From: Acidobacteriota bacterium
GTDB taxonomy: Bacteria; Acidobacteriota; Thermoanaerobaculia; Gp7-AA8
Reading direction: 5' to 3'
NCBI GenBank assembly: GCA_016184115.1
Contig: JACPDH010000006.1
Span: 1-33,144 of the forward strand
DNA: 33,144 nucleotides
Below are positions 1 through 33,144 of the stretch, piece by piece (positions within the stretch are counted from its first letter, which is position 1; each line of letters starts with the position of its first letter). The notes beneath the pieces are model-generated. The model had not been told where the DNA came from. It did no database searches and saw nothing but the letters and a program-made list of their open reading frames with translations. The translations under genes were made by a program, and so were the position numbers.

Positions 1-1
1 C

Positions 2-2920
2 ACGCGGTTCTTGCCGTTCAACAAGGGAGACGGCGGAGGGAAGGGAAACCCAGCAGACCCGCAGGGACGCAACTACCGCACCGCGTACCTCTGGGAAGAG
101 GTGCTCGAGCGAGACAGCTTCCTCGACCTCCTCGCGCGCTTCATCCACCTGCAGATCGACGAGAAGCGCGACGACCAGGGGCGCAAGGTGAAGACCGAGC
201 AGATGGTCTTCCCGCGATACCACCAGCTCCAGGCCGTGCGGTTGCTCGTCGACGCGGCGCGCACGGAGGGGCCGGGGCACAACTACCTCGTCGAGCACTC
301 GGCGGGCAGCGGCAAGAGCAACACGATCGCGTGGCTCACGCACCGGCTCGCCTCGCTGCACGACGCGGAGAACAAGCGGGTCTTCGACAGCGTCATCGTC
401 GTCACCGATCGCGTCGTGCTCGACCAGCAGCTCCAGGACAACATCTACCAGTTCGAGCACAAGCGAGGCGTCGTCCAGAAGATCGACGAAAGCTCGCGGC
501 AGCTGGCGGAAGCGCTCGAGAGCGCGGTGCCGATCATCATCACGACGCTGCAGAAGTTCCCGTTCGTCTCGCGGCAATTGCTCAAGCTCGCCGAGGAGCG
601 AGGCGAGGCGGGGACGGGGACGCTGCAAACGCGGCGCTGCGCGGTAGTGATCGACGAGGCGCACAGCTCGCAGGGTGGCGAGACCGCGACCGATCTCAAG
701 GAAGTTCTCGGCGGCGAGACGCTTCGCAAAGAGGCGCAGGAGCGATCGGCCGAGGAGGGGCGCGAGGATCTGGAGGAGCTCTTCCGTAGCATGGCGAAGA
801 GGGGGCGGCAGGCGAATCTCAGTTTCTTCGCGTTTACCGCGACTCCGAAACACAAGACGCTCAAGGTGTTTGGTCGCAACGGCGAGCCTAACCATCGCTA
901 CACGATGAAGCAGGCGATCGAAGAGCGATTCATTCTCGACGTACTGCAGCATTACACGACGTACTCGACCTACTACAAGCTGGTGAAGACCTGCGAGGAC
1001 GACCCGAACGTCGAGCGCAAGCAGGCGGCACGCGCGCTTGCGCGCTTCCTGAAGCTCCATCCCCACAACGTCGCCCAGAAGACAGAGGTGATGGTCGAGC
1101 ATTTTCAGGCCGTTACCAGGCACAAGATCGGCGGGCGTGCCAAGGCGATGGTGGTCACCGGGTCACGGCTGGAGGCAGTGCGCTACAAGCAGAGCTTCGA
1201 TCGGTACATCAAGGAGAAGGGCTACGCGATCAAATCACTCGTCGCCTTTTCGGGGACGGTGCAGGACGACAAGCTCCCGGGGGTCGAGTACACCGAAGTT
1301 TCGATGAACGACGGCACTCGCGAGAAGGAGCTGCCGGAGAAGTTCGCAACGCAGGAGTATCAGGTGCTGCTGGTGGCGGAGAAGTACCAGACCGGCTTCG
1401 ACCAGCCGCTGTTGCACACGATGTACGTCGACAAGCGACTCGCCGGTATCCAGGCGGTGCAGACGCTTTCGCGTCTGAACCGCACCCATCCGCTCAAAGA
1501 AGACACGTTCGTTCTCGACTTCGTGAACGATCGCGAGGAGATTCGCGAGGCCTTCAAGGTGTACTACGAAGGCGCGGCGATGGGGGAAGAAGTCGACCCG
1601 GCGCGCATGTACGCGATCAAGGGCGAGCTCGATGAGTCAGGCATCTATCGCGAAGAGGAGATCGAGCGATTCTGCTCCATTTACTTCAAGCCGAAGCAGC
1701 GTCAGAGCGCGCTCGATCATCAGGCCATGAACGCCTCGCTCGATCCCGCAGTCTCCCGCTTCACCGTGTTGCAGCGAGAGAATGAAGAGGACGCCGAGCT
1801 TTGGCGTGGCAAGGTCCAGGCGTTCCGCAATCTCTACGGATTCCTGAGCCAGGTCATTCCGTACCAGGACTCGGACCTCGAGCGGCTCTACGTCTTCCTT
1901 CGTTATCTCGCCTCCAAAGTTCCTCGACGTGCCGGCGGTCCTGCTTATCAGTTCGACGACGAAGTTAGGCTCGAGTACTACCGCCTCCAGAAGATCAGCG
2001 AGGGCTCGATTTCGCTAAAAGAGGGGGAGGCGACGCCGCTGGACGGCCCGAAGGAGGTTGGCTCGGGACTCGTGCGGGCGGAAGAGGTACCGCTCTCGCA
2101 GCTCATCGACCTCGTGAACGAACGATTCGGAACCGACTTCAATCAGGCGGATCAGCTCTTCTTCGATCAGATCGTCGAAGCGGCGATGACCGACGACGGG
2201 TTGCGTCAGGCGGCCGCGGTGAATCCGAAGGAGAAGTTCGAGCTGGTGTTCAGAAATCTGCTCGAGCGTCTCTTCGTCGAACGCATGGACCAGAACGAAG
2301 AGATTTTCGTTCGGTACATGAACGACGGCCAGTTCCGCGATGTCGTCAGCAGGTGGATGTCGACGCAGGCGTACGAGCGGTTTAGGACGAGTGACGACGC
2401 TGTTGGCGGTGATGTGGATTCGGGGGTGTTGCCAGGTGCACTCCGAATCGTCGCAGGATCACCGAGTGAGCGATACGTCACGTGCGTCCCGCTGGTTCCG
2501 TTGAAAGCGGCCGCGGGTGCGTTCAGCGAGCCGCAGAACGTCGATGAGGACGGTTTCGAGTGGGTGGAGGTTGCGACCCGTCATCGGCTGCGCAAGGGCA
2601 TGTTCGTCGCTCCGGTCGTCGGCAAGTCGATGGAGCCCGCGATCCCGGATGGCGCGTGGTGTTTGTTCCGCGCGCCGATCGAAGGAACTCGGCAGGGGAA
2701 GACCGTGTTGGTCCAACTACGCGATTCTGCGGATCCCGAGACCGGGGAGCGGTACACGGTGAAGAGGTATCGGAGCGAGAAGATTGAAGACGAGGATGGC
2801 TGGAGGCACAGCCGGATCACGCTAGTGCCAGTGAACCCGAGTTTCATGCCGATCACGCTAGATGATGAGTCTGAGGGCACCTTGCAGTTGGTGGCTGAAA
2901 TGCTAGAGGTAATCGCGTAA
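2..2920 (+). CDS. hsdR: Type I restriction enzyme R subunit (partial) with C-terminal S24/LexA-like domain
   Basis: This is the ATP-dependent translocase/nuclease subunit of a type I restriction system. The reading frame is open to the window edge, so the N-terminal nuclease domain lies upstream and no real start is visible. Counting from the codon at position 11, the sequence shows an SF2 motor: Walker A HSAGSGKS (96-103), DEAH (215-218), motif III FTATPK (275-280), a C-terminal RecA lobe with YQTGFDQP (about 457-464), and motif VI QTLSRLNR (about 483-490). A typical HsdR C-terminal helical region follows to about 790. Residues about 825-968 are an added peptidase S24 (LexA/UmuD-type) fold with GKSMEP, where Ser873 and Lys918 fit the catalytic dyad. 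No hsdM or hsdS is in the window; they may lie upstream. The HsdR assignment is firm; the function of the S24 domain is unknown. Confidence 0.93.
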   Translation, partial: TRFLPFNKGDGGGKGNPADPQGRNYRTAYLWEEVLERDSFLDLLARFIHLQIDEKRDDQGRKVKTEQMVFPRYHQLQAVRLLVDAARTEGPGHNYLVEHSAGSGKSNTIAWLTHRLASLHDAENKRVFDSVIVVTDRVVLDQQLQDNIYQFEHKRGVVQKIDESSRQLAEALESAVPIIITTLQKFPFVSRQLLKLAEERGEAGTGTLQTRRCAVVIDEAHSSQGGETATDLKEVLGGETLRKEAQERSAEEGREDLEELFRSMAKRGRQANLSFFAFTATPKHKTLKVFGRNGEPNHRYTMKQAIEERFILDVLQHYTTYSTYYKLVKTCEDDPNVERKQAARALARFLKLHPHNVAQKTEVMVEHFQAVTRHKIGGRAKAMVVTGSRLEAVRYKQSFDRYIKEKGYAIKSLVAFSGTVQDDKLPGVEYTEVSMNDGTREKELPEKFATQEYQVLLVAEKYQTGFDQPLLHTMYVDKRLAGIQAVQTLSRLNRTHPLKEDTFVLDFVNDREEIREAFKVYYEGAAMGEEVDPARMYAIKGELDESGIYREEEIERFCSIYFKPKQRQSALDHQAMNASLDPAVSRFTVLQRENEEDAELWRGKVQAFRNLYGFLSQVIPYQDSDLERLYVFLRYLASKVPRRAGGPAYQFDDEVRLEYYRLQKISEGSISLKEGEATPLDGPKEVGSGLVRAEEVPLSQLIDLVNERFGTDFNQADQLFFDQIVEAAMTDDGLRQAAAVNPKEKFELVFRNLLERLFVERMDQNEEIFVRYMNDGQFRDVVSRWMSTQAYERFRTSDDAVGGDVDSGVLPGALRIVAGSPSERYVTCVPLVPLKAAAGAFSEPQNVDEDGFEWVEVATRHRLRKGMFVAPVVGKSMEPAIPDGAWCLFRAPIEGTRQGKTVLVQLRDSADPETGERYTVKRYRSEKIEDEDGWRHSRITLVPVNPSFMPITLDDESEGTLQLVAEMLEVIA

Positions 2921-2930
2921 TCGAGCGTGC

Positions 2931-3391
2931 GGGGTCAGGTCTTCGCTATTTCGAAAAATTGAAAATTCGCGCGGTCGCGTATGGACCATTCGAGCGAACG
3001 TCGGAGCCCACGAGCCCGGACTCTACCATTCGTGGATTCGTGAGCGTCATGACCTCGCAAGTCATTGATTCATCGGGCGCCAGCGCGAGGATGTAGACAA
3101 GCGTCGCGTCGGCTAGCCATCATTGGGTTGCAAATGAACAGCGATCACCGACCGCCGGCGGGCGAGATTATTCTCTACCAAACTGCGGATGGAACCACGC
3201 GCATCGAGTGCCGGTTCGTCGAGGAAACACTCTGGCTGAGTCAGGCCCTGATCGCGCAGCTCTTCCAGAAGGACGTTCGGACCGTCAACGAACATCTGCT
3301 GAATATCTACGCGAAGGAAGAGCTCGATCGAGAGGCAACTATCCGGAAATTCCGGATAGTTCGATCCGAGGGCTCCCGCGAGGTCTCTCGC
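2931..3391. repeat. Duplicated block, copy 1 (pair with 7354-7815)
   Basis: About 460 bp shared at high identity with 7354-7815 in the same orientation. Each copy begins with GGGGTCAGGTCTTC, runs through roughly 200 bp of non-coding DNA and ends inside the RhuM reading frame after a hairpin. The head GGGGTCAGGTC is shared with the RAYT-associated repeats further right. The pair bounds a 4.4 kb segment holding the AbiE and PIN modules, so recombination between copies could delete or circularise it. Confidence 0.88.
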
Positions 3392-3568
3392 GAAGTCGAC
3401 CACTACAACCTCGACGCCATTCTCGCCGTCGGAGCCGTCAGTGGCCGCCGAACATCGGGGGTCAGAGCCGAAGTGCGAAGTATTCGACGGCGCGTGGCAG
3501 GGCTTCTGATTTCCTCTGATTTCCGCTCATGGCGGTCGGGTGTCGGGTTCATAGATTCCGATTCCTGA
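3134..3568 (+). pseudogene. RhuM-family protein, 5' remnant
   Basis: Residues 1 to about 105 match the N-terminal part of RhuM (virulence/DNA-binding family often found inside type I restriction loci): an EIILYQTADG start, a VEETLWLSQALIAQLF helix region, RTVNEHL, ATIRKFRIV and YNLDAILAVG. Family members continue with a Tyr-Arg-Val-rich segment and a further 200 or so residues. Here the frame loses a codon or so at the GAVSGRR stretch and then runs into an unrelated repeat (3452-3602), ending at 3568. It is therefore a fragment rather than a working gene. ATG 3134 is chosen because similarity starts there and the second copy starts at the equivalent place (7557). Its position just after hsdR fits the known habit of RhuM genes. 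Confidence 0.75.
3337..3361. repeat. 12-bp perfect inverted repeat in the RhuM remnant
   Basis: Arms AACTATCCGGAA and TTCCGGATAGTT are separated by one base. The second RhuM copy has the equivalent hairpin (7754-7792) with paired base changes. Confidence 0.85.
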
Positions 3569-3602
3569 TTGGAGCGGAGGCCAGCAGGCCGCTGCCGCGA
3601 CC
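3452..3602. repeat. Direct repeat left of the AbiE locus (pair with 5442-5582)
   Basis: About 145 bp is shared with 5442-5582 in the same orientation, including GTCAGAGCCGAAGT, GGCTTCTGATTTCC, GGGTGTCGGGTTCAT and TGATTGGAGCGGAGGCCAGC. The two copies lie on either side of the AbiEi/AbiEii pair, with only the palindrome at 3617-3802 also inside. The stretch has no convincing gene of its own; it supplies the artificial C-terminal end of the RhuM remnant. Confidence 0.85.
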
Positions 3603-3616
3603 GGCATTTGGTTGAA

Positions 3617-3802
3617 CTAGCCCGGAATATCCATGAAGCTTCTGCTGCGGAGCGCGATAGCCGCGTGTCTACGGCGTTGCGCTCGGTTCGGCTCCTCGAC
3701 GTAGTACACGACTACGCCGTCGTCGCCGAACCCCTCGCGCGCCTTGTATCCACGCGTCTCTCGCGCTCCTCGCGACGAACCTTCATGAATATTCCGGACT
3801 AG
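3617..3802. repeat. 186-bp imperfect palindrome
   Basis: The outer arms CTAGCCCGGAATATCCATGA and the complement of TCATGAATATTCCGGACTAG differ at two positions. Pairing continues inward with interruptions to a central hairpin CGTAGT-ACACG-ACTACG at 3700-3716, so the whole unit folds on a centre near 3708. Both strands stay open in mirrored frames and would encode related peptides (RNIHE near one end, FMNIP or FMDIP near the other), which follows from the symmetry. It lies between the left direct repeat and the AbiE operator. Confidence 0.85.
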
Positions 3803-3888
3803 ATGTCGGCACTTGCGCGTAGGTGCCGACGATTTGGGTTCCTGGAGCACCGTCCTGGCAGCCGTTAACAATTGGCGGAAGTCCGGTT

Positions 3889-3940
3889 CATGTGTGAAAC
3901 TGTTGCCACTTGTGAACAAGTGTGTACACTTTCACACATG
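3889..3940 (+). promoter_or_regulatory. Nested palindromic operator and promoter of the AbiE operon
   Basis: The outer arms CATGTGTGAAA (3889-3899) and TTTCACACATG (3930-3940) are perfect complements. Inner arms CACTTGT and ACAAGTG (3907-3922) share the same centre at 3914.5. The outer right arm contains the ATG of the antitoxin gene. A promoter fits inside: TTGCCA at 3903-3908, 16 bp, TACACT at 3925-3930, then seven bases to the ATG at 3938, so transcription would begin at or next to the start codon. AbiEi antitoxins are known to repress their own promoters by binding inverted repeats; this site is a natural target. Confidence 0.75.
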
Positions 3941-4537
3941 ACGACGCGAAGCGGACGTGAACGGGCCCTTCGAAAGGCGACGGCGAAGCCCCTTGTAGAC
4001 GCAAAAGCGATCAGCGTTCACAGCCAGCAACTGACCCGGCTCGTGAGAGAGGGCGCGCTCGAGCGAGTCGCGCGGGGGACGTATCGGATCGTGGATCGGC
4101 CGATGAGCGAACATCAGTCGTTCGCGATCGTCTCGACGATTGCTCCACGCTCGGTGATCTGCCTACTCTCCGCTCTCGCGTTTCATGAGGTGGGAACTCA
4201 ACTGCCGTTCGAAGTGTGGGTTGCGATCGAGCGGGGGACGCGGCCGCCGCGGCTGCAGAATCCGCCAGTTCGCGTGATGCGCTTCAGCGGCGACGCGTTC
4301 CGCAGCGGCATCGAGACCCACACGATCGACGGAACGCGGGTACGCCTATATGGCATCGCCAAGACGATCGCTGATCTCTTCAAGTTCCGTAATCGCATCG
4401 GCGTCGATATCGCAATCGAAGCTCTCCGCGACGCATGGCAGCGGCGGCTCGTGACGATCGAGGAGATCGATCGATACGCGCGAGTGTGTCGCGTGCAGCG
4501 AGTCATGCAGCCTTACGTCGAGGCACTGGTCGCATGA
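3938..4537 (+). CDS. abiEi: AbiEi-family antitoxin (type IV toxin-antitoxin)
   Basis: A protein of 199 residues. Residues 1-55 form a winged helix-turn-helix typical of AbiEi (QQLTRLVREGALERVARGTYR), followed by the antitoxin domain with the conserved stretch RLYGIAKTIADLFKFRNRIG near residues 135-155. In this family the antitoxin binds operator DNA and counteracts the nucleotidyltransferase toxin without a stable protein complex. ATG 3938 is chosen over the in-frame ATG at 3890 because the family starts close to the winged helix and because the operator and promoter described at 3889-3940 end exactly there. No Shine-Dalgarno sequence is visible, consistent with a leaderless transcript. The gene overlaps the toxin gene by four bases (ATGA), so the two are translationally coupled. 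Confidence 0.9.
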   Translation: MTTRSGRERALRKATAKPLVDAKAISVHSQQLTRLVREGALERVARGTYRIVDRPMSEHQSFAIVSTIAPRSVICLLSALAFHEVGTQLPFEVWVAIERGTRPPRLQNPPVRVMRFSGDAFRSGIETHTIDGTRVRLYGIAKTIADLFKFRNRIGVDIAIEALRDAWQRRLVTIEEIDRYARVCRVQRVMQPYVEALVA

Positions 4538-5436
4538 CGACGATCACACCGCTGGAGCACTCCATCCAGGCGCGGCTCGCTCGCGTTGCGAAGGAGCTTC
4601 GTGTCGACCCGAATCTGATTCTTTCCCGCTATGCAGCGGAGCGTCTGCTGTACCGTCTCGCCCGATCGCGTCACGCGGAGCGATTCGTTCTGAAAGGAGC
4701 AATGCTCCTCGTCGTTTGGCTCGGTGACGTCGCTCGCCCGACGCGCGACGTCGATCTGCTTGGAATCGGCGACATGAGCGACGAAGCGATTGCCGCGACG
4801 TTCGCCGAGATCGCGGCACTCGAGGTCGAGCCGGATGGTGTCACGTTCGATCCGGCGTCCATTGGCGTCGCGCGTATCCGTGAAGAGGACGCGTACGGCG
4901 GACGCCGGGTGACGCTTCGTGGACTCCTTGGGCGCGCGCGACTGCACGTGCAGATCGACATCGGAATCGGTGATGTCGTCTATCCCGAGCCGGAAGCCAT
5001 CGACTATCCATCGCTGCTCGATCTTCCGCGGCCGAGGTTGAATGCATATCGTCCCGAGACGTCGATCGCGGAAAAGCTCCACGCCATGGTGGCGCTGGGA
5101 GCGAAGAACAGCCGAATGCGCGACTTCTTCGACATTCGTACTCTCGCGGAAAAAGAGCGGTTCGACGGGGTACGCCTCGCGACCGCAATCCGGCGCACGT
5201 TCGACCGTCGCGCGACGGCTGTTCCTGCCAGGCCACTCGCCTTAACGCCGGCCTTCGCGCAGATCGAAGGGAAAGAGGCGCAGTGGAGCGGATTTCTCCG
5301 GCGCTACCGGTTGCCGGCGGAGGATTTCTCGCGGGTCATCAAACAGGTCTCGTCGTTCCTCGGACCCGTCGTCGTAGCGCTCGCCGCGGATGAGCCGTTC
5401 ACAAGAATCTGGCCGCCAGGAGGGTCGTGGCAATGA
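4534..5436 (+). CDS. abiEii: AbiEii-family nucleotidyltransferase toxin
   Basis: A protein of 300 residues of the AbiEii/MenT DUF1814 family, whose members are nucleotidyltransferases that stop growth (phage abortive infection or tRNA modification in characterised cases). Visible motifs are FVLKGAMLL (51-59, Lys54), TRDVDLLG (70-77, with Asp72 and Asp74 as metal ligands) and AEKLHAMVALG (179-189), followed by RMRDFFDI (194-201), which corresponds to the usual K-D-x-x-D motif with Arg in place of Lys. Length and motif order are normal, so the toxin looks intact. It starts within the antitoxin stop codon. Direct repeats at 3452-3602 and 5442-5582 flank the pair, suggesting movement as a unit. 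Confidence 0.92.
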   Translation: MTTITPLEHSIQARLARVAKELRVDPNLILSRYAAERLLYRLARSRHAERFVLKGAMLLVVWLGDVARPTRDVDLLGIGDMSDEAIAATFAEIAALEVEPDGVTFDPASIGVARIREEDAYGGRRVTLRGLLGRARLHVQIDIGIGDVVYPEPEAIDYPSLLDLPRPRLNAYRPETSIAEKLHAMVALGAKNSRMRDFFDIRTLAEKERFDGVRLATAIRRTFDRRATAVPARPLALTPAFAQIEGKEAQWSGFLRRYRLPAEDFSRVIKQVSSFLGPVVVALAADEPFTRIWPPGGSWQ

Positions 5437-5441
5437 GGGGT

Positions 5442-5582
5442 CACATCGGGGCGTCAGAGCCGAAGTATGAAGTCCTCGATGGCGCGCGGCCGGGCTTCTG
5501 ATTTCCACTCATGGCGATAGGGTGTCGGGTTCATGGACTCTGGTTTCTGATTGGAGCGGAGGCCAGCAGGCCGCGGCTGCGA
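5442..5582. repeat. Direct repeat right of the AbiE locus (pair with 3452-3602)
   Basis: Second copy of the ~145 bp repeat described at 3452-3602, starting six bases after the AbiEii stop codon. No gene is visible in it. Confidence 0.85.
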
Positions 5583-5599
5583 CACTTCCGCCAGTCAGC

Positions 5600-5899
5600 G
5601 GGGTCAGGTCTTCGCTTTTCTGTTTGATGCGGATGCCCCAGGCTGTACCCCCGCGAACCGGCATGCGCCGGAGGTCTTATTGGCCGCGCCGCGCTGACGC
5701 ACGGCGCGAGCAGACGGCGCCGCTGCCGCGGTGCTGCTTCGCTGTTCCGTCGCGGTCCCCGCGCTGACGCGCGGGGCTAGCCAGAGGTCGCCGCTCGCGC
5801 GGCGAGCAGGAGCGAGCCGCAGGCCGGAAGCCGGCGGCGTACGGCGCTTGCGGAGTGCGGGGTCAGGTCTTCGCGTTCTCGAAAAATTGGAAATTCGAG
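5600..5899. repeat. Segment bounded by two GGGGTCAGGTCTTCGC heads
   Basis: The 16-mer GGGGTCAGGTCTTCGC occurs at 5600-5615 and 5859-5874 in the same orientation. The second is followed by TCGAAAAATTGGAAATTCG, as in the heads at 2931 and 7354. Between them lie short GC-rich palindromes such as CCCCGCG-CTGA-CGCGGGG (5758-5775) and GCCGGAAGCCGGC-type units, with no convincing gene. These look like degenerate REP-like repeats. Confidence 0.7.
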
Positions 5900-6255
5900 C
5901 ACCTGGGGTCACACCTCGAAAGTTTCCGTTCACCGGCCGTCGCGTCGTCGGCAGGTCGACGGCGACTAGTCCTCATGCGATAGCACGTCATCACGCAGGA
6001 CCCTGCAGTGGGACCAGCTCTTCGGGACGATGTGGTTGGCGACATCGCCCACGGATTTTGTGGAATCAGCGTGCGGCAGCGAAACTGCCGGGAAAGAGAA
6101 AGACACTCTCCAATCGTGACGACGCTGATGAGGGGGCGATCGGGGCGATGGCGGATCTGAAACTCGGCGTCGACGCGCTTACCGACCTCGTTGTCGCGAA
6201 TGAGGTGGATGACGATGCTCGTGTCGAGAAGAAGGAGCTCGCTCGCGCCGGTCAC
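5863..6255 (-). pseudogene. PIN-domain (VapC-type) toxin, 3' end lost
   Basis: The first 58 residues are a good PIN-domain start: LLLLDTSIVIHLIR with Asp11, then PLISVVTIGECLSLSRQF with Glu50. After about 6082 the frame leaves the family; the usual later acidic residues and the C-terminal half are absent, and the remaining ~70 codons read into REP-like sequence. The ribonuclease is therefore probably inactive. The start overlaps the stop codon of the upstream gene (6252-7169) by four bases, so the pair was translationally coupled like a toxin-antitoxin operon. Confidence 0.7.
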
Positions 6256-7169
6256 GACAACTCCCGAAGCGCAGCAGCGACCTCGTCGTCACTCTCGTCG
6301 CCCGGCCAGTGCCCGATTACTGCGTTCACTCCCGAGCGTGGCCCCTGCGGTTGGCGAAGGTTTCCCGCGTCCATCACGCGAAACAGCGGCCCGGGAACTC
6401 GGGCCCAAATGGCAGCGTTGGCTCCCGCTGGCTCGATCGCCTCCGCCTCGATCCTGAGTAGGCCACCGGACGCCCTGAAGACGGCCATGCCGGACACCAC
6501 GACGGGATGACCGAAGAGCTCCGCGAGTTGTTGAGCGGCCACTCCCTCGGCGATTCCCCTGGCCACCTTTCCGCCTTCGATGAGGAGCGTGAACATTCGG
6601 TCGCTGTGGCGGATCGTGTCCAGAGTTCCTGAGACTCGAGCGCTCTGTGGCCGAGGCGTGCTCTGGATGAGCTTATCGACGGATCGAACCGAATCGGCGT
6701 TGATCACGATCGGGCTTTGGCGGTCGTCGCGGTCCGAGAGCTCGATTGCGTCGAATCCGGCCGCGAGGACGCGGTCGAAGCGGTGGAACGTCGAGAGAAG
6801 CGGCTGGTCGAACAGGTCGGAGTCGGAGCGCCCCTCCGCCGCCATGCTAAGCGTCTTTTCCATCAGGCTGAAGGCGGAGTCGGCAGGTTCGACGGGCTCA
6901 AACAGCTCCTGCTGTGAGAAGAGGGAGGGAGCGACGTCAGCGAGTGCGGGTGCCTCGATGAGGAGAACAGTGCTTCCGCTCTCGATCCCGACGACGTCGA
7001 AATCGGCAGCACGTTGAAGCCACGCGGGAAGGCTCCCGCGCGCTGTGCTCCGCCCCTCAACTCGCTGGCGGAGTGATCCGCGGGTCGCATCGAGCAGGAT
7101 GTCGCCGAGCTCGCGGAGGACGCTCATCGCGATACGCGCGTCGCGCGTCTGCCCTCCGACCAATCTCAC
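6252..7169 (-). CDS. Uncharacterised protein, coupled partner of a PIN toxin
   Basis: A protein of 305 residues without a recognised domain. It is soluble, acidic, and has no signal peptide or membrane segment. It begins with a helix-rich N-terminus (SVLRELGDILLDATRGSLR) and a GSLPAWLQRAADFDVVG stretch. The GTG at 7169 opens the frame; an ATG at 7127 is a possible alternative, and neither has a clear ribosome-binding site. The last four bases overlap the start of the PIN gene, the arrangement usual for antitoxin then toxin, but the protein is three to four times longer than a normal VapB. It may be a non-canonical antitoxin or a separate regulator; this is inference from gene order only. Confidence 0.75.
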   Translation of the reverse strand: MRLVGGQTRDARIAMSVLRELGDILLDATRGSLRQRVEGRSTARGSLPAWLQRAADFDVVGIESGSTVLLIEAPALADVAPSLFSQQELFEPVEPADSAFSLMEKTLSMAAEGRSDSDLFDQPLLSTFHRFDRVLAAGFDAIELSDRDDRQSPIVINADSVRSVDKLIQSTPRPQSARVSGTLDTIRHSDRMFTLLIEGGKVARGIAEGVAAQQLAELFGHPVVVSGMAVFRASGGLLRIEAEAIEPAGANAAIWARVPGPLFRVMDAGNLRQPQGPRSGVNAVIGHWPGDESDDEVAAALRELS

Positions 7170-7353
7170 CGTATGCCGTTTCGTGACTCGATCTCCTCGC
7201 GGTGAGTCTACCTCGGTGGGCCGTCGATGTCCCTGCCCCTCGGTATTCGGCTTCGTCGTGATGCTGCCGCGTGTCGTTGTCAGCGCGATGTCAGAAGGGG
7301 TCTACAGCTTCTGTTTTCGCTTCAGGTGCGCGGCTCGCATGATCCACGCCTGC

Positions 7354-7815
7354 GGGGTCAGGTCTTCACTATTTCGAAAACTTGAAAATTCGCGCGGTCG
7401 CGTATGGACCATTCGCGCGATCGTCGGAGCCCACAAGCCCGGACTCTACCATTCGTGGATTCGTGAGCGTCATGACCTCGCAAGTCATTGATTCATCGGG
7501 CGCCAGCGCGAGGATGTAGACAAGCGTCGCATCGGCTAGCCATCATTGGGTTGTGAATGACCAGCGATCAACGACCGCCCGCGGGCGAGATCATCCTCTA
7601 CCAGACGGCGGACGGAACCACGCGGATCGAGTGCCGGTTCGTCGAGGAAACACTCTGGCTGAGCCCGGCCCTGATTGCGCAGCTCTTCCAGAAGGACGTT
7701 CGGACCGTGAACGAGCACCTCCGGAATGTGTACGTGGAGGGGCGAGTTGCCGCCGGATCGAACTATTCGGAAATTTCGAATAGTTCGATCCGAGGGCTCC
7801 CGCGAGGTCTCTCGC
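7354..7815. repeat. Duplicated block, copy 2 (pair with 2931-3391)
   Basis: Same content as the block at 2931-3391: a GGGGTCAGGTCTTCAC head, ~200 bp of non-coding DNA, then the RhuM start. Identity stops at the GAGGTCTCTCGC sequence ending at 7815. A short further match (GCCGTCAG-GGCCGCCGAAC) reappears near 7906-7925, so about 90 bp in between has been replaced. Confidence 0.87.
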
Positions 7816-7949
7816 TTGGGGGGTCAAAGCTTCGATTTTCGAGGCGCGGTCCGCAGGCGCGGCGTGAAGATTCTACTTCTCGTCGAGGGACTCCGTGGCG
7901 CGGAGGAGCCGTCAGCGGCCGCCGAACGGTCTCAGCGATCGAGGGTTAG
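7557..7949 (+). pseudogene. RhuM-family protein, second 5' remnant with frameshift
   Basis: Residues 1-60 match the first RhuM remnant closely (EIILYQTADG, VEETLWLSPALIAQLF, RTVNEHL). The frame then shifts near 7740; the expected TIRKFRIVRSEGSREVS continues in another frame to about 7815, after which similarity ends. This copy cannot make a RhuM protein. It shares its upstream 200 bp with the first copy. Confidence 0.72.
7754..7792. repeat. 16-bp perfect inverted repeat
   Basis: Arms CGGATCGAACTATTCG (7754-7769) and CGAATAGTTCGATCCG (7777-7792) with a 7-base loop. It is the counterpart of the hairpin at 3337-3361; the two differ by a paired C-to-T and G-to-A change that keeps the stem. Confidence 0.85.
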
Positions 7950-8114
7950 GCAGCGCCGGGTCGTTCCTGGAGGTGTGCAAGGTCGGGCCTCGGCGTCGCG
8001 TGCCACTTCTAGTAAGGGTCTTCGGTCTCGTTCGAGTCCAGGACAGAGCGAAGACGGAAACTCTGACCCTCGCGCTCACATCCTCCCTTGCACGCCGCGG
8101 AAACCTGTGGTTAG
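7816..8114. other. Intergenic stretch without a visible gene
   Basis: About 300 bp between the RhuM remnant and the ArsR operator. Apart from the short repeat match near 7906-7925, nothing recognisable is seen. A weak TTGCAC (8088-8093) followed after 18 bp by TAGATA (8112-8117) could be the ArsR promoter. Confidence 0.5.
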
Positions 8115-8138
8115 ATACTGAACCATATGGTTCAGTAT
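8115..8138 (+). promoter_or_regulatory. Perfect 24-bp palindrome over the arsR-family start codon
   Basis: ATACTGAACCAT is followed directly by its exact complement (centre 8126.5), and the second half begins with the ATG of the ArsR gene at 8127. ArsR-type repressors bind such dyads, so this is a likely autoregulatory operator. A -10-like GATACT at 8114-8119 overlaps it and would place the transcript start at or next to the ATG. Confidence 0.8.
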
Positions 8139-8492
8139 GTGAATGCCCACCTCGACGCCTCGTTCGCCGCATTGGCCGACGTCACCCGTCGCGGGGTCCT
8201 CGAGCAGCTGGGTCGCGCGGAAGCGTCGATCACGGAGCTGGCCGACAAGTTCGACATGACCCTCACGGGAATGAAGAAGCACGTCGGCATCCTCGAGGAG
8301 GCAGGGCTCGTCCTCACGGAAAAGGTGGGCCGCGTACGCACCTGCCGGATTGGCCGACGCCGACTGGAAGAAGTGGCGGCGTGGGTCGAGCGGTATCACC
8401 AGCTCTGGGACGCGCGGTTCTGCGAGCTGGATAAGGTCGTCGAACAACTGAAACGGAAGGAGAAACTGCATGGAAGCAGGAAAGCGAAGTGA
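8127..8492 (+). CDS. ArsR/SmtB-family winged-helix regulator
   Basis: A 121-residue transcription factor. Residues about 10-85 hold the winged helix: AALADVTRRGVLEQLG, ITELADKFDMTLTGMKKHVGILEEAGLV and a basic wing KVGRVRTCRIG. It lacks the CxC metal site of metal sensors, so it belongs to the group that pairs with SRPBCC (AHSA1-like) proteins and whose signal is usually unknown. The ATG at 8127 lies inside the 24-bp palindrome and no Shine-Dalgarno is seen. The 3' end overlaps the SRPBCC gene by 23 bases, indicating one operon that the protein probably represses itself. Confidence 0.93.
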   Translation: MVQYVNAHLDASFAALADVTRRGVLEQLGRAEASITELADKFDMTLTGMKKHVGILEEAGLVLTEKVGRVRTCRIGRRRLEEVAAWVERYHQLWDARFCELDKVVEQLKRKEKLHGSRKAK

Positions 8493-8955
8493 GTCCGCCA
8501 TGAAACGCACGACGGTCGAGAGGACGTCCGATCGCGAGATCGTCGTCACGCGCACCTTCGACGCACCCGCGCGCCTCGTGTTCGAGGCGTGGTCCAATCC
8601 CGAGCTCTTCAAGCAGTGGTGGGTGCCGAAGTCGCTCGGCATGACGCTGCACTCGTGCGAAATGGACGTGCGCACCGGTGGCACGTACCGCCTCAACTTC
8701 GGCGACGGCATGGACTTCTTCGGCCGTTACCTCGAAGTAACGCCCCCCTCGCGCATCGTCTGGACGAACGAGGAAGGAGGCGAGGACGGCTCCGTGACCA
8801 CCGTGACGCTCGAGGAGAAAGACGGCCAGACACTGCTCGTCATGAGCGAGCTCTATCCGTCGAAGGAGGCGCTCGACGCGGCCGGCACCGGCGCGGCGGA
8901 CGCCATGCACGAATCGTTCGCGCAACTGGACGAACTGCTCGCCACACTCCCGTAA
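8470..8955 (+). CDS. SRPBCC-family (AHSA1-like) protein
   Basis: A 161-residue START/Bet v1-like fold protein of the AHSA1 family: DREIVVTRTFDAPARLVFEAW, WWVPKSLG, GGTYRLNF and a C-terminal helix ESFAQLDELLATL. The family forms a hydrophobic pocket; substrates are rarely known. ATG 8470 is preferred over the in-frame ATG 8500 because an AGGAG lies at 8458-8462, seven bases before it. The gene is coupled to the upstream ArsR regulator, as in many bacteria. Confidence 0.92.
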   Translation: MEAGKRSESAMKRTTVERTSDREIVVTRTFDAPARLVFEAWSNPELFKQWWVPKSLGMTLHSCEMDVRTGGTYRLNFGDGMDFFGRYLEVTPPSRIVWTNEEGGEDGSVTTVTLEEKDGQTLLVMSELYPSKEALDAAGTGAADAMHESFAQLDELLATLP

Positions 8956-9498
8956 GTGCTGCCGGGCCTGGCTGAATTCGAACCAGGTATCCGGTGCCGA
9001 GGTCGACGCACATCGCGTAGCCGGCGATCTTCTCGACGAAGGTTCGCGTGACGTTCGAGAGCGGGCGCGCGCCCGCGGCGTACACCATCGCCTGGAACGG
9101 ACTCGACGCGATCGCGAAGGAGCGATTTCTCCTGATTCCTCGGTTCGCTCCGTATCGGAGTCGGATGTCTTTCGATCACGGTGCGCTCGTCGTCGAGTCG
9201 CCGTCGCTACCCGGGCCGTTGCCACCAACTTTCTCGGGGCCCATCGACCTGGAGTCGGAGTTCCTCTCGCGCTCCGATCCGATCGTCGGAGCCGCATCTG
9301 AAGTCATCGGAGCTCGCGCGCAGTCACTCGTGCCGGGAATCGTTTCGAGCTCGATCCTCCGTTCAGTGTTGCCAGAGTCCGGCGTACGGTGACGCTCACG
9401 GCCGCCGATGTGAAGCTGCTCGTTCAGGCGCTTAACCGAGTGGACTACCACGATTTCTTCGGGTCCGAAGAGGCCTGCTGCCATGAGCCGGCGAGCTG
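8956..9498. other. Gap with possible gene debris
   Basis: No complete gene is supported. On the minus strand near 8965-9088 a protein-like stretch (RTFVEKIAGYAMCVDLGTGY) is open without a recognisable family. On the plus strand at about 9344-9502 a short frame reads TLTAADVKLLVQALNRVDY, which resembles the C-terminal end of DUF6438-like proteins. Both look like decayed fragments. Confidence 0.35.
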
Positions 9499-9506
9499 TT
9501 GAAGGG

Positions 9507-9556
9507 AGCCCGGCTGGAAGCCGGCGGTACAGCCGGCAGGATGCCGGCGCTCCCGA
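9507..9556. repeat. GCCGGC-type short palindromic repeat
   Basis: GGGAGCCCGGCTGGAAGCCG, then GCGGTACAGCCGGCAGGATG and CCGGCGCTCCC. The outer GGGAGC/GCTCCC ends and several GCCGGC units pair with each other. A related shorter unit (GGCAGGCATCCTGCC) occurs at 9870-9884. This style of dispersed GC-rich repeat is common in large environmental genomes. Confidence 0.6.
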
Positions 9557-9601
9557 GCGCGCGACTGCGGCGAAACATCGAGAATCGTCACGGGGCTGTT
9601 G

Positions 9602-9626
9602 TTCGAATGGAGATCAATCGCTGCGT
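9602..9626 (+). repeat. 25-bp direct repeat, left copy (pair with 13002-13026)
   Basis: TTCGA(A/C)TGGAGATCAATCGC followed by TGCGT occurs here and at 13002-13026 with one difference. The two copies bracket the BACON/propeller gene. Confidence 0.85.
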
Positions 9627-9795
9627 GTGCAAATGGCGAGCCTCCTTCCGCACGAGAGCTCGTGACTCGTGTCACTTACGGATTCCATACCACCCGAGGA
9701 GCATAGGCGCGCGCCCGAGAGCAGGACGCTGGCCCGGACGTCTCCTGCGCGCGCACTCGGGCACAACCATGCCAGGGCCAGACGGCGAGGAACGC

Positions 9796-12700
9796 ATGAA
9801 CTACGCTGTTTCGAATCGAAGCTATTCCGTCGCGAGGCCGTCAAGGGGCGATCGCCGTAGTTCGGCAGGCATCCTGCCCTTCATCGCGGAGCTCCTGGCG
9901 ATCGTGGTTTCGCTCTCGATCGGGACGCTCGCCACCGCGGAGGAGAATCCGTTCGAAATCACCTTGACGAGCACGGTCCAGACCTTGCCATACAAGGTCA
10001 AGGATGCGGACTTCTCGACCGCGCTCAACGCGATCGTGACGATCTCCGAGTCCCCGGCCCAGCTTCACATCTACGATCCCGACACTCTCGCGGCATTTGA
10101 CGTGAATCTTCCGCTGAACCCGACCTGCATCAGCGTCAGTCCCGACGGGCTGGATGCGGTCGTGGGGCACAACGCCTGGGTGTCGGTCGTCGATCTCTCC
10201 TCGCGCTCACTCGTCAAGTCGATTCCGGTATCGGCGAACGTAGTCGAAGTGGTTCACGGCGGGAACGGCTATGCGTATGCCTTTTCGACCGATTACTACG
10301 TTCGCTCGATCAATCTCGCAACCGAGGTCGTGTCTCAGCGGTATCTCTATCGCAGACCAATGAACGCGCGCCTGCACCCCGAACGCGATCGCATTTACGG
10401 CGCGGACACCCTCGTCTCGCCCGACGACATCATGCGCGTCAACATCGGCGCGGGACCGGCGAGCTCACAGTTCGACTCGAGATATCACGGCGAATATTCG
10501 ATGTGCGGAAACGTGTGGATCTCGAAGGACGGGCTTCGCCTCGTGACCGGATGCGGCAATACGTTTCGCACGTCCAGCGACGCCTCCTCCGACATGCTGT
10601 TCGGCGGAAAGCTGTCGCAGGAGACTCGAATCACGTGGGCGGAGCATTCGAGCTTCGATGACACGATCATGGTGCTGCCGGCGTACACGACCGCCGTGCC
10701 CCGTATCGACAACGAAATTCATTTCTACAGTCACAACACGCTGCGCTACATGGGGAAGGCGACTCTTCCTGCCTTCGTCAGCGAGCCGACGGTCTGGCCG
10801 TCGCGAGGACGGTTTCTGTTCGTCAATGCCTACGGAACGAAGAAGTACGTCGTCGTGCAGGCGGATGCGGCGGCGGGGCTCGTCAACGATTTCGGAGTCG
10901 TGACGATCGACTGCACGGACGCGGCGGTCCTTCTCGATCGGTCGTCCGATACGATCGACGCCTCCGCTCAATCGGTTCAGATCGGTGTGACCGGCGTGGC
11001 CGCGTGCGCGTGGAAGGTGAGCAGCGACTCGTCATGGATCAGAAGCGTCGCCGGCGGCATCGGCGACGCGACGCTGACGCTCGACATCGACGCGAACACT
11101 TCGTCGGAACGAACAGGAACCGTCGCCGTCGGCAATGTCTCCTTCACCCTCACACAGGCAGCGGCGAGCGTTCCGTCCGAGCCGGCGCCGGCGAACCGCG
11201 TCTGGTCGCTGCCATTCCGCGTCATCGATGCCGAGTACTCGAAGCCGCTCGACGCGATCATCGGCCTGGCGGATTCGCCGAACAGCCTGAAGATTTACAG
11301 GCCAGCCTCGCACTCCGTCGTCTCCGTGCCCCTGAGCAGCACCGCATACGCCGTCTCCGTCGGCCCCGACGGCATGTTCGCCGCGGTCGGGCACGACCAC
11401 GCGATCTCGTACGTCGATCTGCAGAATGCCTCGGTGGTCAAGACGCTCGCGGTGTCGTCGGACGTTTTCGACATCGTGTTAGGCGGCAATGGCTACGTCT
11501 ACGTGTTCCCCAGGACTGACCAGTGGGAATCGATCCGGTGCGTCAATGTCGCGACGGGAGTCGAAACGAACAGCGGAGGTTACAGCATCTACGCCGCCAC
11601 GACGGCGCGGCTGCACCCCGGCGGGAAATGGATCTACGGAGCGGACACCACGCTCTCTCCCTCCGATATCGAGAAGTACGACATCTCGAACGGCACCGCC
11701 AAAGTGCTGTACGACTCGCCCTATCACGGCGACTACCCGATGTGCGGCAAGCTCTGGTTCTCGGAGGATGGGAATCGCATCTACACCGGCTGTGGCAACG
11801 TCTTCCGCGCAACGAGCGAGCCAGCCACGGACATGACGTACGCCGGCACGTTCGCCGGCGAGTCCAGGGTTCGGTGGGCGAGCCACTCCCAGGCGGCGAG
11901 TGCAGTCGCCGTGCTGCCGGACTACTATTACTCGTACGGCAATCCGCCCCGGCTCGATCACGAGCTTCACTACTACGCTCCCGACTTTCTCAACTACCTC
12001 GGAAAATTCACCCTTCCGCTCTTTTACGTGGAAGGCGTGACGGGCCAGGCGCGAGGGCGCTGGCACTTCTTCAACTCCTCGGGGATGCAGCAGTACGTGG
12101 TGGTGCAGGTGGACGAGAGCTCGGGGATCCTGCACGACTTCGGAGTCGCGTCCATCGACTGCAGCAATGCGAAGGTTTCCATGGCGTCGACGAGCGCGAG
12201 CTTCGGAGCTTCGGGCGGCAGCGTGAATGTCAACGTGACGGGAACCGAGGGATGCGTCTGGAAGGCGTTGGCGAGCGCAGGTTGGATCAGCACGTTCTCG
12301 GCGGGCGCAGGAGACGGCATCCTGGCCATCACCGTATCCGAGAATCGGACCGCGGCGCCACGCAGCGGAACTGTGAAGATCGGCGCCGAGACGTTCAGCA
12401 TTTCACAAGGGAGCGCGCTGCCTCCGTCGTCAATCAGTGCGGCCGCTGCCTCCAGTACGGCAGTCTCCGTGAGCTGGTCGGCCGGCCCCGCTGATCAGTT
12501 CGAAGTGTGGAGGTACTCTGCATCGGGCGGCGTGCGACTCGGCACGACGACCACGAAGACGTACATGGACACGACGGTCGGACCGAACGCCGGGTATGTG
12601 TACAGGGTGCGCGCGCTGTATGCCGACGGTTCGGCGTCCTCGTTCGTCACCGACTACGCGCACACGTTTGCGATCTCCGATCCGTCGCTCGTCGGCTCGG

Positions 12701-12960
12701 CGATCCGCGCGGTCCACATGACGGAGCTCCGTGCGATCGTCAACGCGCTCCGCGCCGCGGCGGGTCAGCCGTCCACGTCGTTCACCGACCCGTCGCTCGT
12801 CGGCGTCACGGCGAAACGCGCTCATGTCCTCGAATTGCACTCCGCGATCGACAGCCTGCGAAGCAGCCTCGGCCTGGCGCCGTACGGCTTCGCGGAGACG
12901 CAACCGATGATGGTGATCTTCGCCTCGACGACCGAGGAGCTTCGAGCTGCACTTCGGTGA
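9796..12960 (+). CDS. Exported protein with duplicated propeller-BACON units, Fn3 and ELR repeats
   Basis: A 1054-residue secreted protein. Residues about 27-51 form a signal peptide (hydrophobic LLAIVVSLSIGTLA, likely cut near ATA-EE). Two homologous units follow, each a YVTN-like beta-propeller half (about 57-370 and 475-787) ending in a BACON domain (about 372-457 and 788-873) that starts with DCTDA or DCSNA. A fibronectin type III-like domain (about 877-955) and a helical tail with repeats IRAVHMTELRAIVNALR, AKRAHVLELHSAIDSLR and a shorter TEELRAALR complete it. BACON domains are thought to bind carbohydrate or mucin. Start 9796 is chosen because GAGGAA precedes it and the signal peptide follows; the frame is open further upstream to 9499, and ATG 9769 is an alternative. 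No neighbour suggests a pathway. Confidence 0.88.
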   Translation: MNYAVSNRSYSVARPSRGDRRSSAGILPFIAELLAIVVSLSIGTLATAEENPFEITLTSTVQTLPYKVKDADFSTALNAIVTISESPAQLHIYDPDTLAAFDVNLPLNPTCISVSPDGLDAVVGHNAWVSVVDLSSRSLVKSIPVSANVVEVVHGGNGYAYAFSTDYYVRSINLATEVVSQRYLYRRPMNARLHPERDRIYGADTLVSPDDIMRVNIGAGPASSQFDSRYHGEYSMCGNVWISKDGLRLVTGCGNTFRTSSDASSDMLFGGKLSQETRITWAEHSSFDDTIMVLPAYTTAVPRIDNEIHFYSHNTLRYMGKATLPAFVSEPTVWPSRGRFLFVNAYGTKKYVVVQADAAAGLVNDFGVVTIDCTDAAVLLDRSSDTIDASAQSVQIGVTGVAACAWKVSSDSSWIRSVAGGIGDATLTLDIDANTSSERTGTVAVGNVSFTLTQAAASVPSEPAPANRVWSLPFRVIDAEYSKPLDAIIGLADSPNSLKIYRPASHSVVSVPLSSTAYAVSVGPDGMFAAVGHDHAISYVDLQNASVVKTLAVSSDVFDIVLGGNGYVYVFPRTDQWESIRCVNVATGVETNSGGYSIYAATTARLHPGGKWIYGADTTLSPSDIEKYDISNGTAKVLYDSPYHGDYPMCGKLWFSEDGNRIYTGCGNVFRATSEPATDMTYAGTFAGESRVRWASHSQAASAVAVLPDYYYSYGNPPRLDHELHYYAPDFLNYLGKFTLPLFYVEGVTGQARGRWHFFNSSGMQQYVVVQVDESSGILHDFGVASIDCSNAKVSMASTSASFGASGGSVNVNVTGTEGCVWKALASAGWISTFSAGAGDGILAITVSENRTAAPRSGTVKIGAETFSISQGSALPPSSISAAAASSTAVSVSWSAGPADQFEVWRYSASGGVRLGTTTTKTYMDTTVGPNAGYVYRVRALYADGSASSFVTDYAHTFAISDPSLVGSAIRAVHMTELRAIVNALRAAAGQPSTSFTDPSLVGVTAKRAHVLELHSAIDSLRSSLGLAPYGFAETQPMMVIFASTTEELRAALR

Positions 12961-13001
12961 CGGCGTGCCAGGTCGTCTTTCGTACATGTGGTCAGACCCA
13001 A

Positions 13002-13026
13002 TTCGACTGGAGATCAATCGCTGCGT
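13002..13026 (+). repeat. 25-bp direct repeat, right copy (pair with 9602-9626)
   Basis: See the left copy at 9602-9626. It lies 41 bases after the stop codon of the BACON gene and about 80 bases before the RAYT element. Confidence 0.85.
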
Positions 13027-13104
13027 ACAGTGCTGATTCGTGCATCGGGCACCTCCTTGATCCGCGGGTGGCGCGGGTGGGGCGCGGGTGGGGTCACTGC
13101 GGGT

Positions 13105-14457
13105 GGGGTCAGGTCGGAAAAATGAAGAATTCGCGGGTGGGGTCAGGTCGGAAAAATGAAGAATTCGCAGGGCCCGGATCGGTTGGATCGCGAGTCGGCG
13201 CGGAAGGTGAGTTGCGCATGGGGGGTCAGGTCGGAAGAATGAAAGATTCGTGAGGGACCGACATATTCGCGATTCGGTCTCGGTGCCACGCGAGTGGCCT
13301 CTCCCGCTGGCTGGTCAGCGTTCGTGCTCGCCAGGATCGTCCGAGGCAAGCTGGCGACGAATTGTTCGGAGTGCCGCAGCGTAACCGGGGTCGCTTCGCT
13401 CGAGCTCGGTTCCTCGCTGGACGAGATGACCCACGGCGCGGCCGGTGAGATTCATCCATTCGCCGATTGCGACGAGCGGGAGCCCGGCCTCGGTCGATGC
13501 AAGATGAGCGAGCGCTTTCCTCGAAGGTCGATGCGAGCGGCAGCGCATTGACTCCGCGGTCTCTCCGAACGAAGTGGCGACCAATTCCACGATTGCCTCG
13601 AATTGCGCTCGGACCGGTCGACGCTGGATCGTCGGAAACTCCCGATCGACCTCGCGTGACGCCGCGAGCTTCTGCATTCGCTCGCAGAAGCGTTCTCCCC
13701 CGAGGTAGATCTGCCCGACGAGGTCCTCCCAGGGGTTCGCCCGCGCGCCGCGCCCGTCGGCCACGAACTCTCGATAACGCTTGCGTCGCTCGGCGCGTGA
13801 GCCTGGCGCGAACTGAGCGAGCGTCCAGTCTGTTTCGAGCCAGTCGGGGGCGGGCGCCAACCCCGCTGTGGCCCTGTAGCTGCTCCAGGCGTAGTCCCCG
13901 GCGTGCTCGACCGCACCACAACGCACCGGGTTGAGCACGATGTAGCGGACGAGCTCGAGAAGATGCGACTCCCTCTGGACGAGGATCGCGTTGAAGCGAC
14001 CCTGAAAGAGGTGACCGACTCGATGATGGGCCCGGTTGAAGTTCTGCGCGTAAAGGCCGTTCAGGCGCTTCACGCCTGTCGAGAGCGTGGGCTCCGGCGT
14101 TTCGATGAGCAGGTGGTAGTGGTTCGTCATCAGGACCCAGGCATGCAGGATCCAGTGGTGTTTCACGACCGATTCGGCGACGAGGCCGACGAAGTTGTGG
14201 CGGTCGTCGTCAGTGCGGAAGATCTCCCGACGTTCGTTGCCGCGACTCGTGACATGCCAGATCGCGCCAGGGTGCTCGAGGCGTAAGGGACGTGCCATTG
14301 GCAAGCGGAGGGGAGAGAAAGAGAGGGGACGTGGGATCCAGCGGCTCCCGAAGGCCACGGCGAGGTGTGCAGCGGAAGTCTACCTCGGGTGTGGGGGAAG
14401 TGGCGAATATTTCATTTTTCCGATCTGACCCCAGGGACATTTTTCCGATCTGACCCC
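13105..14457. mobile_element. RAYT element: Y1 transposase gene bracketed by inverted REP-like repeats
   Basis: On the left, three direct copies of a 29-bp repeat starting GGGGTCAGGTCGGAA lie at 13105-13133, 13139-13167 and 13222-13250 (the last with GAAGAATGAAAG). On the right, the complement occurs at 14404-14432 (ending TTTTTCCGATCTGACCCC) and a shorter one at 14438-14457. Between them lies the Y1 transposase gene. This is the arrangement of REP-associated tyrosine transposases, which process single-stranded REP hairpins. The same 29-mer bounds the elements at 15334-15789 and 19664-20120. Confidence 0.85.
13315..14298 (-). CDS. REP-associated tyrosine transposase (RAYT, Y1/HUH superfamily)
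   Basis: A protein of 327 residues. The N-terminal Y1 domain shows HVTSRGN (15-21), the HUH motif TNHYHLLIE (58-66, His60 and His62), the probable catalytic Tyr83 in GLYAQNFNR, and the family signature GHLFQGRFNAILV (95-107) and YIVLNPVRCG. Residues about 255-325 form a DnaA-C-like helix-turn-helix region found in some RAYT groups. RAYTs nick single-stranded REP sequences and are thought to mobilise them. ATG 14298 is chosen because family similarity begins at MARPLRLEHPG; the in-frame ATG 14358 would add an unlikely leader. There is no ribosome-binding site, so expression may be low. All catalytic residues are present, so the gene looks functional. Confidence 0.93.
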   Translation of the reverse strand: MARPLRLEHPGAIWHVTSRGNERREIFRTDDDRHNFVGLVAESVVKHHWILHAWVLMTNHYHLLIETPEPTLSTGVKRLNGLYAQNFNRAHHRVGHLFQGRFNAILVQRESHLLELVRYIVLNPVRCGAVEHAGDYAWSSYRATAGLAPAPDWLETDWTLAQFAPGSRAERRKRYREFVADGRGARANPWEDLVGQIYLGGERFCERMQKLAASREVDREFPTIQRRPVRAQFEAIVELVATSFGETAESMRCRSHRPSRKALAHLASTEAGLPLVAIGEWMNLTGRAVGHLVQRGTELERSDPGYAAALRTIRRQLASDDPGEHER

Positions 14458-14656
14458 AGGGATGACCCCAGGGAAGCCCCAGGGATGCGGACGGCGCTCC
14501 GTCGAGCAACGGCATCGTCGTCGCGTCGCTGCATCCTGTCTCGTCGATCGCCACGGCTCCCGTTGGTGCGGAGGAGAAGCGTGTCTTGGTCAGGGTTCAT
14601 CAGGGGCATGGCGGGTCCGCCGGAATAGCTTACCCATTACCGAGGTACTACGAGGC
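14299..14656. other. Intergenic region with REP ends
   Basis: It contains the inverted REP copies at 14404-14457 and then three CCCCAGGGA-type units to about 14490. From 14490 to 14656 no gene, RNA or clear promoter is seen. No strong Shine-Dalgarno is evident before ATG 14657. Confidence 0.55.
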
Positions 14657-14917
14657 ATGGCATTGCCGCAATCGAAGGTCACGGCGCAGGGGCAGATCTC
14701 TGTTCCGGCGGAGATTCGACGGGAGCTTGGCATCGGGCCGGGCACGGTCCTCGAGTGGGAAAAGGACGGCGACCAGGTCGTAGTCCGAAAGGCGGGGCGC
14801 TTCTCATCCGAGCAGATCCACGCGGCTCTCTTCGCGTCGCCACCGCGGGCACGGACGCAGAAGGAACTGAAGCAGGCGATCGCCCGGCACGTGAAGGCAA
14901 GGCATGAGGGCCGTTGA
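14657..14917 (+). CDS. AbrB/SpoVT-family antitoxin of a VapBC pair
   Basis: An 86-residue protein with a swapped-hairpin AbrB DNA-binding domain at its N-terminus: SKVTAQGQISVPAEIRRELG, GPGTVLEW and VVVRKAG. The C-terminal part (SSEQIHAALFASPPRARTQK and a basic helix) is the usual toxin-binding tail. Such proteins neutralise the PIN toxin encoded next to them and repress the operon. The gene overlaps the toxin gene by 14 bases. The frame is open upstream to 14462, but family similarity begins at ATG 14657. Confidence 0.9.
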   Translation: MALPQSKVTAQGQISVPAEIRRELGIGPGTVLEWEKDGDQVVVRKAGRFSSEQIHAALFASPPRARTQKELKQAIARHVKARHEGR

Positions 14918-15401
14918 CACGAATGTCCTCGTGCAACTCATCACGCGCGACGACGCGCGACAGGTCGAGGTTGCGGAGGAGTTCGTGGCGAGAGGCGCCT
15001 GGGTTTCGCAGGTCGTTCTCGTCGAGACGATATGGATGCTCGGGGCGGCGTACGGTATCGATCATGCCGGCATCGCCAGGGCGATAGGTATGCTGCTCGA
15101 TCACGACCGCCTCACGATCCAGGATTCCGACGTGGTCACGGCCGCGCTTTCCACATATCGAAAGAGGCCTTCGCTCGGATTCTCTGACTGCCTCGTCGTT
15201 GAAGTCGCGCGGAAGGCGGGACACTTGCCGCTCGGGACGTTCGACAGAAACCTGAGTCGCCTCGAAGGCGTGGAGAAGCTGCAGATTTCGCGCGGGAGGG
15301 GTCCACGGGTGGGGCACGGGTGGGGTCACGGGTGGGGTCAGGTCGGAAAAATGAAGAATTCGCGCAGGTTGGCTCAGGTCGGAAAAATGAAAGATTCGTG
15401 A
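14904..15401 (+). CDS. VapC-type PIN ribonuclease with REP-derived C-terminal tail
   Basis: A 165-residue frame. The PIN domain occupies residues 1 to about 128 with the acidic residues Asp5 (AVDTNVLV), Glu41 (LVETIWML), Asp95 (GFSDCLVVE) and Asp114 (GTFDRNLS), so the RNase site is complete. Family members normally end near the LEGVEKL stretch (121-126). Here the frame continues through the G-rich array and the REP repeat, giving a tail with two QVGKMK(N/D)S copies before stopping at 15401. The original stop codon was evidently replaced when the mobile element arrived. Whether the tail affects activity or stability is unknown. Confidence 0.87.
   Translation: MRAVDTNVLVQLITRDDARQVEVAEEFVARGAWVSQVVLVETIWMLGAAYGIDHAGIARAIGMLLDHDRLTIQDSDVVTAALSTYRKRPSLGFSDCLVVEVARKAGHLPLGTFDRNLSRLEGVEKLQISRGRGPRVGHGWGHGWGQVGKMKNSRRLAQVGKMKDS
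15300..15340 (+). repeat. G-rich tandem array at the left edge of copy 1
   Basis: Units of the type CGGGTGGGGTCA are repeated about three times just before the 29-bp end. Similar arrays precede the RAYT element (13068-13110) and copy 2 (19605-19630). Runs of three to four Gs could form a quadruplex. Confidence 0.7.
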
Positions 15402-15789
15402 GGTGCCGACATAATCGGTCGCGAATCGGTCTGGGTGGTGGGCGAGTAGGTCATCTCCTCGTGGCTGTTCAGGGCACGTTGGTGGGGTCAGGTCTCGAAC
15501 CTGTACTTTTGTCGTGCCAAAGTACAGGTTCGAGGCCTGATACGCATATGGGCATACCTAACGCGTGGGCTGGCAGCTTCGCGGATGAGGGACGTGCCGG
15601 AGGCACGAATCACCACTCTATGCGACGATTGAGTTGCGAGCCAATGGGGGCAGATCGAGACAATGGAAGATCCCGGAGTTGCTAACGGTGGGCTCGAAAT
15701 CCTCGCCGGGATGGCGGGCGGGGCGTCGAAGGGCGCGCCGAACGGAAACGGGACAGACTTCGAATTCTTCATTTTTCCGACCTGACCCC
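15334..15789. mobile_element. Non-autonomous REP/RAYT-derived element, copy 1
   Basis: 456 bp with perfect 29-bp terminal inverted repeats: 15334-15362, beginning GGGGTCAGGTCGGAAAAATG, and its exact complement at 15761-15789. The stretch from about 15373 to 15480 aligns with the DNA 3' of the RAYT gene (13224-13330, including its stop region), so the element looks like a deletion derivative. Inside is a hairpin with perfect 15-bp arms TCGAACCTGTACTTT (15495-15509) and its complement (15519-15533), itself preceded by GGGGTCAGGTC. It encodes no transposase. It is nearly identical to 19664-20120. Confidence 0.88.
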
Positions 15790-15935
15790 ACGCGCTTGCG
15801 GACCCCACGCTCTTGCGCGAGTGACGCGGCCTGACGGAGGCGTGACGCAGAAAGCGGCGTCGTGATGCGTGTCACCACGCGGGCTGATCTTGGCTCGTAT
15901 CGTGGGGGAGGCAACCTCTGCCTTGGAGAAACTCA

Positions 15936-17021
15936 ATGCTCCAGTTACTGTTGCGCCGTTTTCTTCCCGTCGTCGCCTCAATCTGCGTTGCCAATACCGC
16001 GCTGGCGGCGTCGCTCTCCGAGTACCTGACGACCCGTGGCCAGCGCCCAAACGAGTACATCCTCGCAAAGCTCGGCGACCACCGGATCGTGATTGCGGGC
16101 GAGAACCACTGGCAGTTTCGCGACGTCGAGCTTATCGCTTCCCTCGTGCCGGAGCTGCGCGCGCGCGGGATCGCGCTGGCGATGGAAACGCTTCAGGCGT
16201 CGAGTCAGGGCGACATTGACGCCTTGCTCGCGGCGCCGGAGTGGGATGAGGGACGCGCGAACGCGATCCTGCGTGCAGCAAACTGGCCGTACGTGCAGTA
16301 CCGCGACATCCTTCACGAGGTCTGGAAAACGAATCGCGCTCCAATCGACTGCGCCCCGCTTCGCATCATCGCGCTTGGCCCGCCAGGGGATTTTCGGGAG
16401 AAGAAGATCCGCTACGACGAGTTCATGGTCGATCAGCTTCGCGACTGGCTTCGCGACAGTGAGCATGGTGTGCTCGTGTACTGTGGCATGCATCACGCCT
16501 TTACCCGCTTCCAGCAGGTCGATCGGATGATCGACGGGCGTGCGGCACAGTTCATGGACCGATTCGGAAATCGCCTCTGGCGGGAGTACGGCGAGGATGT
16601 GTTCCTCGTTGCGCTGCACAAGGCAGACGGGTGCGGAGGCTGGGGGCGACCGTTCGGTACTCTCTGTGCGCCGATGGGTGGACTGATCGACTGCGCCGCC
16701 TCGGCTTCAGGATCGCAGCCGGTCGCGTTCGACGTGGCCGCGTCGCCGATTGCGGAGTTGAAGTTCCCGGTCGAAAGCTTCTACGCAATCGGCCATCCGT
16801 TCGCGCGATTCATCGACTTCGCAGATGGCTATATCTGGTTCGGACCGGTCGACGAGATCGGTATGGTCGATCTGATTCCCTTGGCTGAGCTCGACCCAGC
16901 CGAAGTGGTTAAGGCGGAGAGCGCCGAGAGATGGCGTATGCGGGTTGAGGATTTCGCGAATCCCACAAAGCGGACGAGCTGGGGATCGCTCGCGAAGTGG
17001 CGCGACGGTTGCGCGAAGTAG
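15936..17021 (+). CDS. Exported ChaN/Tiki-superfamily protein
   Basis: A 361-residue protein with a signal peptide (residues 1-24, hydrophobic FLPVVASICVANTALA, cut at ALA-AS). The mature part has the hallmarks of the Tiki/ChaN/EreA-like superfamily: IVIAGENHW (51-59, with Glu56 and His58), a conserved Glu84 in ALAMETLQ and VYCGMHHAF (181-189, with His186). Members are metal- or haem-binding enzymes or hydrolases in the envelope; the exact substrate cannot be read. GGAG at 15925-15928 lies upstream of ATG 15936. The gene converges with the beta-helix gene, with seven bases between their stop codons. Confidence 0.75.
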   Translation: MLQLLLRRFLPVVASICVANTALAASLSEYLTTRGQRPNEYILAKLGDHRIVIAGENHWQFRDVELIASLVPELRARGIALAMETLQASSQGDIDALLAAPEWDEGRANAILRAANWPYVQYRDILHEVWKTNRAPIDCAPLRIIALGPPGDFREKKIRYDEFMVDQLRDWLRDSEHGVLVYCGMHHAFTRFQQVDRMIDGRAAQFMDRFGNRLWREYGEDVFLVALHKADGCGGWGRPFGTLCAPMGGLIDCAASASGSQPVAFDVAASPIAELKFPVESFYAIGHPFARFIDFADGYIWFGPVDEIGMVDLIPLAELDPAEVVKAESAERWRMRVEDFANPTKRTSWGSLAKWRDGCAK

Positions 17022-17028
17022 GAGTTCG

Positions 17029-18756
17029 CTACGGTCGAGTGGGGTGGCGCCGCGTCGGCGCTTCGACGGGAAGCGTCAGCGTCGACGAGCCGTTCGCGGT
17101 GACGGGATCGGGTTCGCCTCCATCGTTGATCGCCGTCGCCACGTTCGTGACCTCCTGGCCGGAGTCTGCAGTTACGACGAGCTCGAGCCTGATGCGTCGC
17201 TGCGCACCGGGCGGAAGGCCGCCGAAGGAGCACTCGTGAAATACACCGAGGTAACAGTCACCGCTCGTCGTCAAGGCTCGGACGATCTGCGCTCCTGAAG
17301 GAGGGAGGTTCTTCAATCGGACGGACCCGGACGGCGCCGGACCATTGTTGACGATCTCTACGTCGATCGTGAATTGCTCACGCGGGCGCAGTTTCGTGCG
17401 CGACGGCGTCTGCCGAAGAGATAGATCGGCACGCGTTTCCGTGGACGAGGATACGAGCACGCAGCGGCCCGCCTCAGACGTGCCTTCTGGGCCTGTTGCC
17501 GTAGCTGCGATTGCGCCGGGAGGTGCGCCGCCGTCGTAGACGATGTCGAACCGCGCAATCCCTTGCTCGTCAGTCGTCACGTTACGCGCGCCCCGGGGAG
17601 ACGACGACTCTCCGAACGAGCCTTCACACCATGGCGCGCCGATCGGCTCGAGCTTGTAATCGGTGTTCGGAGCGCTGGAAAGCGTCCCGATGAAGCGCGT
17701 CGAATGGCCGTTCGTGATGACCTCGTCGAGGATCGGGTAGTTTTGAAAGCCGTTCGGACCGCTGTCGGCGTCCGTCGAATCGTTAGGCGTGGCGCCATCC
17801 CCGGCTAGATCGATCGGGAGTCCGCCATTCTCGCCGATCCAGGTCGACTCGATCACGCTCGACCCCGACGTGACCCGGATCCCGTCGCCGCCGTTCCCAC
17901 GCACATCGTTCCCGCTGATGACGTTCGATTCGCCAGCCAGCTCGATTCCGTGTGACGCGTTCCCCTTCTTGGCGCCCCAGTCGACGACTCCTACATAGTT
18001 CCCGAACACGAGGTTGGAATCGCCGTGCACGACGATACCCACGCCGCCGTTCGACTCGACCTCGTTGCCGGTCGTCGGGCAGAGGACGTAGCACGGCCAC
18101 GCGCCGACAAGGTTCGAGGCCGACTGCTCGACGACGATCCCGTCGCCGCGGTTTCCTGGCCCGCGGCCTATGCGGTTGGAGTACGCCTCGTGCCCACCAC
18201 CGCCATGGAACACCATTCCGTCGTCGGCACCAGCGACGTGATTCGAGTAGAGCATGCATTCCCGCGCGTTCATAAGAACGATTCCAGATCCGCCGATCGG
18301 AATCACCTCTTCGGTCGGCTGCCCCGAGAGCTCGGTCAGTCCCACCACACAATTCGACACCGACACAGTGGCTGCATCGCGAATCTCGATCCCATGTCCG
18401 GGAACGCCGAAGATCACGAGCCCGGAGATGACGCAGTGGTCCGCGATCACGGTGAGTCCGTTGCCGGCCGAGAGCTTTCGACCGTCGATTCGGACCTGAT
18501 CGACTGGCGCACGAAGTGTGACGGCATCTTCGATGGGAGGCAGGGGCGTGGCCAGCTCGATCGTGAGTGGCGACACCGTCGTGGGGAATGTGATCACGTC
18601 AGGGCCTGGTGTGGCGTTCGCGTCGAGAATCGCTTGCCGCAGCGTTCCGCTACCGGCGTCATTTGACGAATTCACCGTGAAATTCGCGCCCGAAGCGACG
18701 ATCGGCGTGATGGCAAACGCGAGAGCAAGGCGCACGTTTCGAAATGGAAAGATCAC
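17029..18756 (-). CDS. Secreted right-handed beta-helix protein with C-terminal DUF11-type domain
   Basis: A 575-residue protein starting at GTG 18756. A signal peptide (residues about 1-24, LALAFAITPIVASGA) is followed by a CSLREA-type opening NSSNDAGSGTLRQAILDANA (29-48) and then many short Asn/Gly-rich turns (NGGVGIVVHGDSN, GIELAGESNVISGN) typical of parallel beta-helix, pectate lyase-like or adhesin-like folds. Residues about 443-560 resemble DUF11/CARDB surface domains (ADLSLRQTP, VEIVNNGPAPSG). The frame is open far upstream into the cyclase remnant, but the signal peptide and a consensus -10 box fix this start. Probably a cell-surface or secreted protein; enzymatic activity is uncertain. 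Confidence 0.82.
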   Translation of the reverse strand: MIFPFRNVRLALAFAITPIVASGANFTVNSSNDAGSGTLRQAILDANATPGPDVITFPTTVSPLTIELATPLPPIEDAVTLRAPVDQVRIDGRKLSAGNGLTVIADHCVISGLVIFGVPGHGIEIRDAATVSVSNCVVGLTELSGQPTEEVIPIGGSGIVLMNARECMLYSNHVAGADDGMVFHGGGGHEAYSNRIGRGPGNRGDGIVVEQSASNLVGAWPCYVLCPTTGNEVESNGGVGIVVHGDSNLVFGNYVGVVDWGAKKGNASHGIELAGESNVISGNDVRGNGGDGIRVTSGSSVIESTWIGENGGLPIDLAGDGATPNDSTDADSGPNGFQNYPILDEVITNGHSTRFIGTLSSAPNTDYKLEPIGAPWCEGSFGESSSPRGARNVTTDEQGIARFDIVYDGGAPPGAIAATATGPEGTSEAGRCVLVSSSTETRADLSLRQTPSRTKLRPREQFTIDVEIVNNGPAPSGSVRLKNLPPSGAQIVRALTTSGDCYLGVFHECSFGGLPPGAQRRIRLELVVTADSGQEVTNVATAINDGGEPDPVTANGSSTLTLPVEAPTRRHPTRP

Positions 18757-18762
18757 AGGAGA

Positions 18763-18768
18763 ATTATA
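18763..18768 (-). promoter_or_regulatory. Consensus -10 box close to the beta-helix start codon
   Basis: TATAAT on the minus strand ends six bases before GTG 18756, so a transcript would start at the codon itself. No convincing -35 box is seen and there is no ribosome-binding site, which suggests a leaderless message. Confidence 0.5.
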
Positions 18769-18869
18769 GTGCGGGAGATCGGTGAGGCGGGCTCCGAGTG
18801 TTCTCGGTTGGCTCACGCTCGAAATGCGTGAAACGTCTCGTTGCGACTCCACGCAGCACGACGCATGAA

Positions 18870-19614
18870 TCAGGGTTCCGGTCGCGCAACGGCTTTGCGC
18901 CCCGTCAGCAGGAAGAGCGGCATCGGCCCCAGACTCTTGGCCTCGATCGTTCCTAGCGCCTCGAATTCGAAATCGTCCTCGAGCAGCGCTAGGGTTTCGT
19001 CCCTCACCTGGATCGCGCCCGGAATTCCGTGCGATTCCATGCGCGATGCTGTATTGACCGTGTCTCCCCAGAGGTCGTAGATGAACTTCTTCGTGCCGAT
19101 CACTCCGGCGACCGCAGGGCCACTGTGAATCCCGATTCGTAGCGCGAGCGGTTGCCGGGCGCTTGTCCTGTGACATCCGTAACGCAACTTCGCCGCCGAC
19201 GACCGCATGGTCCGCCCGAGGACTCAGAATCCCGCCAGCGACCATGTACGAGTCGCCCATTGTTTTGATCTTCTCGAGCCCGTACTGTGCAGTCAGGTTG
19301 TCGAACCGGCTGAACACGTCGTTGAGGAACACCACGACGTCTTCCGGCGGAAGCGTCGCCGACATCTTCGTGTAGTTGACGACGTCGGCGAAGAGGACGG
19401 TCACGCTCTCGAAGCGGTCGGCAATGACGCGACTATCCTCCTTGAGCCGCGCCGCAGTCGGCCCGGGTAGTACGTTGAGCAGCAGCAAGTCCGACTTCGC
19501 ACGCTCCGCCTCCAGTGCGGCTTCCGCACGTTGGGCGAGTGAGAGCGAGTAAATGACGAACCCGATCGCGATGATGTAGGCGTTCGATGCGTGGACGAGG
19601 TTCAGCCGGGTGGG
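18870..19614 (-). pseudogene. Adenylate/guanylate cyclase, truncated and frameshifted
   Basis: A class III cyclase remnant. From 19614 downward it reads a membrane helix (AYIIAIGFVIYSLSLAQ), a coiled linker, LLLNVLPGPTAARLK, then the catalytic domain with VTVLFADVVNYTKMSA (metal Asp), EKIKTMGDSYMVAGG (second metal Asp) and VALRM. Near 19160-19180 the frame changes and some residues are missing; the rest continues in another frame as LALRIGIHSGPAVAGVIGTK, then DLWGDTVNTASRMESHG and a normal end at 18870. The N-terminal membrane region is cut off at about 19614 by the REP element and G-rich array at 19605-20120. It cannot yield a normal cyclase. Confidence 0.85.
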
Positions 19615-19625
19615 GTCAGCCGGGT

Positions 19626-20120
19626 GGGGTCAGGTCGGAAAAATGAAGAATTCGGAACCCGGTGGGGTCAGGTCGGAAAAATGAAGAATTCGCGCAGGTT
19701 GGCTCAGGTCGGAAGAATGAAAGATTCGTGAGGCGCCGACATAATCGGTCGCGAATCGGTCTGGGTGGTGGGCGAGTAGGTCATCTCCTCATGGCTGGTC
19801 AGGGCACGTCGGTGGGGTCAGGTCTCGAACCTGTACTCTAGTCGTGCCAAAGTACAGGTTCGAGGCCTGATACGCATATGGGCATACCTAACGTGCGGGC
19901 TAGCAGCTTCGCGGATTAGGGAGGTGCCGGAGGCACGAATCACCACTCTATGCGACGATTGAGTTGCGAGCCAATGGGGGCAGATCGAGACAATGGAAGA
20001 TCCCGGAGTTGCTAACGGTGGGCTCGAAATCCTCGCCGGGATGGACGGGTGGGGCGTCGAAGGGCGCGCCGAACGGAAACGGGACAGACTTCGAATTCTT
20101 CATTTTTCCGACCTGACCCC
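19626..20120. mobile_element. Non-autonomous REP/RAYT-derived element, copy 2
   Basis: The core is 19664-20120 (457 bp), with the 29-bp end at 19664-19692 and its exact complement at 20092-20120. An extra direct copy of the end lies at 19626-19654. The internal sequence is nearly identical to 15334-15789, including the hairpin at 19825-19863, whose left arm has one mismatch. It is in the same orientation as copy 1, 4.3 kb away, and abuts the truncated cyclase. Confidence 0.88.
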
Positions 20121-20155
20121 ACGCTTGGACCCCACGCTTGCTGACCCCACGCTCC
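20121..20155. repeat. C-rich tandem units at the right edge of copy 2
   Basis: GACCCCACGCTT-type units repeat about three times directly after the inverted end. Copy 1 has two such units (15784-15811). Confidence 0.65.
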
Positions 20156-20183
20156 GAGCTCCTGCATTCGCTCGCAGAAGCGT
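20156..20183 (-). pseudogene. Fragment of a RAYT gene
   Basis: 28 bp match 13666-13693 inside the RAYT gene with one difference, in the same reading frame (RFCERMQ followed by LA or LG). It sits right after copy 2 and suggests that a second, now mostly deleted, transposase gene accompanied this element. Confidence 0.55.
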
Positions 20184-20352
20184 CGCCGGCAGCGAGCCGG
20201 AGGAACAACCGTCGGCGACGGTTTCACTTCGAACGGCGCGCCGGCCGATTCGAGTATTCTCAGGACGATCATCGACATTGGCGGGATCCCTGAGGGCGCG
20301 TCATTGAGAAGACCGCTTCGACCTCGGATTCGCCGGTCGTCACGGGGGCGCG

Positions 20353-22128
20353 ATGAAGAAGACGTTGTTGTGCATGTTGCTGCCGGTCATTACGTGGAGT
20401 CTCTTCGCCGACGAGGCCCCGGACCTTCGCGCGGCGCGCGGTCTGTTCGAGAAGAATCTCGATGCGATCGTCCGTCATGACCGCGATGCCTACGCCGCGA
20501 CGTACGTTCACGACTCGCGATTCGCCGTCGCGACACAGTCGCGCCTCGACCGCGACGCGGCGTCGTTTTTCGGCGGCGAGCCGGGCTGGCCCGACACATT
20601 CGAAGCGACCGATCTCGATCTCGTGCGCGTCGCGCCCGGAGTCGTCTATGGCACCTACCGCTATCGCATCACATACGAAGACGGCGAGCACGCCGGCATC
20701 GCGCAGCGGCTCTTCATCGAAACGAGCGGCGGCTGGAAGATCGCCGTCACCGGCGCCGTCGATTCGCCGCCGGGCACTCCGCCTCCGCCGCGCGCGATCG
20801 TCGGAGCGACGCTCGTCGATGGCCGTGGCGGAGCGCCGGTCGCGAACGCGAACGTCGTCATTCGCAGCGGCCGCATCGACTGCGCCGGCACGGCTGCGCA
20901 ATGCCCCGTCCCCGAGGGAATCGAAGTGACGGACGCGAAAGGGATGTGGCTGACGCCTGGGCTCATCGATGCGCACGTTCATTTCTCGCAGACCGGGTGG
21001 GCAGACGGCCGCCCCGACGCGCTCGACGTCCGGGCCTCACATCCATACGAGAGGGTCGAAGCGGAGCTCGAGGCTCATCCCGAACGATACGCGCGGAGCT
21101 ACATCTGCTCCGGTGTGACCTCGGTGTTCGACGTCGGCGGATATCCGTGGACGCTTCGTCTCGCCGAGCGATTCAAGAGCGACACGCTCGCGCCGCGCGT
21201 CGTCGCGGCAGGGCCGCTGCTCTCGACTCTCGACCACTGGCTGAACCTCGCCGCCGAACGTCAGTTCATCGCGATCACGACGGAGGAGACCGCGCAATTA
21301 GGGGTGCGATATCTGGTCTCGAAGGGAGCGAAGGCGATCAAGGTGTGGTACATCGTCTCGCCCGATCTGCCGGTCGAGAAGAACGCTGCGGTCGTCGCTG
21401 CCGCAGGCGATGAGGCGCAGCGAGCGCGACTACCGTTGATCGTTCACGCGACCGGACTCGCCGAGGCGAAGGCGTCGCTGAGGGCGGGAGCAAAGGTGTT
21501 CGTGCACAGCGTCGAGGATTTGCCGCTCGACCAGGAGTTCCTCGACCTTGCGAAGCAGAACGGCACGATCGTGATCCCGACGTTGACGGTCATCGATGGC
21601 TACGTCCGGATGTTTCGCGGCGTCGCCGACCGCAAGGCGCCCTCGGTGGACGACCCAAATCACTGCGTCGATCGCGCAACGCTTGCGCGGGTCGCCGAGA
21701 CCGCGACGGTCGACGCGAGTCTCGTGAAGGCGGAGAACCTTGCGAGGCGTGAGGCGCGTCAGGCGCGGTTCAACAAGGTGACGCGCGAGAACCTCGCAAC
21801 GCTTGTCCGGGCCGGCATCCCGATCGCGACCGGGACGGATGCGGGGAATCCTCTGACGCTGCACGGGCCGGCGATCTACGCGGAGATGGAGGCGATGCAG
21901 GCGTCGGGTATGACGCCGATGCAGGTCATCGTCGCATCGACCGCGACCGCGAGTCGCGCGATGGGAACCGATGCCGAGACCGGCACGATCGAAAAGGGCA
22001 AAGCCGCCGACCTCGTACTTCTCGGTGCCGATCCGACGAAGGACGTTTCGAACTTCCGCCGCATCCGCTTCGTCGTGCGCGCCGGCGAGATTCGGGACAT
22101 CGCGTACCTGAGCAAGCTCGCGGAGTGA
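20353..22128 (+). CDS. Exported amidohydrolase with N-terminal NTF2/SnoaL-like domain
   Basis: A 591-residue protein with a signal peptide (1-19). Residues about 22-135 form an NTF2-like (DUF4440/SnoaL) domain. The rest is an imidazolonepropionase-like metal-dependent amidohydrolase: IVGATLVDGRGG (149-160), the metal motif LIDAHVHFS (204-212, His208 and His210), Lys330 in KAIKVWYI as a candidate bridging residue, His365 (IVHATG), His385 (FVHSVED) and Asp496 (ATGTDAGNP). All expected ligands are present, so it should be an active hydrolase of an amide, ester or lactone; the substrate is unknown. Such enzymes often act on peptides (prolidase-like) when exported. No operon partner is visible. 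Confidence 0.9.
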   Translation: MKKTLLCMLLPVITWSLFADEAPDLRAARGLFEKNLDAIVRHDRDAYAATYVHDSRFAVATQSRLDRDAASFFGGEPGWPDTFEATDLDLVRVAPGVVYGTYRYRITYEDGEHAGIAQRLFIETSGGWKIAVTGAVDSPPGTPPPPRAIVGATLVDGRGGAPVANANVVIRSGRIDCAGTAAQCPVPEGIEVTDAKGMWLTPGLIDAHVHFSQTGWADGRPDALDVRASHPYERVEAELEAHPERYARSYICSGVTSVFDVGGYPWTLRLAERFKSDTLAPRVVAAGPLLSTLDHWLNLAAERQFIAITTEETAQLGVRYLVSKGAKAIKVWYIVSPDLPVEKNAAVVAAAGDEAQRARLPLIVHATGLAEAKASLRAGAKVFVHSVEDLPLDQEFLDLAKQNGTIVIPTLTVIDGYVRMFRGVADRKAPSVDDPNHCVDRATLARVAETATVDASLVKAENLARREARQARFNKVTRENLATLVRAGIPIATGTDAGNPLTLHGPAIYAEMEAMQASGMTPMQVIVASTATASRAMGTDAETGTIEKGKAADLVLLGADPTKDVSNFRRIRFVVRAGEIRDIAYLSKLAE

Positions 22129-22201
22129 GCCGAGGAGGGGGGAGTGCGCACGACACGGCGCGGTCAGTGGCCATCCTGGCCGAGCCTGCCGTTAGGCGCA
22201 T

Positions 22202-22265
22202 TTCTCGCAGCCCTTCGTCGTGAGACGAGCCACTATCGGCTGTCGCAGCAGCAGGGCTGCGAGAA
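22202..22265. other. Hairpin between convergent genes
   Basis: TTCTCGCAGCCCT (22202-22214) pairs with AGGGCTGCGAGAA (22253-22265), a 13-bp perfect stem with a 38-base loop, between two convergent genes. There is no T-tract, so a role as a terminator is only possible. The rest of 22129-22428 holds nothing recognisable. Confidence 0.55.
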
Positions 22266-22428
22266 GCGCGGGTAATGCGCAGGCACGCGCTCTCCCTGGG
22301 TTTGCGAGCCGCGTTGATCCCTTGGATCATGCCGCGGCCCGGCTTCGTCGAACCGATGTCGCGTCGTTGTTTGCCGCGCTCGAACGCTCTCGTGTGGAAC
22401 GAGGCGTCTCCGCCGAGGCGGCCGCCGT

Positions 22429-23688
22429 TCAAGGTTCGAGCGCGTAGACCGTACCCTGTTCCGCGCCGACGAACAGCGCGACACCATCGCCTCCGATGCT
22501 TCGGATACAACCATCGAGGCTCAACGTCCACGCCGGTTCGCCGTCTGTTGCATGAACCGCGATGAGCGTTCCGTCGCACATGCCGGCCAGCACGGTCGTG
22601 TTCCTGACGTAGGGTTGTTCCGACGACGGTTTCGACGAGAGCGGTACGATCCAGAGTGGCTTACCGGCGCGCACCGCTGCGATTGCTCCGCTACCGTCGG
22701 CGCGGGAAAGAAACAGATACACGGTGTCTCCGATGACGAGCGGTCTGCCGATCGGCACACCCGTCAGCTCTGAATACACGCTGAGGACGCCTTTTCGACC
22801 GGAGAGGCGGTACAAGCGCTGATCGTCCGACCCGACGAGGATGTCGTGTCCGAAGATGACTGGTGGCGTTGATGCAGGCGCAGGTAGTTCGTGTCTCCAA
22901 CGAATCTTGCCGGATTGAGATATCGAGTAGACGGCGTTGTCTCGGCCAACTGTGAATAGCTGCCGGCCTGAGGCGACGATCCACTTGGGCAATTCGCACG
23001 GGATGTTGGCCTTGTTCAACGCGACGCTGCCTTGGGAACGACCGGTCGCCAACTCGAATCTCGCCCAGCCGCCGTCGATCCGACCGACCCAACCCGATGA
23101 GCCTACTCGCACAATGTTGGTCGACAACCCGACTTCGGACGGAAGTTTCCATTCAATCGCGCCAGTTTTCACACTAAATGCGTAGACGTGGCCAATTCCA
23201 TCGTTTGTACAGCTGTGATCCGTCGCTACGAGAATTCTCGATCCGTCGACGAGTGGATCACCATGAAAGCTCGTCTGCCTGCCGTCTTGCCGAATGTCGT
23301 ACTGCCATCGCGCGAGGCCGGACGCTTTCTCCAGAGCGTAGAACGTGCCGCCACATGAACCGATGAAGACCGTGTCGCCCACGACCGTAGGCGTAGCGAA
23401 GACTCAGCCCCCGGTGTCGAACTGCCATGCCTTTCGTGGAGCAAGTTGGTCGGCGACTACCGCGGAGTGGACTAGGACTCTGCGCGGTACAAAATCACCC
23501 GGCTGCGAACGTGGTGTCGGCGGCCCAGATTCGGTCGAATCTTCGTCACGTAGAGCCACTACGCTCCTCAGATTCGGTCGAATCTGGGCTCGCCGCTCCA
23601 CGTTCTCGCTGTCGGGCGTTTCTACCGCGCAGACTCCTAGCGCGGCGATCGCCACGACGGTGCTGCAGATGAAGCGATTGGGCTTCAT
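22429..23688 (-). pseudogene. PQQ-type beta-propeller protein interrupted by an in-frame TGA
   Basis: An exported propeller protein. Residues 1-20 form a signal peptide (FICSTVVAIAALGVCA). Propeller blades start at KAWQFDTGG, meet a TGA at 23404-23406, and continue in the same frame as VFATPTVVGDTVFIGSCGG and GTFYALEKASGLARW to the stop at 22429, with several blades of the G-x-x-YAL type. Both halves fit one domain, so this is a single base change, readthrough or an assembly error. Residues about 17-72 consist of a large palindrome (23473-23640) not expected in the family. The gene lies 18 bases after 23707-24066 and probably shares its transcript. Confidence 0.8.
23473..23640. repeat. ~168-bp palindrome inside a coding region
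   Basis: The inverted repeat is centred near 23556. Inner landmarks are CCCAGATTCG (23524-23533) with CGAATCTGGG (23579-23588), and CGTAG with CTACG around the centre. Outer landmarks are CTGCGCGGTA (about 23480-23489) and TACCGCGCAG (about 23623-23632). AGATTCGGTCGAATCT occurs twice in the same sense. Minus- and plus-strand translations are related: both contain CAV, AQIR-NLR, a DS-ESG motif and PRR-L in the same order. Confidence 0.8.
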
Positions 23689-23706
23689 GGGTAACCGCCA
23701 ACGTGT

Positions 23707-24066
23707 TCAGTCTTCCAGCGTCTGGCCCTTCGACTGCAGAGGGTACACGATTTGGTGCGTGGAGAAGTTTTCGAACTGTCCGTACGGTGCGATTCCGATG
23801 GTTGCGCCGTCAGCCAGCCGGTTGTCGAGGATGCGTTCATCCTCCAGCACTCGCACGAGCTCCGATATGAACGGTTCTGGCGAAGAGATTGCGAACGCAA
23901 TGAACATCGCATCGGAATTACGCGCGTATCCGAATCCGTCCTCGACCACTTCAGTGCCGAGCCGGTTGGAGAGGGCGGCGACCAGCTCCCAGCGGATGTC
24001 GATTTCGGGGTTCTCGAGCTTCGATGGGTCGAGGCGAACCACCACGCTATGGACTGCGTTTGTCAT
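23707..24066 (-). CDS. Uncharacterised 119-residue protein
   Basis: No family is recognised. The protein is small, soluble and acidic, with alternating strand and helix segments (VHSVVVRLDPSKLENPEID, WELVAALSNRLGTEVVEDGF) and no signal peptide or membrane segment. GAGGAG precedes ATG 24066 by six bases, a strong ribosome-binding site, which supports a real gene. It is the first gene of a short minus-strand pair with the PQQ-propeller gene 18 bases downstream. The context gives no function. Confidence 0.75.
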   Translation of the reverse strand: MTNAVHSVVVRLDPSKLENPEIDIRWELVAALSNRLGTEVVEDGFGYARNSDAMFIAFAISSPEPFISELVRVLEDERILDNRLADGATIGIAPYGQFENFSTHQIVYPLQSKGQTLED

Positions 24067-24193
24067 CGGATGCTCCTCTACTACCTAACGCCCGGCATCC
24101 CCTGGCGAGTGAAGGCAGGGTTGAGTGTAACACCGAGCTTCGCCCTCGTTTCGTCTCCGGGCGTCCATCTCAGGACGTCCGCCTAATCTTCGC

Positions 24194-24955
24194 TCAACTC
24201 GTGGCGCCGGGTGGTTTGATGCGCTGATCGCGCGCGCCCCAGATCAGTAGCCAGACGCTCATCGGGAGCTCGCCGACGCCGAGGGCCATTGCGAACGGGA
24301 TGACCGCCCCGGCGGCCTGCGGCGCCACGATCGCCACGGCGGAAGCGAGCACGTATCCAAAGCCGGCGAGTAGCTCTGCGGCGCCGATCCATCGCGGAAT
24401 GAAGCCCGAGCGAATGGCCAGCACACCCCAAGGGAAGAGCCACAACCCCCAGAATACCTGCGCTACCTCGAGGCCACGGGCGTGCAGCCGGAAGAAGAGG
24501 TAGGCCAGCGCATCAACCTGCTCCTTCGAAAACGCCTGCAGGTAGGTGTCGCTCGTCGTCAGCGTCAGTGACGCGATCGTGAAGACGAGAGTGACCAGCT
24601 GAATCGGAACCGCCACCCACATCAGTACCGCCGTGACAGCCGCGAGCCTCCGGTCTACGTCCTCGAAGAGGCGATAGAGCGCGATCGCGACGAAGATGAT
24701 CAGGACGCAACTCCAGAGCTCGACCGCGAGGCCCATGCGCATCATTGTGGCCAGCTCGCGGATGCGGTCCGCGGTCGCCGACGCGTCGCCCGCAACGAAG
24801 AGCCGTCTGGGGATGTACAGCAGCGCGAAGGGCGCCCCAATGCAGGCGAGCAAATAGAGCACTCCCACACGACGCGCGCACGACTTTCGGGACTCCGATG
24901 GTTTCGTCAACTCGGTGGTCGGTGGATCGAAGCTATTGGTGTACGCCTGCGTCAT
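24194..24955 (-). CDS. DUF4386 integral membrane protein
   Basis: A 253-residue membrane protein of the DUF4386 family. About six hydrophobic segments can be seen, for example VGVLYLLACIGAPFALLYI, LWSCVLIIFVAIALYRLF and AVLMWVAVPIQLVTLVFTIA, with the family landmarks GDASATADRIR, EQVDALAYLFFRLHARG and SGFIPRWIGAAELLAGFGY. The function of the family is unknown. The start at ATG 24955 is supported by GAGGA seven bases upstream. A second, more distant member occurs at 28678-30276 as part of a fusion. Confidence 0.9.
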   Translation of the reverse strand: MTQAYTNSFDPPTTELTKPSESRKSCARRVGVLYLLACIGAPFALLYIPRRLFVAGDASATADRIRELATMMRMGLAVELWSCVLIIFVAIALYRLFEDVDRRLAAVTAVLMWVAVPIQLVTLVFTIASLTLTTSDTYLQAFSKEQVDALAYLFFRLHARGLEVAQVFWGLWLFPWGVLAIRSGFIPRWIGAAELLAGFGYVLASAVAIVAPQAAGAVIPFAMALGVGELPMSVWLLIWGARDQRIKPPGATS

Positions 24956-25109
24956 GTGATGATCCTCGCGTCCGGGTTGCGTGATGCGCACTCCCGATGG
25001 TGGCGATGATCGCGACGCGTGAGCGCGCTTCCAACGCTCCCGCGACGTACGGCGGAATCGGGCGCCCCGGCCGCCTCGGAGGCCGACGGACGGCGGCACA
25101 CATCTGGCA

Positions 25110-25262
25110 CCAATGGCCTGAACTGAGGGACGAAAGTCTCGAAGTTAGAACGTAGAACGATGAACGTTGAACCCAGAATCCCCGCCCGGGGCCTTTCTGG
25201 GTTCGAGCTTCATCGTTCGTCGTTCTAACTTCAGCCTTTCACTTTTAAGCTCAGGCCATTGG
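25110..25262. repeat. 153-bp giant inverted repeat (E1)
   Basis: Starts CCAATGGCCTGA and ends with its complement. About four fifths of ~68 positions per arm pair, including GAAGTTAGAACG, and a short CCCCG-CCCGGGG centre lies near 25186. The same unit, in inverse orientation and enlarged, is at 26041-26446. Confidence 0.87.
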
Positions 25263-25264
25263 AG

Positions 25265-25327
25265 CTAGCGGAAGCGGTGACCGTAGTTGCGGCTCACGGG
25301 AAACGTTAGGCTAAGCGGGCGCTCCTT
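25265..25327 (-). pseudogene. 3' remnant of a LytTR-type regulator gene
   Basis: The last ~20 codons before TAG (25265-25267) read LSLTFPVSRNYGHRFR, close to the end of the intact LytTR gene (TLPVSRSYVHLFRQM) at 26464. Both lie immediately beside a copy of the giant inverted repeat, so the repeat and the gene end appear duplicated together. The remainder to 25615 shows no gene. Confidence 0.6.
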
Positions 25328-25615
25328 CTTTTCGCAAATCGCGTCTGGTTCGGTGACTCTTCTGCCTTCTGCGTCCTCCCGGGTCCGCCTGCGCTCCGGC
25401 CATCCGGGCTGTCCGCCGTCTGTCGGGTCGAGGCGGCTACTCGTCGCGACACGATGGCTGCGCGCGCTTCGGATTCGCATCATTGAGCCGTAGTCGCGCT
25501 GGAGCAGTTCAGCCTCGGCGGCGATTACGACGGACGAGACGCGCTGCGCCCCTTCGATCGAAGCCTGCAAGTGGGAACGATCGAAACGACGCGGCACCCG
25601 AGGGGAGGAACGGAA

Positions 25616-26008
25616 ATGAAGATTCGAGATCTTGTCGTGCTGTTCGTGCTGGCATGCATCGGCTCATGCAGCAGCGCGGATCGCGTAATCACGAAGGGCA
25701 TGCCGATCCCCGCGGCTTCAAAGGTGATCCGTCTAACCGAGGTGATCGCGAATCCACACGAGCTCTCTGGGCGGACGATCGTCACTGAGGGTGTGGTGAA
25801 GAAGGTCTGCAGACTCAAGGGCTGTTGGATGGTCATCGCACCGATCGAAGGAGGCGAGGGCATCCGCGTGACGTTCGCGAAAGGCGGATTCACCGTCCCG
25901 AGAAACAGCGGCGGCAGACGAGCTCTCGTAATGGGCACGCTGAGGCTGAGAAGAGAAGGGACCGCGTTCGTCGCGTCCGGTGTGGAGCTTACGGGAGAGT
26001 CGAAGTGA
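25616..26008 (+). CDS. DUF4920-like lipoprotein
   Basis: A 130-residue protein. The N-terminus (MKIRDLVVLFVLACIGSCSS) is a lipoprotein signal with possible lipidation at Cys14 or Cys18. The mature part matches the DUF4920 pattern: ELSGRTIVTEGVVKKVCRLK, then GCWMVI (the C-x-x-x-GCW motif), IRVTFAKGGFTVP and VMGTLRLRREG. The family is an OB-like periplasmic domain of unknown function, perhaps redox or metal related because of its cysteines. GGGGAGGAA lies just upstream of ATG 25616. The gene stands alone between the two giant inverted repeats E1 and E2. Confidence 0.82.
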   Translation: MKIRDLVVLFVLACIGSCSSADRVITKGMPIPAASKVIRLTEVIANPHELSGRTIVTEGVVKKVCRLKGCWMVIAPIEGGEGIRVTFAKGGFTVPRNSGGRRALVMGTLRLRREGTAFVASGVELTGESK

Positions 26009-26040
26009 GGCAAGGGATCAGCGAAGCACGACACTAGTCC

Positions 26041-26446
26041 CCAATGGCGTGAACTTAAGAGAAGAGGCTGAAGTTAGAACCATGAACGATGAAGTTTGAA
26101 CCCAGGCCCCACCGGCGGTTGCCGACCACCGATGACCAAAGCGTGCGCGAGTTGTCATCTCGACGAGCCCATTCGACTCGCTTCGCTCGCTCAGGGCAGG
26201 CTCCGCGAGGAGGGATCTCTCGGTCTGGCACCCTCGCGCAACGTGCCACTTCGCCAGTGGCGAACGAGTCGTAACCTGAGAGGTCCCTCCTCGCGCTGCT
26301 CGTCGGGACGACATCCGGTCTCGGTATGGCGAACTGTCAGCGGCTTTCGCAGCAGAAGAGGGCCCCGGGCGGGGGTTTCTGGATTCAACATTCATCGTTC
26401 TGCGTTCTAACTTCGAGACCTTCGTCCCTAACTTCAGGCCAATTGG
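26041..26446. repeat. Giant inverted repeat (E2), inverse copy of E1 with an inserted palindrome
   Basis: The left arm (26041 to about 26105, CCAATGGCGTGAACTTAAGA and onward) and the right arm (about 26380-26446) pair with each other. The E2 right arm corresponds to the E1 left arm in reverse, so E1 and E2 are inverted copies. About 270 bp, including a second palindrome, occupies the centre of E2. Confidence 0.83.
26153..26313. repeat. Inner palindrome nested in E2
   Basis: TGTCATCTCGACGAGC and GCGAGGAGGGATCTCTC on the left pair with GCTCGTCGGGACGACA and GAGAGGTCCCTCCTCGC on the right. The left side also holds CGACTCGCTTCGCTCGCTCA, a motif often seen in dispersed intergenic repeats. Confidence 0.7.
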
Positions 26447-26463
26447 GCTCGCGCCCGGCCGTC

Positions 26464-27258
26464 TCACATCTGGCGGAATAGGTGAACGTAGGAGCGGCTC
26501 ACGGGAAGCGTTTCGCTCCGCCCTTTGAGCCGGATTTCCGCGGTCTCGTTGTCGTGGCGGATGACGTGCCGGATCGATCGCAGATTCACGACGATGGAGC
26601 GATGGACCTGCGCAAATCGTTCCGGATCGAGCTGAGCGGCCAGCTCCTTGAGTGGCGTACGTACGACGGCTTCGCGCGGTTCCGCGCCGTCGCGCCAGGC
26701 GACAATCGTGTACTTCGAGTCCGAGCGCAGGTAGTCGATGTCGTCGACGTGGATCATGCGCAGCGTATGGCCCGATTGGGCACGAATCCACTGGAGAAGT
26801 GGCTGCGCCTTCGTGGCACTCGCGCGCAGATTTTCGATCTGCGCGGCGAGCTCTCTGAGAAGCGGTTCGCTGTTCACCGCTGGCCGCGCGGACTCCAGGC
26901 GCTCCTTCAGCCGAGTCGCGGTTTCCGCGAGGCGCTCGCGCTCGACCGGCTTCACGAGGTAATCGAGCGCGCCGCGTGCGAACGCCTCCACGGCGTAGTC
27001 GTCGAACGCGGTGACGAAGACGAGGTGCGCGCGCCTTCCGATGTGGTGCGCAACATCGATGCCGGACCTGCTGGGCATCTGGACGTCGAGGAAGCAGACG
27101 TTCGGACGTTTCGCGTCGAACAGGTCGATCGCCTCCCGTCCATTGCGCGCCTCGGCGACCACTTCGAGCTCCGGCCAGACGCTGCCGAGCATACGCCGGA
27201 GCGACTCGCGAAGAAGCGGCTCGTCGTCCGCGATCAACGCCGTTGGGCGCGGTGTCAT
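26464..27258 (-). CDS. LytTR-family response regulator
   Basis: A 264-residue two-component regulator. The receiver domain (about 6-120) has the acidic pair Asp11 and Asp12, phospho-acceptor Asp58 in VCFLDVQMP, Thr83 and Lys103 (YLVKPV). The C-terminal LytTR DNA-binding domain (about 160-260) shows IDYLRSDSKYTIVAW, VVRTPLKELAAQL, FAQVHRSIVVNL and TLPVSRSYVHLF. It should activate or repress targets after phosphorylation by the adjacent kinase. GAGGAGGGG precedes ATG 27258. The gene overlaps the kinase gene by four bases. Its 3' end borders the palindrome E2. Confidence 0.96.
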   Translation of the reverse strand: MTPRPTALIADDEPLLRESLRRMLGSVWPELEVVAEARNGREAIDLFDAKRPNVCFLDVQMPSRSGIDVAHHIGRRAHLVFVTAFDDYAVEAFARGALDYLVKPVERERLAETATRLKERLESARPAVNSEPLLRELAAQIENLRASATKAQPLLQWIRAQSGHTLRMIHVDDIDYLRSDSKYTIVAWRDGAEPREAVVRTPLKELAAQLDPERFAQVHRSIVVNLRSIRHVIRHDNETAEIRLKGRSETLPVSRSYVHLFRQM

Positions 27259-28376
27259 CGGCGCCCCTCCTCGTTCGCTGGCAGGTCGAGCTCCGCGCGG
27301 ACGCCGTGCGGCTCGAGGGAGGAGATCCGAAGCGTCGCGCGCCCACCGTAGGCGAGCTCGAGCCGTTCGCGCAGCGTGGCGAGACCGGTTCCGGGACCCT
27401 TCGATGTCTCCTGCGCCTGGAACCCGAGCCCCGTGTCGCACACGCGAACCAGGCAACGCCCGGCTTGCAGCTCGACGTCGACGTCGATCCGGCCCCCATC
27501 CTCGCTTGGATCGATGCCGTGGCGCACCGCGTTCTCGACGAGCGTGAGTAGCGTCAGCGGCGGGCAGCGTAGATCGCTCGCCGCATCGTTGTCTCGAAGC
27601 GCGAATGTCAAGCGGTCGGGCATTCGCATCTGCATCAGCTCGAGGTACGCCGTGGCGAGTTGAATCTCGCGCCCGAGAGTCGAGACGGGCGCGTCGAGCC
27701 GAGGGACCGCCGCCCGCAGGTAGGCGACGAGACTGCGCAGCACGTCCGCCGCGCGCGGCGAGCCGGCGTCGACGAGCGCTTGCACGTTGGCCAGCGTGTT
27801 GAACAGAAAGTGAGGCGCCACCTGCCCCTGGAGGAGCTGCAAGCGAGCGTCGAGCGCCTGTCGCTCGAGCTGGCTTCGCTCGAGCTCGAAGGCGAGCGCC
27901 TGGTGCCGCGCGAACGCCTCGCGCTGTTGCAGTAGCGCGGCCAGCGCCGTCCACGGCGCGATGAGCACGCCGAAGAAAGTCAGCAGCATGAAGCCGTTCA
28001 TCCGCTCTCGGTCAAGCCAGAACGGCTCACCGCCTGGGCGAGTCGTGAGGGTGTAGATCACGAGCGTCGTCAGCGGCATTGCGATTCCGACGGAGACCAC
28101 TTGCAACACCCATCGCCGCAACCACGCGGGAAGCCGCCTCGGCCATTGTTCAAACAACCCGAAGACGAGCACGCCGGTCAGCGCCAGAACCGACGTCCGC
28201 ATCAGCAGCTTGTGCAGCCCGGACGTCCAGACGGGTCGCAGAAGAAGTCCGGCGAGCAGCGCGAGGCCTAACGCGACGCAGATGCGGCGCCAAGGTCTCG
28301 CCCGCATGCCGCCGGGCTCGAAGTCGCCCGCCGCGATCAAATTCATCGCGGCGAGGATACTGCGTTTCTCGTTCAT
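27255..28376 (-). CDS. LytS/YehU-family sensor histidine kinase
   Basis: A 373-residue membrane kinase. Four hydrophobic segments (about 31-49, 60-76, 89-111 and 127-149) form the sensor region, followed by a helical linker. The His-kinase domain has LQGQVAPHFLFNTL with His189 as the phosphorylation site, and a HATPase_c domain with TLVENAVRHG (Asn282) and DTGLGF (314-319) plus GTGLATLRERL. It passes phosphate to the LytTR regulator encoded after it. ATG 28376 is used; ATG 28346 is an in-frame alternative, and neither has a clear ribosome-binding site. The two genes form one operon. The signal sensed is unknown. Confidence 0.95.
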   Translation of the reverse strand: MNEKRSILAAMNLIAAGDFEPGGMRARPWRRICVALGLALLAGLLLRPVWTSGLHKLLMRTSVLALTGVLVFGLFEQWPRRLPAWLRRWVLQVVSVGIAMPLTTLVIYTLTTRPGGEPFWLDRERMNGFMLLTFFGVLIAPWTALAALLQQREAFARHQALAFELERSQLERQALDARLQLLQGQVAPHFLFNTLANVQALVDAGSPRAADVLRSLVAYLRAAVPRLDAPVSTLGREIQLATAYLELMQMRMPDRLTFALRDNDAASDLRCPPLTLLTLVENAVRHGIDPSEDGGRIDVDVELQAGRCLVRVCDTGLGFQAQETSKGPGTGLATLRERLELAYGGRATLRISSLEPHGVRAELDLPANEEGRR

Positions 28377-28677
28377 CGGGCTGGCGTGCTTCCCGCGATC
28401 GAAGCGATTCGGTGAGTCAGTGTCCCGACTCGCTACGCGCGAGGCGTCGTGCGTCGGAGTATCGGCCTTCGCGCGGGTGATGCCCTAGCGCCTGCGACGA
28501 ACGACCGGTTTTCATTCTCCAAGCGCGACGGAGGCAGACACACCGGGCCATCGAAGGCGCGATTCTCGCGAATCGGACGCCGCCACTCATCCTCGATAGA
28601 CGCCGTCGGTCCGTGCGGAAGAGCGATCCGTCGCGACGCGGTACACACGCGAAGGGGGGGGGCCGATACTCCGGTCC
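28377..28677. other. Divergent intergenic region
   Basis: 300 bp between the divergent kinase and DUF4386-TPR genes. No clear promoter boxes or genes are seen. A run of nine Gs lies at 28654-28662, 15 bases before ATG 28678. Confidence 0.5.
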
Positions 28678-30276
28678 ATGCCCGAACAACCTGCAACCGC
28701 ATCGCCCGGAGCTCTCGCCAGACTTTGCGGCGCGCTCTATCTCATCACGATCGCTCTTGGCTTGTACCGCGAGCTGTACGTCCGCGGACGGATCGTCGTG
28801 CCTGGAGACGTTTCTGCCACCGCTGCCAATCTCCGCTCGATGGAAGCTCTTTGGCGAAGCGGAGTCGCGGCCGAGCTCGTCATGGTGCTCTGCACGATCG
28901 TAATCGCGCTGCTCCTCTATCTGCTGCTCCGGCCCGCTGGCGGCGAGCTCGCGCTTCTCATGACCTTCTTCAATCTCGTTGCCATATCCGTCGAGGCAGC
29001 GTTCTCGATTCAGCTCGTTCAGGCGCTGTTCCCGATGGGGCGTGCGGCGTCGCTGAGGGCGTTCACGGCGGAACAGCTCGATGCGATGACGAGTCTCGCG
29101 CTCAAGTCGCACGCTCAAGGATTTGGCATCGCTCTCCTCTTTTTCGGACCGTTCTTCCTGATCGCCGGACGACTCATCTTCCGGTCGGGCTACTTCCCTC
29201 GAATCATCGGAGTGCTGTACCAGATCGCCGGCGTGGGATATCTCGTCAATGGCTTCTGTCAGATCCTGGCTCCGGCGGTCGCCAGCACGATCTTCGCCGT
29301 TGTGGCGATTCCGGTCTTCGTTGGTGAGGCGTCGTTTTGCGCCTGGCTCCTGTTGAAAGGCGTCGATCTCGAGCGATGGAAGGTGCGTGTGGGCGCGGCC
29401 CCGATGCGCGCCGCCACGGCTGCGATACTGGTGCTCGCAATCGCGCTTCCGATGTCCGCGCAACCGGCAGATGCCGTCGTCGTCGAGGCGAAGCGGCTGC
29501 TCGACACGAACCGGCCGGAAAGCGCGGTGAAACTACTCGAGAAGGCCGTCGCCGAAAACCCGAAGAGCGCCTTACGGCACTACTGGCTCGGGAGAGCGTA
29601 TGGTGCGACGGCCGGGAATGCGAATGCGTTCAGAATGATGTCGCTCGCACGAAACGCGCGCGACGCTTTCGAGCGTTCCGTCAATGAAGATCCGAACTTC
29701 GTCGACGCGCGCATGGCGCTCGTCGAGTTTTACCTGATGGCGCCAGGAGTGATGGGTGGTTCCGTCGACAAGGCTCGCGAGCAGGCCATGGAGATCCGCA
29801 AGCGCGACGCGCTCGAGGGACATCGGGCGTTCGCGAAGATTGCGGCGAAGAGCGACGACACTGGCTCCGCCCGCACGGAGCTTCTGGCGGCGATCCGCGA
29901 AAATCCAGGGTCGCCGAAGCCACGCTACTTCTACGGCGTGCACCTGATGGTCGATGAGAAGAATTACGGTGCGGCGGCCGAACAGTTCAACGCCGCGCTT
30001 GGGGTCGACGCGGGCTTCCTGCCCGCGTATTTCCAGATCGGTCACGTCGCCGCACTTTCGGGAACGAACCTCGCGGCGGGCGAAGAGGCGCTGCGAAGGT
30101 ACCTCACTGCGCGGCCTGCCGACGACGATCCACCGCTCCATCGCGCGCATTACTGGCTCGGAAAGATCTTCGAAAAGGCTGGGCGGAAAGGGGAGGCTCG
30201 CGCACAATACGAGGCCGCGTTGCGCCTCCGACCAGGCGACAAGAGCGTGAAGGAAGCTCTGAAGCGAGTTTCCTGA
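28678..30276 (+). CDS. DUF4386 membrane domain fused to a TPR protein
   Basis: A 532-residue frame. Residues 1 to about 235 are a DUF4386 membrane domain with about six hydrophobic segments ([78 protein letters not shown]). Residue 243 is a Met starting a typical signal peptide ([19 protein letters not shown]), followed by TPR-like helical repeats ([55 protein letters not shown]). This looks like two genes joined in frame: a DUF4386 protein and an exported TPR protein. ATG 28678 lies 15 bases after a G9 run that may serve as ribosome-binding site. The products could still be made separately from ATG 29404. Confidence 0.85.
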
Positions 30277-30323
30277 AGAGGCCACTGGCCGCCATCGTCC
30301 GCCCCATGGTAGATTCCGCGCCG

Positions 30324-31340
30324 ATGTCCGACGGCACTCTCCGCTATGACTGGACGCTCGCCGAGGTCGAGGCGATCTGCGATCTCCCGATCACCGAGCT
30401 GATTTTTCGCGCGCAGCTGGCGCATCGCCGATACTTTGCGGCCGATCGGGTTCAGGGCTCGGCGCTGCTGAGCATCAAGACGGGCGCGTGTCCCGAGGAT
30501 TGCACGTACTGCCCTCAGTCGGGGCATTACAAGACGGGACTGCAGCGCGAGGAGCTTCTCGACGTCGATGCGACGCTCTCCGTAGCGCGGCGTGCGAAGA
30601 ACCTCGGCGCAACGCGGTTCTGCATGGGCGCCGCCTGGCGTGAAGCGCCGCGAGGCGAGCAGTTCGTGCGCGTCCTCGCGATGGTTCGGGGCGTCCGAGA
30701 TCTCGGCATGGAGGCTTGCGCTACGTTAGGCATGCTCACGGACGAGCAGGCGGAGGCGCTGGCGGGTGCGGGACTCACCGCCTACAACCACAATCTCGAC
30801 ACATCGCCCGAGTTCTATGGCGAGATCATCACGACCCGCACGTATCAGGACCGGCTCGACACGCTCGCACGCGTGCGACGCGCGGGGATCTCAGTCTGCA
30901 GCGGCGGCATCGTCGGCATGGGCGAATCGAAACGCGACCGCCTGGAGCTGCTGCGGCAGCTCGCAACGCAGAATCCGCATCCGGAAAGCGTTCCGATCAA
31001 TATGCTCGTCCGCGTTGAAGGGACTCCGCTCGCGAACGCAGCACCGGTCGACGTCATCGACTACGTCCGGCTCATGGCGACGGCGCGAATCTTGATGCCC
31101 GCGTCGCTCGTTCGCCTCTCCGCGGGACGGCTCTCGCTCTCGGACGAGGGTCAGGCGCTCTGCTTTCTCGCGGGCGCGAACTCGATCTTCACGGGTGAAC
31201 GACTTCTCACGACTCCGAACCCCGGCGAGGACCACGACAACGCGCTCCTCGCCAGACTTGGGCTTCGCCTCATGGACGAGCCGTTCAACGGCGGCGACCC
31301 GGTGGGTGAGCGGCAGCCGCTCGCGACGCCCCTCGCCTGA
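30324..31340 (+). CDS. bioB: Biotin synthase
   Basis: A radical SAM enzyme that inserts sulfur into dethiobiotin to give biotin. From ATG 30324 it has 338 residues, close to the usual 320-350. The radical SAM cluster motif is [11 protein letters not shown] (Cys56, Cys60, Cys63). Further cysteines in [19 protein letters not shown] and [10 protein letters not shown] and the Arg in SLVRLSAGR ligate the 2Fe-2S cluster as in E. coli BioB. ATG 30306 is an in-frame alternative; 30324 is preferred because it matches the usual distance to the first cysteine. TAGATT at 30310-30315 could be a -10 box giving a very short leader. It heads a bioB-bioF-bioD cluster. Confidence 0.97.
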
Positions 31341-31349
31341 GCCCGCGCG

Positions 31350-32504
31350 ATGGCCGATTTCACGACGCCGGCCAGGCTCTCGGGCCGCATCGAGGCGAGA
31401 CTCCGCGAGATCGACGACGCGGGACTTCGCCGCACGCTCCGTCCGCCGCACGGAATCGATCTCTCGTCGAACGACTATCTCGGACTCGCGCGCGATCCGC
31501 GCGTCTGCAGCGCGTTGGCGGGCGCTGCAATGATCGAAGGCACCGGCTCGACCGGCTCGCGACTCCTGCGCGGCGACCGCCACTGCTTCGCTGCAGTCGA
31601 ACTGGCGTTCGCGCAATTCAAGAAGACTGCGAGCTCGCTCTATTTCAGCACCGGGTGGGCGGCGAACCTTTCCGTTCTGTCCGTTTACGCGGAAGCGGAC
31701 GATGTGATCTTCTCCGACGAGAAGAACCACGCGAGCCTCATCGACGGAATGCGGCTCTCCCGAGCGCGCCGCGTCGTGTATCGCCATGCGGACGTCGATC
31801 ACCTTCGCGAGCTTCTGAGCTCGGAACGATGCAAGGGTCAGAAGTTCGTCGTCACGGAGTCGCTTTTCAGTATGGATGGCGACGCTCCCGATCTCGAGGC
31901 AATCGCGGCGCTCTGTCGCGAGGAAGACGCAGCGCTCATCGTCGATGAAGCCCACGCCGTCGGAGTCTACGGCGCGCGGGGCAGTGGCATGATCGAAGAA
32001 TGCGGCGTCGAGTCTGGCGTTTTCCTCTCCGTCAATACCGCGGGCAAGGCTCTGGGTGTCGCTGGGGCGTTCGTCGCGGGAGATGTGCACGCGATCGACT
32101 ATCTCGTGCAACGTGCGCGTCCGTTCATCTTCTCGACGGCGCCGCCGCCGCCCGTCGCGGCCGCGATCGATGAGGCGCTTCGGATCGTCGAGGGCGAGCC
32201 GGCGCGGCGCGCGACTCTTCGCGCCAAGGCCCTGCGATTGCGCGCTCTCCTCGACGAGCACGCAACGCCTGCGCTTCCCGGCACTTCGCAGATTCTCGGA
32301 ATCGTCATCGGCGAGAACGAGGCGACGATGCGCGTCGCCGAAGAGCTGCAGCGGCGAGGGTTTGACGTGCGCGGCGTGCGGCCGCCGACGGTACCGCCGG
32401 GCACCTCGCGGCTTCGAGTCTCAGTGAACCTCGCGGTCAGCGACGCGGATCTCGAGCGGTTCGCGTCCGAATTGGGAAGCGTAAGGCGAGAATTGAATGC
32501 GTGA
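31350..32504 (+). CDS. bioF: 8-amino-7-oxononanoate synthase
   Basis: A PLP-dependent alpha-oxoamine synthase that condenses alanine with pimeloyl-ACP (or -CoA) in biotin synthesis. It has 384 residues, the normal size. Visible features are SSNDYLGLA (39-47), GTGSTGSRLLRG (64-75), NHASLIDGMRLS (126-137), DEAHAVGVYGARGSG (199-213, Asp199 and His202) and the PLP lysine Lys233 in NTAGKALGVAGAF. The position usually written TLGKA-FG is changed to TAGKALG, a mild variation. It begins nine bases after the bioB stop codon, so both are in one operon. Confidence 0.95.
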   Translation: MADFTTPARLSGRIEARLREIDDAGLRRTLRPPHGIDLSSNDYLGLARDPRVCSALAGAAMIEGTGSTGSRLLRGDRHCFAAVELAFAQFKKTASSLYFSTGWAANLSVLSVYAEADDVIFSDEKNHASLIDGMRLSRARRVVYRHADVDHLRELLSSERCKGQKFVVTESLFSMDGDAPDLEAIAALCREEDAALIVDEAHAVGVYGARGSGMIEECGVESGVFLSVNTAGKALGVAGAFVAGDVHAIDYLVQRARPFIFSTAPPPPVAAAIDEALRIVEGEPARRATLRAKALRLRALLDEHATPALPGTSQILGIVIGENEATMRVAEELQRRGFDVRGVRPPTVPPGTSRLRVSVNLAVSDADLERFASELGSVRRELNA

Positions 32505-32585
32505 AGACACGGGCAGTGCAGGGGCCTCGCCGGCCGGGTCGCAGGCGTCGCGCATGCATCGAGGCGCGATCGATAGGGTCATGTC

Positions 32586-33144
32586 TTGAAGAACGGAATC
32601 TTCGTCACGGGGACCGACACGGGCATCGGCAAGACTGCCGTCGCTGCGGCGCTCGTGCTTCGCCTCCGCGCCGTCGGTCCGGTTGGATATTGGAAGCCGG
32701 TCGCGACGGGTTGGCCCGAGGATGACGACACGGCGACGGTGCGTTCGCTCGCGCGATGCTGTGACGAAGAGATTCACGACCGAGGCGTCAGACTCGCAAC
32801 GCCAAGGGCACCGTGGCACGCCGCGAGTGATGCCGGCACTCTCGTCGATGTCGCGACCATCCTCGAGCACGAACCTGTCGATCGATCGCGGTTCTTCGTG
32901 GTCGAGGGTGCGGGCGGGTTGCTCGTACCGCTGAACGAGCGCGAGACGATTGCGGACCTCATCATCGCCCTCGCATTGCCCGCGATCGTCGTCGCCCGCA
33001 GCGGGCTCGGAACGATCAACCACACGCTGCTCACGATCGAAGCGATGCGACGCCGGAACATCGCGATTGACGGCGTCGTCATGGACGGAGACGCGGACCT
33101 CGCGAATCGCCACGCGATCGAGTCTCTTTCCGGTGTGCGCGTCC
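32586..33144 (+). CDS. bioD: Dethiobiotin synthetase (3' end outside window)
   Basis: An ATP-dependent enzyme closing the ureido ring of dethiobiotin, the step between BioA and BioB. The frame starts at TTG 32586, the only plausible start after an in-frame TAG at 32574. Visible motifs are the P-loop VTGTDTGIGKTAVAAA (5-20 or so), YWKPVATGW, VVEGAGGLLVPLNE and GLGTINHTLLTIEAM, all typical of BioD. The first 186 codons are present and the gene continues past the window. An 81-base gap separates it from bioF, still compatible with one operon. bioA is probably downstream. Confidence 0.93.
   Translation, partial: MKNGIFVTGTDTGIGKTAVAAALVLRLRAVGPVGYWKPVATGWPEDDDTATVRSLARCCDEEIHDRGVRLATPRAPWHAASDAGTLVDVATILEHEPVDRSRFFVVEGAGGLLVPLNERETIADLIIALALPAIVVARSGLGTINHTLLTIEAMRRRNIAIDGVVMDGDADLANRHAIESLSGVRV

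Follow-up and report, generated by a model that had tools for sequence, protein, structure and literature searches.

Outside the TIRs of a RAYT-related transposon in an Acidobacteriota genome, words of host flank stand in series, each followed by a truncated TIR head, and the word differs at every site. These flank-plus-truncated-head ladders are apparently undescribed; searchable open-access text, figures and supplements aside, yielded no earlier description. One possible reading, to which we give a little short of an even chance, is that the transposase (TIRYT), working on TIR ends that the chromosome already contains, left the ladders as strand-transfer scars, the transposon (E1) being a TIRtron. 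The window analyzed here is the whole stretch of 33,144 nucleotides, taken from contig C19 of Acidobacteriota bacterium assembly GCA_016184115.1 (4.42 Mb, 126 contigs). Labels beginning with C denote contigs of this genome unless G-prefixed, L denotes a locus, and G a genome. E1 and the related elements of the window comprise the following features.

13105 to 13133, plus strand: outer left 29-mer, copy 1
13139 to 13167, plus strand: outer left 29-mer, copy 2; 13136-13198 resembles the end of the C61 non-autonomous element
13222 to 13250, plus strand: innermost left TIR of E1, GGGGTCAGGTCGGAAGAATGAAAGATTCG, with subterminal DNA common to E1, E2, and E3
13315 to 14298, minus strand: TIRYT gene, HUH Y1 transposase of 327 amino acids (H60, H62, catalytic Y119, class-2 Y---NP)
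14404 to 14432, minus strand: right TIR of E1, GGGGTCAGATCGGAAAAATGAAATATTCG, a full inverted copy
14438 to 14457: truncated right copy of 20 nt, part of the right ladder
15334 to 15789: E2, with the same TIRs and no transposase; left TIR 15334-15362, right TIR 15761-15789
19626 to 20120: E3, non-autonomous; TIRs at 19626 and 19664 (plus) and at 20092-20120 (minus)
20149 to 20183, minus strand: TIRYT gene relic of 35 nt, adjoining the right ladder of E3 and 91% identical to 13659-13693

The transposase gene runs on the minus strand from an ATG at 14298 to a stop at 13315 with its reading frame intact. In a profile search, the protein matches PF01797 (39.5 bits, cut-off 23) and NCBIfam NF047646, "REP-associated tyrosine transposase" (85.2-85.4 bits, cut-off 80); its NF033573 score, 12.4 bits, is below the cut-off of 55. 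By sequence, the protein has a single PDB relative, 4er8, which carries the annotation TnpArep. These matches bear out the original prediction of an intact HUH transposase gene, and its choice of His60 and His62 as the HUH residues is also right: the His residues of NHYH (H60, H62) and the Tyr of YIVLNP (Y119) are invariant in all five aligned paralogues. The prediction had taken Tyr83 as catalytic, however, and that assignment fails. The class-2 Y---NP motif places the catalytic Tyr at Y119 (RYIVLNP), and position 83 is Trp in one of the five paralogues. Typical of TIRYTs are an NH[YF]H or NHVH motif, Y---NP, and a C-terminal extension resembling HTH or DnaA_C. The protein of the window continues for ~190 amino acids after the core, and only one of the five paralogues has a weak HTH_38 match (E 0.004). 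The genome holds eight Y1_Tnp matches, five of them in the larger TIRYT group.

The main text of PMC3733652 (Di Nocera 2013) named TIRtrons and TIRYTs, with the TIR motif GGGGWSAS and Acidobacteria as the sharpest group, and that of PMC6006769 (Quentin 2018) matched most TIRYTs to TnpAY1 subclass 2.1. The head of E1, left and right, is GGGGTCAG, which fits GGGGWSAS. Judged by its sequence, E1 is a TIRtron: a RAYT-related HUH transposase, TnpAY1 subclass 2.1-like, between GGGGWSAS inverted repeats. It is not a GTAG REPtron. The earlier view of E1, in which a transposase gene lies between inverted copies and derivatives exist, is upheld, but the element is no new alternative to a domesticated RAYT, since the TIRtron/TIRYT was described in 2013 (PMC3733652). 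Across phyla, 82% of 283 inverted-paired ends have GGGGTCA plus G at position 8, in a search whose pattern fixed GGGG[AT][CG]A. Copy number and non-autonomous derivatives suggest that E1 and its relatives are mobile.

The 29-mer GGGGTCAGGTCGGAAAAATGAAGAATTCG stands in inverted copies on both sides of the gene and also bounds E2 and E3. Its predicted arrangement was found again: three copies on the left (13105, 13139, 13222), one and a half on the right (14404-14432, 14438-14457), and further copies at the ends of two other elements, E2 (15334-15789) and E3 (19626/19664-20120). The left array is composite: the segment 13136-13198 shares 87% identity over 63 nt with an element end from a non-autonomous C61 family, and because of this match 13222-13250 alone is probably the left TIR that belongs to E1 itself. 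TIRs across the family fold no better than chance (mean -1.7 kcal/mol versus -1.8 for shuffled sequence), and the 29-mer is therefore not REP-like in structure. Thus, of the bracketed REP-like array originally proposed, the bracketing copies remain, but the left array is composite and folding gives no REP hairpin.

Counted genome-wide, as had been proposed, a 22-nt degenerate pattern covering the head of the 29-mer has 21 matches in the 4.4-Mb genome, and the reversed control of this pattern has none; the repeat is not due to chance. The pattern is also without a match in 395 other genomes sampled from the phylum, 54 of them with some TIRYT. Occurrence of the 29-mer in genomes lacking this TIRYT clade, named beforehand as evidence against the proposal, was thus seen in 0 of 395 genomes. 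Because of this absence, the 29-mer is specific to its own genome among those sampled, and probably to its own TIRYT lineage. The shorter GGGGTCAGGTC alone has 57 matches in the genome, roughly half of which are isolated 11-mers inside genes, and copy number was therefore taken from the longer pattern.

The predicted derivatives do exist: E2, E3, and elements on contigs C18 and C61 share TIR and subterminal DNA, the C61 elements having the subterminal DNA of E1 in common. E2 and E3 are 96% identical over 482 nt, and the C18 elements are three related copies of ~170 nt, 82-85% alike. Other TIRYTs in the genome have TIRs of their own (GGGGTCACACCGAAAG on C34 and C94, GGGGTCAGACCC on C59), in which the same head is joined to a different tail. 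Within the window, the elements at 2931, 5600, 5859, and 7354 have GGGGTCAGGTCTTCGC or near variants as their TIR. Copies with this second TIR type, at 2925-3620, 5440-5960, and 7348-8130, are ~90% alike over 481 nt and carry duplicated pieces of a RhuM-like ORF. Next to E2, a VapC-like PIN-domain ORF (14904-15401, plus strand) lies beside an AbrB-like antitoxin, both names coming from a reading of the sequence; the ORF runs into the E2 ladder and TIR, so that its C-terminal tail (GHGWGHGWGQVGKMKNSRRLAQVGKMKDS) is encoded by ladder and repeats. Elsewhere in the genome, a tandem duplication of 227 nt (91%) on C59 (L049, 4470-4930) repeats the 3' end of another TIRYT gene plus its TIR, and on C98 (L002) some ten GTGTCGCGTAGCTCCATCCC units in tandem come after a different Y1 gene. 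A Pseudomonas aeruginosa record (NZ_CP116719.1, L381) has Y1 transposase genes in alternation with contact-dependent inhibition-like cassette genes.

The graded truncated copies around E1, E2, and E3 had been overlooked in the original prediction. They read as follows.

13062 to 13138, plus strand: left ladder of E1, (C)CGCGGGT-GG-CGCGGGT-GGGG-CGCGGGT-GGGGTCA-CTGCGGGT-full 29-mer-CGGGT-full 29-mer; rungs of 2, 4, 7, and 29 nt
14433 to 14487, minus strand: right ladder of E1, read inwards, CATCCCT-GGGG-CTTCCCT-GGGGTCA-TCCCT-GGGGTCAGATCGGAAAAATG-TCCCT-full TIR; rungs of 4, 7, and 20 nt
15304 to 15333, plus strand: left ladder of E2, CACGGGT-GGGG-CACGGGT-GGGGTCA-CGGGT-TIR
19608 to 19625, plus strand: left ladder of E3, CAGCCGGGT-GGGGTCA-GCCGGGT-TIR
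20121 to 20150, minus strand: right ladder of E3, AGCGT-GGGGTCAG-CAAGCGT-GGGGTC-CAAGCGT-TIR

Such ladders are widespread. Loci were gathered by protein similarity and by TIR-head pattern, and ends were verified by a second copy within the locus. Rungs were found at 43 of 320 TIR ends chosen without reference to ladders, in many phyla, with ~0.2 expected by chance and with parser thresholds that had been set after the ladders of the window were seen. At least one rung was present at 31 of 256 strictly verified RAYT-linked (protein-selected) ends, 8 of 35 in the own genome, and 4 of 29 selected by TIR head, against expectations from dinucleotide-shuffled upstream DNA of ~0.15, 0.05, and 0, respectively. 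Only strict, near-exact rungs were counted, so these rates are lower bounds. A paired-head scan of the phylum was contaminated by unrelated GGGGTCA arrays in some genomes, and its loci were for that reason left out of the rates. A scan free of any head motif, covering -300 to +200 around 242 TIR ends, returned 51 tandem-duplication blocks; 28 of these are centered between -25 and 0 of the head, and most others belong to the facing end or to outer heads. As a control from one species, 71 GTAG REP ends in 400 kb of E. coli MG1655 showed no rung and no tandem-duplication block over the same -300 to +200 interval. The hosts of ladders include Acidobacteriota, Nitrospirota, desulfobacteria, Gammaproteobacteria, and others. 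Most of the sources are metagenome assemblies, and at least one, that of Desulfospira joergensenii DSM 10085 (L076), is an isolate genome. Among the clearest cases is that of a Nitrospirae MAG (L133), in which CGGAACTTCTT or a near copy precedes, in turn, 7, 13, 16+7, and 31 nt and the full TIR.

Several properties of the ladders constrain their mechanism. Rungs start precisely at the head in every case and are confined to TIR junctions. Their end point falls after GGGGTCA (n=7) in 17 of 32 unambiguous rungs (weighted, 33.8 of 88), and on the other strand this junction is C|TGACCCC, with C|T in each case. About half of the unambiguous rungs end elsewhere (2, 4, 6, 8, 12-14, 20-22), at junctions that are not C|T. 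The n=7 end point occurs with 24 of 64 heads having G at position 8 versus 0 of 11 otherwise (p=0.013), a comparison with a confounder, since under a guide model non-G heads would have covarying sites as well. Microhomology of at least 1 nt is present at the junctions of 20 of 56 rungs, below the ~44% that we estimate for blunt joins. The flank word is 5-16 nt long among detected cases (detection minimum 5) and varies little within a site. A search for a motif where the flank is cut, at the start of the flank word, gave no clear one, so that only one side of the reaction looks enzyme-specified. Across 128 element pairs, direct flank repeats of at least 3 nt, as a target-site duplication would leave, number 3 versus 4.7 expected from shuffled pairs. 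Inverted flank matches of at least 3 nt number 25 versus 4.4 expected, an excess partly inflated by TIR subfamilies with longer TIRs. Two simpler descriptions were set aside. A strictly growing ladder is not the rule, as multi-rung ladders increase or decrease toward the element (e.g. 13,7 and 21,7), and hairpin-driven slippage is disfavored, since the TIRs have no folding advantage over shuffled sequence.

The TnpAREP enzymes studied cleave single-stranded DNA at C|T, and an attacking 3'-OH becomes linked to that T in vitro (PMC8266576). Such a joining at C|TGACCCC would yield the n=7 rung. The C|T rule derives from groups 2.2 and 2.5 and not from subclass 2.1, that of TIRYT; a literature search for biochemistry of subclass 2.1 enzymes found none. 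We predict that TIRYT, as an HUH single-strand endonuclease/ligase, would recognize the GGGGTCAG foot of the 29-bp TIR and would mobilize its own gene together with the non-autonomous elements that have the same TIR. It would cut the strand opposite the head at C|TGACCCC and stay joined to the 5' end through its tyrosine. A strand with a free 3'-OH, once its copying had run a few nucleotides beyond the element into host flank, could then attack the tyrosine-held 5' end, and the joined product would be flank-GGGGTCA-flank-full TIR. Repetition of the event, or cuts at other positions, would give graded rungs of 2, 4, 7, 13, 20, and 29 nt, and a 3' end coming from the opposite end of the element would lead to inverted flank capture instead. 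Catalysis of the ladders by TIRYT, the strand involved, and the order and timing of events are what we infer from these analyses. The TIRYT model would account for where the n=7 rungs end, for blunt joining, and for a flank cut that lacks specificity, but not for the other rung lengths.

In a fuller form, which we put forward more tentatively, TIRYT repeatedly rewrites the host-transposon junction by cutting opposite the GGGGTCA foot and splicing in newly copied flank, and the chromosome would be a record of abortive single-strand transfers. The same joining may move flank between two ends and so lengthen the inverted repeats. No description of such local DNA editing by HUH enzymes was found in searchable open-access text.

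Two sister species (G266 and G290), 97-99% identical at most flanks, have gained or lost sequence at the edges of orthologous TIR sites, which indicates that TIR edges are unstable on a short time scale. At one pair of loci (L416 and L424, ~93% identical overall), a 29-nt block differs at one edge. At another (G290:C140 and G266:C492), one species has a full element and the other a collapsed one, and the difference includes an additional TGACCCC together with opposite-flank sequence in inverted orientation. A clean empty site was not found between these species, whose orthologous sites differ, nor between G246 and G421, in which flanks are rearranged; plasmids and phages had too few relatives for empty-site comparison. 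In the genus of the sister species, the elements at four loci (L416, L421, L424, and L426) form long, nearly perfect palindromes, their flanks too being inverted copies, and one intergenic site holds different hairpins in each species.

The main and serious rival, in our judgment unlikely, is that the ladders arise from errors of the host's replication, in which the polymerase backtracks or switches template at inverted repeats, with TIRYT only supplying the repeats. Inverted repeats are known to provoke template switching (PMC7202029), and the inverted flank capture at one TIR site and the palindromic flanks in G266/G290, like the above-chance inverted flank matches (25 versus 4.4), would follow from it. 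It sits less well with TIRs that fold like shuffled sequence, with junctions that lack excess microhomology, and with an end point that is sequence-specific at GGGGTCA|. The strongly palindromic REPs of E. coli, moreover, have ladders at 0 of 71 ends and no tandem-duplication block.

Repeated abortive insertion of TIR fragments into the same target, one insertion per rung and each with duplication of the target word, would explain why the repeated word is host sequence, unique per site and nearly constant within it. Complete insertions have no target-site duplication, however, rungs always begin at the exact head and solely at TIR junctions, and the same base would have to be hit repeatedly; we regard this explanation as improbable. 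We think it very improbable that the gene is a domesticated RAYT with a REP-like cellular function and the 29-mers ordinary REPs. The gene family does lie within the RAYT superfamily, but the repeats have neither a GTAG foot nor a hairpin, TIRs bound the element, and the genome holds five divergent TIRYTs and non-autonomous derivatives. An assembly artefact at repeats, which the prevalence of metagenome assemblies among the source genomes might suggest, seems scarcely credible: independent occurrences of the pattern span many phyla, the words are site-specific and the end points sharp, and at least one isolate genome (L076) has a ladder.

The in vivo action of RAYT-like enzymes is poorly understood, and their part in spreading REPs has so far been inferred. 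Because the ladders are frequent, are linked to flanks that are known, and end at a sharply defined point, they could serve as a natural readout of the sites at which the enzyme cuts and joins. If the TIRYT model is true, TIRYT activity would be measurable by sequencing TIR edges and so testable in living cells, and the cleavage site of an uncharacterized subclass would be predicted as C|TGACCCC. The TIR clusters reported in 2013 may then stem from local rewriting besides separate insertions.

E1 can be set beside several known systems. With TIRtrons and TIRYTs it shares an HUH/Y1 transposase larger than E. coli-type RAYTs, bounding GGGGWSAS TIRs, and TIR repeat families that occur as dimers and clusters and are well represented in Acidobacteria; graded ladders are absent from the main text of the descriptions of these systems (PMC3733652, PMC6006769), figures and supplements aside. 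Like the REPtron/RAYT/TnpAREP systems (E. coli rayT, REPINs), E1 has a Y---NP HUH transposase flanked by an inverted dispersed repeat, and C|T cleavage is the biochemical parallel. REPtrons have a GTAG/GTGG foot and a stable REP hairpin, whereas E1 has neither, and ladders stand at 0 of 71 E. coli REP ends. The Y1 HUH catalytic core and the lack of target-site duplication are shared with IS200/IS605, but those elements have asymmetric hairpin ends and Y---Q where E1 has inverted TIRs and Y---NP. E2, E3, and the C18 and C61 copies resemble bacterial MITEs in being short non-autonomous elements with the TIRs of an autonomous element; the partner transposase of MITEs is a DDE enzyme, whereas that of E2 and E3 is an HUH enzyme, with no target-site duplication. 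Quasipalindrome template-switch mutations likewise rewrite DNA locally at inverted repeats, and the inverted flank capture in G290 is of that kind, but the ladders are built of rungs in direct tandem, their end point is fixed at 7 nt, and they show no clear hairpin.

Follow-up and report, generated by a model that had tools for sequence, protein, structure and literature searches.

IS1182-derived MITEs of 160 and 169 bp, with ISMac2 as their partner, have been described in Methanosarcina acetivorans; they carry inverted repeats of 25-26 bp, and 4-bp direct repeats accompany one of the two families (PMC3852290, in the portion available to us). IS1272, an element of the IS1182 family, undergoes a stem-loop-replacing transposition that leaves no duplication (PMC5678879, same scope). 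In-frame MITE fusions, one of which forms a signal peptide, have already been published for ERIC/RU-1 and RU-2 of enterobacteria (PMC2759123), and the Rickettsia palindromic elements (RPEs) are palindromes of about 150 bp that insert a peptide in frame (PMC10969869), both as given in the accessible parts of those papers.

The locus considered here lies in a window (the whole stretch of DNA analysed) of 33,144 nt, from an Acidobacteriota genome (G000) of 4.42 Mb in 126 contigs, 97.4% complete. Our main reading, with a probability of roughly 0.85, is that a MITE mobilised by an IS1182-type element landed in frame in a BamB-like selenoprotein gene, within the part that encodes its signal peptide. 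What is new is an IS1182-type MITE with cross-phylum covariation inside a selenoprotein signal peptide. The M. acetivorans MITEs are similar in having an IS1182 partner and in their 160-bp size class (a likeness of descriptions rather than of compared sequences), but they have an archaeal host, and the available text of PMC3852290 mentions neither coding insertions nor covariation. According to the part of PMC5678879 at hand, IS1272 is alike in being IS1182-type and in preferring palindromic DNA but replaces its target, whereas the present element has CTAG on either side and a net insert that is apparently the core plus two bases. ERIC/RU-1 and RU-2, as reported, belong to other hosts, while the present element splits existing signal peptides and shares its ends with an identified IS. 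RPEs, again compared by description (PMC10969869), share the length of about 150 bp, the palindromic form and the in-frame peptide insertion; they differ from the present element in that its ends are tied to IS1182 and its copies are mostly intergenic.

Inverted repeats identified by repeat search span positions 23472-23640, with 22-nt outer arms (91% complementary) and 47-nt inner arms (72%); a first-pass annotation made from the sequence alone had put the palindrome at 23473-23640, right to within a base. Folded as single-stranded DNA, the palindrome has an energy of -64.1 kcal/mol, whereas 200 dinucleotide-shuffled sequences give -27.45 ± 3.12 (z = -11.75) and none of them (0/200) is equally stable; this rules out a chance palindrome. 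The 163-bp core (GGACTC...GACTCC; 23475-23637, plus strand), delimited by repeats, fold, genome copies, family alignment and a covariance model match, is bounded by a left terminal inverted repeat (TIR) with two mismatches to GGAGTCTGCGCGGTAGAAA (23475-23493, plus strand) and a right TIR that matches it exactly (23619-23637, minus strand). CTA (23472-23474) precedes the core and TAG (23638-23640) follows it; the resulting CTAG motifs (23472-23475 and 23637-23640, unstranded) are, from flank comparison, the left and right copies of a presumed target duplication of TA or CTAG. Translation confirmed that the inverted repeat encodes residues 17-72 of the host protein and that either strand of the element gives similar peptides (AQIR-NLR, DS-ESG and PRR), as the annotation had noticed.

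A search for further copies, which the annotation had proposed as a check, recovered seven near-full copies in the window's genome including the window's own (84-100% identity, unrelated loci), one 126-bp form without the middle, and five fragments of 34-63 bp. The element was not found in the genome of a genus mate (G001). Among 145 genomes of the class, 17 have a covariance model match; within the window genome's own family of 18 genomes it is the only one that does, a distribution that would suit horizontal arrival. The outermost 19 bases, GGAGTCTGCGCGGTAGAAA, are present as inverted pairs in public contigs, in at least 118 stretches; among the matches listed, the hosts are Acidobacteria, Gammaproteobacteria and unclassified Proteobacteria, with relatives of 160-164 bp in both Acidobacteriota and Gammaproteobacteria. 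The viral contigs scanned gave no match to the TIR (0), the plasmids searched gave none to the Tamilnaduibacter copy, and the end sequence GGAGTCTGCGCGG had 0 hits in open PMC papers, in which printed sequences often sit in figures.

The loci examined contain 82 distinct paired elements. Of these, 68 measure 150-180 bp (160-164 bp in nearly every case), nine more are also short (41-236 bp), and five are long (1470-1570 bp); the long ones have the same TIRs and CTAG flanks and encode IS1182-family transposases. Four of these five transposases exceed the IS1182 cut-off of NF033551; that of the long element on a Marinobacter plasmid is broken, leaving a 233-aa fragment below the cut-off that is unannotated there. 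C-TA...TA-G flanks are common to the MITEs and the ISs, with TA on either side in 53/68 MITEs. Because its GGAGTCTGCGCGGTAGAAA ends and CTAG flanks match those of IS1182-family insertion sequences elsewhere, the element is, judged by its sequence, a non-autonomous IS1182-type element (MITE): it is 163 bp long and repeated, has 19-bp TIRs and no transposase inside, and shares its ends with autonomous elements found in other genomes. The ends of ERIC/RU-1 and RU-2 we take to be different from these. The window's genome has no IS1182 transposase match (0), so the mobiliser would now be absent or unassembled there. End-only matches occur in G013, G008, G037 and G114, and an IS1182-like protein start was seen, by eye, only in G114 (L046). 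An empty site was sought in three relatives and none was recovered, one flank only matching in each; the match in G001 stops 66 bases from a contig edge.

Several other repeats were noticed. In G013, a different CTAG-ended palindrome (CTAGGCCGGCACGGCC...) at L041 1441-1603 has a copy of the IS1182-type end mid-element, and a half form of the CTAGGCCGGCACGGCC palindrome lies directly after a stop codon at L047, around 1435-1525. Two 41-bp elements (L117:1936-1976 and L126:6457-6497) consist almost wholly of the two abutting ends and lie next to CTA or TTA, and ATCCGGGCTA / TAGCCCGGAT recurs beside elements (e.g., L125, L108, L147, L171), as if these were inserted into REP-like palindromes. At 26055-26300 of the window there is a frame with an ALSERSESNG-like peptide, presumably a mark of repeat-derived DNA.

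Codons 1-16 of the host gene (23641-23688, minus strand) encode the first part of a signal peptide, and codons 73-80 (HSAVVADQ; 23449-23472, minus strand) encode the second. When the net 165 bp are removed, MKPNRFICSTVVAIAAL joins VHSAVVADQ and the continuous product MKPNRFICSTVVAIAAL-VHSAVVADQLAPRKAW has one signal peptide. Removal of the core plus two bases thus leaves one continuous signal peptide, and the element therefore splits it, rather than lying between signal peptide and propeller as first annotated. The proposal of an in-frame insert that adds a peptide near the protein start held up: the net insert (core plus duplication; 165 bp, 55 codons) is stop-free in the frame used and has no counterpart in 5/5 homologues, albeit distant ones (25-34% identity), in which the signal peptide runs straight into the propeller. 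Among these homologues the annotation's refuting case, the segment encoded by non-palindromic DNA, did not turn up. The frame used is open in 5/6 full copies examined in the window's genome and was therefore probably open before insertion. The window's TIR is translated as L-G-V-C-A-V-E at entry and F-V-P-R-R-V-L-V at exit; the passing frame generally gives L-G-(V/A)-C-A-(V/A)-E at entry and, in most copies, F-L-P-R-R-L-L at exit. By resemblance, the entry peptide could act as a signal-peptidase site and the exit peptide as a signal-peptide start. As RNA of the gene strand the hairpin has an energy of -115.4 kcal/mol and starts 48 nt past the ORF start, and so strong a hairpin near the start could reduce expression of the host gene.

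The host gene (22429-23688, minus strand) is, based on translation, Pfam, homologues and a structure model, a probable selenoprotein gene encoding a signal peptide, the MITE-coded 55-residue insert and a BamB/PQQ-like beta-propeller. In the frame from the ATG at 23688, the element (codons 17-72) is followed by TGA at codon 95 (23404-23406, minus strand), a probable selenocysteine codon (U95), and then in the same frame by the propeller (Pfam PQQ_2, E 8.3e-28); beyond the TGA the frame is otherwise open to the gene's end. The first-pass annotation had described a signal peptide and propeller protein; the propeller is indeed in frame, but the TGA that precedes it had gone unmentioned. Searches of 60, 396 and 145 genomes (overlapping sets) found no close orthologue of the host gene; they yielded five homologues with TGG-TGA-(V/L)F, in G041, G014, G001, G431 and G172 (three from the same class but other genomes, two from outside it). 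TGA occupies that codon in 5/5 of them, 6/6 members with the window gene, and a simple nonsense mutation at codon 95 is ruled out because the homologues share the TGA. Remoter BamB-like matches have no stop, and a contig scan with the propeller as query gave no confirmed case. Sec95, which the programs treat as Cys, does not vary among members, nor does Cys112.

A GGUC loop is typical of bacterial SECIS elements. A SECIS-like stem-loop with a GGUC apical loop follows the TGA (23376-23393, minus strand), and a GGUC-loop stem is found after the TGA in 5/6 members; the stability of the window's own stem does not exceed that of shuffles (fold z -0.20). A selB gene is present, over cut-off, in the window's genome. 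No tRNA-Sec was found in that genome (97.4% complete), where the best RF01852 match is a tRNA-Ser according to ARAGORN and a DNA search was negative; G001 and G005 gave no convincing match, and the family members G014 and G013 each have a tRNA-Sec. The structure model (pLDDT 81.1) has a BamB-like propeller and values below 50 at residues 4-56 and 60-76, and the insert is predicted to be a disordered stretch ahead of this propeller. Since all five motif-bearing homologues have TGA at that codon, comparison of the sequences makes it probable that the host gene is an intact selenoprotein. The window gene and L030, L031, L032, L201 and L202 form a small family of probable selenoproteins with TGG-U-V/L-F and an invariant downstream Cys; no paper on a BamB-like propeller selenoprotein family was found among open PMC papers.

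Three further signal-peptide insertions were found in real genes: an M48 peptidase gene in the window's genome (L007), and a BamA-type (L169) and a GH67N-type gene (L128), both in one Acidobacteria MAG. Net inserts in the four gene cases are 165, 165, 162 and 162 bp, all multiples of three. The screen for gene cases asked for a frame open 100 codons past the element in 77 short elements (the window gene fails it through its TGA), and its three most hydrophobic exits are the signal peptides of the L007, L169 and L128 genes, as called from hydrophobic stretches by eye plus a 13-residue window. L196 does not count as an in-gene case, since a likely start lies past the element. At L151:1-149, an element end lies directly before a hydrophobic start (LGMIVAVSAWAVLWTAPESSAQE); a contig edge cuts this element, which was set aside. 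Credible gene insertions thus number 4 among the 77 short elements. A crude greedy ORF caller, applied to the 58 of 68 elements with 600 bp on both sides, placed 15/58 inside an ORF versus 74% expected at random placement in the same loci; copies are mostly intergenic, many just past gene ends. Within 445 greedy ORFs, 27/141 in-frame CTA-G sites lie no further in than codon 45, and the position of 4/4 insertions near the start is unusual by that measure (0.19^4, about 0.001); near-start positions are also expected among survivors of selection. Among long ORFs, 49/445 (L082-L199) end in C-TAG; CTAG targets therefore often coincide with stop codons, and several elements lie directly at gene ends.

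A reading in which the host gene is a pseudogene, in which the MITE insertion and the TGA have each inactivated a propeller gene in decay, would fit the split signal peptide, the strong hairpin near the gene start and the failure to find tRNA-Sec in the window's genome. We consider it unlikely, given that the TGA recurs at the same codon in 5/5 homologues with a similar stem after each, that the frame past it is otherwise open, and that selB is present. The first-pass annotation had likened the insert to the Rickettsia elements. In-frame peptide insertion is a genuine point of likeness, as are the length (~150 bp in the available part of PMC10969869) and the open frames on both strands; kinship with an RPE-type element, selected for coding-region insertion and added peptides, is nevertheless very improbable, because the ends, CTAG flanks and target are of IS1182 type and the elements lie inside crude ORFs far below the random expectation, with only four in credible genes.

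The arms of the element covary across the family. Eighteen representatives in one orientation (<90% identity, down to about 52%; 18 of 20 after L155, a deleted form, and L181, an odd form, were dropped) share a single common hairpin of 54 pairs, 32 of which are changed on both sides. Pairing cells make up 91.2%, versus 77.0% with partners shuffled (a comparison inflated by relatedness) and 37-43% when slid (inflated because this same alignment supplied the hairpin); the score for covariation is 0.360 versus 0.116, and 0/500 shuffles reach 0.360. Template-switch correction of quasi-palindromes, instead of selection for structure, is a possible but doubtful source of this covariation. It agrees with the absence of a sign of a selected RNA strand: excluding two fixed wobble columns, GT/TG cells (22) are not above AC/CA cells (28), and therefore no RNA strand is singled out. 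Correction would, however, erase the mismatches C29/C152 (18 and 15 of 18 members) and C32/T149 (17 and 17), which are conserved among these divergent members, as is the unpaired TCGT opposite CGCCTC; and changes within four sets of close copies (genomes or genus groups) are mostly one-sided (one- versus two-sided 32/8, 40/1, 11/0 and 13/7; together 96 versus 16). The covariation, and the many copies just after gene ends, would also suit a conserved, host-useful structured RNA (a terminator or processing site) spread by IS1182 ends. This too is improbable: wobble pairs show no strand bias, copies in the window's genome change about as fast at paired as at unpaired sites (0.063 versus 0.055), and Rfam gave no family at gathering threshold for six loci, a further Rfam search returning only microRNA families below gathering scores. 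Since the arms covary across 18 members yet close copies drift one-sidedly, these data suggest that the hairpin matters for mobility, with single copies drifting and mobile lineages keeping the hairpin.

Under the preferred reading of an IS1182-mobilised MITE, a DDE transposase of that family would have acted in trans, binding the GGAGTCTGCGCGGTAGAAA ends and inserting the element at CTAG. Insertion would have taken place in the signal-peptide coding region, at a Leu-Val step read in the frame CTA-G, with duplication of the target; with 165 bp added and no stop, the gene would stay in frame and keep its Sec codon further downstream. The element may thereby supply a new cleavage site for the front half of the signal peptide and a positively charged beginning for the rear half, and Sec insertion, export and continued expression of the host gene would be retained. 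More tentatively, selection in transposition may have made the MITE lineage keep one particular hairpin, long and mismatched, with mobility depending on structure, and its ends may be passable through signal peptides, so that insertions in exported proteins survive and lengthen genes.

The locus makes it possible to test how a mobile palindrome rewrites the starts of exported proteins. An element family that covaries in two phyla allows a test of structure-dependent IS1182 transposition, and the host gene points to a small selenoprotein family, a BamB-like propeller with invariant Sec and Cys.
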